Shown here in pieces: positions 1 through 64,000 of a stretch of DNA of 64,000 nucleotides. This DNA is from Holosporaceae bacterium. GTDB lineage: Bacteria > Pseudomonadota > Alphaproteobacteria > UBA3830. The stretch covers positions 124,001 to 188,000 of the forward strand of contig JAISYI010000022.1 in the NCBI GenBank assembly GCA_031269995.1, read 5' to 3'. The first letter of the stretch is position 1. Every line of letters starts with the position of its first letter. The position numbers and the translations under genes are program-made. The notes beneath the pieces are model-generated. The model worked only from the letters and a program-made list of their open reading frames with translations. It did no database searches and had not been told where the DNA came from.

Positions 1-2562
1 CAATGCGGAAAGTTTTCGGCAATACGGCATCATCGTATCGTCTCCTAATACTGTTACCACCCGTCCCTTTTTTGTGTTCCAACCGCCGCTTACATGTTTT
101 AAAATCGGTGTGGCGCCACCCATACTCTGAGCCAAGGAACTTTCTCGATCAGCAACAAATTCCTCAGCTCTAACTAGAAGTTCAGGCCGGCTATTCGTGT
201 TGGAATCGCTAGTTTCAGATTGTTCAGAGGCATCAAACCGAGGCCCCGACAGAGCAGTAGCCGAATCCGACGATACCGTCGTTCTAAAATGGTCTAATAC
301 ATAATATACACGTCCATCCAGAACGCGTTCTCTAAAAACGATTTTGTTTGTTGATGTTGTTGAAGTAGTGTCGATGGCAGCCGTCAGTTTAGCGATAACC
401 CCTTGAGCAGATTTATTTTCCGGTGTTTCTGAAGTAGTATCGGATGCAGCCTTTAGACTAGCTAAAACCGCTGGATCCTCATGGAAATTGAACAGCTCGG
501 CGGTTTTTTCAGCTGTCGCGTTAAGGGCAGTGAGAAGAACGTCTTCCGAAAGACGTCGGAAGTCCCCGGGCAACGATCTAGTCGCTTTCAGGATTAATTG
601 GTGTACATGGTGAACGTACTTAAATCCAAGAGCTCCCCAGGGCATTTCATATTCTACTACTAAAAAATCGCCATTTTCATGGAAGAATGGGCTATTTTTA
701 ACCTGTTCATATCCGAAAACGGTGTTTATAGTTCCAAAAACTGGCACAGTAAGCTGGACCTTTAATTCCGTTTTGGAAGACCGAGACTTAACAACTCCCT
801 CCCAGGTTGGTCTATTCGTTCCCCCAAAAAGGGTTGTCTTTTTCGAAAATCGCTGCAACTGGCACAGCCTACAAAGTTCATAGTATATATCCTGGCATAT
901 TCCGTCATAATCCGACGCAGTGCCGCTATTTTTCTCAAGATTGTCCCTTAAAACTATGCTAGTTAACAAAACGCTCTTTACGACGTCGCCGCGACCCCTT
1001 CCCGATGGACAAAGCAATTTCTCGAGCTCGCGCTTCTTATTTCTTGATTTATCGATTTTGTTTGTCAGAGCCTTTTTAGATTTCGCCCCTCCAGTTTTCC
1101 CTTTTAGCTCGTTCAATTGATTTCTATCCTCATCCAGCTCGGCGACAACCGCAATGTATGAGCACAAATGACCCTTAACGATGGATAGATTCGGCAGTTT
1201 ACTGGAAAGGTCATATTTGTTCCCAATAAGCCTCCGCGCGTCGTCTAAAGATAGATTCACGAGTATTAACAGGTCATTAACCCAAGACATTACGGGAAAA
1301 TCGCTAAAATGTCTTTTAACCGAAGTTGAGTATTTAATTTCCGCCCCCAGCTCTGCAGCAACAGCAGACAAAGTCGCCTCTGCGGAGGCAGCAAGTGTCA
1401 GTTCTTTCGTTTTAGTCTGCGCGGATGATTCTGTTACATCAATCCACCGTACACGAGTTCCATTTTGGGCTATTACTTGAAATAATTTAAGATATCCTTC
1501 AAGTTTGTCACTTTTAGCTAGCAACTCTTCCTGCTTCGTCTGCATATCAGCCCGATCTTCAAGAGCGTTTGCCAATATTGTCAGCTTGTCCGAATTCGCG
1601 ATCTTAGAGAGTGCGCCTGAATCTGCCATCGTAGATAGATTATAAAAAACTTGGGCAGCAGCGGTACTGGCACTGACGCCTGCACCAAGTTCTACGCAGA
1701 TCGTGCTAAATTTTACACCAGCAGCCGCGGTGTCTTTCGTTCCGAGTTCGTACAACGAAGACAGCGTCGGCGAGTCTTCCGTCGCGTGCGTCGCACCGAG
1801 GCCGATGTCAATCCCCGGCGTAACAGGTATCTTAGCTCCGATTTTGATGGTCATGTTGTTGTTCCTTGATTGCAAGTGTCGACCCGTGGCCTCTGCAACC
1901 GCTGACATGGTTCTTTTGCTATAAAACTGAGAAAAATTTAGCCACAGCACTTCTTCTGCCAAAGGCACAAACCCCGCGAGTGCGGATATCCATCCACCAG
2001 TACTCCCGTGTTTCTCCCCGTCGTGTGATTTCAGGCCGTCTTCCACACGCTTAAGGTCAGCTATTGTTATTCCAAACAGTTGTGCGTATGTCGGATCGTC
2101 GAAGTCAGCACGTCCCCACGTTTTAAGCTGTTCTAGGTCCGTCCGCAAACGTCCAACGCCACTTGCCAAGTCCACTTGGTTCTGCACATATTTGCTTAAT
2201 TGGCTATATTCGGCGTCAGGCTTATCCAAAACGGATAGTACTTCTAGTATTACAACCGGAAGGTTATTTCCTTCAAACAGGTCTACTTCCACAAACGGAG
2301 TTCGCGGTTCACCACTTAGTCGCAGCAAAGACTTTTCCGTGGCTATTAAGCCTTTGTTAGCCAGGCTCATTAATGCAAGAACAGCAGGGGTATTACTCTG
2401 CGCCTTGGCAATAATTTCGGCCTGCAGCTTCTGCCGCGAAATCCAGTCCGTTTCCCCGCCCTCACTCTCTTCCGCTGTAGTCGCCAACGCCTCCAGAAGG
2501 CTGCAATCGCCAATAAAAAATGCCATATGACAACAAATGATAATCGCGTTAATTTTCCGCAT
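1..2562 (-). CDS. Large secreted protein of unknown function (partial, C-terminus beyond the window)
   Basis: Reading the minus strand from the ATG at 2562 gives 854 codons to base 1 with no stop, so the gene is open at the left edge. A GGAG motif lies about 8 bases before the ATG. The N-terminus (MRKINAIIICCHMAFFIG) looks like a signal peptide, so export is likely. Around residues 320-360 there is a Glu/Lys-rich stretch that could be coiled coil, and around 480-530 a very basic Lys/Arg-rich segment. An imperfect internal duplication lies near residues 695-735 (KAASDTTSETPENK and TAAIDTTSTTSTNK). I recognise no catalytic domain. It is separated from the next minus-strand gene by 577 gene-poor bases, so it is probably transcribed alone. 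A surface protein or host-directed effector is possible, but that is inference from the signal peptide and size only. Confidence 0.8.
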   Translation of the reverse strand, partial: MRKINAIIICCHMAFFIGDCSLLEALATTAEESEGGETDWISRQKLQAEIIAKAQSNTPAVLALMSLANKGLIATEKSLLRLSGEPRTPFVEVDLFEGNNLPVVILEVLSVLDKPDAEYSQLSKYVQNQVDLASGVGRLRTDLEQLKTWGRADFDDPTYAQLFGITIADLKRVEDGLKSHDGEKHGSTGGWISALAGFVPLAEEVLWLNFSQFYSKRTMSAVAEATGRHLQSRNNNMTIKIGAKIPVTPGIDIGLGATHATEDSPTLSSLYELGTKDTAAAGVKFSTICVELGAGVSASTAAAQVFYNLSTMADSGALSKIANSDKLTILANALEDRADMQTKQEELLAKSDKLEGYLKLFQVIAQNGTRVRWIDVTESSAQTKTKELTLAASAEATLSAVAAELGAEIKYSTSVKRHFSDFPVMSWVNDLLILVNLSLDDARRLIGNKYDLSSKLPNLSIVKGHLCSYIAVVAELDEDRNQLNELKGKTGGAKSKKALTNKIDKSRNKKRELEKLLCPSGRGRGDVVKSVLLTSIVLRDNLEKNSGTASDYDGICQDIYYELCRLCQLQRFSKKTTLFGGTNRPTWEGVVKSRSSKTELKVQLTVPVFGTINTVFGYEQVKNSPFFHENGDFLVVEYEMPWGALGFKYVHHVHQLILKATRSLPGDFRRLSEDVLLTALNATAEKTAELFNFHEDPAVLASLKAASDTTSETPENKSAQGVIAKLTAAIDTTSTTSTNKIVFRERVLDGRVYYVLDHFRTTVSSDSATALSGPRFDASEQSETSDSNTNSRPELLVRAEEFVADRESSLAQSMGGATPILKHVSGGWNTKKGRVVTVLGDDTMMPYCRKLSAL

Positions 2563-3139
2563 GGCGACTCTCCGTGAAATATTCTAAATATAAAGCATAT
2601 AAATTATTGCCATATATTCATTAAAAAATGATTTATTTGTCCCCTTTGCATTATATTGAGAATTCTTCTTCCTAATCGCAACTACATGCCTGTAGAATTG
2701 CAACAGGCTTGACTCGCCAACCTTTCCTTTTGGCGGAGAGTTTGACCCATTTGTTGACTTTCGCCTCGAAGTATCGTATAGGTACGTAGTTTTTAAAAAG
2801 AAAAGGATGGTTTGAGGAATGGCAAGGTCTTGTTTGATTTCTAGTGGTAGTGTTTTGTATGGGAACAAAGTGAGCCATGCCAACAACAAAACACGGCGGC
2901 GATTTCTACCGAACCGGCAGAATATATCTTTCTGGAGCGATATTTTGGGGGTGAGGATTCGTGTTCGTATACCCGCGAAGGATCTCCGGTCCGTTGAAAA
3001 AAACGGCGGAATAGATGCGTATCTCGCAGCGGCTTCTCCACATTGCCTTTCGCCGAGGTTTTCTCGAATGAAAAAGGCTATTGCCAGCAGGGGATAGAAC
3101 TGGCACAGATAAACCGGAAAACAAAAAGATACGAGAGAG
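2563..3139. other. Gene-poor interval with two adjacent small hairpins
   Basis: This 577-base stretch between two minus-strand genes has no convincing gene. Overlapping frames on both strands stay open for 60-230 codons, but none has a good ribosome-binding site or recognisable protein. One minus-strand frame holds two short ORFs, 2906-3124 and 2672-2878, separated by a stop; the second ends in a Trp-containing pattern that might be a decayed SH3-like end. Two 6-bp stems are visible: GCCTGT/ACAGGC (2688-2693 with 2703-2708) and CGCCAA/TTGGCG (2715-2720 with 2730-2735). They sit 125-175 bases upstream of the start at 2562 and could belong to its leader. No T-run follows either, so they are not typical terminators. 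Confidence 0.5.
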
Positions 3140-3898
3140 CTAGGTTTCGGCGGTTGTGATGAATTTTGGAGTGTCACGACGGAGAGTCCTGCGCCCCAGT
3201 TGGTGCAATCGCGCAGACATCTTACTATCCATAGGAGAGTAATATGAAGGAAGAAAAGATATCTGCGATCTTGTTTCACTTGAAGCCTGCAGAATCCGGG
3301 GCGACGAGTTAATTTTCAGATTTTTCGCATTTGCCCAAGCGCAATAGACAGCGGAACAGTACGGTTTGTAAAACTTCGAAGATTTTGAATGATAGTATCC
3401 GACCGCATGCGTCCAGGAATTGTAGGTATTTTTCAGATCCAGGAAAAATCTGGCGGCGTAGTCGATATTATAGCAAGGGGTGAACGCCTCCTCCAGAGTT
3501 TTGAATGCATCTCTGTGATGGAGTAGATTCACCTGCATGCATCCAACGTCGATGTTTCTTATGCCGCTAGCCCAGAATCTTTTAACTGCGGCGATCGCAG
3601 CGCTTTTAGTAGAAAAAAAGTAGCTTTTTCCAGAGACACATATGGCCCAGGGATAAGGTCTCTTGTGTCCGCGCGTCAGCGAGTGTCCAGACTCCACTAT
3701 CCCAATCGCCATGAGCAGTCTGTGCGGAATGCCGTATTTTTGCTCTGCGCGAGCGATTTCGCATTCGCATAGTTCATGAGGATTTATGTATTGATTTTCT
3801 CTGGAGTTATCCCCTTTTGCTTCAAAATGCCACAGCAGCGTCATGGTCATAGTTGCAACAACGACTGATAAACGGCCCCACTCAATCCTAAACGACAA
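3140..3898 (-). CDS. Lytic transglycosylase, SLT domain
   Basis: Predicted to cleave the glycan strands of peptidoglycan in the periplasm. The protein has the SLT pattern: a VESGHS motif whose Glu is the expected catalytic acid, then GCMQVN, and a later Tyr-rich VGYYHS segment, as in the goose-lysozyme-like fold. The preferred start is the TTG at 3898, which gives a 252-residue protein beginning with a hydrophobic signal or anchor (MSFRIEWGRLSVVVATMTM) behind a G-rich run. The frame stays open to another TTG at 4033, which would add 45 residues of poor quality. The gene is divergent from valS. The last 80 residues or so are basic, Ser-rich and unrecognised. Function is well supported; the start is uncertain. 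Confidence 0.8.
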   Translation of the reverse strand: MSFRIEWGRLSVVVATMTMTLLWHFEAKGDNSRENQYINPHELCECEIARAEQKYGIPHRLLMAIGIVESGHSLTRGHKRPYPWAICVSGKSYFFSTKSAAIAAVKRFWASGIRNIDVGCMQVNLLHHRDAFKTLEEAFTPCYNIDYAARFFLDLKNTYNSWTHAVGYYHSKSSKFYKPYCSAVYCAWANAKNLKINSSPRILQASSETRSQISFLPSYYSPMDSKMSARLHQLGRRTLRRDTPKFITTAET

Positions 3899-4037
3899 AA
3901 AACACCCCCCCAAACCGCCACTGGCAGAAGATCGAGCTTCAACTGTCGAAACTAACAATGCTTTGGTAAATTTTTCGTTTAAATTGCGCAGTGTATGATA
4001 ATTTTTAACATGGTTATTAATTTGTTCACCCAACTGT

Positions 4038-4043
4038 TATACT
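4038..4043 (+). promoter_or_regulatory. Possible -10 hexamer upstream of valS
   Basis: TATACT preceded by TG at 4035-4036 gives an extended -10 pattern 72 bases before the valS ATG. No good -35 hexamer is seen at the usual distance; the best is TTATTA with an 18-base spacer. The same TATACT hexamer occurs before several other genes in the window. Sequence pattern only. Confidence 0.35.
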
Positions 4044-4115
4044 GTGCGGGTGGTTCAGACGCCAAAAAAGAAAGCGCCCTGGGTGTTGGTCCTGTTGTGA
4101 AACGATGGAGTTGGG

Positions 4116-6761
4116 ATGTTGGAAAAGAACTTTAATCCTGAATCTTTTGAAAAGAATTTTTCCTTCGAGATAGAAGCCTCTCTGAAGAAACCAACCGCGG
4201 AGCCGTTTATGGTGCTGCTGCCTCCGCCGAACGTCACCGGATCTTTGCACATTGGACACGCGCTCTGTTTTACCCTGCAGGACATAGTCGCCCGCTACAA
4301 AAGGCTGAGGGGATATGACGTACTTTTCCAGCCAGGCCTGGACCACGCTGGCATCGTCACGCAGCTATTGGTCGAAAAGCATCTCTACGACAGCGGCGCC
4401 GAGAAGGGTACGCTAACCCGCGAGCAACTTTTAAAGGAAATATGGCTTTTCAAGGAAGATTCCAGCAATGTAATCATAAACCAGATGAAAACGCTCGGCA
4501 TCTCTTGTGATTTCTCACGTTTGCGGTTCACGATGGACGAAGGCGGTAAAAAGGCCGTCTCAAAGATATTTGTGAAGCTGTTCGAGGATGGATTACTCCA
4601 CCGAGGAAAGAAGATGGTCAATTGGGACCCGCTCATCAAATCCGCAATATCGGATCTGGAAGTGGTGGAAAAGGAAGTGGACGGTCATCTATGGTACCTA
4701 AAGTACATATTTGCAGATTCTTCTGGTCATATAGTCGTGGCAACCACCAGACCCGAGACCATATTCGGTGATGTGGCAGTAGCCGTAAATCCGGAAGATG
4801 AACGCTATAGACATTTGATTGGTAAAGATGTCGTTGTGCCTCTCACGGATCGACGCGTTAAAATTATCATGGATCAATATGCGGATCCGGAAAAGGGGAC
4901 AGGAGCTGTGAAGATCACTCCCGCACATGACTTTAATGATTATGAGGTTGGAGTTCGCCATAAACTTCCGCTTATAGAGATAATGAACCTGCGAGGAGAG
5001 CTTAATGAAAACGTTCCCGAGCTTTTTCGGCACATGGATCGCTTCGAAGCTCGGCGCAATGTGGTGGAATTGCTGGAAAAGACTGGATTGCTGGAAAAGA
5101 CGGAGGATGTGAAGCAGAAAGTGCCCTACGGGGATAGATCGGACGTTCCTCTGGAGCCGATGATAACGCGCCAATGGTTTGTGAACATGGAAAAGCTGGC
5201 GGTTCCAGCTATTTCGGCCGTGGAGGAAAGAAAGATTCGTTTTATCCCGAAGCGCTGGGAAAATCTTTATTTCGAGTGGTTAAACAATGTGCGTCCCTGG
5301 TGCATTTCCCGACAGATCTGGTGGGGACATCGCATTCCGGCCTGGTATGGTCCAGATGGACAGGTTTTTGTGGCGGAGAGTCTAGAGAAAGCAAACGAAA
5401 AGGCTGTGCAGTTCTATGGAAAGAATAGGGTCGAACTGGTTCAGGACGAAGATGTGCTGGACACCTGGTTTTCGTCCGCACTATGGCCGTTCGTAACTCT
5501 GGGATGGCCGGAGGAAACGCCGGAAATGCGCCGATTCTACTCAAAAATGATAGTGGTTACAGGATTCGATATCATATTTTTCTGGATAGCCCGCATGATT
5601 ATGATGGGTGTCTATAGCCAGAAAGAAATTCCGTTTCCTGACGTTTATATCCACGGCCTCGTTAGGGATGAAAAGGGCCGAAAAATGTCCAAGTCAAAGG
5701 GAAATGTCATTAATCCGTTGGATTTATGCCAAAAGTATGGCGCGGATGCAGTCAGATGGACGCTGGCTTCTCTAACCCTCCCGGGACGGGACGTAAAAAT
5801 TAATGAGCGCTCCGTGGAAACTGGCAGAAATTTCCTCACGAAGCTATGGAATGTGATTAGATTCGCGAAGATGAACGGATGCACCTACAATAAAGAATTC
5901 GAAATCTCCGACGTCGCCCATCCTGCAGCGAAGTGGATCATTTTTAAGATAAAACAGATGGTACAAGACGTGGAGAAATCCATGGGCGAGTATCGTTTCG
6001 ACGAAGTCACCAGGCATCTCTATCATTGTCTGTGGGATTCTTTCTGTGACTGGTATATGGAGTTCATAAAGCCGATCCTACAACAACAAACGATGACGGA
6101 TGTGGAGAAACAGGAATGCAATCTACTCCCGCATACCCTGCTGAAGAAAGATATCCGTGACACGACTTCCTGGGCGATAGTACAGTTTCTCCATGTTCTC
6201 TATCCGGTAGCCCCGTTTATTTCGAAGAAACTTAGCGGCGAGATGGGCGTTCTTGAAATATCCTGGCCGAATATACCAAATGTCGCTGTGGATTTCTCCG
6301 ATGCCATTGCGGAGGTAGAGTTTCTCAAGACGGTTATTTCATCCATCCGCTCGATAAAGCAGTATCTACATCTAAATCCCGGAGAAAAGGTAAACGTGCG
6401 CATTGAGAGCGCTTGCTACGGGGACATTTCTATACGCCACGAGAATATCCTTGAAAAAATGGCTGGAATCCGGTTCGGAAAGATTTGCTCGCGCACGATT
6501 GCTGTAGTTATCAACGGCGCCGTTATCCATATGGAGCTTGAAGATGGCGTGGATATACTTAGCGAGAAAGATCGGTTGCGAACAGAGGTGGCTCGCCACA
6601 GAAAAGAGCGGGACGGCGGCATTGCTCGCCTAACGGATAGTGGCTTCATTGATAATGCTGGCGATGACGTTATCAAAGAGCACCGAAGGCGTGTGGAGGA
6701 CATGGAGGAGAAGATTCGAAAGATTGAAAACCTGCTTCAGAGTCTGGAGGACGTTGTATAG
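4116..6761 (+). CDS. valS: Valine--tRNA ligase
   Basis: Class I aminoacyl-tRNA synthetase that charges tRNA-Val in the cytoplasm. The 881 residues contain the HIGH signature at residues 45-48 within PPPNVTGSLHIGHAL and the KMSKS loop at about residues 523-527. Between them lies a long CP1 editing domain containing the TTRPET motif. The anticodon-binding domain follows, and a charged coiled-coil arm closes the protein, as usual for ValRS. The ATG is preceded by GGAG at 4107-4110. Length is slightly below the usual 900-950 residues. It is divergent from the lytic transglycosylase gene and followed after 78 bases by truA. Confidence 0.97.
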   Translation: MLEKNFNPESFEKNFSFEIEASLKKPTAEPFMVLLPPPNVTGSLHIGHALCFTLQDIVARYKRLRGYDVLFQPGLDHAGIVTQLLVEKHLYDSGAEKGTLTREQLLKEIWLFKEDSSNVIINQMKTLGISCDFSRLRFTMDEGGKKAVSKIFVKLFEDGLLHRGKKMVNWDPLIKSAISDLEVVEKEVDGHLWYLKYIFADSSGHIVVATTRPETIFGDVAVAVNPEDERYRHLIGKDVVVPLTDRRVKIIMDQYADPEKGTGAVKITPAHDFNDYEVGVRHKLPLIEIMNLRGELNENVPELFRHMDRFEARRNVVELLEKTGLLEKTEDVKQKVPYGDRSDVPLEPMITRQWFVNMEKLAVPAISAVEERKIRFIPKRWENLYFEWLNNVRPWCISRQIWWGHRIPAWYGPDGQVFVAESLEKANEKAVQFYGKNRVELVQDEDVLDTWFSSALWPFVTLGWPEETPEMRRFYSKMIVVTGFDIIFFWIARMIMMGVYSQKEIPFPDVYIHGLVRDEKGRKMSKSKGNVINPLDLCQKYGADAVRWTLASLTLPGRDVKINERSVETGRNFLTKLWNVIRFAKMNGCTYNKEFEISDVAHPAAKWIIFKIKQMVQDVEKSMGEYRFDEVTRHLYHCLWDSFCDWYMEFIKPILQQQTMTDVEKQECNLLPHTLLKKDIRDTTSWAIVQFLHVLYPVAPFISKKLSGEMGVLEISWPNIPNVAVDFSDAIAEVEFLKTVISSIRSIKQYLHLNPGEKVNVRIESACYGDISIRHENILEKMAGIRFGKICSRTIAVVINGAVIHMELEDGVDILSEKDRLRTEVARHRKERDGGIARLTDSGFIDNAGDDVIKEHRRRVEDMEEKIRKIENLLQSLEDVV

Positions 6762-6839
6762 CAAATACCGGAACAGCAGCAGCAGACAGCAATCCACGGG
6801 ACCTTTCCCCAGAGCTTTCCGTGAGTAGGTATACTTCCT

Positions 6840-7577
6840 ATGCATAGGTATAAAATTGCCGTTGAATATGACGGCACCCCCTTCCACGGGTGGCAACGGC
6901 AGAAAGGCCTAGACACCATTCAGCAGAGACTGGAAGAGGCGATCATTCCCCTAGCCAAGGAAGTTGTCGTATTCCATGGGGCAGGCAGGACGGACGCAGG
7001 AGTTCACGCCCTGAGGCAGGTAGCCCATTTCGACGTATCGCGAGAATTGGACAGCTTTCGCCTACAGGAATATCTAAACGCGCAGTTGAAGACCTCCGCA
7101 ATCAGCGTGCTCTCGGTGGAAAAGGTCTCGGAGAATTTCGACGCAAGATTCAGCGCCGTAGAAAGATTTTACGAGTACAAAATACTCAATCGCAGAGCAA
7201 GATCCGGTCTACATGCAAACCGGGCTTGGCATGTGATTCCGCAGATTGACGAGGAGAAAATGTGGAGTGTGGCAAAGTCGCTCGTCGGGAAGCACGATTT
7301 TTCCTCCTTTCGAGCCGCAGGATGCCAGTCAAGCTCGCCTATCAAAACCCTCAATAGCATCGAGATAGAACGCCACGGCGATTTTGTTGTTATATGCGTC
7401 TCCGCTAGATCATTTCTCTATCATCAGGTGAGAAACATGGTCGGATCCCTGGCTTTGGTCGGCTGTGGAAAATGGAGTGAACAGCGGCTCATCGATGCTT
7501 TTAACGAACGGAATCGACGCAAGGCCGGCCCAACTGCCCCGCCCTGCGGCCTGTATTTCATAGGAGCGAGATACTGA
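6840..7577 (+). CDS. truA: tRNA pseudouridine(38-40) synthase
   Basis: Converts uridines 38-40 of the anticodon arm of many tRNAs to pseudouridine. The 245-residue length is typical. The N-terminus carries VEYDGTPFHGWQRQ, the catalytic Asp52 lies in GAGRTDAGVHA, and the C-terminal half has FLYHQVRNMVG and a typical ending that includes GLYF. It follows valS in the same direction with a 78-base gap, so co-transcription is plausible. A TATACT sequence sits only 5 bases before the ATG; I treat that as coincidence. Confidence 0.96.
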   Translation: MHRYKIAVEYDGTPFHGWQRQKGLDTIQQRLEEAIIPLAKEVVVFHGAGRTDAGVHALRQVAHFDVSRELDSFRLQEYLNAQLKTSAISVLSVEKVSENFDARFSAVERFYEYKILNRRARSGLHANRAWHVIPQIDEEKMWSVAKSLVGKHDFSSFRAAGCQSSSPIKTLNSIEIERHGDFVVICVSARSFLYHQVRNMVGSLALVGCGKWSEQRLIDAFNERNRRKAGPTAPPCGLYFIGARY

Positions 7578-7697
7578 CGCATTCGTCGTCGCTCCCCGAC
7601 CGTCTTCTCCATTCCAGAAGATGGGAAGAAAAAGTGTTACCCACCGATCACATTCCGTGCCTATTCAACATAAAAAGATACGATTACAGGTTTTTTA

Positions 7698-7724
7698 TTT
7701 ACCTGATCATGTGATATTTATACT
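7698..7724 (+). promoter_or_regulatory. Possible promoter of the outer-membrane-like gene
   Basis: TTTACC (7698-7703) and TATACT (7719-7724) are separated by 15 bases, shorter than the ideal 17. They lie in the 172-base gap between truA and the gene at 7750. A GGAGAG ribosome-binding site follows at 7736-7741. Weak pattern match. Confidence 0.3.
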
Positions 7725-7749
7725 TAGCTTTATATGGAGAGTGTGGGAT

Positions 7750-8673
7750 ATGAAAAAAAAGTTTATTATTGGAATGCTCGCGTTGAGTCTAGCCCCGGGG
7801 ATCGGAGCGACACAGGAGGTCGGTGAGACAGAACAAGAAGAGAATTGCTCAGAAGAAGAAGCTGGGAAGAGTGAGACTTTCGGTTCCTTTGGATTTGGAG
7901 CAGCGATTACGAGAATGCGAGCGAAAACGGATAGGGGTTCTGTGACCAAAACGGATGGAACGGTAATGGAGTTAGGCGGGGAGTCACCGACCTGGGAGTT
8001 GCTGAGAAGACTGAGCGTGATGGGGTTCCTAAACGTACGGAGTCACAACGCGGACGCACTTGGACGCACTACGGCCTTCGAAGCGGAGGGACCGGTCGGA
8101 GGGCCTACATTGGACAGGAAGGTAACGACCCCCACCCTCATATTCGGAGGGGGGTGGATGCGCAAATTGGAAGGTGGATACAAAATGGGAGGAGAGTACA
8201 GGATTGAATTATCACCATCGAAGAAACAAAACAGTAATACGAACCAAGGCGATATCCCGTTCCCGAGAGTACAAATGACCTCGGCAAAACGCGGCGGATT
8301 CAGTCAACAACTGACTCTGAGAATGGATCTACCCTTCCATGGGACTCAGACAGGATGGTACCTGAGAACAGGGGCAGAAATTAACACGATGACAGTAGCA
8401 ATTGCGCACTTACCGGACCAAAGGATAACCACCGTGTCGCCGGTGTACGCCATTGGACTACTACACAGATTTGGCGACCTGCAGGCACGATTAGAAATAC
8501 GCAGATCCTCAGGAAAAACAAAAATGAAGGACCTGACAGAAAACATAACACTACCGGTCGGACAGCCAGACGTAAATGGGAACATAACAGCGGTGGCAGT
8601 CAGGCATACAATGACAAACGCATACGATTCACAAGGAACCTGCGTCAGCCTAATCATCGATAAAATATTCTAG
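7750..8673 (+). CDS. Putative outer-membrane beta-barrel protein, unknown role
   Basis: The frame opens at 7621, but the ATG at 7750 is preferred: GGAGAG lies 8 bases before it and the protein then begins with a clear signal peptide (MKKKFIIGMLALSLAPGIGA). The mature part opens with an acidic Glu-rich stretch, followed by alternating hydrophobic/polar segments rich in Gly, Thr and Arg. It ends in Phe (IIDKIF), as outer-membrane barrels often do for BAM recognition. About 307 residues. No family recognised. It is followed after 64 bases by a second exported protein with a very strong Shine-Dalgarno, suggesting a two-gene envelope unit. The barrel assignment is inference from pattern, not from homology. 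Confidence 0.65.
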   Translation: MKKKFIIGMLALSLAPGIGATQEVGETEQEENCSEEEAGKSETFGSFGFGAAITRMRAKTDRGSVTKTDGTVMELGGESPTWELLRRLSVMGFLNVRSHNADALGRTTAFEAEGPVGGPTLDRKVTTPTLIFGGGWMRKLEGGYKMGGEYRIELSPSKKQNSNTNQGDIPFPRVQMTSAKRGGFSQQLTLRMDLPFHGTQTGWYLRTGAEINTMTVAIAHLPDQRITTVSPVYAIGLLHRFGDLQARLEIRRSSGKTKMKDLTENITLPVGQPDVNGNITAVAVRHTMTNAYDSQGTCVSLIIDKIF

Positions 8674-8737
8674 CAGGGGATTGACAAAAGACCGAGATCA
8701 GGCGACAATGACCCAACACAATAGGAGGAGAAAAAAT

Positions 8738-9724
8738 ATGAAAAAGGCAATAGCATTAGCAGCGCTGATAGCGTACGCACTGATACAGAACCCCGCGGAC
8801 GCAATGCGAACATGGGCACCAAAATCGGCGGCAGCATATGTACAACTGGCCGCGGTCCCACTGCCGGCGGCACAGCCGAACAACGTACTTGTAAGAGAAT
8901 TGAAAGACCTCTGCAGAATGACAGTTAATGATGCAGCCGCGTTAGCGAACCCGGCATCGTTGAGATGTCAGCGGGGAGGGAATGGAATTGTGGCCGTGGA
9001 GGCGTATGAATTGGGGTGGGCACACGCAAAAGGCGAATTATTCGCCGATGTTGACATGTTGGACGACGCCGGACAAATCCCCCTGGCGGCTGAGTTCGAC
9101 GCAGCGCAGAACCAACAGCACGCACAGCGCACAATCGCTTTGCCCGCGAGACTCGCACTGACTGACCTGTGGGCACCACTTGCCGGAGGTGACCGGCAAA
9201 CGTTGGCCCCGGCAGCGGGCCAAGCGGGAGCGATCAACCAGGGCGCGGGCGCGGCGGTCGACATAATGGTCGCCAACCTGCAAGCGAACGGCCTGCTGAT
9301 GGCGCCGGGCGCCCACGGAAACGCAGCGAACCTGCCGGCCAACGCGGGAACGCACGTAGCCTACCTGACGAACATCGCACAAACCCTTGAAGCAATACCA
9401 ACAGCTGCGATAGCTGCGTGGGGAACGGTCGCGGGTGGTGCTGCACAGACAGCAGAAGCTGTACTCGGAACACTGGCGGACTACCAGGTAGGAGGAGGAG
9501 CCGCACTAGGAGCAATCGCAGGAAACAACGGAGCCAATGGGACCGTGGGCATACACGTAAACTTAATGACGTGCCTCATCCTGTCCCTAGAAACATTTGC
9601 AGTCAACCCGGTGGCGGGACCGGTCGCAGCAATCGGAGGGATGCCTGGGTACATCAGAACTATGCCAGTACGTTACTGGAGGCAAATAGAGCGGATGAGA
9701 CATATAGCGGTGTTCGGAAACTGA
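8738..9724 (+). CDS. Ala/Gly-rich secreted protein, unknown role
   Basis: Starts at the ATG at 8738 directly after AGGAGGAG (8723-8730), the strongest ribosome-binding site seen here, which suggests high expression. The N-terminus MKKAIALAALIAYALIQNPADA is a signal peptide. The mature 300 residues are dominated by Ala, Gly, Asn and Leu, with runs such as GAGAAVDIMVANLQ and VAGGAAQTAEAVLG that could form amphipathic helices. Two cysteines lie near the mature N-terminus and one near the C-terminus. The DNA is clearly richer in G+C than its neighbours because of the GCN/GGN codons. No family recognised. A surface-layer, matrix or secreted structural protein is possible, but this is only inference. 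Confidence 0.7.
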   Translation: MKKAIALAALIAYALIQNPADAMRTWAPKSAAAYVQLAAVPLPAAQPNNVLVRELKDLCRMTVNDAAALANPASLRCQRGGNGIVAVEAYELGWAHAKGELFADVDMLDDAGQIPLAAEFDAAQNQQHAQRTIALPARLALTDLWAPLAGGDRQTLAPAAGQAGAINQGAGAAVDIMVANLQANGLLMAPGAHGNAANLPANAGTHVAYLTNIAQTLEAIPTAAIAAWGTVAGGAAQTAEAVLGTLADYQVGGGAALGAIAGNNGANGTVGIHVNLMTCLILSLETFAVNPVAGPVAAIGGMPGYIRTMPVRYWRQIERMRHIAVFGN

Positions 9725-9752
9725 CGGTTAGGTACACAAGAATGAGAAAAAG

Positions 9753-9803
9753 GTTCAGCCCGAGGGGATCCTGCCCATGAAATCGACAGAGTAAGGGCTG
9801 AAC
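9753..9803 (+). repeat. 9-bp inverted repeat downstream of the Ala-rich gene
   Basis: GTTCAGCCC at 9753-9761 is perfectly complementary to GGGCTGAAC at 9795-9803, with a 33-base spacer. It begins 28 bases after the stop of the Ala-rich protein gene. No T-run follows, so it is not an ordinary intrinsic terminator. It could stabilise the 3' end of the upstream mRNA or be part of a small RNA. Confidence 0.5.
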
Positions 9804-9814
9804 GATGCATAATA

Positions 9815-9833
9815 GCGGGACTGAAGTACCCGC
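9815..9833 (+). repeat. Small hairpin GCGGG/CCCGC
   Basis: GCGGG at 9815-9819 pairs with CCCGC at 9829-9833 around a 9-base loop, 12 bases after the preceding inverted repeat. It is followed by an A-run on the plus strand, not a T-run. Read on the minus strand, the hairpin would be preceded by T residues, so it does not look like a terminator in either direction. With the larger repeat, it makes the 223-base gap 9725-9947 unusually structured. Confidence 0.35.
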
Positions 9834-9947
9834 GAAAAAACACAGAACAGGCGGATCGGCAACCTGAGTAGAAGGGCGCAATTCGGCATTCCGACGGAAA
9901 ACACGGGAATAAGACAACACAACAAATTAGGAGATAAAAAAAAGACC

Positions 9948-10688
9948 GTGCCGACGTTGACCCGCCAAAAAATCGTGAATTTAAAACATCTATTGGACGG
10001 ACACACAGCAGGAAATTCGGTCAGAATAGAAATACGAAGGAATACCTGCTCAGCCGGCCTCGACATACGTACCGGAGAGAGAAACAAGCAGCCGATGGGG
10101 ACATTGGCTGAAAAATGGAGAAACTTCCTAACCCAGGAGAAAAACGAAAACATCGTCTTGATCGCAGTCATACGAGATAGAGCCTTGGGAGGTAGCCTAG
10201 AGCTGGCATTGTCGGCGGACATACTAATAGCGGAAAGCAACGCGAAGTTAGCATTCCCGGAAGTGAACCTGGGTTTAATGCCAGGATTAGGAGGGACACA
10301 AATATTAACCAGACGGGTGGGACCCTATAAGGCGGCAGAATTACTGATGTTGGGAAAGGAATTCACAGCGGAGGAAGCCAGAGACATGGGGCTGGTAAAC
10401 TACGTTTTCGACGAAGCCGACCTGGAGGCAGAGGTGGAAAAACTAGTTAAGTTATTAGACTCAAAACCGCCGGAAAGCATCAAAAGAATCAAAAAGGCGA
10501 TCCGAATAGCCCAAAACGTAAGCCTAGAAGAAGGATTTCTAAAAGAAGGAGAACTATTCAATGAACTACTATTGACGGACGAGGCGCAGAAAAGAATAAG
10601 GAATTTTTTAGAAAAGAGAGACGAGAAGAGAAGATTAAGAGCAAAAGACAAAGCACGAACAAAGCACAAGAGAACAGAAATAGCATGA
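9948..10688 (+). CDS. Enoyl-CoA hydratase/isomerase (crotonase) family protein
   Basis: Crotonase-fold enzyme acting on an acyl-CoA thioester; the exact substrate is unclear. Start is the GTG at 9948, with AGGAG about 14 bases upstream. Oxyanion-hole motifs are present (CSAGLDI near residue 34 and ALGGSLELALSADI near 79). The Glu of GSLELAL and the Glu of FPEVNLGLMPGLGGTQ match the two catalytic glutamates of enoyl-CoA hydratases. The protein is 246 residues; its N-terminal strand is short and the last 25 residues are a Lys/Arg-rich tail unusual for the family. Its stop overlaps the nrdD start by ATGA, so the two are translationally coupled. No other beta-oxidation gene is in the window, so an isolated or repurposed role is likely. 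Confidence 0.85.
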   Translation: MPTLTRQKIVNLKHLLDGHTAGNSVRIEIRRNTCSAGLDIRTGERNKQPMGTLAEKWRNFLTQEKNENIVLIAVIRDRALGGSLELALSADILIAESNAKLAFPEVNLGLMPGLGGTQILTRRVGPYKAAELLMLGKEFTAEEARDMGLVNYVFDEADLEAEVEKLVKLLDSKPPESIKRIKKAIRIAQNVSLEEGFLKEGELFNELLLTDEAQKRIRNFLEKRDEKRRLRAKDKARTKHKRTEIA

Positions 10689-12745
10689 CGACAATATTAG
10701 TTGAAAGAGAAAGCGGCCAACAAACCTATATTATCAAGAGAAACGGAGCGAAGGCGAGATTTGATCCAGACAAAATAGCAAAGGCAATTGCAAAAGCAGG
10801 AAGAGAAACAGGGGAATTCACAGCCGAGGATGCGAACCACATCACGTTCAAGGTTCTGAAGGTATTGAAACACAGGCAGAACAGAGAAGAACCTGACATA
10901 GAACAGGTTCAAGACATAGTAGAACAAGCACTCATAAACGAAAACTACTTTAAAACAGCGAAGGCCTACATAATTTACCGTGAGAGACACGGAGCAATGA
11001 GGCGCAGCAAAAAGAATTTGGTAGACGTAGTACTCTCAGTAAATGAATATCTAGACAGAATGGATTGGAGGGTCAAAGCCAACGCGAATCAGGGTTATTC
11101 CCTCGGAGGATTAATACTAAACATATCGGGAAAGATGGTAGCAAACTATTGGCTAAACAAGGTATACCCGGAATCGGTTGCAATGGCGCACAGAAACGGA
11201 GATTTTCACATACACGACCTGGATATGTTGTCAGGTTACTGTGCAGGGTGGTCCCTACGCACATTATTAAACGAGGGATTTAACGGAGTACACGGCAAAG
11301 CAGAATCAAAACCTCCGAAACACTTTTCAAGCGCAATGGGGCAAATAGTGAATTTCCTAGGCACACTACAAAATGAGTGGGCGGGAGCGCAGGCATTCAG
11401 CTCGTTCGACACCTATCTGGCCCCGTTCGTAAGAAAAGACCAGCTGTCCTTTGACCAGGTGAAACAGGGATTACAGGAGCTTATTTATAACTTGAACGTT
11501 CCATCTCGGTGGGGAAACCAGACGCCCTTCACCAATTTGACATTCGATTGGATATGCCCAGAGGATCTGCAGGATAAGATCCCCCTCATAGGGGGAGAAG
11601 AGAGCAACTTCTCCTATGGAGAACTGCAGCAGGAAATGGACATGATAAATCGCGCCTACATCGAGGTAATGACCGAAGGAGACGCTAAAGGGAGAATTTT
11701 CACGTTCCCCATTCCGACTTACAATATCACGACAGACTTTCCCTGGGAGAGCGAAAATGCAGCAAGATTGTTTGAAATGACGGCCAAGTATGGACTGCCG
11801 TACTTTCAGAACTTCGTGAATTCAGACTTGAAACCCTCTATGGTGAGATCCATGTGCTGCAGATTGCAACTGGACCTGAGGGAGTTGTTGAAGAGGGGGA
11901 ATAGTTTATTTGGATCAGCGGAGCAAACTGGATCCATTGGTGTTGTGACCATCAACTGCGCCCGTCTGGGCTATCTGTACAAGGGAAACGAGGAGCAGCT
12001 CCTTTCCCGCATGGTAGAGTTGATGAACTTCGCGAAAATGAGTCTGGAAATAAAAAGGAAGGTCGTACAGCAGCACATGGATATGGGTTTATTTCCCTAT
12101 ACAAAAAGATACCTGGGAACCCTGCGCAACCATTTTTCCACAATTGGAGTAAATGGGATCAATGAAATGATTCGGAATTTTACAGATGACCAGCACGACA
12201 TCACCACCGAATATGGACACAACTTAGCAATTCGCTTCCTCGATAAGGCAAGAGAATCTCTATTAAAATTCCAGGCTGAAACGGGCAACATGTACAACCT
12301 GGAAGCAACGCCGGCCGAGGGGACCACCTATAGATTCGCAAAGGAAGACAAAAAGAGATTTCCAGCCATTCTGCAGGCAGGAACAGCAGAAATGCCATAT
12401 TATACAAACTCAAGTCAATTGCCTGTTAATTTTACCGACGATGCGTTTATAGCGCTTCAGGAGCAAAACGATCTGCAGAAAAAATACACAGGGGGAACCG
12501 TACTGCACCTATACATGAATGAAGCAGTATCCGGAGCGAATGTTTGTGGGAAATTGATTAGAAAAATTGTGGAAAATTTCAGCCTACCGTATTTTACCAT
12601 CACGCCTACGTTTTCTATCTGTCCTAAGCATGGATACATAACAGGAGAACATAAGTATTGTCCCCGCTGCGATGAGGCCCTGATAGAGAAGAAGAAAAGA
12701 GAGTTCTGGCAAAAGCAAGACACAACTTGCGCAGCGTGCAGTTAG
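10685..12745 (+). CDS. nrdD: NrdD-type ribonucleoside-triphosphate reductase lacking a visible glycyl-radical motif
   Basis: Reduces ribonucleotides to deoxyribonucleotides. Residues about 15-105 form an ATP-cone (IIKRNGAKARFDPDKIAKAI). The catalytic barrel follows with class III hallmarks: FHIHDLDMLSGYCAGW, NVPSRWGNQTPFTN, MVRSMCCRLQLD and GSIGVVTIN. The C-terminus has the zinc-ribbon Cys/His pattern (SICPKHGYITGEH, then CPRC). Class III enzymes normally then carry an RVxGY-type glycyl-radical loop. Here the chain ends only about 25 residues after CPRC, with TTCAACS: no such Gly motif, but a CxxC pair. No nrdG activase is in the window. The ATGA overlap with the crotonase and the 19-base overlap with the next transporter suggest one operon. 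It could be a radical-independent remnant or a variant using another radical source and thioredoxin. Confidence 0.9.
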   Translation: MTTILVERESGQQTYIIKRNGAKARFDPDKIAKAIAKAGRETGEFTAEDANHITFKVLKVLKHRQNREEPDIEQVQDIVEQALINENYFKTAKAYIIYRERHGAMRRSKKNLVDVVLSVNEYLDRMDWRVKANANQGYSLGGLILNISGKMVANYWLNKVYPESVAMAHRNGDFHIHDLDMLSGYCAGWSLRTLLNEGFNGVHGKAESKPPKHFSSAMGQIVNFLGTLQNEWAGAQAFSSFDTYLAPFVRKDQLSFDQVKQGLQELIYNLNVPSRWGNQTPFTNLTFDWICPEDLQDKIPLIGGEESNFSYGELQQEMDMINRAYIEVMTEGDAKGRIFTFPIPTYNITTDFPWESENAARLFEMTAKYGLPYFQNFVNSDLKPSMVRSMCCRLQLDLRELLKRGNSLFGSAEQTGSIGVVTINCARLGYLYKGNEEQLLSRMVELMNFAKMSLEIKRKVVQQHMDMGLFPYTKRYLGTLRNHFSTIGVNGINEMIRNFTDDQHDITTEYGHNLAIRFLDKARESLLKFQAETGNMYNLEATPAEGTTYRFAKEDKKRFPAILQAGTAEMPYYTNSSQLPVNFTDDAFIALQEQNDLQKKYTGGTVLHLYMNEAVSGANVCGKLIRKIVENFSLPYFTITPTFSICPKHGYITGEHKYCPRCDEALIEKKKREFWQKQDTTCAACS

Positions 12746-13980
12746 CCCAGACTTTAGAGAAACACATAAGGCAGTATCTGCCCAAATGCAGCTTGGGGCT
12801 TTCCTATGGAGTATCGTATCCACTTACGCTTGTAGTGCTGGATTTTTGGCTAAAGGATGCAGGAGTAGCAAACGTAGCGATAGGGGTGTTTTCGCTAGCC
12901 CATTTGCCGTTCACATTTAAATTTCTGTGGGGAGTACTCGTAGAGAACTATGACGTACCCGGCCTGCCAAAGAAAATTGGTAGGACTAGAGGTTGGATAT
13001 TTGCGAGTAATGCGATGCTGCTAACAGGAGTGGTAGGAATGGCCAACGCTGATCCAACATCCGGAGAACTAGGTAGAATCGCGGCATTCGCCTCGTTGGC
13101 AGCGGTAGGAGACGGATGTAAGAACGTAGTTCTCTACACATATCAAATTAACGGAAACAATCCGACCAGCTATGTAGCTAGCGCAGTGGGATTAGGGCAC
13201 AAATTGGGGATGATCCTGACCAAGGTCGCGACCCTACACCTAGCGGCTCTCTATGGCTGGAAAATCGCATATTTGTCAGCAGCAGGAGCGATCTTAGCCC
13301 TGATGTGCGTGCAGTTGTCCATGCCTCTCCCCGAAAAAAACCGCCGAGAACAGAGCAGAGAAACGGCACTGAAAAACCCAGTTGAAAGAAGCTGGCTACA
13401 GCCCCTAAGACTACTGACTCCGAAAGAGAGATGCAGCATTTTGCTTGTGCTTACGCTATACAAGAGCGCAGATTTTTTTTTGCAAAAAATATCCGGTCTT
13501 TTTCTGGCAGAGGCGGGATTCACGAAGGTTGATATAGCCAATATTGTCCAGTTCTGGGGATCCGCATGCGTAATCATTGGAGGACTACTTGGAGGATACT
13601 TGATAAAAAGGCTTGGACTACCGAGGGCCATGGTGATTTTTGGAGTCCTTCATGCGCTCTCTTTCTTTTTGTACTCGTTATTTTTAAAGATTGGAGCAGA
13701 AACTAGGCTCTTATGGCTAACGATCTCCTACGAAGCCCTTACGGGAGGATGCGTGACAACGGCATTTATCACGTTTTTCTATGAAACGTGCAGGACTGGG
13801 GCTATGTATGCACTGCTGTGGGCAGTTCACGATGTCAGTGGAACGTTTTTCAGGGGAATTTCCGGAATTCTGGTAGATGCAATGGGATGGAAAATGTTTT
13901 TTACCGTGATCCCCGCAGCCTATTGCGCTGTTCTTGCCATCGTAGCAGTTTACAGCAACCAGATAACAGCGAAGAATTGA
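12727..13980 (+). CDS. ampG: AmpG-like muropeptide permease, divergent paralogue
   Basis: Major facilitator protein with about 12 membrane segments, related to AmpG, which imports anhydro-muropeptides for cell-wall recycling. AmpG-like features are VLDFWLKDAGV, LPFTFKFLWG and the ISGILVDAMGWKMFF ending. The start is the TTG at 12727 (or the GTG at 12736), inside the end of nrdD, so translation is probably coupled. The other AmpG here (41298-42638) has DGCQDMSLYAYQ in the fourth membrane region, like the QD of known AmpG proteins. This copy has DGCKNVVLYTYQ, so the acidic residue is lost. That suggests altered proton coupling or a different substrate. Confidence 0.85.
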   Translation: MRSVQLAQTLEKHIRQYLPKCSLGLSYGVSYPLTLVVLDFWLKDAGVANVAIGVFSLAHLPFTFKFLWGVLVENYDVPGLPKKIGRTRGWIFASNAMLLTGVVGMANADPTSGELGRIAAFASLAAVGDGCKNVVLYTYQINGNNPTSYVASAVGLGHKLGMILTKVATLHLAALYGWKIAYLSAAGAILALMCVQLSMPLPEKNRREQSRETALKNPVERSWLQPLRLLTPKERCSILLVLTLYKSADFFLQKISGLFLAEAGFTKVDIANIVQFWGSACVIIGGLLGGYLIKRLGLPRAMVIFGVLHALSFFLYSLFLKIGAETRLLWLTISYEALTGGCVTTAFITFFYETCRTGAMYALLWAVHDVSGTFFRGISGILVDAMGWKMFFTVIPAAYCAVLAIVAVYSNQITAKN

Positions 13981-14080
13981 TAGAAATCTACTCCTTACAT
14001 AGGACATGAAGCTTTTTTATTAATTGTTTTTTAAAGGTGTATGAAATACGATATATAAGAACTGCAGATTATGGTGTGAC

Positions 14081-14857
14081 GTGAGGGTATTACTCTATAT
14101 TTTGTTGCAGGTTTGCTACACCAACAACGGGTATGGATTGGAAGATGATACAAATGGTAACGCAGATCCAAAGGTTCTAGTCGAGAGAAGCCAGGCAAGT
14201 ATCGACGACGAAGCATGCGATGTGGCAGGGTTTCGCCTGCTGGCAGGGATAATGATGGGTAAATTCACCTATGGAGCGACCATCGAGGGAAATTCAAAGT
14301 TCACTAACAATGATATGAATACCTTTGGAGGTTCCTTTGAATTTGAGTATGGACATGCGTTTAAAGATAATCTAACACTGCTAGTAGGTACCGGTGTTGA
14401 TATACTGAATCAAAAAGAAACGAGTAGTAGTAACCTGGAATATATAAATGAAGCGCTTAATTTATCTCCGCAGCATAATGGAAAGGGAGACACGGCGCAG
14501 CTCCGTAGCGGAGGTGCATCTCCAAAAGCTTTTGTAGGGTTAGGGTATCCCTGTATGAAGGATAATTTTCCACTCCTCCTTTTCCTGAAAGTAGGTATCA
14601 GTAAACAAACCGGTGAGTTCGAATGTTTTAGAAATGGAACCAGCTTTAAAAAGGCTCAAGTAAACTCATGGGGTCCGTTCCTACAGATTGGAGCAGAAAA
14701 GAAATTTAATAAAAAAGTTGATGTTGGGATATCACTAGCCCTATCTCCTCAAAAAAATAAGAAGCAGAGCGATTCCCCTCCACAAATAGTAAGATGCCAA
14801 GGCAGGGAGATCAGGTTATTCGCAGTCCTACGAAAGAATTTGCAGGAGAACAATTAG
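14081..14857 (+). CDS. Putative outer-membrane beta-barrel protein
   Basis: A 258-residue protein starting with GTG at 14081. The N-terminus (MRVLLYILLQVCYTNNGYG) is a short signal-like hydrophobic stretch. The body shows alternating patterns and Gly-aromatic content typical of small barrels (GGSFEFEYGHAF, LTLLVGTGVDI, PKAFVGLGYP, FLQIGAEKKF). The last residues are not the classical terminal Phe, and a Lys-rich loop precedes the final strand. No family recognised with certainty; Omp25/OmpA-like surface barrels of alphaproteobacteria are the nearest analogy. It is separated from the AmpG-like gene by 100 AT-rich bases without a clear terminator. Confidence 0.6.
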   Translation: MRVLLYILLQVCYTNNGYGLEDDTNGNADPKVLVERSQASIDDEACDVAGFRLLAGIMMGKFTYGATIEGNSKFTNNDMNTFGGSFEFEYGHAFKDNLTLLVGTGVDILNQKETSSSNLEYINEALNLSPQHNGKGDTAQLRSGGASPKAFVGLGYPCMKDNFPLLLFLKVGISKQTGEFECFRNGTSFKKAQVNSWGPFLQIGAEKKFNKKVDVGISLALSPQKNKKQSDSPPQIVRCQGREIRLFAVLRKNLQENN

Positions 14858-14958
14858 AAAGTCGCAGGAGAGGCCATCGAAAAAGCAACAGGGGCAGAAA
14901 AAAGTTTCTAGCAAAAGGCATAGATTGATATTAAAGTGGAATATTCATTGTTGTAGTT

Positions 14959-15501
14959 ATGTTTTGGGAGAGTCTTTTGACCAATGCGGAAAAAACGAAT
15001 GAAGAATCGGGGTTGCCCTACAGAAAATGTGTCGCCATATTTTTGTTGAGTAAATCGAAGGTCTTCACCGGTAGAAGAGGAGATGTATCCAATGCATGGC
15101 AGCTTCCACAGGGGGGAATCGAGGAAGGAGAGGACAGTTTAACAGCCGCAAAAAGAGAGCTTTTTGAGGAAACAAATGTTCTAAGCGTGAAACCTCTGGT
15201 GTCTTCTAATTCCTATCGATATGATTTTCCCCAATATGTACAGAGAAATATTCTAAAAAAACATAGACAACTGAAGTATAAAGGACAGGAAATTGTTTTC
15301 TGGGTGTTTGAATTTACAGGAAACGAAGAAGAAATAGACGTTTTAAAGAAACCTCAGGAATTTTTAGAATGGAAATGGATGTCACTTGAGAATCTCCTCG
15401 ACAGTATAGTGGCTTTCAAGAAATCTTCTTATTTCAACGCTATTAAAGATTTTCAAAAATTCGGGATCTTCGAAGCAAGTAGAGCCGTCATACGGAGATA
15501 A
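14959..15501 (+). CDS. rppH: RNA pyrophosphohydrolase
   Basis: Nudix hydrolase that removes pyrophosphate from the 5' end of mRNA and so starts decay. The Nudix box spans residues 52-74 (G-x5-E-x7-REL-x-EE-x-NV pattern). The entry motif LPYRKCVAIFL and the WQLPQGG strand are typical of RppH/NudH rather than of other Nudix enzymes, as is the length of 180 residues. It is convergent with hdaA, with 50 bases between the stops. Confidence 0.93.
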   Translation: MFWESLLTNAEKTNEESGLPYRKCVAIFLLSKSKVFTGRRGDVSNAWQLPQGGIEEGEDSLTAAKRELFEETNVLSVKPLVSSNSYRYDFPQYVQRNILKKHRQLKYKGQEIVFWVFEFTGNEEEIDVLKKPQEFLEWKWMSLENLLDSIVAFKKSSYFNAIKDFQKFGIFEASRAVIRR

Positions 15502-15551
15502 AAGAACTGGTGAGGATGCTGATTGCTAACAGCAGTTACCATCACGTCTTC

Positions 15552-16247
15552 TCAGAAAAGTTGTTGTAAGTTCTTCTTCACAAAGGCAGGCGATAGTGAC
15601 TTTTTCTGTCGCAGAGACAGTTTATCTAGGATCTTCAACGCGCTCGCTAGGGAGGTAACTCTGCGTTCTAAAGTGTTTAGCAGATACCCTAGAGCATCGT
15701 TTTCAATCGTAATTCCAAGATCTCTAGCTATTTTCCTCGCTATTCGCAGCAATAGGTCATCACCCGGTGACTCTATTCCAACGATTGGAATGGAAAGTAG
15801 TCTGGACTTCAGATCTTCGAGGGTTATGTCCCAGAGCTGTGGGTGGAGCCTACTCAGCAGCAGCAAAAATCTGTTCTTTTCTCTTAGGATATTGAGGAAA
15901 TGGAATAATCGATCATAATTTTTTGGTATGAGCAATTCATCGAAATTATCGATGATAAAATTGCATTTTGAATTGCCTACTGTTTCAAATAAATCACGTG
16001 GATTGCCGTCCATGCTACCTTTCAAAACATAGACGGCATTTGCTGTCTGCGCCCACAGCGCGGCCAAATGCGTCTTACCAGAGCAAGCCTCTCCATAAAT
16101 GATCAGCCCGTTGCCATTCCATTCCGGCCATTGGGCGAGTAGCATAAGCGCAGCTCGATTTTCATCGCTTTCAACAAAATCCTTCCAATTCAGCCGCTCC
16201 TTCTGACAAAAATCAAAAATTTCCTGCTGCATCATTGATACCATCAT
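15552..16247 (-). CDS. hdaA: DnaA-related regulatory ATPase HdaA
   Basis: Regulatory inactivator of DnaA in alphaproteobacteria; it works with the beta clamp to stimulate ATP hydrolysis by DnaA. The 231 residues show an AAA+ core: Walker A GEACSGKTH, Walker B region FIIDNFDELL and a C-terminal lid helix domain. It lacks the DnaA DNA-binding domain, which fits Hda. The first residues (MQQEIFDF) could contain the short clamp-binding motif; the start could be the first ATG at 16247 or one of the in-frame ATGs just after it. It lies 29 bases downstream of the PerM-family gene in the same direction, the usual alphaproteobacterial neighbour. Confidence 0.88.
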   Translation of the reverse strand: MMVSMMQQEIFDFCQKERLNWKDFVESDENRAALMLLAQWPEWNGNGLIIYGEACSGKTHLAALWAQTANAVYVLKGSMDGNPRDLFETVGNSKCNFIIDNFDELLIPKNYDRLFHFLNILREKNRFLLLLSRLHPQLWDITLEDLKSRLLSIPIVGIESPGDDLLLRIARKIARDLGITIENDALGYLLNTLERRVTSLASALKILDKLSLRQKKSLSPAFVKKNLQQLF

Positions 16248-16276
16248 CCGCTCATTAATCTCTTACTGAACTGAGT

Positions 16277-17344
16277 TCACTGCTTATAGGCCTGGCTGGC
16301 TCTGAACTTTCTCATAAAAAAACGAACCCAATTACGAATAACTGCCGCCGCAGGGATGGCGACCAAAACCCCGATAATCCCTCCAATTTGGATCCCAGCA
16401 TAAAATGAAAATAATATCCATAGCGGATGTAATCCTGTTCTACTTCCAACAAATTTTGGTGAAAGAATATATCCCTCGACAAACTGTCCAATGGTATAAA
16501 TAGCCAGTATTCCGTAAAATTTCGCTAATGTTAGCGCGGGAACGCTCATAAAAACTATCAACCCGCAGGAAAACAGAGCACCAATGAAGGGAATAAAAGA
16601 AAACAAACCGGATAGTATCCCAAGGCATATGCAATTACTGAATCCCAAAATTAGCAAAAGTAGAGCGTAGTAGACGGATAAAATCACCACTACATAAAAC
16701 TGCCCATGGAAAAAATTCGCAAAAGTTTGACGGGTGATCTCCGTCATCTCGAGTATGGAGCCTCTGTGACGGTGTGGAATACATTTTAACAGAAAGTTTG
16801 CCATTCCCTTCCAATCGCGCAGAAAGTAAAAAAAGGAAATCGGCATTATGAGTAAAAACGAGAAAAAACCAGCTATTGTTTCCCTCCTAGACGCAATTTC
16901 CCCAAGAATAGAAGCGATAATGTAGACCCGCTGATCAAGATATTTTTTCATCTCCAGTTTTAGGGATTCGACCTCCGATTGGCAATTGATCGAAGGGAAG
17001 GTATTACACAGGAATGACAAAAGATTGTCATAATACTGTGGAATATTATTTGCTACCAGAATCATATATTCCTTGATTAGGGGAAGCAGACTCACTCCAG
17101 CTGCAATAAAGATATAGACAATGCCAACGGCGAGAATCGCACAGATCAACGCCCTGTTCAAGCGAGATGTTATTCCATCAATTAGCGGTGCACAAAGGTA
17201 TGCCAACATAAATCCGACGACAAAAGGAAAGCATACACCAGAGAACAGGTGGAAAAAAAGCAAAGGAAACGCACAAATTATGGTCCAAAATACAAACTTA
17301 CCGTGGGAAAATCTTATCCCTAATCCAACGGTATCTCTGCACAT
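16277..17344 (-). CDS. AI-2E/PerM family membrane permease
   Basis: Integral inner-membrane protein of 355 residues with about seven or eight hydrophobic segments. The family pattern is visible: the pair of N-terminal segments (FVVGFMLAYLCAPLID), a central soluble stretch of about 100 residues, and the C-terminal GFSNCICLGILSGLFSFIPFIG and ILSPKFVGSRTGLHPLWILFS blocks. Substrates of the family are unclear; some act as Na+/H+ antiporters or autoinducer exporters. The start overlaps the end of pgsA by 47 bases. It is followed by hdaA, a conserved alphaproteobacterial pairing. Confidence 0.85.
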   Translation of the reverse strand: MCRDTVGLGIRFSHGKFVFWTIICAFPLLFFHLFSGVCFPFVVGFMLAYLCAPLIDGITSRLNRALICAILAVGIVYIFIAAGVSLLPLIKEYMILVANNIPQYYDNLLSFLCNTFPSINCQSEVESLKLEMKKYLDQRVYIIASILGEIASRRETIAGFFSFLLIMPISFFYFLRDWKGMANFLLKCIPHRHRGSILEMTEITRQTFANFFHGQFYVVVILSVYYALLLLILGFSNCICLGILSGLFSFIPFIGALFSCGLIVFMSVPALTLAKFYGILAIYTIGQFVEGYILSPKFVGSRTGLHPLWILFSFYAGIQIGGIIGVLVAIPAAAVIRNWVRFFMRKFRASQAYKQ

Positions 17345-17846
17345 ACTCAGCCCCAGAAAAAACTGTGGAAATAACGACGACCACAGAACCGCACTCTATG
17401 AGATATGGTACATGCCACGGGAAGCAGTTACAAGTGAGAACCATTATAAGAAAAATCACCTGCACTGTTGTATTAATCTTGCTCGACATAAGTGGCTCAA
17501 TCTTTAGGGGAACACGATGAATTTTGCACATAATGACAGCGGAAAGAATGAGTACATCTCTGCCGATTACTGTTGCAGCAACATAGGAAGGCACGCTGCC
17601 GACGCAAGCCAAAGCGGCAAAAGAAAGAATAATCATCAGCTTATCTGCCAGTGGATCCAGCATAGCTCCCAGTTCAGAGGTTATATGGAGTCTTCGTGCC
17701 AAATATCCGTCAAGGAAATCTGTAATCGCTGCAAATACGCACACTGCCAGCGCGCAGACAGGCTTCTCTCCAATCAAAATTAGGTACACAAGTAGAACAG
17801 CCGCAAGCATTCTTGCCACAGATAGTGCATTCGGCACATATTTCAT
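17298..17846 (-). CDS. pgsA: CDP-diacylglycerol--glycerol-3-phosphate 3-phosphatidyltransferase
   Basis: Makes phosphatidylglycerol phosphate, the committed step to phosphatidylglycerol, in the inner membrane. The CDP-alcohol phosphotransferase signature D-G-x2-A-R-x8-G-x3-D-x3-D is complete: DGYLARRLH is followed by GAMLDPLAD. The 182-residue length and four to six membrane segments fit. The N-terminus (MKYVPNALSVARMLAA) is typical of PgsA, supporting the ATG at 17846. It overlaps the upstream DUF2066 gene by 4 bases (ATGA type) and the downstream PerM gene by 47. Confidence 0.93.
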   Translation of the reverse strand: MKYVPNALSVARMLAAVLLVYLILIGEKPVCALAVCVFAAITDFLDGYLARRLHITSELGAMLDPLADKLMIILSFAALACVGSVPSYVAATVIGRDVLILSAVIMCKIHRVPLKIEPLMSSKINTTVQVIFLIMVLTCNCFPWHVPYLIECGSVVVVISTVFSGAEYVQRYRWIRDKIFPR

Positions 17847-18394
17847 GTTATCGGCGCATATCTCAGCTGTAGTCGACAGAATTCTTCAAAATTTTTCCTT
17901 GTAATACTGAAGATGACACGCCAATTTGTAAAACTCACAACAAGGATATTCAACTTTTTGAGTTCTCTTTCCATCTTTAAAAAATCATTCAGATACACAG
18001 CCATCTTCATACAGGATCGATCTTCTTCCGCCTCATCTCTCAGCACATCAGATATCCCTAACCTATCTAATTCGACAGCCATTTTTTTGCGATGAAACCG
18101 GCATGTGACTCGTGCGATGTAACAGGAGTCAGAGGATTTTTCCTGATCTATAGAATAATCATAGAGGCAGTTCTTCGCTTGTCTCCAGGAAATCCCCGTT
18201 CGTGCAGCAGTTAAACCAACCCAGCCGGCCATTGCCTGGCGAAACGCCAACACATAGGCCCTGGATAATGCAGTCTGCTTTGCCTCAAGCGAATTCTTTC
18301 CACATTCTTTCACCTCGACAACCTCGACAACAAAAGATTCTGCCTCTACGTAAAGACATATGGAAAACAACACAAAAAGCGCGAGCCACTTCAT
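17843..18394 (-). CDS. Short DUF2066-like exported protein
   Basis: A 183-residue protein with an N-terminal signal peptide (MKWLALFVLFSICLYVEA). The mature N-terminus (FVVEVVEVKECGKNSLEAKQ, then ALSRAYVLAFRQAM) resembles the start of alphaproteobacterial DUF2066 proteins, which are often encoded next to pgsA or purM. Such proteins are usually about twice as long, so this one may be truncated or trimmed. Function of the family is unknown. It overlaps pgsA by 4 bases, so the two are probably co-translated. Confidence 0.65.
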   Translation of the reverse strand: MKWLALFVLFSICLYVEAESFVVEVVEVKECGKNSLEAKQTALSRAYVLAFRQAMAGWVGLTAARTGISWRQAKNCLYDYSIDQEKSSDSCYIARVTCRFHRKKMAVELDRLGISDVLRDEAEEDRSCMKMAVYLNDFLKMERELKKLNILVVSFTNWRVIFSITRKNFEEFCRLQLRYAPIT

Positions 18395-18403
18395 AGTGGA
18401 ATT

Positions 18404-18826
18404 TTATTCTATAATTTCTAGTAAACTAAAGAAAAAGGAAATTTCAATTTCTGCATTCTCAAAACTATCTGATCCATGAACAGTATTGCGTTCAATACTC
18501 TGCCCGAAATCCCTTCGAACTGTTCCAATCTCCGCATTGGCGGGATTCGTTGCGCCCATAATTTCCCTATTTTTCGCTACTGCATTCTTTCCATACAGGA
18601 TTTGCGCCACTATCGGCCCAGAAGACATATACTCGCACAAGCTATCGTAGAAGGCTCTCTCTTTATGAATTTTGTAGAATTGCTCCGACTGGGTTTTAGT
18701 CAGCCACAGCCGCTTCTGAGCGATAATCCTCAGTCCTGCTTGCTCAAATCTTATATTGATACTACCGGTAATATTCCTTTCTGTTGCATCCGGCTTTATA
18801 AGTGACAATGTTTTTTGCATGAACAT
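18404..18826 (-). CDS. ndk: Nucleoside diphosphate kinase
   Basis: Transfers phosphate between nucleoside triphosphates and diphosphates through a phosphohistidine. The 140 residues have [12 protein letters not shown] at the start and the catalytic His117 in NTVHGSDS, with the Kpn-loop and the GATNPANAE motif in place. The N-terminus is MFMQKT; either of the two ATGs (18826 or 18820) may be used, both behind an AGAGGGA motif. The C-terminus [11 protein letters not shown] is typical in position. It lies 10 bases before the DUF2066 gene and 9 bases after holC. Confidence 0.96.
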
Positions 18827-18835
18827 TCTTTCCCT

Positions 18836-19273
18836 CTACGCTTGTTTTTTCCATCCCTTCTGGATCTGCTCCCAGTAGTTTACATTTTCGCCGTTATTTT
18901 TCAAGGCCTCGCAAAGTCGTTTTGCCTCTGTCACGCGTTCCTCTTCTTCAAAGATTAGAAGGGCTTTTTTGAAATTATTGAGTTTTTTATGTTCAAACGT
19001 ATCGACTAACATTAGTATAGAGGCGCCATTGGGATTTTCTATCCCGCTCGTAAGATACATCGGTTGTCTATCGCAAAATCCCAGACTCCCATCTCCATGC
19101 GGAATAAACGAGTTTGTGGAAAACGTCCATAGCGTCTTATCAATAACTCTTATCCGCTCCTCCAGAGGGCTATGAAAAATACACCTCATGCCAGACGCAA
19201 ATACTTTTTCTAATAACCGAATAATCAACGGTATCAAGTTCCCCTCTGCTGCCTGGTAAAAATTCACCTCCAT
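18836..19273 (-). CDS. holC: DNA polymerase III chi subunit
   Basis: Clamp-loader accessory protein that links the replicase to single-strand binding protein. The start MEVNFYQAAEGNL matches HolC, as do FIPHGDG, the QPMYLT strand and the PNGASILMLVDT segment; total 145 residues. The ATG at 19273 overlaps the pepA stop as TAATG, so coupling is likely. An in-frame GTG at 19288 would add five residues. The pepA-holC-ndk order is common in alphaproteobacteria. Confidence 0.88.
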   Translation of the reverse strand: MEVNFYQAAEGNLIPLIIRLLEKVFASGMRCIFHSPLEERIRVIDKTLWTFSTNSFIPHGDGSLGFCDRQPMYLTSGIENPNGASILMLVDTFEHKKLNNFKKALLIFEEEERVTEAKRLCEALKNNGENVNYWEQIQKGWKKQA

Positions 19274-20808
19274 TAGCAGTTTTTGCACTCGTCTGCGCTC
19301 GTCCTCCTCAGGAAATCGTAGAGAAGATGCACTCCAAACCCTGTTGCTCCCCTGGAGCAGATGAATAACTTCTCATCAGAGGCTATCTCAACTCCAGCAA
19401 TATCGAGGTGAGCCCATCGCTTTCCGTTAACAAATCTCTTCAGAAACTGTGCAGCTGTTATGCTGCCTCCCCGAATGTTTGGCTTTCCGATATTCTGCAT
19501 GTCAGCCACATCAGAATTAATTCCCTCGTCGAAATGCTCGGACATCGGCAATCTCCACACCTTCTCTCCGGTCTCCTCTGCTGATTTCACAATTTGTTCA
19601 GCGAGTTCATTACAGTTACTAAATAGCCCAGCAAACTCATGTCCCAAAGCGACAACGATTGCACCGGTCAACGTCGCCAGATCTATCATTATTTTTGGAT
19701 TAAATCGATTTTGCGTATACCACAGCGCATCTGCCAAAACCATTCTTCCCTCCGCATCGGTGTTTAGCACCTCTATGGTTTGTCCTGACATGGACTTGAC
19801 GATATCCCCAGGACGCTGGGCCGCCCCTGATGGCATGTTCTCCACCAAAGCCATTACACCAACAACATTTATCGGTAGATTATTTTTTGCAACTGCCTTA
19901 AGCAACCCCAAAACCGTTCCAGCTCCAGCCATATCATAGCGCATCTCATGCATATTATCGCCTGGCTTAATACTGATGCCGCCGCTATCGAAGGTTACTC
20001 CTTTTCCAATGAAAGCGATCGGGGCTTCTTCATTTTTTCCACCTTTCCACTGCAAAATCGCCAGACGAGGTTCGTTGGCACTTCCTTGCGCCACAGCCAA
20101 TAGAGAGTTCATTTCCAATTCGCGCATTTTTTCAATCTGAAGAATTTCAACCTCCACTCCGAGCGAAACCAACTCCTCTTCTGCTACTCGAGCCAAACTT
20201 TCTGGATAGATTACGTTGGATGGCTCCGATACAACGTGCCGAGTCAGAAATATGCCACTTGCCAGGTTTTCCAATTTCTCGAAGCACTGTTTGGCCGCAC
20301 TGGTATTCTTGGAGAGAACTGACAGGTTGCTTAGCTTTATTTTTTCATCCTTCTTAGATTTATATTTGTCAAAATGCCAGGATTTTAGCAGAGCGCCGAA
20401 GGCGATGTATGCTTCACATCTCCCCTGGAAAGAGGCGCATCCCTGATTCGGAGCTACTTTAATGTCAGATTCATTAACTACGACAACGACGGTAAAATCC
20501 AGCCGAGCAGCTTCTGTATAGATCGTCGCCCCCAATTTCTCCAATTCATAGCTGCTAAATTCTTTGCCTATATCTCCTAGTCCAATCAGCACCACCTGAC
20601 CATAGTTCTCGCTAGACAGCAAAAAGGAGCGAGTATTCAACGGTTTTCCAGTGAAAGCCAGTTTCTCTACCCCACTTCCTATGGCATTTCCTAAAGCCTC
20701 ATCCACCTTTTTCGCGCTTGGAGACAGCGATCCATCGGAATAAATCCCGACAACAATGCTACATTTTTTCGGCAAAGACTCTACAAACGAAATATCTTTC
20801 AACACCAT
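19273..20808 (-). CDS. pepA: Leucyl aminopeptidase (M17)
   Basis: Cytoplasmic dinuclear-metal exopeptidase removing N-terminal residues from peptides. The M17 catalytic C-terminal domain carries the metal and substrate motifs IGKGVTFDSGGISIKPG, EMRYDMAGAG and the NTDAEGR signature (NTDAEGRMVLADAL). A macro-like N-terminal domain precedes it. The ATG at 20808 follows a GGGGGTGG stretch and gives 511 residues; an upstream TTG would add four. It is the first gene of pepA-holC-ndk-DUF2066-pgsA-perM-hdaA. Confidence 0.96.
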   Translation of the reverse strand: MVLKDISFVESLPKKCSIVVGIYSDGSLSPSAKKVDEALGNAIGSGVEKLAFTGKPLNTRSFLLSSENYGQVVLIGLGDIGKEFSSYELEKLGATIYTEAARLDFTVVVVVNESDIKVAPNQGCASFQGRCEAYIAFGALLKSWHFDKYKSKKDEKIKLSNLSVLSKNTSAAKQCFEKLENLASGIFLTRHVVSEPSNVIYPESLARVAEEELVSLGVEVEILQIEKMRELEMNSLLAVAQGSANEPRLAILQWKGGKNEEAPIAFIGKGVTFDSGGISIKPGDNMHEMRYDMAGAGTVLGLLKAVAKNNLPINVVGVMALVENMPSGAAQRPGDIVKSMSGQTIEVLNTDAEGRMVLADALWYTQNRFNPKIMIDLATLTGAIVVALGHEFAGLFSNCNELAEQIVKSAEETGEKVWRLPMSEHFDEGINSDVADMQNIGKPNIRGGSITAAQFLKRFVNGKRWAHLDIAGVEIASDEKLFICSRGATGFGVHLLYDFLRRTSADECKNC

Positions 20809-20936
20809 GACCACCCCCAACTCTAACTAACCACGACGGCACGAATGTACTTAATACTAGCGTCTTCGTAAAGATCAGTTTGTTATAATGAAGGGACAAC
20901 CGCCCCATATCAAAAATTATATAAATTGCTCTTCTG

Positions 20937-21302
20937 TTATTCTAGCGAGCTTAACTCCGAGGCTTTGTCGTTAAGGATCTCGCTCACAAGTTTTGATAGC
21001 TTCTTCGTGCTCTTGCTTTTTTCCGAATGAAATATTGCAGAATCAAATTCCCGCAGTTGCGCCGGTTCCATTTGCTGCATGCGTAAATGCCTTGTCGCAA
21101 GGTGTTGTATGCGCCCCGGAGAGGTGAGAGCTTTCCACTCCGCTTTTAAAATATGATGATTTTTCCTTTCAACAACGATGTCTTTTTTGGCCAGCTGTAT
21201 CCTGTCTTCGATGGTCACAACCGTATACTTTAGATAAAATAGCCAAAATCCAATTATACAAATTAACGAGATGAAAAACGCAGGAGACCGCTTCGTTAGC
21301 AT
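20937..21302 (-). CDS. ftsL: Cell division protein FtsL-like
   Basis: Bitopic inner-membrane protein of 121 residues. A single membrane segment (about residues 8-28) is followed by a periplasmic heptad-like helix (VERKNHHILKAEWKALTSP) and the LATRHLRMQQMEP pattern typical of alphaproteobacterial FtsL. It follows rsmH at the expected position, with a 24-base gap. The usual next genes of the division/cell-wall cluster, such as ftsI and murE, are absent; pepA lies downstream instead. Confidence 0.8.
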   Translation of the reverse strand: MLTKRSPAFFISLICIIGFWLFYLKYTVVTIEDRIQLAKKDIVVERKNHHILKAEWKALTSPGRIQHLATRHLRMQQMEPAQLREFDSAIFHSEKSKSTKKLSKLVSEILNDKASELSSLE

Positions 21303-21326
21303 GCTATCACCGCCAACATAAACACA

Positions 21327-22190
21327 TCATAGCACAGAAATTCCGCGAAGCTTAGCAGATCTTGACCTGGGATTCCTGCACATTTCATCTTTCGAAGGAA
21401 CGATCGGCTTCTTGACCAGGAACTCAAATTTTCCACCGTCGTTTTGCCTGGCTAATTCTTTAAAAAAATGCTTTATTATGCGATCTTCCAGCGAATGAAA
21501 ACTGACTGTAAGGATTTTTCCTCCTGGATTCAGCAGGTCAACTACCGCGCGCAAAACTTTCCTTAATTCTTCCAATTCATCGTTCACGAAAATTCTTAAC
21601 GCTTGAAACGTTCTTGTGGAAGGATCGATTCTACCACCTCCTCGCACGCAGGTCCGAATAACGTTGGCCAGATCTTCTGTGCTACGGATCTCCACAAGAT
21701 GCTGCTTGATGTTTTTGGCGATTCTTCGTGAAAAACGCTCCTCCCCAAACTCATATATGATGTCTGCTAAATTTTTTTCAGACTGCATGCGAATTACGTC
21801 CAAAGCTGTTTCTTCGCACAGTCCCATCCTCATGTCCACTGGTCCGGCAAGGTTAAAGGAAAATCCCCTTAGTGGATCCGCCAGCTGGAAGCTAGATATT
21901 CCCAGATCCAGCACCACTCCATCCAATTTACATTTAACCACAGACGCAATATTACTAAACTTCTCGTGAAAGAAGGCAAACCGTTCCTGATAGAAAGCCT
22001 TGAATTCATTGGCGACTACTTTAACACTATCGTCTCTATCCACGGAGATTACTTGGCAAGTGGCCGCCTCCAGAATTGCTTTTGTATACCCCCCTCCCCC
22101 AAATGTCCCGTCGAAATAGACTTTGCCATCTTTTGGCTTGAGCAACTGCAGCATTTCTTTTAACAACACCGGAATGTGCTGTACTACCAT
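21327..22190 (-). CDS. rsmH: 16S rRNA (cytosine(1402)-N4)-methyltransferase
   Basis: SAM-dependent methyltransferase modifying C1402 of 16S rRNA. The 287 residues begin VQHIPVLLKEMLQLL and contain the SAM-binding TFGGGGYTKAIL segment, LDLGISSFQ and GFSFNLAGPVDMRM, all family landmarks. The C-terminus carries the VSFHSLEDRIIKHFF motif. It is followed by ftsL. MraZ, normally just upstream, is missing; nhaD ends 10 bases upstream instead. Confidence 0.97.
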   Translation of the reverse strand: MVVQHIPVLLKEMLQLLKPKDGKVYFDGTFGGGGYTKAILEAATCQVISVDRDDSVKVVANEFKAFYQERFAFFHEKFSNIASVVKCKLDGVVLDLGISSFQLADPLRGFSFNLAGPVDMRMGLCEETALDVIRMQSEKNLADIIYEFGEERFSRRIAKNIKQHLVEIRSTEDLANVIRTCVRGGGRIDPSTRTFQALRIFVNDELEELRKVLRAVVDLLNPGGKILTVSFHSLEDRIIKHFFKELARQNDGGKFEFLVKKPIVPSKDEMCRNPRSRSAKLRGISVL

Positions 22191-22200
22191 TCTGCCCTCA

Positions 22201-23511
22201 CTATAAAAATCGCGCGATAATAACGAAGACTGGAATTAATATGGGAATAGACCACGCCATATATCCCAGGAATGACGGAACGCGCTGACCATAGGTTATC
22301 GCGACAGATTTGACAATTAGATTCGGGGCATTTCCAATGTAAGTCAGCGCGCCCATAAAAACAGTGGAGATGGAAAACGCGGTTAGAATGTGCGCCTTTG
22401 TTGTCATAAGCGCCTGCGGATCCCCTGACGTCAAATGAAAAAAAATTAAGAAAGTTGGAGCATTATCTAGGAAAGAGGATAGCAGCCCACTAATCCAAAA
22501 ACATCTAGCCGCGAGAAATTCTCCGGTTGGAGCAATCCACTGGAATAGTGCGCCAAGACTTCCTTCTTTTCCCTGATGCAGTATACAGATAATTGGAACA
22601 ACCGTTATGAAAATACCAAGAAATAGTTCTGCAATTTCTCTTATTGGAGCCATAGAAAAGCCATTTTTCCATTTAATATGAGCAGGAGTGTTCCTCAGAG
22701 AGATTGCAGAGAGGGTTAACAGTAACAAATTTCTCACTAAGGAGGAATAGGCGACTCTTTCCCGCCACAGGAAAAATTCACCGTCAAAATGACATAAAAT
22801 AACCGTCGCCAACACAAGCAATATTAATAGGATATTTATTTTTCCCTCCATTTGAAAAAAAGGAGCGTCGTCTGAAGGAAGGCTGATGGCGTGATCAGTC
22901 CGATACAACACAGAATCCATAATAAAAAACAGCAGGCACAATATTCCGATAGTGCAGAAAAGCTGAATGTACAGGTTTTTTAAAAACCAGAAAAAATCTA
23001 CTCCTTTTAAAAATCCTATGAATAGAGGTGGATCCCCGAGTGGGGTGGCGGCACCTCCTATATTTGCTACTAAAAATATGAAAAAGATTATCAGATGCGT
23101 AGAATGCTTACGTCCAGAGTTCGCTCGTAGATACGGTCGAATTAACAACGCGGATGCCCCAGTGGTTCCTATCCAGCCTGCAATAAAACTTCCAAAAAAT
23201 AAATACAGTGTATTAAATAGGGGACCACGTCCTCTCGGAAAATTTACGTAGATTCCTCCAGAAATTATATATAAAGATGAAATTAGAATGATAAAAGGGA
23301 TGTAGTCTCCTATCATAGGGTTGAATATTGCTTCAAAAACTTTCGAAAAACCAAAAAAATACGCGACATTGCTAAGGTAAACTGCCGACCAAAACCCTGT
23401 CACATATGATGCTCCTCTCTCCCAAAATTCTGGGAACCATAGAGGAACGAAAGCTATTGAAAAAATAATTCCTAAAAATGGAATTGACCACCAAAGGCTG
23501 AGAAACTCCAT
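22201..23511 (-). CDS. nhaD: NhaD-type sodium/proton antiporter
   Basis: Inner-membrane ion transporter of the IT superfamily, 436 residues and about 12 membrane segments. The family landmarks are GGAATPLGDPPLF near the middle and the SSFLDNAPTFLIFF and YIGNAPNLIVKSVA repeats toward the C-terminus, which carry conserved Asp and Asn residues. It exports Na+ against H+ and supports pH and salt balance. It lies 3 bases downstream of the DUF2232 gene, in the slot where rplI is usually found in alphaproteobacteria. Confidence 0.9.
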   Translation of the reverse strand: MEFLSLWWSIPFLGIIFSIAFVPLWFPEFWERGASYVTGFWSAVYLSNVAYFFGFSKVFEAIFNPMIGDYIPFIILISSLYIISGGIYVNFPRGRGPLFNTLYLFFGSFIAGWIGTTGASALLIRPYLRANSGRKHSTHLIIFFIFLVANIGGAATPLGDPPLFIGFLKGVDFFWFLKNLYIQLFCTIGILCLLFFIMDSVLYRTDHAISLPSDDAPFFQMEGKINILLILLVLATVILCHFDGEFFLWRERVAYSSLVRNLLLLTLSAISLRNTPAHIKWKNGFSMAPIREIAELFLGIFITVVPIICILHQGKEGSLGALFQWIAPTGEFLAARCFWISGLLSSFLDNAPTFLIFFHLTSGDPQALMTTKAHILTAFSISTVFMGALTYIGNAPNLIVKSVAITYGQRVPSFLGYMAWSIPILIPVFVIIARFL

Positions 23512-23514
23512 ATC

Positions 23515-24417
23515 CTACCGATCATTTTCTGGCAAAAAACTTGTTGCAATTCCAACGATTATCAAAATAGGAATGACCAAGCTATGTAGTAAAATCAGAG
23601 ATGCATAGAAAGAAATTTTCGCGAATTTACCTCCGGAAAGAACTCTCTGAACGGTGGAAAAGCCCACCATTCCTGGTGCAACAGCACCAACCACAGCCAG
23701 CCCAGAACAAAGAAAAGCATACTTGTCTGGAAGCATATGGGAAAACGTCAAAGCAATCAGGGGGGAAATCGCCAACCAATGATTTACGCGCAGATGCATT
23801 AAATCAAAGGAAGATCTAACATTTTTCCCCATCTTCCTGCAGATGTTATTAGCCAGCCCAAAACAGAAAACAGATTCGAAAAGCGCTATTACCTGACATA
23901 AACCAACAGAGTACTTCGCAATAGTCATCATTAACTGTCGAAAAATAATGACATTTGGATTATTCTGCGGCTTTATGCGATCACAAAAAGCCTTCTGGGC
24001 CTGCAAAACAGACTCCTCCGTCGCAATGGTTACCGACATTATCGCCGTTGTTGCAAGAAACAAAATTACCAGACATTGTAAAATTATGGACTCGGGATAC
24101 CACCAAATTTTCTTTCTTTTTACCACGTTTTTCTGTGCACAAAAACTGAGCATCCCTATGGGAAGTAACACGGCCAGAACAAATCTCACTGCAACATCCA
24201 GAGGCATCATTAGGACAGCAGCTATGCTAACCATTGCTGTAGCAATCCCACTTCCAACAACTCCGTTGGTGAGATATACAACGCCTAACGGCACTCCTAC
24301 CAGAGAAACAAATCCGCTGCCTACAAATGTCATTAAACAAACCATAAGAACCCCGACACCACAGGCACCATAAAGCACTGCGTAACGAAGCTCCGCTAAC
24401 AGACTACTCGGCAACAT
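23515..24417 (-). CDS. DUF2232 membrane protein
   Basis: Integral membrane protein of about 300 residues with around eight hydrophobic segments. The preferred ATG at 24417 overlaps the rpsR stop by 14 bases; a longer frame to 24498 would overlap rpsR further and looks unlikely. The position after rpsF-rpsR, together with the fold pattern ([20 protein letters not shown] at the start), identifies the DUF2232 family, found between rpsR and rplI in many alphaproteobacteria. The function is not established. nhaD follows after 3 bases. Confidence 0.78.
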
Positions 24418-24670
24418 ATGGAAGCAAGGCCAAATACCTCGCTCGTTTGATGGCAACAGCCAGCGCCCGCTGTTTCTTAGCAGAAACCATTGATACACGA
24501 CTCGGCAAAATCTTTCCTCGCTCCGAGGTGAATTTCTGCAACGTACGAGGATCCTTATAATCGATCTTCAACGTACCACTCGCAAACGGACAGGTCCTTT
24601 TCGGCCCAAAATCCCCTTTTCGCCAAGAAGAACGATCTCGTCCCTTTGAATCTTTTCTTTCTATTCTCAT
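24404..24670 (-). CDS. rpsR: 30S ribosomal protein S18
   Basis: Small ribosomal subunit protein of 88 residues that binds together with S6. The conserved core is present: [19 protein letters not shown] and the C-terminal [21 protein letters not shown]. It starts 5 bases after the rpsF stop. The N-terminal 20 residues are Arg/Lys-rich, as usual. The stop overlaps the start of the DUF2232 gene. Confidence 0.97.
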
Positions 24671-24675
24671 TAAAA

Positions 24676-25110
24676 CTATCCCTGAGCCTCTTCCACTCCG
24701 TCCTCTGCAGCATTCTGTACTACTGAACTAGCCCTGGCCCCAGAGGAGCGATTCCCAAAATCTTTGCCAGGAAACTCACTATCGAACGTCTTTGCCTGAG
24801 ATATCAGATTATCTCCATCGCTGAACTTCTCTACGCACACAACCAACAGTCGAATAATATCCTCATTAATACGCATCATACGAGAGAACTCAGCGACTAA
24901 TGGTCCCCCTCCCCTCATCTGTATCACATAGTAATGTCCCTTACGATTCTTCTTTATGGGGTAGGCCAGGTTACGGAAACCACAATATTCACTTCGAATC
25001 ACCTCTCCGCCATTCTGCGTAACAAAAATGCCAAGACTCCCTCCCAACGCTTCAATCTGTTGCTGAGATAAATCCTGTCGGCCTATAAAAACAATCTCGT
25101 AAAGACGCAT
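24676..25110 (-). CDS. rpsF: 30S ribosomal protein S6
   Basis: Small-subunit protein that pairs with S18. The start [15 protein letters not shown] at 25110 is the standard S6 N-terminus and has AGGG about 8 bases upstream; a frame seven codons longer exists. Core motifs are [21 protein letters not shown] and YYVIQM. The C-terminal extension of about 45 residues is acidic and low in complexity, longer than in E. coli but common in alphaproteobacteria. Confidence 0.96.
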
Positions 25111-25228
25111 CTTCCCTAATCCAAAATACACCAGAAGAGCGACCTGCCCTTCGTGTAGGTCCTTTTATACATCTTCTGACCCGACCATGCAACCGAGTTT
25201 TTATCAGTTTTGAGATGGAGAATTAGGA

Positions 25229-26074
25229 TTATTTCAGCCCTTTAAAAAGGCTAACATAATCGGCCACAGATATTTCCTCGGCTCGCGTGCGTGGGCCATA
25301 TCCAAGGTCACATAAGATCTGTTTCGCATTAGGAAAAAGTTTGTTTAGAGACTTTGAAACATATTTTCTGCGATGCTCAAAAGCATGAATCAGCATGGAA
25401 GAAAACATTTGAAAATCACCTGTTACCTGATCTTTTGGATAGGGAGAAAATCGCAGAACGGTCGACCTAACCTCCGGAGCTGGGAAAAAGCTTCCTGGCT
25501 CTATGTCAAACATCTTTTCGACATGTGATTTCCACTGGGCTAACACTGAAAGTCTACCGTATGCCTTGGTCGCAGGTGCCGCGCGTATTCTATCAGCAAC
25601 CTCTTTTTGAAACATGAGTATAAGCCTTTCGTAGCGATGTGCCTCGTTCAGCCACTTTAGCAACAGAGGAGCAGAGATGTTATATGGCAGATTGGATATG
25701 ACAACCTGCGACGCAATATCCTTAAAGTTGATTTTTAACGCATCTCCAGGAATAATCTCAAGTTTTCCTTTAAACATTGGTGATAATTCTCGCCAGACAC
25801 TGCACCAGTGCGAATCAATTTCGATTGCATATAACTTTTTTATCGGCTGCTTAAGGATTTCGAGAGTCAATCCTCCTGGGCCAGGACCGACCTCCATAAT
25901 CACTTTGTTTACCAAGATCCCAGCAGAGTCCGTTACCTTTCGGTTAATCTTCTCATCAAACAGAAAATTTTGCCCGAATCGTTTGCTCGTTCTGTTGGGA
26001 AAATCGTCAAATATCCGTCGAGCAGTCAACTCTTCATAGAGCCTGCAGGACCCAACTGTATGCTCCTTTCGCAT
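25229..26074 (-). CDS. rsmA: 16S rRNA adenine(1518/1519)-N6-dimethyltransferase
   Basis: Dimethylates A1518 and A1519 of 16S rRNA late in 30S assembly. The 281 residues contain SKRFGQNFLFDEK, the SAM motif VIMEVGPGPGGLTLEIL, and the catalytic VISNLPYNIS motif. The C-terminal domain has FFPAPEVRSTVLRF. The start overlaps the end of surA by 41 bases. In many alphaproteobacteria, surA and rsmA are also close together, often with pdxA between; pdxA is not seen here. Confidence 0.96.
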   Translation of the reverse strand: MRKEHTVGSCRLYEELTARRIFDDFPNRTSKRFGQNFLFDEKINRKVTDSAGILVNKVIMEVGPGPGGLTLEILKQPIKKLYAIEIDSHWCSVWRELSPMFKGKLEIIPGDALKINFKDIASQVVISNLPYNISAPLLLKWLNEAHRYERLILMFQKEVADRIRAAPATKAYGRLSVLAQWKSHVEKMFDIEPGSFFPAPEVRSTVLRFSPYPKDQVTGDFQMFSSMLIHAFEHRRKYVSKSLNKLFPNAKQILCDLGYGPRTRAEEISVADYVSLFKGLK

Positions 26075-27341
26075 CTATATCCGCTTTATTCTTCAAATTT
26101 CTAAGATCTCGATCTGCAAATACGCTCAGTTTCTCATTTCTCTTTTGAGCCAATATTTCTTCACGAGTAGGTTCTGGAATTTTATTTACTTTCTTATCCA
26201 ATACGCAAAGGGTAAGAATCCCACCCGGCATCATAATGGGGTTACTTATACCGCCTGCGTCAATGTTCTCCAACATCGTGCGAATGTTCGGAGCTATGTC
26301 CTCTAGCGTAGTAGACTGAGGAGGTGCGATCATACAAAATCCTGAGTCAGCAGCGCGCTGCAAAAAATCTCTGCATCCCTTCGAAGCTTGCTTGATAGCC
26401 CGTACGGAACTTATTACCTGATCAAAAGCTTCCTTTGGAAGAGAAGGATCCTGGATTGGAGTGATGACCTGCACAAGAGTTAATGTTGTGTAGGTCATAG
26501 CCGCACCAGCACTTCTTCGGTTTTGTAGATGCAAAATTGAGTAACCACGACTGGTACGGACGACTTCATGACCCCCAATTAGCATTCGATGCAAAGCCTC
26601 TCCCTCCTCTGGAGAGAGTTGACCCTGGAACACCCACCCAATCTCTCCTCCCTTGCTAGCTCCTGGCCCCTGGGAAAACTGCCTGGCCAAATTGCTAAAA
26701 CTCACTCCTTTAGCTAACATTTGCAGAATATTGTTTGTTTGCGCAAGAACGGCTTGCTCGTCTCGACTGTCACTCACCGGAAAAAACATCCGATAAACAT
26801 AGTATAACTCTTTACTTTCTCTTTCTTTTAGCTGCGCCATTGTTCTCCGCATTTCCGCCTCAGAAATGTTTACGAACCTTCCAAACCTCAAATTTATGTA
26901 AGCAATCCAGGAAAGCATTATGCGAAGGTGTTTTTGCAAAACCTCCTTACCTATACCTTTCTTCGATAGCAAAGCGGTAAAATCGTCGGTATTTTTGCCA
27001 TTTCTTCCAGCGACATCCTTGAACGCCTCCTCAACTTCCTTCTCAGTGACGAATCCTCCCTTTGGCGCGTATTTCTGGACACACGTCCACTTTAGCCTTT
27101 CCAGAATCATTTCTTTAAGGACTTCCTTGCGAATCTGTTCCCGAAGCCCAGCGTCAGCGCCATCCTTTCCGATTGCCAGCAACATTAACTCCAATCTTTC
27201 CTCTAGGTCCTTATGCGTGATGATATTATCGTTCACTATGGCCACGATTCCCTCATATTCGTCCTGTTGGCCCGCACTGCCTGCCAAGCATTCCGAACAC
27301 GCCAAGAAAACTGCCAGCCCTACGTAAAGAAAGATATTCAC
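26034..27341 (-). CDS. surA: Periplasmic chaperone SurA (SurA N-domain plus parvulin domain)
   Basis: Helps outer-membrane proteins such as LptD reach the BAM machinery. The GTG at 27341 is preferred: GGGAG lies 8 bases upstream and the protein then begins with a good signal peptide (MNIFLYVGLAVFLACSECLAG), giving 435 residues. The N-terminal SurA domain includes IVAIVNDNIITHKDLEERLE. The parvulin-type domain includes FSNLARQFSQGPGASKGGEIGWV. A C-terminal helix follows. It is divergent from lptF, and its stop lies inside rsmA. The frame extends 40 codons further upstream, but that part is not signal-like. Confidence 0.9.
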   Translation of the reverse strand: MNIFLYVGLAVFLACSECLAGSAGQQDEYEGIVAIVNDNIITHKDLEERLELMLLAIGKDGADAGLREQIRKEVLKEMILERLKWTCVQKYAPKGGFVTEKEVEEAFKDVAGRNGKNTDDFTALLSKKGIGKEVLQKHLRIMLSWIAYINLRFGRFVNISEAEMRRTMAQLKERESKELYYVYRMFFPVSDSRDEQAVLAQTNNILQMLAKGVSFSNLARQFSQGPGASKGGEIGWVFQGQLSPEEGEALHRMLIGGHEVVRTSRGYSILHLQNRRSAGAAMTYTTLTLVQVITPIQDPSLPKEAFDQVISSVRAIKQASKGCRDFLQRAADSGFCMIAPPQSTTLEDIAPNIRTMLENIDAGGISNPIMMPGGILTLCVLDKKVNKIPEPTREEILAQKRNEKLSVFADRDLRNLKNKADIDAKGAYSWVLQAL

Positions 27342-27445
27342 AAAGAGTCTCCCTATTTTGACAGCAACCCACCTCCCAAAATACCCTGAAAAAAAATAGA
27401 AATCAAACCTTGTGATTAGTATACTCCACCTAAAAGGATTGAAAA

Positions 27446-28519
27446 TTGCGAAGTTTGTCAAACGTTATATTTTTGAGAATTTTCAGAACAACGCTCTACG
27501 TCACAGTTTCGTTAACTTTCTGCGCATGGTTGGTACAATCCTCCAGATATCTGTGGTTATTAAATGGCAGTGTAAATTTCTCTAGATTTCTGAGGTTTAC
27601 ATCGTATTTGTTTGTAGACATAATTGCGGTAATTTTGCCGATAGCACTGGCGGTCTCCGCAGCTTTCGTTTATCAGCGATTTAATGAAACAAATCAGTTG
27701 ATTGCGCTGCTGGGAGCGGGATATTCTCCACGGAAAATACTTATCCCGCTCATATACATGAGCGCTATTGCGACTAGCTATTTATATATAAGTCACCTAT
27801 GCATTTCCCCATATGCTTGGAAGAAGTTTCGCTCACTAGAATTTCAGATAAAAAACCACATCGAGCCCCCACAAAAAGCTGGATCAATCTTCTCCCACAA
27901 TGGATTTTCCGTATATGCGCAAAAATACCTTGGTGACATGTCATTCGAGAACCTCTTTGTGATGGATGCAAGAAATCCGGATAAGATTTGCCATTATTTT
28001 GCCCAAAGAGGAATGATTGCAGACAATATTTTGATATTAACCATGGGAGAATGTGTAGAAATTGATTTTTTGAAGCATAAAAATTCTATGATGCGCTTCC
28101 AACTACACAACTACGACCTGCGAAATATAATAGAAAGTGAGCGGAAACCTGAACAACCAAATGAAAAGACTTTTGATAGGTTATTGCAAGCTGTAATAGC
28201 GCAAAAAAAAGCAGACATTGTCGACGAATCTACAAAAACTACTGCGGCGCTGTTTCATCAAAAAATTACGTCTCCCCCACTAGCGGGGATTTTTTCGCTA
28301 ATGGCTTTTCTACAGATTCTTCTTGCGCCATACAGGAGAAAACCGTCTAACTTAAGAATGCTTATTCTTATAATTGGTATTCTTGGATTTCAGGGATGCT
28401 ATTTTTGGATTGCGAACGCGGCTGCGAGAAATCCAGAGTACGTCCTACTAAATTATGCGCTTGTGGTATCGTTTTTGGTCGTGTTGACAGTCCTGATAGA
28501 AAAAAAACATCGACTATGA
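27446..28519 (+). CDS. lptF: LPS export permease LptF
   Basis: Inner-membrane half of the LptB2FG ABC exporter that extracts LPS from the membrane. The 357 residues have the YjgP/YjgQ layout: three N-terminal membrane segments, a periplasmic beta-jellyroll of about 170 residues, and three C-terminal segments (PPLAGIFSLMAFLQILLAPYRRK). The start is the TTG at 27446 behind an AAAGGA motif. A TATACT lies at 27420-27425. The stop overlaps the lptG start by ATGA. Confidence 0.93.
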   Translation: MRSLSNVIFLRIFRTTLYVTVSLTFCAWLVQSSRYLWLLNGSVNFSRFLRFTSYLFVDIIAVILPIALAVSAAFVYQRFNETNQLIALLGAGYSPRKILIPLIYMSAIATSYLYISHLCISPYAWKKFRSLEFQIKNHIEPPQKAGSIFSHNGFSVYAQKYLGDMSFENLFVMDARNPDKICHYFAQRGMIADNILILTMGECVEIDFLKHKNSMMRFQLHNYDLRNIIESERKPEQPNEKTFDRLLQAVIAQKKADIVDESTKTTAALFHQKITSPPLAGIFSLMAFLQILLAPYRRKPSNLRMLILIIGILGFQGCYFWIANAAARNPEYVLLNYALVVSFLVVLTVLIEKKHRL

Positions 28520-29559
28520 ATAAAAAGTTATTCAAGTATGTTTTTCGAATACAGTTGAACTCGACATTTTTCATATCTGTCTCAGTATTCTGTCTAATTT
28601 TGATCTTTGATCTTGCGGAAATGGGAAGGAAATATCCGGCATCCAACGTTGAAGAAACACTTTTCTTGATAAAGCTTTCACTGCTTAGAAGCCCATCAAC
28701 TTTTTGCGAGATTTTACACTATGTATATTTTGTAACAGCAACTTTCAGTCTGTGGACTATGTGCAGATCTCACCAGATAACCATTTTGAAATCGATAGGA
28801 AGATCTCCACAACAGATCCTCTATCCATTTTTGAGTTTTGCGGCTTTCTTGGCCATGTTGTGGTTGTTTGCAATTCATCCCGCAGGGTTACTTTTGGAGG
28901 AAAAATACTATGCAAATAAATCTCTAAATACTAGCTGTGAAGTTACTGGCGGTATCTGGATAGACTGCCCCCGAAACAAGAGGATAATTTTCATAAAAAA
29001 TATTTACGGAAATAAAATAGACGGACTTAGCATTTTCGACCATGCAAGCAAGGAGAAAATATTTGCAAAAACTGCCCAAATAGCTGACGACATGTGGACA
29101 TTAAAAAACGCAGTTATAATTGGCAAAAACGACAAAATAACGAATATCGATTCCCTGGAATTCTCTCCTTATATCTCGCGAGATCTGATTGAATTACTTT
29201 CAAAAAATCCACGGAAACGGGACATTTACAAGCTCTACAAAGTTCATAGAATTCAGAAAAAAGACAAAGTTTCGCTGAGATTATATGAAATGGAACTTCA
29301 TAAACTGCTGGCCAACTGTTTCAGTTTTTTTCTGTTTGCGCTTATGGCGGCAACCATCTGCTTTCCAATAAATCGCTATAAGACAAAGATCAACATAGCG
29401 ATAAAAGTGATATCCTCAGCAATATTCGTACGCTTCTTCAACAGCGCCCTTGAATTTATCTCCTATGAAGGAACAATCCCCGTTCAATTCGCCTGCTGGG
29501 CACTCATGTTGATTTTGTCATGTATCTCAATTGCTTTACTTATCTGGAGAGAAGCATGA
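28516..29559 (+). CDS. lptG: LPS export permease LptG
   Basis: Partner of LptF in the LptB2FG complex. The ATG at 28516 overlaps the lptF stop (ATGA) and gives 347 residues; an upstream frame of 40 codons lies inside lptF and is rejected. Layout matches: N-terminal segments (FFISVSVFCLILIFDL), a coupling-helix region (ITILKSIGRSPQQILYPFLS), a periplasmic domain, and three C-terminal segments. Its stop overlaps the lptD start by ATGA. Confidence 0.93.
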   Translation: MNKKLFKYVFRIQLNSTFFISVSVFCLILIFDLAEMGRKYPASNVEETLFLIKLSLLRSPSTFCEILHYVYFVTATFSLWTMCRSHQITILKSIGRSPQQILYPFLSFAAFLAMLWLFAIHPAGLLLEEKYYANKSLNTSCEVTGGIWIDCPRNKRIIFIKNIYGNKIDGLSIFDHASKEKIFAKTAQIADDMWTLKNAVIIGKNDKITNIDSLEFSPYISRDLIELLSKNPRKRDIYKLYKVHRIQKKDKVSLRLYEMELHKLLANCFSFFLFALMAATICFPINRYKTKINIAIKVISSAIFVRFFNSALEFISYEGTIPVQFACWALMLILSCISIALLIWREA

Positions 29560-31754
29560 CCGGAAGCAGAAGAAGCGGCGGAATAAGAAAGAGCGGGATA
29601 GCACTATTGTGCACATCATTCTTCTGCATCTTTTTCTACTGTCACGGAGAGGACGTGGTCGTCATAAATTCTGACAGTACGCAGTATACGAAGGAATCGA
29701 TTCGCTGCAATGGCAATGTTATCATTCTTTATCAAAAACATATCATTTCCGCAGACTCGATCGTCTACGATCGAGAGAGAGGAATTGTCAATGCTAATGG
29801 AAACGTTATCCTGAGGGATGAAAAGCAAAACATCTATTTCTTTGAAGCGATTTCCATCGGCAGAAACTTTTCATCCGGAAGCGGAAAAAACATTAAGATA
29901 TTATTGTATGACAAATCCAGGCTGGCTGCAACTTGCTGTGTAATCAAAGATGGAAAATATGAGCTGGAAAACGTGATCTACACTCCCTGCTATGAATGCG
30001 TGTACGCAGACGAGCTGACATGGCAGATAAAAGCACTTCGTGTAGTCTTTGACCCGAATGATTCCACGGAATATCGAGAGGCAAAGTTCGAACTTATCGG
30101 AAGCCCTATTTTGTATACTCCCTATTTTCTGCATGCAAGTCCAAAATTAAAGCGAAAAAGTGGATTTCTTGCGCCTAAATTTTCCACATCTTCTAAAAGC
30201 GGATTAAGCCTCTCCCCTCAATACCTGTGGTCTATTTCAGATTCCCAGGAACTAATACTGAAGCCCATTGTTACGTCCAGGATTGGCAACGTAGGCTGGG
30301 CCTACTACGGCCTGCGGTTTCCAGACGGAGAATTTAATATGGACGCAAGTATCACAGGCGTCCAGTCGGCAGATGTCCCGACGGATATTGAAAATAAAGA
30401 CACCATACGGAAGGTAAAAAATTCTGGATACCGTGGGCACATTTTTTCTAAAATGAAATATGAAATAAACGATATATGGAGATGCGGTTTCAATGTAAAT
30501 TTAGCCTCCGACAAGTATTATCTGAAAAGATATCCTCTTCTGGAAAAGGGAGAGAGAATTTTAACAAGCGATGCGGGCCTGGAAGGATTTGATGGAAGAA
30601 ACTACACATCGCTAAAAACAGCCATGTTCCAGAGCGATTATCCAGAATGTGCCCCGAGAATTTTGCCAGTGATAGAGCGCAACTATTCAAAAAATCTGTT
30701 CGCAGGAACATTCAGTATAGACACTCTTTTCACGAACCTCGATTTTCAAGATCATAGATCCTCTAGAAAATTCGTGTCTGATGTCGCTTGGCAAAAGGAA
30801 ATGTTGTTTCCAGGCGGTCATTTGATAAACTTCACGGGAAGCTTATCTCTACAAGCACAAAACGTTTCCGAAAGGGAGGAATCTCACTATGACTCTTTCT
30901 TCCGCGTTAATCCCCAGGCCAATACTGCGTGGAAATGGCCGCTTGTGGTATCGTTCGGCACAGAAGGAAGGACGGTCTTTACGCCGATATTCGGAGCCAT
31001 CGTCGCTGGTAACAAAAAGAATATTGACATTTTTGAGGAACCGTTTTGCGAAATCACAGAGGTCAATTTTTCGGAAAGAAGCAGGTCTATCTCCCCCTAT
31101 AATATTGACTCTGGAAAGAGGATATATTATGGGCTTAGGCTTGCCAGCTATAAAAGAGATCAAAACAAGTATCGCATAATCATCGGCAGGTCCGTAGAGT
31201 TGACAGATCCTATGAATAGATTTAGCGCCACTGGATTGAAATACAGGCACTCTAATATCGTAGGTTCGGCGGACGCGTTTTTGTCGAACAAGTGGTCTTT
31301 GGTCACCAACGGCAGCTATTCCCCAAGATCGAATAAGTGGGCCAGAATAGAGATGGGCGTGAACTTTTTCGATAAAAAATTTGGAATGGACTTAATGGTC
31401 TTTAGGGGAAAACAATGTCTTTACAATCCATTCTCCATTATATTAGATACGTATCCAGAAGAGCAAAAGACGCAGAAATACAGAGGAGTAATGTTGGATG
31501 CATGGAGGCAAGTTACAAGAAAAGTTAAGCTGAAAGGAGTGGTGATCATAGGGAACGACGTAGAATCCATGAGAAAAATTCCCAAAAAAGGAAACGACAA
31601 ATACAGACTAATCCGGCAATCCGTTGGACTTGAGTATCAAAACGAATGCACATTTGTAAACTTTTTAGTGGAGCGCAGAAATTATAGGGGAGGAGATCTA
31701 AAACCAGAAACTGTTTTTAGGTTCGTAGCGCACCTGAAGAACCTTGGTTTGTGA
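29556..31754 (+). CDS. lptD: LPS-assembly protein LptD
   Basis: Outer-membrane translocon that inserts LPS into the outer leaflet. The ATG at 29556 overlaps lptG by 4 bases and gives 732 residues with a basic N-terminus and a hydrophobic signal segment (GIALLCTSFFCIFFYCHG). An OstA-like periplasmic domain follows (ISADSIVYDRERGIVNANGN), then the LptD barrel with IGSPILYTPYFLHASPKLKRKSG-type sequence split across the family's conserved YxPYF region. Several Cys residues lie near residues 125-150. No lptE is visible, as is usual in alphaproteobacteria. Confidence 0.93.
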   Translation: MTGSRRSGGIRKSGIALLCTSFFCIFFYCHGEDVVVINSDSTQYTKESIRCNGNVIILYQKHIISADSIVYDRERGIVNANGNVILRDEKQNIYFFEAISIGRNFSSGSGKNIKILLYDKSRLAATCCVIKDGKYELENVIYTPCYECVYADELTWQIKALRVVFDPNDSTEYREAKFELIGSPILYTPYFLHASPKLKRKSGFLAPKFSTSSKSGLSLSPQYLWSISDSQELILKPIVTSRIGNVGWAYYGLRFPDGEFNMDASITGVQSADVPTDIENKDTIRKVKNSGYRGHIFSKMKYEINDIWRCGFNVNLASDKYYLKRYPLLEKGERILTSDAGLEGFDGRNYTSLKTAMFQSDYPECAPRILPVIERNYSKNLFAGTFSIDTLFTNLDFQDHRSSRKFVSDVAWQKEMLFPGGHLINFTGSLSLQAQNVSEREESHYDSFFRVNPQANTAWKWPLVVSFGTEGRTVFTPIFGAIVAGNKKNIDIFEEPFCEITEVNFSERSRSISPYNIDSGKRIYYGLRLASYKRDQNKYRIIIGRSVELTDPMNRFSATGLKYRHSNIVGSADAFLSNKWSLVTNGSYSPRSNKWARIEMGVNFFDKKFGMDLMVFRGKQCLYNPFSIILDTYPEEQKTQKYRGVMLDAWRQVTRKVKLKGVVIIGNDVESMRKIPKKGNDKYRLIRQSVGLEYQNECTFVNFLVERRNYRGGDLKPETVFRFVAHLKNLGL

Positions 31755-31784
31755 ATCTCACATCCAGGATCCTAGACGATACGC

Positions 31785-33299
31785 CTATAGCGATGGTTTC
31801 AGTTCTATAATCAGGGTATCGCCATCTGCGTAAAGTGCATACCACATGCGATCTGCAAGCCGTATTGCTTTGTCGCTAATGCTTTCCTGCCCAAATATGC
31901 GGGGGTACCACCGGCCATTGTACCGTAGCAGAACGTTACAGAATATTGGCCTATGCCATTGATACCCAAGTATAATCTTTAGTACGGGATATTCTTCAAA
32001 CGCCCCGACAAAAGCCGGCCAGAAAGTTGGATAAGGGTATTTAACCGCAATACGGTAGTCGCAATGGTTTTTTATATTGTACAAATCCTCAGCTATGTCT
32101 TTAGCAATATCGTTTTGTATATTAAATTGTCGTTCCAATAAATTACCAGTCAGATTTGTAAACGATATATTCCATAGCAAAAAAATTCCAGCAAAAACTT
32201 TGCTGAAGGTTCTCAGCAAATATATCTTGCTAAAGAGAGGCTGCGCGCCCTCTAATGCAAGTGCAATCACTATTGGTGCAGAGTAGATTACCCGCGGTGG
32301 AAATTCCCCAGCAGCATAGTTGCCCGCATGATTAAATAGGATAGTAAGCCCCGCTGGAGAAAGAAGAAAAAGAAAAAAGAGCGGAGATATGACCAGGCAG
32401 CGGCGCGCGAAATCTATGCCACTGGATTTGTATTTCCATGTTTCCATTAGTAAATGGATTAGAAATCCTACAATGAACAGAAAGGATATTTGGCCCACAA
32501 TTGTGTGGTTCCAGTTAACATATATTTCTGTAAAATATCCTCCAATTCTTTTCCATACAAATTCCATGTATCCCCATAGATTGCTTCCTTCGAAAGCTTT
32601 CCGATTTCGGTGAACGTAGTTAAGATTATAAGCAACCGGAGCGTACAGAACAGCCGTAATTCCCATGGTATATATCCAGAGTTTTGCAAACGTTACACAA
32701 TGGAGGAACTTTCCACCATGTGAAACCTTTCTAAGCAATAAGTATAGGAATATCGTGAAATATGCTGGTAGAGCTCCCTGATATAGAAGTAGGCTTCCAA
32801 ACAAAAGCGCTGTTTGTAAAAGTAAATTACGCAGATCGTCCATTACGGAAACGTAGGCTGCCATTACGGAACATAGCAGAGCAAACAACATAAATTGATT
32901 GTCAAATCTAAACAGCATGTTTTCAACCACAAATGGATTTACGATCACAGTAGCAAAGAGACATATGCTGCACCTATCGACGGTTTTGCAGCAGATACGA
33001 AGGCATACTAGTGCAGTAAACGCTAGAACAGCGCAGGATACAATCTGGCTAAAAGGAGCGACATCGAAGACTCTCGGACAGAGAAACATCAAATATTCCA
33101 GGACCGTATTGGCGAATCTATTATTCACTCCGCAGGTATAATTTAGGATATATCTACAAAAATCATCATTGTATATGTAATGTGACGTCAGAATAGAGGA
33201 GTACCCAAGCAATCCAACCACAAAGTAAAAAAGAAAAATTTTCAGATTTCGTTTGTTATTTACCGGGTTTATTCTTCGGAAAGTTTCGCCAAATTCCAT
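31785..33299 (-). CDS. GtrII-like polytopic glycosyltransferase
   Basis: Large inner-membrane protein of 504 residues with about 10-12 hydrophobic segments. An early acidic motif YNDDFCRY lies in the first periplasmic loop, as in the GtrII/GT-C glucosyltransferases that decorate O-antigen. The C-terminal 120 residues are soluble-like. This pattern points to transfer of a sugar from a lipid carrier onto an envelope glycan. It is convergent with lptD (30-base gap) and is the last gene of a minus-strand group with a secreted protein and an FkbM methyltransferase. The family assignment is by pattern only. Confidence 0.7.
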   Translation of the reverse strand: MEFGETFRRINPVNNKRNLKIFLFYFVVGLLGYSSILTSHYIYNDDFCRYILNYTCGVNNRFANTVLEYLMFLCPRVFDVAPFSQIVSCAVLAFTALVCLRICCKTVDRCSICLFATVIVNPFVVENMLFRFDNQFMLFALLCSVMAAYVSVMDDLRNLLLQTALLFGSLLLYQGALPAYFTIFLYLLLRKVSHGGKFLHCVTFAKLWIYTMGITAVLYAPVAYNLNYVHRNRKAFEGSNLWGYMEFVWKRIGGYFTEIYVNWNHTIVGQISFLFIVGFLIHLLMETWKYKSSGIDFARRCLVISPLFFLFLLSPAGLTILFNHAGNYAAGEFPPRVIYSAPIVIALALEGAQPLFSKIYLLRTFSKVFAGIFLLWNISFTNLTGNLLERQFNIQNDIAKDIAEDLYNIKNHCDYRIAVKYPYPTFWPAFVGAFEEYPVLKIILGYQWHRPIFCNVLLRYNGRWYPRIFGQESISDKAIRLADRMWYALYADGDTLIIELKPSL

Positions 33300-33378
33300 A
33301 CGCTCCCCGTTATATGATCAAGCAAAAGTAGTACAAGGGGGAATCTTAAAAAACAGTTAAGTACAGAGAGAAATGCCA

Positions 33379-34170
33379 CTATTTGGTATCTTTTGCCTGT
33401 CGCGTAACCTCTGCCCGTCGCATAGCCCTGTCTAAATTCGGGAAGTCGCCCGCTGATGTTATGTCGGAAAGATGCTCTAATAAGCCAGCATAAACTTTCT
33501 CTATATCTTCTATGCCCAACCTTAAATCCTCAACGAGATCTATAAATTCGTATATATCATCTATGAGAGCCAATAACTGGTTTTTTCCACAGGCTAAAGT
33601 GGAAGGCATTTCCGATACCCAATCTTCTAGAAGCTCCACGAAGGCTATGAGGCGCGGTAAATTTAGATAATTAAGCATATTACCCACGACACTCAGCATA
33701 TAATTTCCTTTACTTGTGAAGGAGTCCTCCACATCAGGGATCATAATACCGAGTGTCGCTGATATTTCTTTTTTAAGAGCAATTAGCTGGTTTAAGTCTG
33801 AACAAAGTTGAACCAAGGGGGCGGCAAGCTCGGGTGAACAGGATTCAGATCTAGCCAGTCCCGATATATGCCGTCTGAGTTTACTTACATATTCAGAATT
33901 AACACACCTAAAATTTGTTTCTAGAAACGCTATGATAGCCATCCATATGGATTGCTGAAGCGCAACATTTTTCGATAGCATATGATTTTTGGAAAATACC
34001 CTCAGATCGTCGTCATTAGGCAGTCCGGGAAGTGCATCCGGATCACAATTAGGAGAAGTACTGTTTTGGCTATCTGGTGGAGCACCAGGCACCGCCCAGG
34101 AATCTGAGTAGTGGATTGCGCAAAAGACGCTAAGCGCTGCCACGTAGAGGGTAATAGCTTTCCATCTCAT
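33379..34170 (-). CDS. Secreted helical protein of unknown function
   Basis: A 263-residue protein with a signal peptide (MRWKAITLYVAALSVFCAIHY). After it comes a Pro/Asp-rich linker (PGAPPDSQNSTSPN), then a mostly helical domain with four or more Cys residues, suggesting disulfides in the periplasm or outside. The second half is Leu/Asp/Glu-rich (LALIDDIYEFIDLVEDLRLG). No family recognised. It sits 21 bases downstream of the FkbM methyltransferase gene and 79 bases upstream of the GtrII-like gene, so it may be part of the same envelope-modification unit. Confidence 0.65.
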   Translation of the reverse strand: MRWKAITLYVAALSVFCAIHYSDSWAVPGAPPDSQNSTSPNCDPDALPGLPNDDDLRVFSKNHMLSKNVALQQSIWMAIIAFLETNFRCVNSEYVSKLRRHISGLARSESCSPELAAPLVQLCSDLNQLIALKKEISATLGIMIPDVEDSFTSKGNYMLSVVGNMLNYLNLPRLIAFVELLEDWVSEMPSTLACGKNQLLALIDDIYEFIDLVEDLRLGIEDIEKVYAGLLEHLSDITSAGDFPNLDRAMRRAEVTRQAKDTK

Positions 34171-34191
34171 CTTCTAAAAACCAAAATTTTT

Positions 34192-35136
34192 CTAGGAAGT
34201 TGACCTAGAATCGAGCTTCTTTTTTGTCATCACAATAACTGCTTCTTCTTTGGACAAAATATCGAAAACGCCTACCTCCGCACAGCTGTCTGGATGATCA
34301 TTTACCAGGTAAAAAAGGAATCCACGCGCCTTCAATTTATTCAACTCAGCTTCTTCGTTGGCATTTTTAGAGGCCCTTATCCTGTCCAGATAAATGATTA
34401 TTTTCACGTCCGAAGAGGAAGCTAGAATCTTTTCTGCTCCATTTATGGTGGCAAATTCAAATCCGGGGACATCAATTAGTAGCAACGACACCTGACGTGT
34501 TTCCCCTGCCAGCTCTTTATCTAAAGTACTACATGTGACATTAATTTCTCTATTTTTTTTGTAAATTCCATCCTCTGTCTTTATTTTAGAGAGGCAATCC
34601 GGAACTGAAATTATTTCAGTTTTGTTCGAAATAGCAACATTTCGCAGAATCGCAATTTCCTCCAAGTCATTCAAAACCACGCTTTTCCTTAGACGCGAGA
34701 ATATGGAATTGTTCGGCTCGAAAGCATAGTATCTTCCCCCCTCTCCTAACTTCTTAGAAATGCGCACAAGATTATATCCAAAATGCGGACCCACCTCTGC
34801 AACGAGATCGCCTTTTTTAGCAAAAAACATGGCTGTTTCGGAGAAAACAGATCTGATATCCCCGAAAAATCTCACCTTGCTTCCAACGGTTGGATCATTT
34901 TTCTTTATCACCAGAGGATATCCTTCTTTAGTCGTGGTAATGGAAAAATCCCTTTCAAGGGATACTTCTCCTCGCAGGATCGGTACCATATCGATTATGA
35001 TCTTAGACTTTTCCAAAAAGAAAGTGATAATGAACAGCATGCAAGCAATGATAACAGCAAAGGAAACCCCCTTATTCCTATGAAAAAACCCTCCCTTGTT
35101 GTCGGTTTGGTCGTCTGCAAAGTAATTACCCATCAC
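34192..35136 (-). CDS. Membrane-anchored FkbM-family methyltransferase
   Basis: 314 residues with one N-terminal membrane segment (about residues 24-42, VSFAVIIACMLFIITFFL). A SAM-dependent methyltransferase domain follows: motif I-like VAEVGPHFGYNLVRIS, the acidic ribose-binding AFEPNN, and the FkbM hallmark LLLIDVPGFEFATINGAEKIL, where the usual DVEG is DVPG. FkbM enzymes commonly methylate sugar hydroxyls. The membrane anchor and neighbours (secreted protein, GtrII-like transferase) suggest modification of a surface glycan. Loss of the Glu in DVEG may affect activity. Confidence 0.75.
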   Translation of the reverse strand: MMGNYFADDQTDNKGGFFHRNKGVSFAVIIACMLFIITFFLEKSKIIIDMVPILRGEVSLERDFSITTTKEGYPLVIKKNDPTVGSKVRFFGDIRSVFSETAMFFAKKGDLVAEVGPHFGYNLVRISKKLGEGGRYYAFEPNNSIFSRLRKSVVLNDLEEIAILRNVAISNKTEIISVPDCLSKIKTEDGIYKKNREINVTCSTLDKELAGETRQVSLLLIDVPGFEFATINGAEKILASSSDVKIIIYLDRIRASKNANEEAELNKLKARGFLFYLVNDHPDSCAEVGVFDILSKEEAVIVMTKKKLDSRSTS

Positions 35137-35217
35137 AGCTTTCTCAATAGCCTCTGGATTATTGAATCAGAAAATCCTTACTAAAATATAAACTTAGAGA
35201 ATTAGAGAATAAGGAAT

Positions 35218-36261
35218 TTACGCGAAGGAATCCTTTATGATCGCGGCTTTTATGAGACCTCCCCCAAGCAGCATCTCTCCGGCGTAGAAAACGCAGTGCT
35301 GTCCTGACGCGACCCCATACTCCGGAGATTCTAGCTCAACACTGTATTCACCGTCGTTTTTCACAATTTTCGCTGGATTTTTCGGACTGATAGATCGGAT
35401 TTTCACTTCGCAGTTTCCAAGATATTCTTCATTGAGAAATTTCACGTCTTCTAGGAGGATTTTATCCACTCCAACACCATTCTTGTCGGAAATTATTACC
35501 CTATTCCGATCGACGTCTATTCCGCAGACGAAAAATGGCCCACCGGAAAGACCAAGACCCTTACGCTGCCCTATGGTGTAATTGATAGTTCCAGGATGTT
35601 TCCCAACGATATTGCCATGGATGTCGACAATATCACCGACAACAAATGATCTCGCTGAATAGTGTTTTATAAACGATGCATAATCTCCCTCCGCGAGAAA
35701 ACAGATATCCTGGCTTTCCGGCTGCTCTGCCACGTGAATCCCAAACCTGCGCGCTAGTTCTCTGGTGCGGATCTTAGAATGTCCCCCCAATGGGAATTCG
35801 GCAAGTTTCAGAATCTCTCTATCCACCCCATAGAGAAAGTAGCTCTGATCCTTTTTTCGTTCAGCTGCCTGAAATAGCTCGACCCTCCCGCCAGATTTCC
35901 GAAGCTGCACGTAATGGCCTGTCGCCAGCGCGTCTGCGTTGTATTTTATTCGAAAATCATCTAAGTATTTAAATTTTATGAACTTATTGCACATAACGCA
36001 TGGATTCGGCGTAATTCCCACTTCGTAGGATTCAATGAAGTAATCCATAACGAACTTTTTGAATTCCGCAATACAATCCAACACCTCATGGTCTATCTGA
36101 AGATAATCCGCCACTCGTCGCGCATTATCAATAGCTGCCCGCGATTTTGTAGATTCAAACATCTTGAACGTACAGCCGACGACCTCATATCCCTTCTCTT
36201 TCATGAGAGCCGCAGTCGTCGAACTATCGACTCCGCCGGACATGCCCACTACACATTTCAT
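35218..36261 (-). CDS. mnmA: tRNA-specific 2-thiouridylase
   Basis: Adds sulfur to C2 of U34 in tRNAs for Lys, Glu and Gln. The 347 residues have the PP-loop SGGVDSS at 8-14, the first catalytic Cys region NPCVMCN (Cys88 and Cys91) and the second Cys187 in SQDICFLAEGDY. The central domain has GQRKGLGLSGGPFFV. It lies just downstream of the adrenodoxin-type ferredoxin gene on the same strand, which may help in sulfur or redox supply. Confidence 0.97.
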   Translation of the reverse strand: MKCVVGMSGGVDSSTTAALMKEKGYEVVGCTFKMFESTKSRAAIDNARRVADYLQIDHEVLDCIAEFKKFVMDYFIESYEVGITPNPCVMCNKFIKFKYLDDFRIKYNADALATGHYVQLRKSGGRVELFQAAERKKDQSYFLYGVDREILKLAEFPLGGHSKIRTRELARRFGIHVAEQPESQDICFLAEGDYASFIKHYSARSFVVGDIVDIHGNIVGKHPGTINYTIGQRKGLGLSGGPFFVCGIDVDRNRVIISDKNGVGVDKILLEDVKFLNEEYLGNCEVKIRSISPKNPAKIVKNDGEYSVELESPEYGVASGQHCVFYAGEMLLGGGLIKAAIIKDSFA

Positions 36262-36375
36262 ATTGTTATCCTACTCTCTGTTATTCTCGGCACCACAAAA
36301 TGAGCAAACCGAATTCATGCAAACTTACGCGCGCTGCACCTCCGCGATGTACCTGCGCTCTCAAACAATAAGCGG

Positions 36376-36675
36376 CTAAACAATTTTAATACGCAGCCCA
36401 TTCAGAGACTCATCGAGGACCAATTGGCAGGCCAGTCGTGATTTAGTAGTCACCCCGCTGGATCTGTCCATGGCATCCTCTTCCACATCTGAAATCGGCG
36501 GAAGCTTGTCAAGAAAATTCTCGATGACCACATGACATCCCCCGCAAACTCCGAACCCTTCGCAGGTTCCATGCAGAGGCAAATGATTCTCTTCAGCAAC
36601 TTGTAATACCGTCTGTTTTTCCGAAAAAGACACTCTTTTTTCTCTACCATCTCTCTCGATAAACACCACTTCCAT
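36376..36675 (-). CDS. fdx: Adrenodoxin-type [2Fe-2S] ferredoxin
   Basis: Small electron carrier. The ATG at 36675 is preceded by a strong G-rich Shine-Dalgarno (AGGGGGAGGGGGAAGC), giving 99 residues; a longer frame to 36729 is not needed. The cluster ligands are the Cys of TCEGFGVCGGC (three Cys) and a fourth in RLACQL, as in the ferredoxins that serve Fe-S cluster assembly. The acidic segment LPPISDVEEDAMD is typical of adrenodoxin-like proteins. Confidence 0.93.
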   Translation of the reverse strand: MEVVFIERDGREKRVSFSEKQTVLQVAEENHLPLHGTCEGFGVCGGCHVVIENFLDKLPPISDVEEDAMDRSSGVTTKSRLACQLVLDESLNGLRIKIV

Positions 36676-36808
36676 GCTTCCCCCTCCCCCTAAACAGATT
36701 TCGGTATACTTAAATAAGCCATGGGTCAAATCACCTACTTTAGTCTAGCGAATGTATACCTAAATCTATAAAACCGCTCAAACAACAACATTTTATAATT
36801 TCACCTGC

Positions 36809-37408
36809 CTACTCAGATTTTATTTCGTAGAGATACCAGCGAGAATCCGCAGACTGCTGCTTCCTTGAGAAAGACCAGACTTCAGTGTGCATTTCCACGA
36901 AATCCGCATTTCCTTCTATAATTGAACCATCCTTCGACTTCAACACATTGCTCTGCTCCGTATCAAATCTTACCGTAACGAACAGGTCCTCATCCGTCAA
37001 ATTTGTTTCAACAATCGTGCTGTCTATAAATCTCATGAGTATTCCCTCAAGGATCTCTCCACGCTTTTTTCTATCTTCTATGGCCATCGAAAAGGCATGA
37101 AAAAGTCGTGGAGACAGTAAAGTTTTCAGAGTCTTAAGGTCGCCAGTGGAATAGCTGGAAAAAATAATTTCAAAAGCCTTCCTAGCCTTCTCCAGAAAAT
37201 CCTTCTCACAAAACGTCGGATAGATCTTTTTAATCTTCGTAATGTGCGGCTCTTCCTGAGACTGCGTCGCCTCCTCCACCGTGTTTTGAGCTGACAGATC
37301 GTATAAATTCTCTTTCTCGATACGGAACCCTAGGCGCAGGCCAAGAATATCGTTCAATTTTATCAAAAGAAAAAAAGTAATGAGAACAAACAGAATAACC
37401 ACGACCAT
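36809..37408 (-). CDS. Tim44-like domain protein
   Basis: Alphaproteobacterial relative of mitochondrial Tim44. The N-terminus is a membrane segment (MVVVILFVLITFFLLIKLND). A linker follows, then a Tim44-like domain from about residue 75 (FLEKARKAFEIIFSSYSTGD, then LKTLLSPRLFHAF, ending in W-Y-L-Y-E-I). 199 residues. Related proteins in Caulobacter are inner-membrane-associated and linked to protein biogenesis; the function here is inferred. It lies between the ferredoxin gene and dcd, all on the minus strand. Confidence 0.85.
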   Translation of the reverse strand: MVVVILFVLITFFLLIKLNDILGLRLGFRIEKENLYDLSAQNTVEEATQSQEEPHITKIKKIYPTFCEKDFLEKARKAFEIIFSSYSTGDLKTLKTLLSPRLFHAFSMAIEDRKKRGEILEGILMRFIDSTIVETNLTDEDLFVTVRFDTEQSNVLKSKDGSIIEGNADFVEMHTEVWSFSRKQQSADSRWYLYEIKSE

Positions 37409-37429
37409 TTTCCTTTGCTTTTTTCTCCG

Positions 37430-37993
37430 CTAGCTCTCGTTTTCGCATATCTTTGGGAGGGTAACACCACATTGCCCCATGTACTTCCCTCCCCTGTCTT
37501 TATAAGACATTTCGCAAACTTCGTCTATTTGAAAAAAAAGAAACTGGCAAGCCCCCTCATTTGCATAGATCTTCGCTGGCAGCTGAGTGGTGTTGGAAAA
37601 TTCCAATGTCACATGTCCTTCCCATTCTGGCTCTAGTGGTGTGACATTGACGATTATTCCGCAACGAGCATATGTGGACTTCCCTACGCACAGCACAAAG
37701 ATATCCTTCGGGATCCTAAAATACTCTACGGTGCGCGCTAAAGTGAAACTGTTTGGCGGAATGATGCAGCAGTGGGTCCTCCGATCGACAAAACTGCTGT
37801 CTGAAAAATTCTTCGGATCGACAATGGCATTGTCGACATTGGTAAAAATCTTGAATTCATCGGCCACACGGGCATCGTATCCATAGGATGACACTCCATA
37901 GGAGACGATTCCTCTTTGAACTAACCTATCCGCAAAGGGGCGTATCATGTCCTTTTCCTGGACAAGCTTCTTGATCTGCCTGTCACAGAGCAT
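37430..37993 (-). CDS. dcd: dCTP deaminase
   Basis: Converts dCTP to dUTP, supplying dUMP for thymidylate synthesis. The 187 residues begin [10 protein letters not shown] and show [10 protein letters not shown], the substrate-loop GKSTYARCG, and the catalytic Glu in the [14 protein letters not shown] segment. The C-terminal GACQFLFFQ strand and [12 protein letters not shown] ending are typical. It lies 21 bases upstream of the Tim44-like gene and 15 bases downstream of trcR. Confidence 0.96.
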
Positions 37994-38008
37994 GACGTCC
38001 GCCCCACG

Positions 38009-38581
38009 TCATTGGACACATCCTTCACCTACGCTCGTAGGTTCGGCAGTTTCGCTCTTCTTAGCGTGCAGAGATGTTACCACAGCATCCAATTCCGTTT
38101 GGGAGCAAAACCCAAGCAGAACAGGATCCCGTGGATGTATGTCATTAATCTTCGCGTATGTCCTGTTGCGAATGGCAGTAACCGTTGGTTTCGTCGTAGA
38201 CAGCAAAGAGCAAATCTTTGCATCAGGTATATCAGGATAGAACTTTAGCAGCCAAGCAATAGCATCCGGCCTGTCTCGCCTCTTTAGCAGCGGAGTGTAT
38301 TTTTTCTCGCTGCCTTTACGCTTTCGTGCCAGAAAAAATTTCGGTGCAGCAAGCGCCAACTCAGCAGTTGAATCAACAGAGCAGCGATCTATCTCCTCCT
38401 GTGTCAATTGGCCGAGTTTTATTGGATCAACGCCGATCATGCCAACAGAAACTTGCTCATCGGCAAGAGCTTGCACCTCCAACGGATGTAACCCACAAAA
38501 CTTCGCTATTTGCTCAAACGTAAGAGCGGTATTCTCCACAAGCCAGACCGCAATTCCCTGCGGCATAATCGGATGCGCCAT
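38009..38581 (-). CDS. trcR: DUF1013 / TrcR cell-cycle transcriptional regulator
   Basis: A 190-residue protein almost confined to alphaproteobacteria. Family features are MPQGIAVWLVENTALTFEQIA at the start (shown in parts: PQGIAVWLVENT, LTFEQIAKFCGLHPLEVQ), then PDAIAWLLKFYPDIPDAKIC and TKPTVTAIRNRTY, which form two helix-turn-helix-like units. The relative in Caulobacter, TrcR, is associated with RNA polymerase and cell-cycle promoters. It is the first gene of the minus-strand group dcd, Tim44-like, fdx. Confidence 0.88.
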   Translation of the reverse strand: MAHPIMPQGIAVWLVENTALTFEQIAKFCGLHPLEVQALADEQVSVGMIGVDPIKLGQLTQEEIDRCSVDSTAELALAAPKFFLARKRKGSEKKYTPLLKRRDRPDAIAWLLKFYPDIPDAKICSLLSTTKPTVTAIRNRTYAKINDIHPRDPVLLGFCSQTELDAVVTSLHAKKSETAEPTSVGEGCVQ

Positions 38582-38721
38582 GGCTGACTCCCAAAACGTT
38601 TTGCTGGATTCTACACCGTCCTGGAAGAAATCTCAACGATTCGCGATAACCAATAAGAAATGCATACACAATTTTTTAACGGTCATAAGATATCGTATCC
38701 AAAACGTTATGGATTTAAAAG

Positions 38722-39318
38722 ATGAGAAAAGTTATTTGGGTATTATTTTTGCTGTGCTTTGAGGCATCAGCTGTTCCTATCGCCACTCTGGGTTTGGCAG
38801 TATCCGCAGTAGGTATTTCTGGCGTTGGTGACAAAATTAAAGATCTGTTTACCTCGAAGGAAAACATATCGCTAAAAAAGATTGTTATCGTAACGAAAGA
38901 TTATACCAATAACGGAAGCGCTGTTAGAGTTTATTTGATATTCGTTTACCAAGACTTTCTAGTTGAAGAACTCAAGAAAATGTCTGCAAAGGATACCATA
39001 AGCAACCTAGAACAGTTGGCAAAAGATCACCCAGATGGGCTGCATGTGTTACAATGGGAACTTACAGCCAAAAACAGAACGAGCCCGGAATATTCCGTGG
39101 AATATCCCCCAGAAGCTAAAGTGAGCTTTGTTGTTGTCACCTACTCTCCTACCGCAGAGAAACAGTCACTTTCTCCCAGGATAAAACGCGCAATATTTAG
39201 GCTTGGAAAATCAAGTACAGAGGTGACAGACATGGATGCCTCCAAAACAAAACCAAAGACCGAGCAGCCAACTCCTCCTAAACCAAATGTAAAAAATATG
39301 ACAGAAAGCAAGTCCTAG
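38722..39318 (+). CDS. Secreted protein of unknown function
   Basis: A 198-residue protein beginning with a signal peptide (MRKVIWVLFLLCFEASA). A Gly/Ala/Val-rich segment follows (ATLGLAVSAVGISGVGDKIK), then a beta-rich domain (VRVYLIFVYQ) and a Lys/Pro/Thr-rich low-complexity tail of about 35 residues that may be disordered. No lipobox Cys is present at the signal cleavage site. I do not recognise the family. It stands alone between the divergent trcR gene and typA. Confidence 0.65.
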   Translation: MRKVIWVLFLLCFEASAVPIATLGLAVSAVGISGVGDKIKDLFTSKENISLKKIVIVTKDYTNNGSAVRVYLIFVYQDFLVEELKKMSAKDTISNLEQLAKDHPDGLHVLQWELTAKNRTSPEYSVEYPPEAKVSFVVVTYSPTAEKQSLSPRIKRAIFRLGKSSTEVTDMDASKTKPKTEQPTPPKPNVKNMTESKS

Positions 39319-39424
39319 GTGTACTGCATAATGCGATAGGTTTAAAAAAGCTCTTGGCGCAGAAAAATCCCATATTTTCCATGCTTCGCCATTTTTATTT
39401 GACAATCCCTGAAATCTGTAACAA

Positions 39425-39453
39425 TTGCAAAATTGAGGACTGTATGCTATACT
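39425..39453 (+). promoter_or_regulatory. Probable typA promoter
   Basis: TTGCAA (39425-39430) and TATACT (39448-39453) are separated by exactly 17 bases, and TG at 39445-39446 adds an extended -10. The expected transcription start is near 39460, followed by GGAG (39468-39471) and the TTG start at 39478. This is the best sigma-70-like match I noticed. Confidence 0.5.
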
Positions 39454-39477
39454 TATTTCTTAATCTCGGAGAAAAAA

Positions 39478-41301
39478 TTGTCTAAAGAACTCAGAAACCT
39501 GGCTATCATAGCCCACGTGGACCATGGCAAGACGACTCTTGTAGATGCAATGTTCAAGCAGAGCGGGCTGTTTCGTGATAATCAGCAGATGGAAACCTGC
39601 GCCATGGATTACAATGATCTGGAAAGGGAACGCGGCATAACGATCCTTGCAAAATGCACGAGTTTTACCTGGAATAATGTGAAACTAAACATCGTAGACA
39701 CCCCCGGACACGCAGATTTCGGAGGCGAGGTGGAGCGCATCCTTAGCATGGTAGAGGGAGTCCTTTTGCTGGTTGATTCCTCAGAGGGTCCTATGCCGCA
39801 GACCAAATTCGTTCTAACCAAGGCTCTGGCACTAGGGCAGAGACCGATCGTCGTGATAAATAAAGTAGATAAACCTGACGCTCGTGCAGAGGAGGTAATA
39901 AATGAGATATTTGACCTATTTGCAGCGCTCGGAGCCTCTGAAGAGCAATTAGATTTTCCCATTATCTACGCATCCGGGAGAAACGGGTGGGCAGTCAGAA
40001 GCATGACTGACGAGCATAGAGATCTAACGCCTCTGCTTGAGACGATCGTCGCCCATATCTCCCCTCCACAGATCGATATGAATGCTCCATTTCAGATGCT
40101 TGCCACCATGTTGGACTATGACCAGTATGTGGGACGAGTCCTGACAGGAAAGATTATGAGTGGAGCTGCATCTATTAATAGTTCCGTGCACGCAATCCGT
40201 GAGGGAAAAGGGATTGTGGAAAGGGCAAGACTTACGAAGCTGCTCTCTTTCGAAGGACTAAAGCGTATTCCAATTGAGTGCGTAGAATGCGGAGACATAG
40301 TGGCCATCGCCGGGTTACAAATCGCTACAGTGGCTGATACCATAGCTTCCACTGAGATTACCACACCATTGAAGTCTATTTCCGTCGATCCGCCGACCCT
40401 ATCGATGGTATTTTCTATAAATGATTCTCCGCTGGGCGGGCAGGATGGAAAGAAGCTCACCTCTCGTATGATCTGGGACAGACTACAAAAAGAAGCGGAA
40501 GGTAATATTTCTATCTCCGTGACAAGAACCGACGAACAGGACTCCTTCGAAGTGGCTGGACGAGGGGAACTCCAGCTAGGTATCCTGATAGAAACAATGC
40601 GTAGAGAGGGATTTGAACTCTCTATCAGCCGTCCCCACGTTCTATACAGGACGGACGAGATCACTGGCAAGAAACTGGAGCCGATGGAGGAGCTGTATAT
40701 CGATCTGGATGAAGAATTTGTCGGCATCGTAGTTGAAAAAATCACTTTGCGAAAAGGATCTCTGCTAGATATGCGCCCCTCTGGGGTTGGAAAAACTAGG
40801 TTGAAATTTTTAATTCCGACCAGAGGACTAATCGGATATCACTGCGAGTTTCTCACCGATACCCGCGGCAGTGGCGTTATGAATAGATCCTTCAGCGGAT
40901 ATGAACCTCATAAAGGACCGATCGAGGGGCGATCGAAGGGGGTATTGGTGTCGAATTCCGCCGGAAACGCAGTTCCCTACGCGCTATATTTTCTGGAGGA
41001 ACGTGGCACGCTTTTCGTGAGTCCTGGAGATCCGCTCTATGAAGGCATGATCATCGGAGAACATTGCAAGAGCAACGAATTGGACGTGAATCCTACGAAA
41101 ACAAAACAGCTGAGTAACATGCGCGCGGCAGGAAAGGATGAAAACATCAAACTATCTCCGCCGCGGGCTATTTCTTTGGAGCAGGCATTGTCATATATTC
41201 AGGATGATGAACTGGTCGAGGTAACGCCAAAGGCTTTCCGGCTGAGAAAAAAATATCTTGATCAGATTACTCGTAAGAAAATGAGTAGACTAACCGAATG
41301 A
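39478..41301 (+). CDS. typA: Translational GTPase TypA/BipA
   Basis: Ribosome-binding GTPase important for ribosome assembly and stress growth. The TTG at 39478, with GGAG 6 bases upstream, gives 607 residues, the usual length. The protein then starts SKELRNLAIIAHVDHGKTTL, containing the P-loop; switch and G motifs are RGITILAK, VDTPGHADFGGEVER and NKVDKPDA. The EF-G-like C-terminal domains end in the TypA-specific part (VSNSAGNAVPYAL and the ELVEVTPKAFRLRKKYL ending). Its stop overlaps the ampG start by ATGA. Confidence 0.96.
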   Translation: MSKELRNLAIIAHVDHGKTTLVDAMFKQSGLFRDNQQMETCAMDYNDLERERGITILAKCTSFTWNNVKLNIVDTPGHADFGGEVERILSMVEGVLLLVDSSEGPMPQTKFVLTKALALGQRPIVVINKVDKPDARAEEVINEIFDLFAALGASEEQLDFPIIYASGRNGWAVRSMTDEHRDLTPLLETIVAHISPPQIDMNAPFQMLATMLDYDQYVGRVLTGKIMSGAASINSSVHAIREGKGIVERARLTKLLSFEGLKRIPIECVECGDIVAIAGLQIATVADTIASTEITTPLKSISVDPPTLSMVFSINDSPLGGQDGKKLTSRMIWDRLQKEAEGNISISVTRTDEQDSFEVAGRGELQLGILIETMRREGFELSISRPHVLYRTDEITGKKLEPMEELYIDLDEEFVGIVVEKITLRKGSLLDMRPSGVGKTRLKFLIPTRGLIGYHCEFLTDTRGSGVMNRSFSGYEPHKGPIEGRSKGVLVSNSAGNAVPYALYFLEERGTLFVSPGDPLYEGMIIGEHCKSNELDVNPTKTKQLSNMRAAGKDENIKLSPPRAISLEQALSYIQDDELVEVTPKAFRLRKKYLDQITRKKMSRLTE

Positions 41302-42638
41302 AGCCACTGGCAGTTGTTGGTGATTTAGTAAAAACCTACTTTCGGGCTGGTATCTTAGATAGATTTTTTGTCGGATTCACCTGTGGTGTACCATTCCTTC
41401 TTAGATTGACTATTCTAGATCTGTGGTTGAAGGAATGCGGGGTATCGAACACGACGATAGGATTCTTTACTCTCCTACAATGGCCGTTTGCATTGAAGTT
41501 TTTGTGGGCACCATTCATTGAAAAGATGGATTTCCCGATTTTATCCAGAATGCTAGGAAGACGTCGAGGCTGGGCGGTAGCAAGTCAGCTACTGCTCTTC
41601 ACAGGACTATCGGGGATGGCGGCAGCGACTCCGCAGACTAGTCTGATATATCTCATGGCCTGCGTCTCCGTTGTGGCCTTCGCGGACGGTTGCCAGGACA
41701 TGTCCCTCTACGCCTATCAGGTGGACGGGGCCAGAGTGAAAACTCTGGGCCCTATCGCAGGATTGTTCATATTTGGCTACAAAACGGGAATGTTCTTTTC
41801 CAAAAGCGTTACACTCTATCTGGCGCACTATTTTGGCTGGAATTTTGCCTATGCCGCAATGGCTTTTTCTGTTTTTCTAAGCACCATTTATATTTTTTGT
41901 GTTGACGAGCCAGCAGTGCGCAGAACGGCGGAATCTGGTCGCATCAGCAAAATGGTTGAATCCTATAAAAAGAGAGAAACTTCCCAATTCAAATTTATTA
42001 GGTTGATCAAAGAGACCATTTTTGGATGCCTGATCTGCCCGTTCAGAATATTTTTAAAACGCAGGGATTGGCTTCAAACGATCGTTGTAATCATGTTGTA
42101 CAGAGCCGGAGATCGTATGGTTCAGAAGATGGCGAAGCCATTCTACTTCGACGTGGGATTTTCAAAACTTGATATCGCAAACGTCGTCCAGGTATTCGGA
42201 ACAATCGCAGCGTTAATTGGTGGAATCGTCGGAGGATACCTAATAAAGAGGCTGGGAATAAAACGATCGATGTACTTAGCTGGGATTATCCATGCCATAG
42301 GCTGCCTAGGCTATGCAGCACTCTCTTATGCAGGGCACAACCTACCGATGTTCTATCTAACAGTATTCATTGAGAGTGTGACGGGAGGGGCCATTGCCAC
42401 AGCATTTCTGGCTTTCCTATACAGCCTCTGTAACAGTGACTACGGAGCGACGCAGTACGCTCTGCTCTGGGCATTCTACGAAGTTGGAGGAACGCTGTGT
42501 CGTACCGTATCTGGACTACTGGCCGATACATTGGGATGGACGAATTTTTTTCTAATAATTCCGATCACATTCCTTCCAAGCCTCATTACGCTCCGAGGCA
42601 CGATTACGCAGAAACACCCGCCAGGATTGTCACAGTAG
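41298..42638 (+). CDS. ampG: AmpG-like muropeptide permease
   Basis: Major facilitator transporter of 446 residues, expected to import anhydro-muropeptides for peptidoglycan recycling. It has about 12 membrane segments, the AmpG-like start (CGVPFLLRLTILDLWLKECGV), FALKFLWAPFIEKMDFP, and DGCQDMSLYAYQVDGAR, where the QD pair is conserved in AmpG. The central loop (residues about 200-260) is long and basic. It is the more canonical of the two AmpG-like genes in the window. It is coupled to typA by ATGA and followed by a 201-base gap before glmU. Confidence 0.88.
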   Translation: MKPLAVVGDLVKTYFRAGILDRFFVGFTCGVPFLLRLTILDLWLKECGVSNTTIGFFTLLQWPFALKFLWAPFIEKMDFPILSRMLGRRRGWAVASQLLLFTGLSGMAAATPQTSLIYLMACVSVVAFADGCQDMSLYAYQVDGARVKTLGPIAGLFIFGYKTGMFFSKSVTLYLAHYFGWNFAYAAMAFSVFLSTIYIFCVDEPAVRRTAESGRISKMVESYKKRETSQFKFIRLIKETIFGCLICPFRIFLKRRDWLQTIVVIMLYRAGDRMVQKMAKPFYFDVGFSKLDIANVVQVFGTIAALIGGIVGGYLIKRLGIKRSMYLAGIIHAIGCLGYAALSYAGHNLPMFYLTVFIESVTGGAIATAFLAFLYSLCNSDYGATQYALLWAFYEVGGTLCRTVSGLLADTLGWTNFFLIIPITFLPSLITLRGTITQKHPPGLSQ

Positions 42639-42839
42639 CCCCAGTAGGTACCTCTGCACAAAAGGAGATAGCAGTAGCAACATATAAAACTCTGCATGGC
42701 AGAAAATCGTACACAAGCCCATCCTTTATTCCAATTTCCGTTTCCTTACCGTGGTAATTTTTCGAAAAACCACTATTATTGTAATCAGTGCATTAGAATA
42801 AGGCGAAGAAACGGTGATATTTTGGTTTCTGAGGAAAGA

Positions 42840-44213
42840 ATGGTGATCAATTCGGTCATTATTCTCGCAGCAGGCAATGGTTCAAGGCTGCAGTCAGATC
42901 TTCCGAAAGTTTTTCATAGAATTGGTGGATTGACACTATTGGACCATGTTGTAAAAGCGGCGCAGGAAATCAATCCGCAGGAGATCATTGCCGTTCTGAA
43001 TCAAAAGTTTTCACAGATGAAACTGGTGTATGAAGCTAATGTAAAAGTGGCCTGTCAGGAAACGCCAGAAGGCACAGCGCACGCGGTAAAATGCGGCATG
43101 GAGGTCCTTTCTACCACATTGCGCCCTTCGTCAAACAACGACGACGAATGGGTCTACATCCTCTACGGTGATATCCCTCTGATATCTGGAATGACTCTAA
43201 GAAAATTAGGAAAATCCGCGCAAAAATGCCGGCAAACAGCTGTCGTTGTGTTGGCGATGCAAGGCGACTCGGCCAATGAGCTAGGAAAGCTGGAGCCAAC
43301 AGACGAGGCAGGGATGATCAAAAGTATTATAGAATCAAAGGATGCTTCTTCAGAAAAAAAAACGGCATTTCTACCTCTCTGCAACGCCGGACTATTGATC
43401 AAAAGAAACGTTCTTGAGGAGTTAATAGGTCAGATAAAAGCAAGTCCGACAACCGGAGAATTCTACATCACTGAGATAGTCAGACTGGCCTATCAGGCAG
43501 GGCATGTATGCAGGTATTTTGAAGGAGATACGAAGGAGCTATTGGGAATCAATACCCGTGCAGAACTAGCACTTGCAGAAAAGTTGTTTCAAGAAAGGGA
43601 GCGAGAAAAGCATATGAATAATGGTGTGACTCTGCTCGCCCCGGAAACAGTTTTCTTCTCACATGATACGCGTTTAGAGCACGATGTCGTCGTCCATCCC
43701 TATGTCGTGTTTCTCGAAGGAGTTCGAGTCGAAAGTGGCGCACAGATCGGTCCTTTTTGCATGGTAGAGGGGGCAATAATCGGAAAGAACGTCTGTGTCG
43801 GCCCGTTTTCGCGACTGCGGGGAAAAACCGAGATTTTGGATGAAGCTAGAGTCGGGAATTTTGTAGAAATAAAGAACAGCATCGTTGGCGAGGGAGCGAA
43901 GGTCAGTCATCTGAGCTACATTGGAGACACAATTATTGGAGAGATGACAAACATTGGTGCAGGTACTATCACCTGCAACTACGATGGAGAGAAAAAGCAT
44001 CGTACTGTCATTGGGAAAAACGCGTTTATTGGATCCAACTCAGCCTTGGTGGCTCCAGTGGAAATAGGTGACACTGCCACAGTGGGAGCAGGAAGCGTCA
44101 TTGTAAAAAATGTCGAGAGAGGAGCTTTGGCACTCGCCCGCAGTCGGCAAAGGAATATCGTCGCTTGGAACGTTATTAGAGGCAGGAAAAGAAAAAAATG
44201 TGCGGTATCGTAG
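42840..44213 (+). CDS. glmU: Bifunctional UDP-GlcNAc pyrophosphorylase / GlcN-1-P acetyltransferase
   Basis: Makes UDP-GlcNAc, the precursor for LPS and peptidoglycan. The ATG at 42840 follows GAGGAAAG and gives 457 residues; an in-frame extension to 42696 is rejected. The N-terminal uridylyltransferase has ILAAGNGSRLQSDLPKV. The C-terminal left-handed beta-helix has hexapeptide repeats and the acetyltransferase region NFVEIKNS, IGAGTITCNYDG. It overlaps the glmS start by 16 bases, so two consecutive pathway enzymes are encoded together. Confidence 0.96.
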   Translation: MVINSVIILAAGNGSRLQSDLPKVFHRIGGLTLLDHVVKAAQEINPQEIIAVLNQKFSQMKLVYEANVKVACQETPEGTAHAVKCGMEVLSTTLRPSSNNDDEWVYILYGDIPLISGMTLRKLGKSAQKCRQTAVVVLAMQGDSANELGKLEPTDEAGMIKSIIESKDASSEKKTAFLPLCNAGLLIKRNVLEELIGQIKASPTTGEFYITEIVRLAYQAGHVCRYFEGDTKELLGINTRAELALAEKLFQEREREKHMNNGVTLLAPETVFFSHDTRLEHDVVVHPYVVFLEGVRVESGAQIGPFCMVEGAIIGKNVCVGPFSRLRGKTEILDEARVGNFVEIKNSIVGEGAKVSHLSYIGDTIIGEMTNIGAGTITCNYDGEKKHRTVIGKNAFIGSNSALVAPVEIGDTATVGAGSVIVKNVERGALALARSRQRNIVAWNVIRGRKRKKCAVS

Positions 44214-45964
44214 GGATAGTCGGACGACCTGGTGAGAACGTCGTTGGGAAGATAATCTCCGGATTGGAGAAGTTGGAGTATCGCGGCTATGATTCCGCCG
44301 GCCTGGCTGTGGTCCACGATGGATATATCGACGTGCTGCGCGCAGTAGGAAAGCTGCAGAATCTGAAAACTAAACAGGAAGGGAGTAAAATCTATGGCAA
44401 CATAGGTATAGGACATACCCGCTGGGCTACCCATGGGAAACCAACAGAAAACAATGCCCATCCGATCAGATCGGGAAGTGTGGCAGTGGTTCATAACGGA
44501 ATCGTAGAGAATTACAAAGGATTGCGATTCGATCTTCAAAAAGACGGATATGTCTTTGAAACCGATACAGATACGGAGGTTATTGCGCATCTATTACAAC
44601 GAAAGATAGCGCAGGGATGTTCGCCTCGTGACGCGTTGCGAAGCGTTCAGGAAATAATAGAGGGAAGCTATGCCCTCGCGGCCATATTTATGACCTTCCC
44701 AGATACAATGGTGGCTGCTAGATATAGAAGCCCTCTTGTCATTGGATTCGGAGAGGATATTTGCGTTGGATCCGACATTGGAGCTATAGCTTCGATCGCA
44801 TGTAGCGAAGTAGCATATCTAGAAGATGGCGAATGCGCAGAAATCATAGGTAATGAAGTCTCATTTTTCGACGCTAGTTTTCAACCAATAAGTCCAAAGC
44901 GGCAGAAAATATCGCCAGGCTTTGTCTCCACTGGGAAAGGAGAATATGCTCATCATATGCTTAAGGAGATAATGGAGCAGCCTAGTGCCATCAGAAGAAC
45001 TATTCTCTCAAACAAACCAGACGGCAGAATGTTCGATGGAGTCTCGCGTATCTTAATTGTCGCTTGCGGAACATCTTATTATGCCAGCATGGTGGCAAAG
45101 TATTGGTTTGAGAAATTTCTGAAAATTCCGACCGACGTAGAGATAGCATCCGAATATCGCTATAGGTCCCCATTCATAGAAGAAAACGTTCTAGCCATTG
45201 CCGTTACGCAATCGGGAGAAACAATCGATACTCTAGAGGCTATGGAGTACATCCGCAAGAACAGTAACTCGCGGGTAGCCGCCATCGCCAACGTGCGCAA
45301 CAGTGCGATTTCGAGAATTGCGGATTTCGTCTTCTATACCGAGGCTGGACCGGAGGTAGGGGTTGCCTCCACGAAGGCGTTCACTGCTCAGCTGACAATA
45401 TTGGCAAGTATGGCTTTTAGCAGACATGAGTTCTTAATCAATAAGCTGCGGAATCTGCCATCGATATGCGAAGAGATTCTTGATTTGCAGTATCTTGTAA
45501 AGGATCTAGCTGAAAAAATATGCTTCGCCGATAGCGCAATATATCTTGGCAGGGGATCTCTGTATCCCATAGCACTAGAGGGAGCGTTGAAATTAAAGGA
45601 GATTTCCTATATCCACGCGGAGGGTTTTGCCGCTGGCGAAATGAAGCATGGTCCAATTGCTCTGATAGACGATGATATGCCGGTTATATGCCTATGTCCC
45701 AGCGGAGAATTGTTCGATAAGACCGCATCCAATATTCAAGTGGCTCTGGCCAGGGGGAAAAATGTTGTTATTTTCACAGATCCATATGGAAGAAAACATC
45801 TGCCTCAGGAAGTGACGAAAATCATTCTTCCCGAAATTATCGAAGAATTTGCGCCGATTTTGTATGTTATTCCATTGCAATTACTGGCCTATTATGTCGC
45901 ACTTCTACGCGGCACAGACGTGGATAAACCGAGAAATTTGGCAAAATCCGTAACTGTGGAGTAA
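44198..45964 (+). CDS. glmS: Glutamine--fructose-6-phosphate aminotransferase
   Basis: Makes glucosamine-6-phosphate from fructose-6-phosphate and glutamine. The nucleophilic Cys2 is in MCGIVGIVG; the glutaminase domain has GHTRWATHGKP. Two SIS domains follow (VACGTSYYAS, then AIAVTQSGETIDT and YLGRGSLYPIALEGALKLKEIS), and the chain ends in KSVTVE, as in most GlmS proteins. It has 588 residues, slightly short. It sits in the forward run glmU-glmS-kdsD-lptCA-lptB, which collects early steps of envelope sugar and LPS biogenesis. Confidence 0.97.
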   Translation: MCGIVGIVGRPGENVVGKIISGLEKLEYRGYDSAGLAVVHDGYIDVLRAVGKLQNLKTKQEGSKIYGNIGIGHTRWATHGKPTENNAHPIRSGSVAVVHNGIVENYKGLRFDLQKDGYVFETDTDTEVIAHLLQRKIAQGCSPRDALRSVQEIIEGSYALAAIFMTFPDTMVAARYRSPLVIGFGEDICVGSDIGAIASIACSEVAYLEDGECAEIIGNEVSFFDASFQPISPKRQKISPGFVSTGKGEYAHHMLKEIMEQPSAIRRTILSNKPDGRMFDGVSRILIVACGTSYYASMVAKYWFEKFLKIPTDVEIASEYRYRSPFIEENVLAIAVTQSGETIDTLEAMEYIRKNSNSRVAAIANVRNSAISRIADFVFYTEAGPEVGVASTKAFTAQLTILASMAFSRHEFLINKLRNLPSICEEILDLQYLVKDLAEKICFADSAIYLGRGSLYPIALEGALKLKEISYIHAEGFAAGEMKHGPIALIDDDMPVICLCPSGELFDKTASNIQVALARGKNVVIFTDPYGRKHLPQEVTKIILPEIIEEFAPILYVIPLQLLAYYVALLRGTDVDKPRNLAKSVTVE

Positions 45965-45973
45965 CAAAATAGA

Positions 45974-46933
45974 ATGCAGAAACAATCTGCTGAATTCGAT
46001 TACGCAAAATCTGTCTTAAAAGAAGAAATCGCAGGCCTAGAGGCCATGCTGAATGCACTGGATGACAGCATTGTCGTCGCTGTCAATCTGCTCTATAGGA
46101 AAAAGGGACACGTGATCGTGTCTGGTATGGGTAAGCCTGGCCATATTGGGAGAAAAATCTCTGCCACTTTAGCCTCCACCGGAACACCGTCATTTTTTCT
46201 GCACCCTGGAGAAGCAAGCCATGGAGATCTGGGAGAAATTTCCGCAGAGGATGTTCTGCTAGTGCTATCTCTGTCAGGCAATACGCAGGAGCTAATCCCA
46301 ATGCTTTCCTACGCGAATCGTTTTGGGGTGGATGTTATAGCGATAACCGCTGATCCGCAAAGCGTTCTGGCAAAATCATCCACCGCTTGCATAGCGATGC
46401 CGAATGTAAGGGAAGCCTGTCCTTATAATCTCGCTCCGACCACCACCACCACCATGATGTTAGCCCTAGGGGACGTAATCGCCCTGAGTCTGCTAAGGAA
46501 AAAGGAATTCAATCGGGAAGACTTTAAAAAATTGCATCCCGGAGGGGCCTTAGGAAAGCGTCTACTAACAGTCGAAGACCTGATGCATGCAGATGTTCCA
46601 CTCGTTCACGAAAACGATCTTATGAAACATGTTCTCATAGAAATGACTCAAAAACCGTTTGGATGCGCCTGCGTTGTAAATAGCTCGAACGAAATCGTAG
46701 GAATCATTACTGACGGCGACCTTAGAAGAGGAATCTGCCCTAATTTTCTGGAGATGCGGGCTCAAGAAGTAATGAGTCGAAATCCAAAGGTCGTTTCGCC
46801 AACGATGTTTGCTCAGGAGGCTATTAAGCTGATGAACGAGTATAAAATTACTAGCCTTTTTGTCATGGCGAAAAACGATATTCCCTGCGGAATCATACAT
46901 GTTCATGACTGTCTAAGAGCAGGTCTTGCGTAG
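45974..46933 (+). CDS. kdsD: Arabinose-5-phosphate isomerase
   Basis: Interconverts ribulose-5-P and arabinose-5-P, the first step to the Kdo residue of LPS. The 319 residues have an N-terminal SIS domain (VIVSGMGKPGHIGRKI, HPGEASHGDLG, VLSLSGNTQEL) and two C-terminal CBS domains (VVNSSNEIVGIITDGDLRRG and the final pair). The LHPGGALGKRLL link between them is a hallmark. It is followed with an 8-base overlap by the lptC-lptA fusion, matching the usual kdsD-lptC-lptA-lptB order. Confidence 0.95.
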   Translation: MQKQSAEFDYAKSVLKEEIAGLEAMLNALDDSIVVAVNLLYRKKGHVIVSGMGKPGHIGRKISATLASTGTPSFFLHPGEASHGDLGEISAEDVLLVLSLSGNTQELIPMLSYANRFGVDVIAITADPQSVLAKSSTACIAMPNVREACPYNLAPTTTTTMMLALGDVIALSLLRKKEFNREDFKKLHPGGALGKRLLTVEDLMHADVPLVHENDLMKHVLIEMTQKPFGCACVVNSSNEIVGIITDGDLRRGICPNFLEMRAQEVMSRNPKVVSPTMFAQEAIKLMNEYKITSLFVMAKNDIPCGIIHVHDCLRAGLA

Positions 46934-47957
46934 AAGAGTTAAAATTCAATTATTATCGTTTTTTTTCATATTAATTTCAGTGGCTTTTCTAGTCATTTTA
47001 GGGATTTTCGCGTTCAAGGTAAAAAAAACAACCCTCAGAGAAAATCTGTTGCGCCTAGGAAGCAATTTTCTGTCGGGAGTGACCTTCAAAACTCTCGATA
47101 GCAGAGGTAACGAGATCGTCATAAAGTCAGATGAAATCTGCGCAGATCAAAAAGACAGATATACCCTGAAAAATACGGCCTCCTCCTTCGTATTACCGAA
47201 TGGAGAGTCGTTGTTGATTTCTGCGAATACTGCAAAGATTCATACGGACGAAACGACATGCGAATTTATTGGGAATGTATCGCTATCGACCAAATCCGGT
47301 TTGAGAATAAAGACGGAACATTTACTTGTTGATCGCAATAAAAAAACAGCCAGCGGAAAGACTAAGATATCGATTTCTCAGCAAAATATCATCGCAGCCG
47401 GAGAAGAATACGTTCTAGATATGAACAGCAATACGTTTATCCTGATCAATAGAGCCCAATGTTCATTGGGATCTGATATCATTAGCGCGGACAAATTGAT
47501 TATTCGCTTCCATAATGGTCAAAGTAAAAGTGTAAAAAGCATGGATGCCATCGGAAATGCAGTCTACATAACGAAAGGATGCTCCTTGATGGCCAGAAAT
47601 GATATCAAATACTTTGAAGGAGGCGCAGTTGAGGCGCGAGGAGCGGTGGTTCTTCGCTATCGAAAAGGGCAGGAATCATACGACATTCAATCCGATTTTA
47701 TGCGCGCTAAAATAAAGGATAGTAGCGCGAAGGATGTGGAGGCGATCGGTTCCTTGGTATTAAAAACAAAGGAAGCAGTTATCCGAGCAGATAGAGGAAT
47801 GCTAAACGGCGATAGTGTCCAGATTTTCGGCAACGTTGCAATTTCTGGAGAACATGGAAATATTTTTGGTAATATGGCATCGCTGAATATCAGAACAGGC
47901 GAGGTCTTTGTTAATCAATCCAGCGGTATTATCGCTGACAGGATGGTCAAAAGATGA
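46926..47957 (+). CDS. LptC-LptA fusion protein (LPS transport bridge)
   Basis: 343 residues from the TTG at 46926, overlapping kdsD by 8 bases. An N-terminal membrane anchor (about residues 8-30, LLSFFFILISVAFLVILGIF) is followed by an LptC-like beta-jellyroll (about 40-175). Then comes an OstA/LptA-like region (about 176-340) with repeated A-x-G-N-V units such as SMDAIGNAVYITKG and QIFGNVAISG. No second signal peptide or stop separates the two parts. Separate LptC and LptA proteins are about 200 and 180 residues, so the length and the position between kdsD and lptB fit a fusion. It would span from the inner membrane toward LptD. Confidence 0.78.
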   Translation: MRRRVKIQLLSFFFILISVAFLVILGIFAFKVKKTTLRENLLRLGSNFLSGVTFKTLDSRGNEIVIKSDEICADQKDRYTLKNTASSFVLPNGESLLISANTAKIHTDETTCEFIGNVSLSTKSGLRIKTEHLLVDRNKKTASGKTKISISQQNIIAAGEEYVLDMNSNTFILINRAQCSLGSDIISADKLIIRFHNGQSKSVKSMDAIGNAVYITKGCSLMARNDIKYFEGGAVEARGAVVLRYRKGQESYDIQSDFMRAKIKDSSAKDVEAIGSLVLKTKEAVIRADRGMLNGDSVQIFGNVAISGEHGNIFGNMASLNIRTGEVFVNQSSGIIADRMVKR

Positions 47958-48706
47958 AAAACAGTATTGTGTGTACAAATCTAAAGAAAACTGTAGATAG
48001 GTACCCGATTCTGAAGAATGTGAGTTTTAGAGCGGCCAGAGGTGAAGTCACTGCGCTGCTTGGTCCAAACGGGGCCGGTAAAACTACTGCCTTTTCCATA
48101 CTCTGCGGATTGATAAAACCAGATACGGGGCACATATTCCTAGACAACAGAGAAATTACTGAGCTTCCGATGTACAAAAGGGCGCGGCTGGGACTCGGAT
48201 ATTTGCCGCAGGAACCATCGATTTTTCGCGGGCTGACTGTAGAGGAGAATATCTATGCAGTTTTGGAAATGCGAAAAGAAGGTAGGAAGCAGAAATTTTT
48301 TGTTCTCGAAAGGCTTCTGGAAGACTTATCGCTGGTCAATGTGCGCGATCTGCCAGCGGTGAGCATTTCCGGAGGGGAACGCCGCAAATTAGAAATCGCC
48401 AGGGCACTTGCGACAAACCCTAGCTTTATTTTGATGGACGAACCACTTGCTGGTATAGATCCGTTGGCGATTGAAGACATGAAAAGAATGATTTGTAGCC
48501 TCAAGAATAGAGGCATTGGAATCGTGATTACAGACCATAACGTCCGCGACGCTATTCCTCTTGCGGATCGTGTCTACATACTATCCGAAGGAAGCATTCT
48601 GACCGAAGGAACGCCAGAAGAAATAATAAGTAGCGATATTGCTCGTAGAATTTACCTTGGGGAAAGTTTTTCCTCTTATAACTCCCTATATGAAAAAGGA
48701 ACCTAA
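47954..48706 (+). CDS. lptB: LPS export ABC ATPase LptB
   Basis: Energises LPS extraction with LptF and LptG (encoded at 27.4-29.6 kb). The 250 residues contain Walker A GPNGAGKTT, the Q-loop GYLPQEPSIFRGLTVEEN, the signature SISGGERRKLEIARAL, Walker B FILMDEPLAGIDP and the H-loop TDHNV. The IF-R-GLTVEEN segment is specific to LptB. ATGA overlap with the preceding fusion gene. The 3' end overlaps the sigma-54-like gene by 17 bases. Confidence 0.95.
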   Translation: MKNSIVCTNLKKTVDRYPILKNVSFRAARGEVTALLGPNGAGKTTAFSILCGLIKPDTGHIFLDNREITELPMYKRARLGLGYLPQEPSIFRGLTVEENIYAVLEMRKEGRKQKFFVLERLLEDLSLVNVRDLPAVSISGGERRKLEIARALATNPSFILMDEPLAGIDPLAIEDMKRMICSLKNRGIGIVITDHNVRDAIPLADRVYILSEGSILTEGTPEEIISSDIARRIYLGESFSSYNSLYEKGT

Positions 48707-49409
48707 TCATTTATTATCCATCAGTTCACCTCAACTTTTGACAAAGTTGCCGCTGTATTCTCAACGGATATTGGCAATGAGCAACCCAGTGCTTACTAAG
48801 CATATATGGAGAAAATTTGTGGAGAATCCGTTTATAATTGTCAAGAATAGTAACTGTATGAACACGGATGCCCTGGGAACTGTTCTATATAAAAATGTCG
48901 ACCTGGCAATCGAAGAAGGAATTATCGGAGAATTCAACACATCTATGGCCGAGGAAACCTCTCCAGAGATCAGCTTTGACAAAGAATTATATGCTGAATC
49001 CATACGAAGATGTCGCTCCACGTCTGACATATCGTATGTGGAGGGCAAAGCCTCAGAAGCCGGATTACTTGTGAGAGCAGCAAATTTCCGCCGCGTAATG
49101 TTGCTGAAAATCGTAAACGAGATCGCCTATCGCCAGCGTGATTTTCTTTCTGGAAAAAACAGATATTTAACGCCGATTAGCATTCAGTGTATCGCCAATA
49201 CTCTTCTAATGAAGACTAGAACAATTTCAAAAGCCATATCCAACAAGCTTGTTTCTACTCCGCGTGGAATATTCGAACTAAAATCGCTATTATCAAAAAA
49301 GACTGGACTCCGTGAAATATCGAGGTCAAAACTCCGGAATATAATGGGTAGCATATCTTTACGTAATGCTCTTTACATAGATACCGTATTCTGTTCAAAT
49401 TCAGCTTAG
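48690..49409 (+). CDS. rpoN: Shortened sigma-54 (RpoN)-like protein, probably degenerate
   Basis: The 239-residue frame from the ATG at 48690 resembles RpoN, normally 450-500 residues. Residues about 13-49 recall region I (SPQLLTKLPLYSQ, FVENPFI; compare the TPQLQQAI and ENP motifs). Residues about 130-200 recall the core-binding/HTH part: RVMLLKIVNEIAYRQRDFL, LTPISIQCIANTLLMKTRTI and STPRGIFELKSL. The region between them is much shorter than usual, and the C-terminal RpoN box (ARRTVAKYR) is absent. The position behind lptB matches rpoN in other proteobacteria. It is either a decaying gene or a minimal protein that binds RNA polymerase without recognising promoters. Confidence 0.68.
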   Translation: MKKEPNHLLSISSPQLLTKLPLYSQRILAMSNPVLTKHIWRKFVENPFIIVKNSNCMNTDALGTVLYKNVDLAIEEGIIGEFNTSMAEETSPEISFDKELYAESIRRCRSTSDISYVEGKASEAGLLVRAANFRRVMLLKIVNEIAYRQRDFLSGKNRYLTPISIQCIANTLLMKTRTISKAISNKLVSTPRGIFELKSLLSKKTGLREISRSKLRNIMGSISLRNALYIDTVFCSNSA

Positions 49410-49460
49410 TAGGCTCTTTTAGAGAGACTGGATGACAAGCTGCCTTGGGAATATAAAATC

Positions 49461-50756
49461 ATGAATGCGGCGAAAAAAGAATACGATGAAAAGGCACGAA
49501 TGAGGAGAGTAATTATCTCCTGCGTCGCAGGCAGTGCGCTAGAGTGGTATGATTTCGCAGTATATGGTTTTTTCGCAACGATAATTGGCCGTCTGTTTTT
49601 CCCTCCCGGAGATTCATTTCAGCAGATTATTGCTTCATTTGGCGCTTTTGCATCCGGCTTGATAGCTCGTCCAGTCGGGGCAGTTCTCTTTGGATATATT
49701 GGTGACAAATTTGGTCGTAAGACAGCACTGCTCATCTCTATCTATATGATGGCAATCCCCACGGCTCTCATGGGACTTCTTCCCACATACAACATAATGG
49801 GATATTGGGCAGGTATCTTACTGATCAGCATACGGATACTACAAGGATTAGCCCTTGGAGGAGGATTCACTGGCACAATCGTGTTTTTATATGAGCACTC
49901 CGAAGAGAAAAAGAAGGCCACCTATTCTGCCTGGGCCCCGTTCAGTCTCGTTACAGGTTTTATTCTTGGTGCATTTATAGCAACCTCTGTGGACGCGCTG
50001 CTTGCGCAGGAGCAGGTGGAAATGTTCGGCTGGAGAATTCCGTTTATCCTTAGTTTTTTTGGAATCTTCATTGGCAAATATGTCAAAAAAAAGCTAGAAG
50101 ATCCCAAGGAATTCCTAAATCAGCAGAGAAAGGATCAGAAATCAAAGAAGCCTCCCCAAGGGCTTTGGAGCAACTTGTTTCGCAATCATTGGAAAGGGGT
50201 GATACTCGTTATAATCACCGACACGTTGACTGCTTGCGGGTATTTTCTTATATCGATATTTTTCACGACTTACTTCGAGAATATTTTGCATCTGGAGAGA
50301 AATAAAACACTGCTTATTCAATCAATTAACATGATTCTATTTGCCTGTTTCATCCTACTAGGAGGATGGCTAGCGGATCGGCTTGGGAAACGTCGCCAGA
50401 TGCTTTGGGCGACGGTGACCCTTGCAGTTTTAGCCTATCCGATTTTTCTTTTTATGGAAGATGGAGTTCCTGCCCGCGTTTTTCTAGGAGAGTTGGCAGT
50501 AATCTTCCTCTTTTCGATATATTATGGGCCAATTCCCGCTGCCATTTGCTCTATGCTTCCGACAAAAGTACGTTTGGCAGGCGTATCAATAGCGCACAAC
50601 TTTGCAATGGCGGCGTTTGGCGCCTATGCGCCAACGCTGGCCACCTATCTGATAAAATGGTCTGGGAATACAGCTATTCCTGCTGTACTATTTGTCCTAG
50701 CGGCAGGAACAACGGCACTGGCGCTGTGGCAATGGGAAGAAGGGAGGGAATACTAG
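49461..50756 (+). CDS. ProP-like MFS transporter (MHS family)
   Basis: Major facilitator of the metabolite:H+ symporter family, 431 residues and 12 membrane segments. Family motifs are ALEWYDFAVYGFFATIIG near the N-terminus, RPVGAVLFGYIGDKFGRKTAL (in parts: ARPVGAVLFG, GDKFGRK), and RILQGLALGGGFTGTIVFL. Related Rickettsiales transporters are annotated as ProP, with proline, betaine or other host metabolites as possible substrates; the substrate cannot be read from sequence. It lies 51 bases after the sigma-54 remnant and ends 44 bases before tRNA-Ser. Confidence 0.85.
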   Translation: MNAAKKEYDEKARMRRVIISCVAGSALEWYDFAVYGFFATIIGRLFFPPGDSFQQIIASFGAFASGLIARPVGAVLFGYIGDKFGRKTALLISIYMMAIPTALMGLLPTYNIMGYWAGILLISIRILQGLALGGGFTGTIVFLYEHSEEKKKATYSAWAPFSLVTGFILGAFIATSVDALLAQEQVEMFGWRIPFILSFFGIFIGKYVKKKLEDPKEFLNQQRKDQKSKKPPQGLWSNLFRNHWKGVILVIITDTLTACGYFLISIFFTTYFENILHLERNKTLLIQSINMILFACFILLGGWLADRLGKRRQMLWATVTLAVLAYPIFLFMEDGVPARVFLGELAVIFLFSIYYGPIPAAICSMLPTKVRLAGVSIAHNFAMAAFGAYAPTLATYLIKWSGNTAIPAVLFVLAAGTTALALWQWEEGREY

Positions 50757-50800
50757 ACTGTTAGAAGATCATCCCGAAACCTATTGAATTCGTCATTGAG

Positions 50801-50886
50801 GGACAGATGGCCGAGCGGTTGATGGCACCGGTCTTGAAAACCGGCAAGGGTGTTCCCCTTCGCGAGTTCGAATCTCGCTCTGTCCG
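50801..50886 (+). tRNA. tRNA-Ser (anticodon TGA)
   Basis: An 86-base cloverleaf is visible: acceptor GGACAGA (50801-50807) pairs with TCTGTCC (50879-50885), and G is the discriminator base. The anticodon stem ACCGG/CCGGT encloses CTTGAAA, giving anticodon TGA at 50835-50837. A long variable arm (GGGTGTTCCCC) marks it as a serine-type tRNA. The T arm GCGAGTTCGAATCTCGC is perfect. CCA is not encoded. Confidence 0.95.
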
Positions 50887-50922
50887 AACCAAGGAATATA
50901 GAAAAAGAAGATCAAGCAGCGT

Positions 50923-51606
50923 TTAGGATATGATCCGGAGGAATTCATCTATTCTTAGGCTAGCGCCGCCGATAAGGAGGCCATCAACGTTTGTACAGGC
51001 CAGGATATCTGAAGCATTTGTAGCATTAACGGACCCTCCGTAGAGTAGAGGAGAGCCATCGCCAACAAGATTCTTCAGAACAGCAAAAATATCTTCGATT
51101 TCTTTATGGTTAAGAACTAGACCGGTACCGATACTCCATACAGGTTCATAGGCAAAGATGGTACCTTGAGATGGAATATGAGCCTTCAAAAAGAGACGCA
51201 GCTGCTCTTGCATTACTTCCGTCCAGCGCTCTCTATCCTCCAATTTTTCTCCAATGCATACAATCGGAATCAGCCTGTTTGCCTGCGCAGCATCCCATTT
51301 CCTAAAAATTAACTCATTGCTTTCGCCGAAAATGGATCGCCTCTCAGAATGTCCAAGTATGACGTAGTCGCACCCAGCTTCCTTTAGCAATCGCGGACTG
51401 TTTTCTCCGGTAAATGCCCCACTCTCTTCGCAGAAGCAATTTTGTGCACCAAGATGATATCGAAAATTTACAAAGCGTGAGATGAGAATCGCCGGCGGAC
51501 AAATGACTATTGTATGCGGAGATTTCGCAGCATTAATTTCCACTATAAATCTATCTGCAAGATCGAAGTCTCCGTTCATCTTCCAATTTGCTACGATTAT
51601 TTTCAT
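50923..51606 (-). CDS. tpiA: Triosephosphate isomerase
   Basis: Interconverts dihydroxyacetone phosphate and glyceraldehyde-3-phosphate. The 227 residues carry the active-site Lys9 (NWKMN), His86 (ILGHSERR) and Glu155 (AYEPVWSIGTG), with the phosphate-binding LYGGSVNATN near the end. AAGGAG precedes the ATG. The protein is short compared with the usual 250 residues. It is divergent from ppiD, a conserved alphaproteobacterial arrangement. Confidence 0.96.
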   Translation of the reverse strand: MKIIVANWKMNGDFDLADRFIVEINAAKSPHTIVICPPAILISRFVNFRYHLGAQNCFCEESGAFTGENSPRLLKEAGCDYVILGHSERRSIFGESNELIFRKWDAAQANRLIPIVCIGEKLEDRERWTEVMQEQLRLFLKAHIPSQGTIFAYEPVWSIGTGLVLNHKEIEDIFAVLKNLVGDGSPLLYGGSVNATNASDILACTNVDGLLIGGASLRIDEFLRIIS

Positions 51607-51689
51607 AAAAACTCCTTGGTGCGGGTTGTTCTCAAAGAGAAGTGTAATAATATAATTACAAAATATCTTGCTTACTGGAAAGGGGATTT

Positions 51690-53402
51690 ATGCTGCGATT
51701 CATCAGAAAGCATTCGAAGTCGATGGTCGTTAAGGCGTTTTTGATCATTCTGGCTTTAACTTTTATGTTGTTTTTCGGAATCTCCGACGTCGTTCGGCGT
51801 ATCGCCGGAAAGGACTACGTGGTGAAAATCGGCAATGTAAAAATCGGACCAATGGAGTTTAAAGCGGAAAAAGCTCGCCGGATCGGGATGCTGCATAGTC
51901 AAATGATGGACGTGGACGAAAGTAAACTGACTGTAAGCATTCTGCATCAGTTAATCTGGGAAAACTTGGTGGATCAGGCATCTAAGAAGTATGGGATAGT
52001 TGTCTCCGACGAAACCATGAAAAAATATATCGGCGGAATGGAAGTTTTCCGCGACAAGGAAGGGAGATTTAATGCCAATTTGCTGAGAGGTTTTTTACGA
52101 AGGCTTCAGGTTCCAGAAACAATGTTCCTCGAGTCTTCGAAAAGAAGCGTAGTGGACGCAATTATAAAATATCCTCTCACATTTATATCAACAGCTACCT
52201 GCATGGATTATTATGTGCGAGCGTTCCGAGAGAAGAGGCAGCTGGCAATCGTTGAATTGATTCCAGATAGGTTTAAGGTTCTTGATGTCCCGAATCCTGG
52301 AATCCTGAAAGGGTTTTATTCGGAAAATCCAGAGCTATTCATGATAGATGAGGCGAGGACCTTTCAAATACTGACTTTGCAGGAATCGGACATAGGGAAG
52401 ACAGTCAAAGTTGAGGAGGAAGAGGTAAGAGACGCCTACGAACACTCTTCAGAGAGAGAGGAAAGATCGTATGAAGAGATGAGAAATGAGTTGGGAGAAG
52501 GGCTTCGCCAAGAAAGGATACAGAGTGAAGTAAACGAAAAGACAAGGAAGATAGAAGATGCCCTAATGGCCGGGGATAACGTGGAGGATGTTGCCCAGAA
52601 AAATGGTCTGCATGTTATCAAAGTAGAGAGTGTTTCGTTAGCAAACAGGGATCAGAAAGGAACCGAGGCTCTGAAGCAGCCGTATAAAAACAGTGTTCTC
52701 GCGGTAGCATTTTCCCTTGAAGAGGGAACGGATAGTTCCTTTTCAGAGGATATTGATGAGAAAGGGAATAAAATATATTGGGCAGTACACCTAGAGAAGA
52801 TTCATCCTCGGCATCTGGGAGATTATGATGACATGGAAGCCCAGGTGTTAAAAGAGTGGCTGAAAAAAGAACGCCGTGAGGAAGCGCTAAAAAAGGCAGG
52901 ACATATTGTAGACAAAGTGAAGTCAGGAGAAAGACTAGAGAAAGTAGCAAAACAAAACAAAGAAAAAGTAATTGTTACCCAGTGGTTTGATAGGGATGGG
53001 AAGCTCGAGGAAAAGAAAGACGAAAAAACATCCGCACAGAAAGCAGCAGGTAAAGAGAAAAACACGAATCCAGAAAATACAGTAGTGTTACCGCAGTCCT
53101 ATCAGCGGGTAGTACAGGAAGTAATCGAAGACGTTTTTTCCCAGGAAGAATTCTCTGCAGGAATAAAAGAGAGCTCAGGGTCAGTTTACGTATATCAAAT
53201 TCTGGAGGTATCCCATCCGAAGGAAATCGATAAAGAAGAAGGAAAAAAGTTTGCACAAGAACTCAAGAGTAGCATTATAACGGATATGTTCCAGCAGCTA
53301 GTGTCATATTTATCAAAGATCTACGAGATAAAAATCAACTACGATATGCTGAAGGAAATTAACGAGAATGTAGATTCGGAGTCATTTAAAGAAATGTTCT
53401 GA
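51690..53402 (+). CDS. ppiD: PpiD-like membrane-anchored periplasmic chaperone
   Basis: Single-pass inner-membrane protein of 570 residues with a large periplasmic part. The N-terminus (MLRFIRKHSKSMVVKAFLIILALTFMLFFG, residues 1-30) is the standard PpiD anchor. A SurA-like N-domain follows (VKIGNVKIGPMEFKAEKARR), then a long Glu/Lys-rich region with a weak rotamase-like segment around residues 300-400. A charged, low-complexity stretch lies near 430-460. PPIase motifs are not clear, so a chaperone role is more likely than isomerase activity. It is divergent from tpiA with an 83-base gap. Confidence 0.82.
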   Translation: MLRFIRKHSKSMVVKAFLIILALTFMLFFGISDVVRRIAGKDYVVKIGNVKIGPMEFKAEKARRIGMLHSQMMDVDESKLTVSILHQLIWENLVDQASKKYGIVVSDETMKKYIGGMEVFRDKEGRFNANLLRGFLRRLQVPETMFLESSKRSVVDAIIKYPLTFISTATCMDYYVRAFREKRQLAIVELIPDRFKVLDVPNPGILKGFYSENPELFMIDEARTFQILTLQESDIGKTVKVEEEEVRDAYEHSSEREERSYEEMRNELGEGLRQERIQSEVNEKTRKIEDALMAGDNVEDVAQKNGLHVIKVESVSLANRDQKGTEALKQPYKNSVLAVAFSLEEGTDSSFSEDIDEKGNKIYWAVHLEKIHPRHLGDYDDMEAQVLKEWLKKERREEALKKAGHIVDKVKSGERLEKVAKQNKEKVIVTQWFDRDGKLEEKKDEKTSAQKAAGKEKNTNPENTVVLPQSYQRVVQEVIEDVFSQEEFSAGIKESSGSVYVYQILEVSHPKEIDKEEGKKFAQELKSSIITDMFQQLVSYLSKIYEIKINYDMLKEINENVDSESFKEMF

Positions 53403-53480
53403 GCAAGTAGGGAAGGATAGGATTAGAGCAGAGCGTGAAGAAAGAGAAAGAAGGGGAGTGTTTAGTAGAGCGGAGATAAG

Positions 53481-54377
53481 ATGGTGTTATTTAAGGAGGA
53501 ATCTCTGTCGAGCTATATGGCAGGGATAAGGAAGTTTCCGATGTTGGATGCGGACGAGGAGTTTGAACTTGTGTCCCAGTGGAAGCAAAAAGGAAACCGT
53601 AAGGCACTCCATAAGATAATATCTAGCCACCTTCGCCTGGTTCTGAAGATAGCTAGTGGTTATTCCGGTTATGGATTATCAAAAGCCGACCTTGTAGCCG
53701 AGGGGAACGTGGGAATGATGCATGCGTTGCAGCACTTTGATCCCACAATCGGATACAGATTTTCCACATACGCCGTCTGGTGGATTAAGGCAAAAATTCA
53801 GGAGTTCATATACAACTCCTGGTCGGTAGTGAAGCCAAGTACCAGCAAAAGTCATCGTAAATTGTTTTTTGGATTGAGAAAGCTGAAGCATTTGCTGGGA
53901 CTGGAAACTGTCACCGAGAAGAACGCAGGCATTGTTGCGGAGAAAATGCATGTCAGCGAAAAGGATGTACTAACACTAGAGACACGCCTTACCCATAGGG
54001 ATTTTTCCGCTAATACGGCAGTTGGGAACAATGAAAGATCAAGTTGGCAGGATTTTCTGGCAGACTCCGCCGAGTCGCAGGAAGTCAAATTGTTTGAAAA
54101 ACAGGAGATTGAGTATCGGAAGAAAGTGCTGCACGATGCCTTAAACACGTTGTCGAAGAAAGAATATGATGTTGTCTGCTCATGCAGACTGCGCACGCCG
54201 CCTAAAACATTGAGAGAAATAGGTCGAGAGATGAACATGTCAGGGGAACGGGTTCGGCAAATCGATAGAGACGCATTTTTAAAAATCCAAAAGTATGTAA
54301 AAAACGTCGAATGGAATACAGCGAAAAGTTATCCGAAATTAGCGTCTTTTTTTGTAAACATCAGTATTAGCTGCTGA
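53481..54377 (+). CDS. rpoH: RNA polymerase sigma-32 factor
   Basis: Directs RNA polymerase to heat-shock promoters. The 298 residues show region 2 (GLSKADLVAEGNVGMMHALQ, RFSTYAVWWIKAKIQEFI), the RpoH box region SHRKLFFGLRKLK, and region 4 (TLREIGREMNMSGERVRQID). The start MVLFKEESLSSYMAGIRKFPMLDADEEFEL is typical of the family. Four of the RpoH-box positions differ slightly from the E. coli QRKLFFNLR. It follows ppiD, another envelope-stress-related gene, after 78 bases, and is convergent with ugpC. Confidence 0.95.
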   Translation: MVLFKEESLSSYMAGIRKFPMLDADEEFELVSQWKQKGNRKALHKIISSHLRLVLKIASGYSGYGLSKADLVAEGNVGMMHALQHFDPTIGYRFSTYAVWWIKAKIQEFIYNSWSVVKPSTSKSHRKLFFGLRKLKHLLGLETVTEKNAGIVAEKMHVSEKDVLTLETRLTHRDFSANTAVGNNERSSWQDFLADSAESQEVKLFEKQEIEYRKKVLHDALNTLSKKEYDVVCSCRLRTPPKTLREIGREMNMSGERVRQIDRDAFLKIQKYVKNVEWNTAKSYPKLASFFVNISISC

Positions 54378-54507
54378 TCCCAGAGTGGACTTTTGCAGAT
54401 GGGATATTTCTTCTTAGTGTTGAATGACATCGTGTTTCCCAACGCAGCCGTACTAATCGCCGTCTTAGCAGTGCATTATATTATATGACTCTGTGGTGTA
54501 GAACATC

Positions 54508-55716
54508 TCAGAACGATGAACAAGATTGGGAATCATCTTGGGGACAGAAAACCTGAGATTCTTCGCCGAAGTAAAGCGGACGGATCTCAGCGGCCTGGAA
54601 CGTCCTGTTCTGATCTATTCCAAAAATTGCGTTGCCGTTCTCATCAAACAGATAGCTAACATCAATGCAGAATCCCAACCGGATTTGTTTACCGACCTGA
54701 TAGTTGACGTTTTGCTCCGTACGAGCAACAACCTGAGTTCCATCCTTCAGGATTACATGGATAAATCCTTCTCCGCCTAGATTCTCCGATAGAACAACGG
54801 TCCCATCCACCTTATTCCCGAGAAAATCCTCTTCCGGAGTTAGCACTCTAACATTTTCCGGACGAAATCCAGCGTAGTACTTTCTCCCAGCGGAGAATCG
54901 AAACTCGTCACGTAACCGGAAAAACACCTGTTCTTCTGTCTGAGTTTGGAACACCAACAGTTCCTCAGTATTATTAACAAACGAAACAGGGAGGATATTC
55001 ATCTCACTGGAACCAATGAATTTTGCGACGAAAATGTTGACCGGCGAGTTATACAGTTCCAAGGGCGTGCTGATTTGCTCAACAGACCCATCCCGCATGA
55101 CCACAATTTTGTCTGCCAGCGTCATTGCCTCGGCCTGATCGTGAGTGACGTAGATCATGGTAGTGCTGAGCTGAGCCTTTAAACGCGCTAGTTCGTAGCG
55201 CATCTGACAACGCAGAGTGTAATCTAGGTTAGACAGTGGTTCGTCGAATAGAAAAGCATAAGGATTCCGAACAATTGCCCGCCCGATTGCCACCCGCTGC
55301 CTCTGTCCGCCAGATAGTTCTTTCGGCCTCCGGTGTAGCAGATGATCGATCTTCAGAATCCGTGCAGTCTCGCTGACTCGTCGCTCAATTTCATCCTTTT
55401 TTAGTTTCCGTACCTGCAGCGCAAACGACATATTTTCCGCGACGGTCATATGAGGATATAGGGCATAGGATTGAAACACCATTGCTATCCCCCTATTGGC
55501 GGGAGACATGTCGTTTACACACCTCCCGCCAATGAAGATATCTCCATCATCGGCGATTTCCAGTCCGCATATAAGACGCAGTATCGTCGATTTCCCGCAG
55601 CCGGACGGTCCAACCAGCACAGTGCATTCTCCGTCCTCCATAGTTAAGCTGACGTCTTTTATAATCTGACAGTCTCGGAAAGATTTGCTGACGTTTCTTA
55701 GAACAATTGCAGCCAT
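54508..55716 (-). CDS. UgpC/MalK-type ABC transporter ATP-binding protein
   Basis: Sugar- or glycerol-3-phosphate-type ABC importer ATPase, 402 residues. The nucleotide-binding domain has Walker A GPSGCGKST, Q-loop MVFQSYALYPHMTV, signature LSGGQRQRVAIGRA and Walker B AFLFDEPLSNLD. The C-terminal third is the regulatory TOBE/OB part typical of UgpC (AGFRPENVRVLTPEEDF). No membrane or binding-protein subunits lie nearby, so it may serve permeases encoded elsewhere. It begins 15 bases after gyrA ends, so the two are probably co-transcribed. Confidence 0.88.
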   Translation of the reverse strand: MAAIVLRNVSKSFRDCQIIKDVSLTMEDGECTVLVGPSGCGKSTILRLICGLEIADDGDIFIGGRCVNDMSPANRGIAMVFQSYALYPHMTVAENMSFALQVRKLKKDEIERRVSETARILKIDHLLHRRPKELSGGQRQRVAIGRAIVRNPYAFLFDEPLSNLDYTLRCQMRYELARLKAQLSTTMIYVTHDQAEAMTLADKIVVMRDGSVEQISTPLELYNSPVNIFVAKFIGSSEMNILPVSFVNNTEELLVFQTQTEEQVFFRLRDEFRFSAGRKYYAGFRPENVRVLTPEEDFLGNKVDGTVVLSENLGGEGFIHVILKDGTQVVARTEQNVNYQVGKQIRLGFCIDVSYLFDENGNAIFGIDQNRTFQAAEIRPLYFGEESQVFCPQDDSQSCSSF

Positions 55717-55731
55717 TTTTTTGATTTTCTC

Positions 55732-58371
55732 CTATTCGCTATCCACCAACCGAACGGCCGATACAACCTTTTCGTCACTTTCTACCCTGAACAAAATCAC
55801 CCCCTGAGTAGTTCGCCCTGTGATCCTCACGCTATTCACAGGGCAACGAATCAACTTTCCGCTGTCCGTAACCAGCATAACATCATCGCGCTCCTCAACT
55901 GGAAAAACAGCGACCACCGCTCCGTTTTTCGAGCTCATCTCAATATTCTTCACACCCTGGGTTCCACGGCTACACGTTCTGTATTCAAACGATGATGTTC
56001 TTTTTGCAAACCCCTTCTCCGTAATCGTAATAAGAATCTGCTCGACGCTTTTCATCTCTTCGTACTTCAGAGGAGCCTGTATTTCCTGATCCTGGACGAT
56101 ATCTTCACTGCTCCGCCGGAGCCAATTGGAATAGCGCACGTACTCTTCTCTCTCGTTGACATTCGAAGTTCCATTATTTAGAACTGCCATAGAGATAACC
56201 TCGTCGTCTCCAAGCAACCTTATTGCACGCACTCCTGTCGACATCCTGCTGTTAAATACTCGCAAGTCGTTCACTGAAAATCTGACACATTTTCCGAGCT
56301 TTGATGATATTAGTATGTCGGTGTTATCTTTGCAGAGAGCAACCGAAATTAGCTTCTCTCCTGGCTCTAGTTTCATAGCGATCTTTCCATTGGCACGGAT
56401 ATCAATGAAATCTGAGAGTCGATTCCTCCTAATAGTACCGTGGGAGGTGGCAAAAACGACATCATAGCTGCTCCAGGTGGACTCGTCGTCTGGCAGCGCC
56501 ATAACCGTGGACAGGGCCTCATCGGCAGCCACGGGAAGCAGGTTCACCAATGCCTTTCCCTTCGATTGTGGAGTGGAAAGCGGTAGTTTATAGACTTTCA
56601 TTTGATACGCTATTCCTGTGGTCGAGAAGAAGAGCATTGGAGTGAGCGTGTTTGCGACAAAGAGGTCGTGGATGAAATCCTCATCCTTTGTCGTCATCCC
56701 AGTTTTGCCTTTCCCTCCTCGTCGCTGAGCGCGATAGGTGCTAAGGGGCACCCTTTTTATATATCCGCTATGGCTCACTGTGACGACCATTTCTTCTCGT
56801 TGAATATAGTCCTCGTCATCCAGTTCCTCTCCTCCTTCCTCAATCGACGTCTTGCGTGGTGTAGCGAATTCCTCCTTCACCTTTACTAATTCTTCACGAA
56901 TGATCTGCAGCACCTTCTCCTTTGATCCCAGCACCTCCAGGTAGTACTTTATTTTATCGGACAACTGGGTTAACTCGTTGAAAATTTTTACCCTTTCAAG
57001 ACCTGTTAGTCTCTGTAATTTCAAATCTAGGATCGCCTGAGCCTGGACCTCAGTCAGTTTGCATTTCCCGTCAAAATATATACTGTTTGGATCGTTTACA
57101 AGGCGAATAAGTGGCTCTATATCCTCAGCTGGCCAGTTTTTTTCCAGCAATATCTTTTTCGCTGCACCAGGATCTTCACTGGTTCTTATGATGGTAATAA
57201 CCTCATCGATGTTTGCGACAGCGATGGTCAGCCCTATCAGGACATGGGCTCGATCTCGTGTTTTATTCAGCTCGAAACGAATACGCCGCACCACCACTTC
57301 GTTGCGAAATCTAAGAAAAGCATCCAGAATCTCCCTCAGATTCATCAGCTTTGGGCGACCGTTATACAGCGCTAGCATGTTAGCACCGAAAGATGTCTGC
57401 AGCTGTGTATTGCGAAATAGCTGATTCAATACGATGTTAGTGTTGGCATCTTTTTTTAGCTCGATGACTACCCTTACCCCATCACGATCAGATTCATCCC
57501 GCAGATCAGAAATCCCCTCCAGGATCTTTTCGTTCACGAGAGCAGCTATTTTCTCGATTAATTTGGCTTTATTGACCTGATACGGAATCTCAGTGACAAT
57601 AATTGCCTGCCGATCCTTGCGTACTTCCTCAATTTTAGTTTTTGCATTGATTATAATGGAGCCGCGTCCAGTCTTGAACGCATTGTAAATACCTCCACGG
57701 CCTAGAATCGCTCCACCGGTCGGAAAATCCGGTCCTTTTATGACAGTCATGAGGTCATCCAGAGTCGCGCTCGGATTATCGGTCAGTAATAGACAAGCAT
57801 CGATAACCTCCCCGAGATTATGCGTCGGTATGTTTGTCGCCATTCCAACGGCTATGCCGCTTGCACCGTTCACAAGCAGATTAGGGAAACGTGCTGGAAG
57901 CAACATCGGCTCAAGCAGAGATCCGTCATAGTTCGGCTGGAATTCCACCGTGTTACAATACAAATCCTCTGTCAGTGCGCCTGCAATCTTAGATAGCCTA
58001 GCCTCCGTGTAACGCATAGCAGCAGCCGAATCTCCGTCCATGGAGCCAAAGTTACCTTGACCAGATATCAGCACATCACGCATGGAAAACGGCTGCGCCA
58101 TTCGAACCATGGTTTCGTATATGGCCACGTCCCCGTGAGGATGGTACTTGGATATAACGTCTCCAACGACGCGTGCAGACTTACGAAACGGCTTACTATG
58201 TTCAAAGCCACTCTCCGTCATGCTGTAAAGGATACGGCGATGAACTGGTTTCAGACCGTCGCGCACGTCTGGGAGTGCCCTCGCCACAATGACACTCATG
58301 GCATAATCCAGATAGGACCGTTTCATCTCCTCTTCTAGCAGTACGGGAACTATGCTATCTTTTTCAGCCAT
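55732..58371 (-). CDS. gyrA: DNA gyrase subunit A
   Basis: Catalytic breakage-reunion subunit of gyrase, which adds negative supercoils. The 879 residues have the active-site Tyr121 in [13 protein letters not shown], the N-terminal domain core ([21 protein letters not shown]) in parts, and the C-terminal domain with the GyrA box QRRGGKG and six-blade-like repeats. The quinolone-contact positions equivalent to E. coli Ser83 and Asp87 are Val82 and Glu86 here. That can predict reduced quinolone sensitivity, but it may also be natural variation in this lineage. It lies downstream of ssb, as in other alphaproteobacteria. Confidence 0.97.
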
Positions 58372-58434
58372 TAACTAATGTCCTTCCTAATTGTAGATTG
58401 ATGAGAGTGTTGTTCTCCACGCCACTCTTCCTCA

Positions 58435-58869
58435 CTAAAATGGGACATCGTCATCAATAACCGTTGACGAGCCACCCTTATCTCCAAGGGTATCATCTAC
58501 TGTGCTGGAGCCATCCCCCTTAGCATCGAGCAGAGTCAGTTCTCCGCGGAATCTGGATAGCACTATCTCCGTCGTATATTTGTCGGTTCCCATCTGATCT
58601 TGCCATTTCCTAGTTTGCAGCTGCCCTTCCACGTACACCTTTGACCCCTTGCGCAGGTACTTTTCACAAACTTCCGCCAGATTTGGGTTGAAAATCACCA
58701 CGCGATGCCACTCTGTCCGATCTTTCCGCTCCCCAGAGACCCTATCTTTCCAATACTCGGATGTTGCGACGGAGAATGAAGCCACTTTGGATCCATCCTG
58801 CGACGACCGTATCTCGGGATCCTTTCCTAAATTTCCCACCAAAATAGCCTTATTTATGCTGCCTGCCAT
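58435..58869 (-). CDS. ssb: Single-stranded DNA-binding protein
   Basis: Binds single-stranded DNA and recruits replication and repair proteins through its tail. The ATG at 58869, with GGGAGGAGGG upstream, gives 144 residues; a nine-codon upstream extension is rejected. The OB fold begins [19 protein letters not shown] (in parts: [18 protein letters not shown]) and includes [28 protein letters not shown]. The acidic tail ends DDDVPF. Ssb followed by gyrA is a conserved alphaproteobacterial pair. Confidence 0.96.
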
Positions 58870-58982
58870 GAAAAATACCCTCCTCCCAGCAAACATTTAC
58901 TCTATCCTCAGAGCAAGAAAAGTTCAAGCAAGCACATGTGGCATTATTTCCCAAGACACCTTCATTCTACAGAAATAAATAT

Positions 58983-59483
58983 CTAGAATTCAGTTATTCC
59001 ATGTACGTAGAACGGTTCCAACCCCATTTCCGAGCGCCGTCTGTTCGCAAAGGTCACAACGTTACTAAAGAAACAAATTCGCCCATCCAGAGCGAAATGA
59101 AATCTGCCGATTCGTTTTATTTCCACTTCTATCGACGTCAACCATGCGACAATCTCCTCCTCATGACTCCAACGGCCTTTGGTAACGGCAGAGGTGGCGG
59201 AGTTATAATCTGCGATTTGATATTTTTTGGACAAGATGGGAGTACCTTTTTCATCCAAAATTTTTATTGCCTCGGCAACGCCGCATCGCGTAGTGCTCGG
59301 AACAAACTTAAATCTGTGCAATTTAATTTTTTTTCTTCTTAAAAGGTGGCGATCTTTTACAAAATCGCACGATTTGTACACTAATAATTTAACTTTTTGT
59401 GACTGAGAATTATTGACATTGCGTATTTTACACAATTTCTTTTTGCCACTTGACGGTAACGCTTTGTTTTTCAAGGATCTCAT
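58983..59483 (-). CDS. Basic hypothetical protein
   Basis: The frame from the ATG at 59483 gives 166 residues. The first 70 are very rich in Lys and Arg (RRKKIKLHRFKF), and the second half has a mixed alpha/beta look (SHEEEIVAWLTSIEVEIKRIG). No family recognised. A TTG at 59510 would add nine residues. A GGTGGGGAT stretch lies just before the ATG. It is upstream of ssb, separated by 113 bases. The basic N-terminus may bind nucleic acid or be a linker; this is speculation. It could be a spurious frame, but it is the only long open frame across this stretch. Confidence 0.45.
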   Translation of the reverse strand: MRSLKNKALPSSGKKKLCKIRNVNNSQSQKVKLLVYKSCDFVKDRHLLRRKKIKLHRFKFVPSTTRCGVAEAIKILDEKGTPILSKKYQIADYNSATSAVTKGRWSHEEEIVAWLTSIEVEIKRIGRFHFALDGRICFFSNVVTFANRRRSEMGLEPFYVHGITEF

Positions 59484-59570
59484 ATCCCCACCATTGTTCT
59501 TGCGTTCCAATTTTTAATCTACAAAAACAACTAAAAATACAGATCTTTCAGGGCGTTGCTCGAATCTAGT

Positions 59571-59584
59571 ATGCTAAAAAGCAT
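59571..59584. repeat. Short inverted repeat ATGCT-AAAA-AGCAT
   Basis: ATGCT (59571-59575) and AGCAT (59580-59584) flank a 4-base spacer in the 254-base gap before the XRE regulator. It is a candidate operator or hairpin. A sigma-70-like promoter pattern lies about 120 bases downstream. Confidence 0.3.
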
Positions 59585-59703
59585 GTATATTTTCAATAGA
59601 ATTTTCACTTTCCAAAGCTATAGGATATTCTTGTGTCTTTTCAATGAAATATATGAATACAATGTTTTACGCATTAGATGATATTTTTTATTCATAACTA
59701 GTG

Positions 59704-59732
59704 TGGACTTTACTTTTGTCGTTTGATATACA
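59704..59732 (+). promoter_or_regulatory. Possible promoter of the XRE regulator
   Basis: TGGACT (59704-59709) and TATACA (59727-59732) are separated by 17 bases; each matches the sigma-70 consensus at four positions. GGAGG (59753-59757) before the ATG at 59765 fits a leader of about 25 bases. Moderate pattern match. Confidence 0.32.
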
Positions 59733-59764
59733 CATAGTCAGTTTTAACTTGTTGGAGGTTTGAT

Positions 59765-60553
59765 ATGGCAAGACAAAGTTTGAGTCCGATGAAAGAGGTC
59801 GATTTTGGCGAGATGAATCAATTAGCTGTTGGCGGAGTTGAACGAGTCGGCAGAAAAAGAAAAGATGCCCCTATGACACATTTGAAGTACCTCCGCAAGA
59901 GGAGTGGGTATACATTGGAGACGCTGTCTGAGATTACGAGCATTTCCATTTCCTATCTTTCTCGCCTGGAATCAGGATCCAGAAGACTAAATACCGACCT
60001 TATTCGAAGACTATCGCATGCGTTCAGATGCGAGCCTGCGGAGCTTTTACAGGAGATTTCCCACGAGAGCCGGATCGTGTCGCCGATTGAATTTAGTAGA
60101 AATCGCGGCCGCGACAATACGTCCCGCGAAGCAAATATGCCTTTGTACTGCGTAGCCCAAGACGAAAACAATGAGCAAAAACTAATAATCAAAATATGTT
60201 CTCCCTCCGAATGGAGATTGAAACCAAGCGAATTGTCAGCAAAGGAAGAATTACTTGCAGTAAAAGCTGAGAGTTATTTCCTTCCGCATTTCAGTTGTTC
60301 GTCCACATTGTATCTGGAAGCGACCAACAATCTAGTGCCGGAGGCAACAGTCGTAATCTTGAAAAAGGGCGAAGTATTGATCAAGAAAATATGGAGTGTA
60401 ACGCCGACTAACCTTCAGCTGTGCGACATTCCGGACATAGACTCTCTGAAAGATGGAAGCAAATCGAAGGAAGACAGACTGTTAGAGGTTGATCGCAACA
60501 GCGTCGACACCGTCTATAAAGTCGTTGGATATTCGGATTTTAACGTCGCCTAG
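59765..60553 (+). CDS. XRE-family transcriptional regulator with S24-like C-terminal domain
   Basis: 262 residues. A Xre/Cro helix-turn-helix lies at about residues 38-95 (LKYLRKRSGYTLETLSEITSISISYLSRLESG), in parts: SISISYLSRLESGSR and RLSHAFRCEPAELL. The C-terminal 130 residues recall the LexA/S24 fold (SYFLPHFSCSSTLYLEA, ATVVILKKGEVLIKKIW, YKVVGYSDF), but I do not see a clear Ser-Lys catalytic dyad, so self-cleavage is unlikely. GGAGG precedes the ATG by 8 bases. The target genes are unknown; asd follows after 95 bases. Confidence 0.75.
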   Translation: MARQSLSPMKEVDFGEMNQLAVGGVERVGRKRKDAPMTHLKYLRKRSGYTLETLSEITSISISYLSRLESGSRRLNTDLIRRLSHAFRCEPAELLQEISHESRIVSPIEFSRNRGRDNTSREANMPLYCVAQDENNEQKLIIKICSPSEWRLKPSELSAKEELLAVKAESYFLPHFSCSSTLYLEATNNLVPEATVVILKKGEVLIKKIWSVTPTNLQLCDIPDIDSLKDGSKSKEDRLLEVDRNSVDTVYKVVGYSDFNVA

Positions 60554-60648
60554 TGAATTTGGCGATACTTTGATTTTGAAGGACCTGGCGACGCGTCGCT
60601 GAAAGGCCTTCAAGAGTATGGTTTGCGTAAACCGTCGGGGGTCGACAG

Positions 60649-61716
60649 GTGAAGAGTGGCTACAACGTAGCAGTGGTTGGAGCGACCGGGAATGCGGGCA
60701 TGGTAACTCTACGCATTCTGAGCGAAAGGGAATTTCCGCTAAGAGATATTGTTGCGATAGCCTCAACGAGGACATTGGGAAGGGTTGTGTCCTGTGGGAA
60801 TAGAGCGTTAAAAACGCAAAAAATATCTGACATTAATTGGTCCGACATTGACCTGGCCTTTTTCTGTGCAGGAGAAGGAGTGTCGAGTAAAAATGCAGAG
60901 ATAGTAGCGGACAGAGGTTGTATAGTTATAGACAAATCGTCTTATTTCAGGCAGCACCCAAAGGTTCCACTAATAATTCCAGAGATAAATCTGGATACCC
61001 TGGAGAAAGGAGCATCGTATGGGATAGTATCCACGCCGAATTGTGTGGTAACGCCGCTGGTAATGACGCTAAAGGCACTATCCGAAGTGGCATCCCTAAA
61101 GAGAGTTGTGGTTTCCACGTATCAATCAGTATCAGGAGCGGGAAGGAGAGCAATCGATGAGTTATACAATCAAAGCAAGGAGATAATGACGACGAGATCT
61201 TCTCGTCCAGAGGTATTTTCGAAGCAAATTGCATTCAATATCCTACCGCAAGTCGGGAATTTTTATGAATCAGGCATTAGCGAAGAAGAAGAAAAAATCA
61301 CTTGTGAAACTCGCAAAATTTTGATGGCCGACGTAAAAATTGCAGTAACCTGTGTACGTGTACCAGTATTTATCGGACATTCGATGTCCGTGGCATGCGA
61401 GTTCTCAAAAGCTCTTCCAACAAAAAATATTAGAAATATCTTCGAAAAGATCGAAGGAGTAATCGTCATTGATCGCAGAGGCGAAGAATCAGGATATGTT
61501 GCAACGCCGATTGACGTCCAGGGAGAGGATGCGGTTTTCGTAAGCAGAATACGAAAGGATACTTCAGTTAAAAATGGCCTACTCTACTGGATAGCCTGCG
61601 ACAACCTGCGAAAAGGCGCGGCGTTAAACAGCGTGCAGATTGCGGAATCCATGATTAAGATAGATCCGTCTTTAAGCAAATTCAGAAAGACCTATAGTCG
61701 GACTAAAGAGGCTTGA
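60649..61716 (+). CDS. asd: Aspartate-semialdehyde dehydrogenase
   Basis: Reduces aspartyl phosphate to aspartate semialdehyde, which DapA then uses; together they lead to diaminopimelate for peptidoglycan and to lysine. The start is the GTG at 60649. The N-terminus has the NADP-binding VAVVGATGNAG, and catalytic Cys132 lies in STPNCVV. The substrate-binding region VSTYQSVSGAGRRA is typical. The C-terminus is about 10 residues longer than the E. coli enzyme. 355 residues. dapA lies 541 bases downstream on the opposite strand, behind smpB. Confidence 0.94.
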   Translation: MKSGYNVAVVGATGNAGMVTLRILSEREFPLRDIVAIASTRTLGRVVSCGNRALKTQKISDINWSDIDLAFFCAGEGVSSKNAEIVADRGCIVIDKSSYFRQHPKVPLIIPEINLDTLEKGASYGIVSTPNCVVTPLVMTLKALSEVASLKRVVVSTYQSVSGAGRRAIDELYNQSKEIMTTRSSRPEVFSKQIAFNILPQVGNFYESGISEEEEKITCETRKILMADVKIAVTCVRVPVFIGHSMSVACEFSKALPTKNIRNIFEKIEGVIVIDRRGEESGYVATPIDVQGEDAVFVSRIRKDTSVKNGLLYWIACDNLRKGAALNSVQIAESMIKIDPSLSKFRKTYSRTKEA

Positions 61717-61783
61717 TTTATCAATCATAGAGTCCCATTATATCCAATCAATTATTTTGTCAATGTTTACCGAACGTATTTTA

Positions 61784-62257
61784 TCATAAAGAATTCTTTT
61801 GTTTTAGGAGTCGAGCTTTTTCACGATTCCACTCACGCTGTTTTATTGTTGCCCGCTTATCGATGGTCTTCTTGCCTCGTCCCATTCCAAGCGAAATTTT
61901 AACGAAGCCCTTTTCGTTGAAATATATGCTAATAGGAACAAGTGTGTATCCACCTTTTTTTAGTTGGCCAATGAGATGCCGAATCTGCCGCTTTCGCAGC
62001 AATAGCTTGCGTGTCCTTTTGGGATCGTGATTCATGCGATTCGCAAGGCCATATTCAGGAATATGCATTTGATACATGAAGACTTCGCAGTCTTTCGATA
62101 GCCCCGCGTAGGCATCCGTTAAACTCACCCTGTTCACGCGGAGAGACTTCACCTCGCTGCCGCGCAGAACGATTCCCGCTTCGATTTTCTCCAAAATCTC
62201 ATAGTCATAGTTAGCACGGCGATTGAAGCCGATCTCTCTATATTGTGCGGGAGGCAT
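61784..62257 (-). CDS. smpB: SsrA-binding protein SmpB
   Basis: Binds tmRNA for rescue of stalled ribosomes. The ATG at 62257 overlaps the dapA stop as TAATG and gives 157 residues; a seven-codon upstream extension is rejected. Family motifs are NRRANYDYEILEKIEAGIVL (in parts), GSEVKSLR, and DPKRTRKLLLRKRQI. The C-terminal KRATIKQREWNREKARLLK tail enters the ribosome's mRNA channel. No tmRNA gene was noticed in the window. Confidence 0.96.
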   Translation of the reverse strand: MPPAQYREIGFNRRANYDYEILEKIEAGIVLRGSEVKSLRVNRVSLTDAYAGLSKDCEVFMYQMHIPEYGLANRMNHDPKRTRKLLLRKRQIRHLIGQLKKGGYTLVPISIYFNEKGFVKISLGMGRGKKTIDKRATIKQREWNREKARLLKQKNSL

Positions 62258-63132
62258 TAGGCGGCATTCTCCAACCATCCGATGAGGAATTCATCTATCT
62301 TGGAGCGCAGACCCTCACTTATCGAAGTTAAGGGAGCCCGCAGTTCGTTCACAATAAATCCCATTCTACTCAGAGCGTATTTGACCGGAGCTGGATTTGG
62401 CTCCGCAAACATAAGTTCGTGCAGCAACGCAATGCGGTCTCTCAGCGCACGAAAACCGCCAAGATTGCCCTGTTGAAATTCATTATACATGCTAACGCAC
62501 AAGGATGGAGCGACGTTGGCACTGACGGAAATTACACCGTTAGCCCCCATAGCCAATGCTCCTCCAGCAACATCATCGTTTCCGGACAAAAAGGAAAAAC
62601 CATCCCGCACTACTGCTCTCCACAGAGAAAACCGAGATAAATCCAGAGAACACTCCTTTATTGCGACTACGTTTTCTAGATCGCACAGACGTCTAAAGGT
62701 GTCAAATCCAATATCTGCACCGACACGCGATGGATTATTATACAGAATTATATCTCGCGATGTAGCAGAACTTAATGTGCGAAAATGCTCGTATATCTGA
62801 TGCTGGGATGGTTTTACATAGAATGGACAAATGCAGAGAAAATAATCCACATGCTCTTCCATTTGTTTAATGAGTTGGACACAGTCTTCCGTTGTCGAAT
62901 TCACTATTCCGCCAACCAGCTTTACTCTGCCACAGTTAACTGCTGCGGCGATCCTGACTAGTTTCACCTTCTCCGCCATTGACAGCGAGAGAGATTCCCC
63001 TGTGGACCCGCAGACAGCCACTCCCGAAACGCCAGAATCCGCAATGTGATCGATGTACCTTTCGAAAGCCTCAACATCCACATGCCCGTCTCGAAACGGC
63101 GAAACGACAGCGGCAATGTACCCAGTAAGCAT
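62257..63132 (-). CDS. dapA: 4-hydroxy-tetrahydrodipicolinate synthase
   Basis: Condenses pyruvate with aspartate semialdehyde toward diaminopimelate. The 291 residues include Tyr131 and Arg136 (ILYNNPSR) and Schiff-base Lys159 (VVAIKECS); the GTTGE motif appears as GSTGE. The C-terminal region has SRMGFIVNELRAPL. It begins immediately after the YbjN-like gene stop, is followed by smpB with TAATG overlap, and complements asd nearby. Confidence 0.95.
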   Translation of the reverse strand: MLTGYIAAVVSPFRDGHVDVEAFERYIDHIADSGVSGVAVCGSTGESLSLSMAEKVKLVRIAAAVNCGRVKLVGGIVNSTTEDCVQLIKQMEEHVDYFLCICPFYVKPSQHQIYEHFRTLSSATSRDIILYNNPSRVGADIGFDTFRRLCDLENVVAIKECSLDLSRFSLWRAVVRDGFSFLSGNDDVAGGALAMGANGVISVSANVAPSLCVSMYNEFQQGNLGGFRALRDRIALLHELMFAEPNPAPVKYALSRMGFIVNELRAPLTSISEGLRSKIDEFLIGWLENAA

Positions 63133-63600
63133 CTACGCCTCTCCGATAGTCTCAAGGAACATCGAAGAAATTTCTGGAACTTCTTTATCTTCAATAATAA
63201 GGGAAAAATAGTGATAAAAGTGATTACACTCCCCACGAATTAGTTGAATTATGGATTGTATTATCTCCTCATCTGCAAGAAACGATGAAACAAAAGGGAT
63301 CGCCAGACTATATACGATGCAATTGCTAACGGATATCAGATCGAAATGCCCAATCCAAATCCTTTCATTGGCCCTGATTATCGCGTCCATTATGGAAACA
63401 CGCTTCTTTTTCGGCACTCGAAGGTTCATGTCGCAGGAAAAATAAATCATTTCGTAGTCAGATTTCAAAACAACCGAAAGTATATATTTAGGCCTGTCGG
63501 CCTTTAGATGAATTGATATCTCATTATCCCCCATTCTGCTAAAACTAAGATTCATCTTAGCGGCCAAGGCCTCTGTTATATCAATTGGATTAGCGCTCAA
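63133..63600 (-). CDS. YbjN-domain protein
   Basis: A 155-residue protein of the alphaproteobacterial YbjN type. The TTG at 63600 is preferred: AGGGGGAC lies 4 bases upstream and the protein then starts SANPIDITEALAAKMNLSF, aligning with the usual family start. The frame stays open to 63705, with an ATG at 63684. Core features are IYFSCDMNLRVPKKK, RANERIWIGHFDLIS and the ETIGEA ending. Function is unknown; the family is often near proC. Its stop touches the dapA ATG, so the two are co-transcribed. Confidence 0.82.
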   Translation of the reverse strand: MSANPIDITEALAAKMNLSFSRMGDNEISIHLKADRPKYILSVVLKSDYEMIYFSCDMNLRVPKKKRVSIMDAIIRANERIWIGHFDLISVSNCIVYSLAIPFVSSFLADEEIIQSIIQLIRGECNHFYHYFSLIIEDKEVPEISSMFLETIGEA

Positions 63601-63764
63601 TGCGGTCCCCCTTAATGCAAAAGCTGAGAATATCACAAATTTTTCCGCCAGGAAATCATGGAAGATGATGATAGTTGATCCCATCTGATAATATATTAAG
63701 TGCAAATTGAATTTTTATCCAAATATTGTTAGCGTTTTTTTTCCTTTGAGGGGGTTAGAAAGAT

Positions 63765-64000
63765 ATGCTTTTGGTTTTTCCTGGACAGGGATCCCAGGAA
63801 GTCGGAATGGGAAAAGGTCTGTACGATGCATTTTCAACGGCCAGAAATGTTTTTCACGAGGTCGATGATGCAATTTCTTTCTTTCTGTCTCGAGTGATTT
63901 TTGATGGTCCAGAAGACACACTAAGAGCAACGGAAAATGCCCAGCCGGCTCTCATGGCCATCAGTATGGCCTTTACAAGGGTTCTAGAGAAGGAATACGG
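63765..64000 (+). CDS. fabD: Malonyl-CoA:ACP transacylase (partial, runs off the right edge)
   Basis: First 78 residues of FabD, which loads malonate onto acyl carrier protein for fatty acid synthesis. The ATG at 63765 has GAGGGGG about 10 bases upstream. The start MLLVFPGQGSQEVGMGKGL carries the GQGSQ motif, and the segment ENAQPALMAISMA is also typical. The active-site Ser lies beyond the window. It is divergent from the YbjN-like gene. Confidence 0.9.
   Translation, partial: MLLVFPGQGSQEVGMGKGLYDAFSTARNVFHEVDDAISFFLSRVIFDGPEDTLRATENAQPALMAISMAFTRVLEKEY

Follow-up and report, generated by a model that had tools for sequence, protein, structure and literature searches.

Two consecutive forward-strand genes, separated by 64 bp, were found between valS-truA and an enoyl-CoA hydratase-like gene, the latter being followed by an nrdD-like gene that we take to be nrdD, for anaerobic ribonucleotide reductase (Table 1). 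They lie in a stretch of 64,000 nucleotides (the window) corresponding to bases 124,001 to 188,000 of a 273,902-base contig, in a genome of 847,721 bases (24 contigs, 94% complete). A simple, home-made signal-peptide test, also used for all counts of exported genes given below, was positive for the products of both gene 1 (MKKKFIIGMLALSLAPGIGA) and gene 2 (MKKAIALAALIAYALIQNPADA), confirming the two consecutive signal-peptide proteins read in a first-pass annotation of this DNA. In the list of open reading frames, gene 1 begins earlier, at an in-frame ATG at position 7621. The enoyl-CoA hydratase-like gene (9948 to 10688) has a GTG start and does not cover the initial ∼50 positions of the Pfam profile; a loss of its 5′ portion beside the pair is possible. 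The closest named records to TruA were from metagenome-assembled genomes (MAGs) designated ‘Holosporaceae bacterium’ (65 to 66% identity), which, judging from isolate names, appear to be of termite-gut origin. A clade of uncharacterized bacteria, many from termite gut, is included in a 2025 review of the Holosporales (PMC11909080). The genomes used for comparison were draft MAGs.

Table 1. Features of the two-gene locus (positions in the window)
Feature	Position	Strand	Basis
Gene 1, barrel, 307 aa	7750..8673	+	ORF; family profile, leave-one-out test, alignment, Pfam matches of relatives
Signal peptide of gene 1	7750..7809	+	Home-made signal-peptide test
Promoter-like TTGACA-17-GACAAT, between barrel stop and gene 2 start	8681..8709	+	Consensus scan
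Ribosome-binding site AGGAGG, 9 nt before gene 2 ATG	8723..8728	+	Sequence; rarity
Gene 2, exported Ala-rich partner, 328 aa	8738..9724	+	ORF, composition, no family match
Signal peptide of gene 2	8738..8803	+	Home-made signal-peptide test

Following its signal peptide, the gene 1 product consists of an acidic linker and eight strand-like blocks, of which the first and last connecting loops are long. It matched no Pfam family at an E value of ≤1. No meaningful match to either protein was identified in Pfam, NCBIfam, PHROGs, or PDB sequences, and thus no known family that would assign them an unrelated role; searches with the barrel against plasmids and with gene 2 against phages also returned no match. 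AlphaFold2 models of the single window sequences had pLDDT values of 29.7 (barrel) and 34 (partner), too low to be usable. One relative of the barrel was found directly, with 26% identity. A four-row profile gave matches in 30 of 45 related genomes, with up to ten per genome, and an eight-row profile matched in 36 of the 41 genomes of the family. Using leave-one-out HMMs, all tested barrels scored above every shuffled version (37 to 211 bits), and the 37 bits of the window barrel against its family were reached by none of the shuffles. Among 20 members of the barrel family, seven matched OMP_b-brl (best, 1.5e−10) and six matched OmpA_membrane (4.9e−6). Eight strand-like blocks, counted by eye, could be followed through the family alignment; the loop after the first of these was long and variable, and the last loop was also long. 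Based on the family profile, the Pfam matches of relatives, and the eight-block alignment, gene 1 is predicted to encode a lineage-specific small outer membrane barrel, probably 8-stranded, with its fold class assigned through its relatives; the long loops would point outward. The earlier description of gene 1 as barrel-like is thus supported indirectly, through the family, the window protein having no Pfam match of its own.

The window contains a second member of the barrel family, with a weak score (28.6 bits over 14291 to 14728), at positions 14081 to 14857; it lies 4 kb downstream of the pair and is followed by a NUDIX gene. In genome G007, a 98-aa fragment (L124:4254-4550) resembling the C-terminal part of the neighboring barrel lies 1.6 kb from it on the other strand and looks like a truncated copy or cassette.

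The composition of gene 2 is as distinct as had been noted at first reading. Its GC content is 59%, whereas 1-kb windows of the sampled contigs average 44.4% (SD, 3.6), and its region ranked second in GC among the 1,491 1-kb windows sampled; the protein contains 23% Ala and 10% Gly. No homologue of this partner was detected by pairwise scores with shuffles, by leave-one-out HMMs, or by profile-profile comparison with shuffled controls, and it is therefore assigned to the series of partners described below by its position, size, composition, signal peptide, and promoter. The exported product is probably abundant and probably helical. Codon usage was also considered as an indicator of high expression; it was dnaK-like in G000 and G007 and unlike dnaK in G001, and was dropped as an argument because noncoding DNA is also skewed.

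The near-perfect Shine-Dalgarno sequence attributed to gene 2 was likewise borne out, and an upstream match of at least 6 nt to AAGGAGGTGA was present for 23 of 284 sampled genes of the window genome. The second hexamer of the promoter-like site ends 28 nt before the ATG. The partners in G001 and G008 (p1) have an equally spaced site that ends 28 to 29 nt upstream of the start, and at G008 p2 the TTGACA is present and the second hexamer is less regular; no such site was found before the short-gap partners of G007 and G009. Only 2 of 283 sampled genes of the window genome had such a site at such a distance, and the product of the other one begins like an exported protein. No terminator stood out after gene 2. 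Given a putative promoter of its own, identified by its match to the consensus, gene 2 is probably transcribed separately, perhaps strongly, which argues against a fixed barrel-to-partner ratio. The promoter geometry of the partner and the strong ribosome-binding site are compatible with high expression.

Several features of the surrounding DNA were recorded. At window positions 8000 to 11500, T is locally lost in favor of A in a strand-asymmetric manner; this region covers the barrel, the partner, the intergenic sequence 9725 to 9947 (A, 88; T, 28), the enoyl-CoA hydratase-like gene, and the start of nrdD. The enoyl-CoA hydratase-like gene (A3, 0.45; T3, 0.06) had the highest third-position AT skew among 317 sampled genes. 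The skew of nrdD was absent from all 11 other genomes of the genus (11/11), and the pair genes of G007 and G009 carry an AT skew of opposite sign to that of the window. GC-rich clusters of exported-protein genes were seen in G000 on contigs C23 (∼22.7 to 27.8 kb) and C22 (∼211 to 215 kb), some of whose proteins contain leucine-rich repeats that by eye are BspA-type-like. The window genome has a further pair of exported-protein genes at L272:3271-6017, encoding 233 aa and then 664 aa, the second of which resembles by eye a large outer membrane protein such as an usher.

To describe the association of the two genes, a barrel was counted as paired when an exported-protein gene lay on the same strand and ≤110 bp downstream, and as full-length when it matched the profile over its whole length, all others being partial homologues. 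Full-length barrels were paired at 13 of 22 loci, compared with 22 of 232 other genes of the same loci (p = 1.5e−7), and partial homologues in the same genomes were paired at 2 of 22 loci (p = 0.001 against the full-length barrels). With the eight rows used to build the profile removed, 8 of 14 were paired (p = 3.5e−5), and with one related clade additionally counted once, 5 of 11 (p = 0.003), the loci in all of these counts not being independent of one another. Across the window genome, an exported-protein gene came next after 21 of 314 sampled genes, and 4 of 52 exported genes were followed by another. The tree groups the window barrel with three others in a supported clade (96/94), and each of the four is paired with an Ala/Gly-rich partner, the partners measuring 289 to 330 aa; the window and G008 barrels form long branches, and their placement as sisters is unsure. 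Outside this clade, paired barrels are dispersed over the tree, and its well-supported branches require at least three changes.

The sites occupied by the pair are unrelated: by folC, after tmk, after a TPR-protein gene, or, in the window genome, after truA. None of the other same-genus genomes with a readable truA flank had a pair after truA. As the pair adjoins truA in the window and folC in G001 and G007, a truA-folC junction was considered as the shared ancestral site; truA and folC were adjacent in only one genome, and there without the pair. The recurrence of pairs at unrelated sites indicates that the two genes move or persist together. Thus, the barrel and the exported gene form a real, recurrent unit, in support of the two-gene unit of the first-pass annotation, and their pairing exceeds chance.

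Recurrence of this kind could still reflect neighborhood only, with fast-evolving envelope genes adjoining each other in small genomes and perhaps being coexpressed without any physical partnership; the barrel would then be a lineage-specific OmpA-like protein of the ordinary sort, and gene 2 would encode a secreted protein that has nothing to do with it. The scattered distribution on the tree fits this explanation, as do the promoter-like site belonging to gene 2, partners that are mostly nonhomologous to one another (see below), and the 9 of 22 full-length barrels that had no exported neighbor by the strict test, which indicate that the barrel does not always need one. However, mere proximity of envelope genes accords poorly with how seldom other genes of the same loci, exported genes in general, or partial barrels of the same genomes are followed by an exported gene, and with the recurrence of the pair at unrelated sites. 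It is a serious possibility, though one to which we would not lean.

Barrel and partner differed sharply in conservation. Among 120 pairs of loci, significant similarity (z > 5) was seen between the barrels in 100 and between the partners in 2. Within one clade, the barrels were 38 to 50% identical and the first 25 residues of the partners 36 to 72% identical, whereas the mature parts of the partners shared 22 to 32% identity, near background. Partners ranged from 121 to 582 aa and included Ala/Gly-rich, coiled-coil-like, Gln/Asn-repeat, Pro/Gln-rich, and Gly-rich kinds. Clear partner homologues were limited to G009-G007 (z, 16.5) and the tandem copies in G008 (44% identity), with G019-G034 as a second, weaker homologous pair (z, 10.7); G004 carries two exported genes with similar N termini. 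The first half of the partners was likewise unalignable, with no conserved stem. A multiple alignment of partners was rejected as evidence of homology after pairwise, HMM, and profile-profile tests failed, and the strong matches to a partner profile were mostly self-matches of the rows that had built it. Related genomes thus share the recurrent pairing but not the partner sequence, and an Ala-rich partner is typical of the window clade only. A barrel that remains recognizable beside a partner that has changed almost wholly is the pattern expected of a surface arms race.

Polymorphic toxin systems combine a conserved part with variable cargo. By analogy, the conserved neighbor and variable cargo seen here could suggest that gene 2 encodes a secreted effector or toxin-like protein acting on host cells or rival bacteria, with the barrel aiding release or protecting the producer. 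Family searches with the gene 2 protein identified no toxin, effector, or immunity domain, no small immunity gene was seen, and the layout of a variable tip on a constant stem was absent; furthermore, the low-complexity, repeat-rich partners look structural. An effector role is therefore considered improbable.

The reading that we favor, to which we give about an even chance, is that the two genes specify a surface unit in which a small outer membrane barrel serves as anchor for a fast-evolving exported protein. The barrel family, the statistics of pairing, the unequal variability of the two proteins, and the promoter geometry are observed; location, contact, abundance, and function are what we infer. 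The gene 1 product would sit in the outer membrane with its long loops facing out. The partner would cross the inner membrane by Sec, consistent with the signal peptide seen, and may then remain at or beyond the outer membrane beside the barrel, which would act as an anchor, receptor, or assembly partner rather than a pore. The partner would diverge much faster than the barrel, or have its mature part replaced, while its position and promoter geometry are retained, as is its signal peptide in one clade. Such change would probably be driven by contact with something that itself changes, be it the host, a protist of the host, phages, or competitors.

The first-pass annotation had suggested instead that the barrel might export the partner, as in two-partner-type secretion, where the barrel would be the exporting pore. 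The two genes are indeed adjacent, both products carry signal peptides, and a conserved membrane protein accompanies variable cargo. However, the mature barrel has 287 aa and only about eight strand-like blocks, and none of the 20 barrel family members matched a POTRA/Omp85 domain at an E value of ≤0.1. To our knowledge, small OmpA-like barrels have no protein-conducting pore. Because barrels of this size have no pore wide enough for a protein and the searches returned no POTRA domain, export of the partner through the barrel is unlikely and that part of the annotation was not sustained; a two-partner-type system is, in our estimate, highly improbable.

A further and more tentative proposal, which we regard as rather unlikely, is that the pair represents an undescribed two-component surface system of a host-associated alphaproteobacterial family, in which a conserved small barrel docks a hypervariable exported protein with a mature part that turns over too rapidly for common descent to show in anything but position, promoter geometry, and the signal peptide of one clade. 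If the two genes do form a surface unit, position beside a conserved barrel would provide a handle for surface proteins that are invisible to sequence search, applicable to uncultured symbionts related to termite-gut bacteria. The pair would also be a clear-cut case in which to test very rapid evolution limited to one of two paired genes, and would point to an anchoring role for outer membrane barrels too small to act as protein pores.

Among known systems, OMP_b-brl (PF13505) and OmpA_membrane (PF01389) proteins share with the barrel family a signal peptide, size, and eight strand-like blocks; the window protein differs in lying below threshold, in its very long first loop, and in its exported neighbor. 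Two-partner secretion (type Vb, TpsB-TpsA) likewise places genes for a barrel and an exported partner side by side, with variable cargo. TpsB transporters belong to the Omp85 proteins and combine two POTRA domains with a barrel of 16 strands (PMC9355242, PMC4490367), whereas the window barrel family lacks POTRA domains and is far smaller than TpsB, and the partners, unlike TpsA, are dissimilar to one another and are not large β-helix proteins sharing a TPS domain (PMC9355242). The window partner matched no family, the TPS domain and β-helix of TpsA included, and the partners of five relatives gave no family match above curated cutoffs. A resemblance to polymorphic toxin or CDI-like systems was not seen either, there being no conserved stem and no toxin or immunity match. 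Surface_Ag_2 was matched by 0 of 20 barrel family members at an E value of ≤0.1, and the window protein did not match it either. The Msp2 superfamily expression loci of Anaplasma comprise an outer membrane protein operon with opag genes, in which the antigen that varies is the barrel. The present loci resemble them in having multicopy predicted surface barrels beside exported-protein genes in a host-associated alphaproteobacterium with a small genome, but here it is the neighbor that varies and not the barrel.
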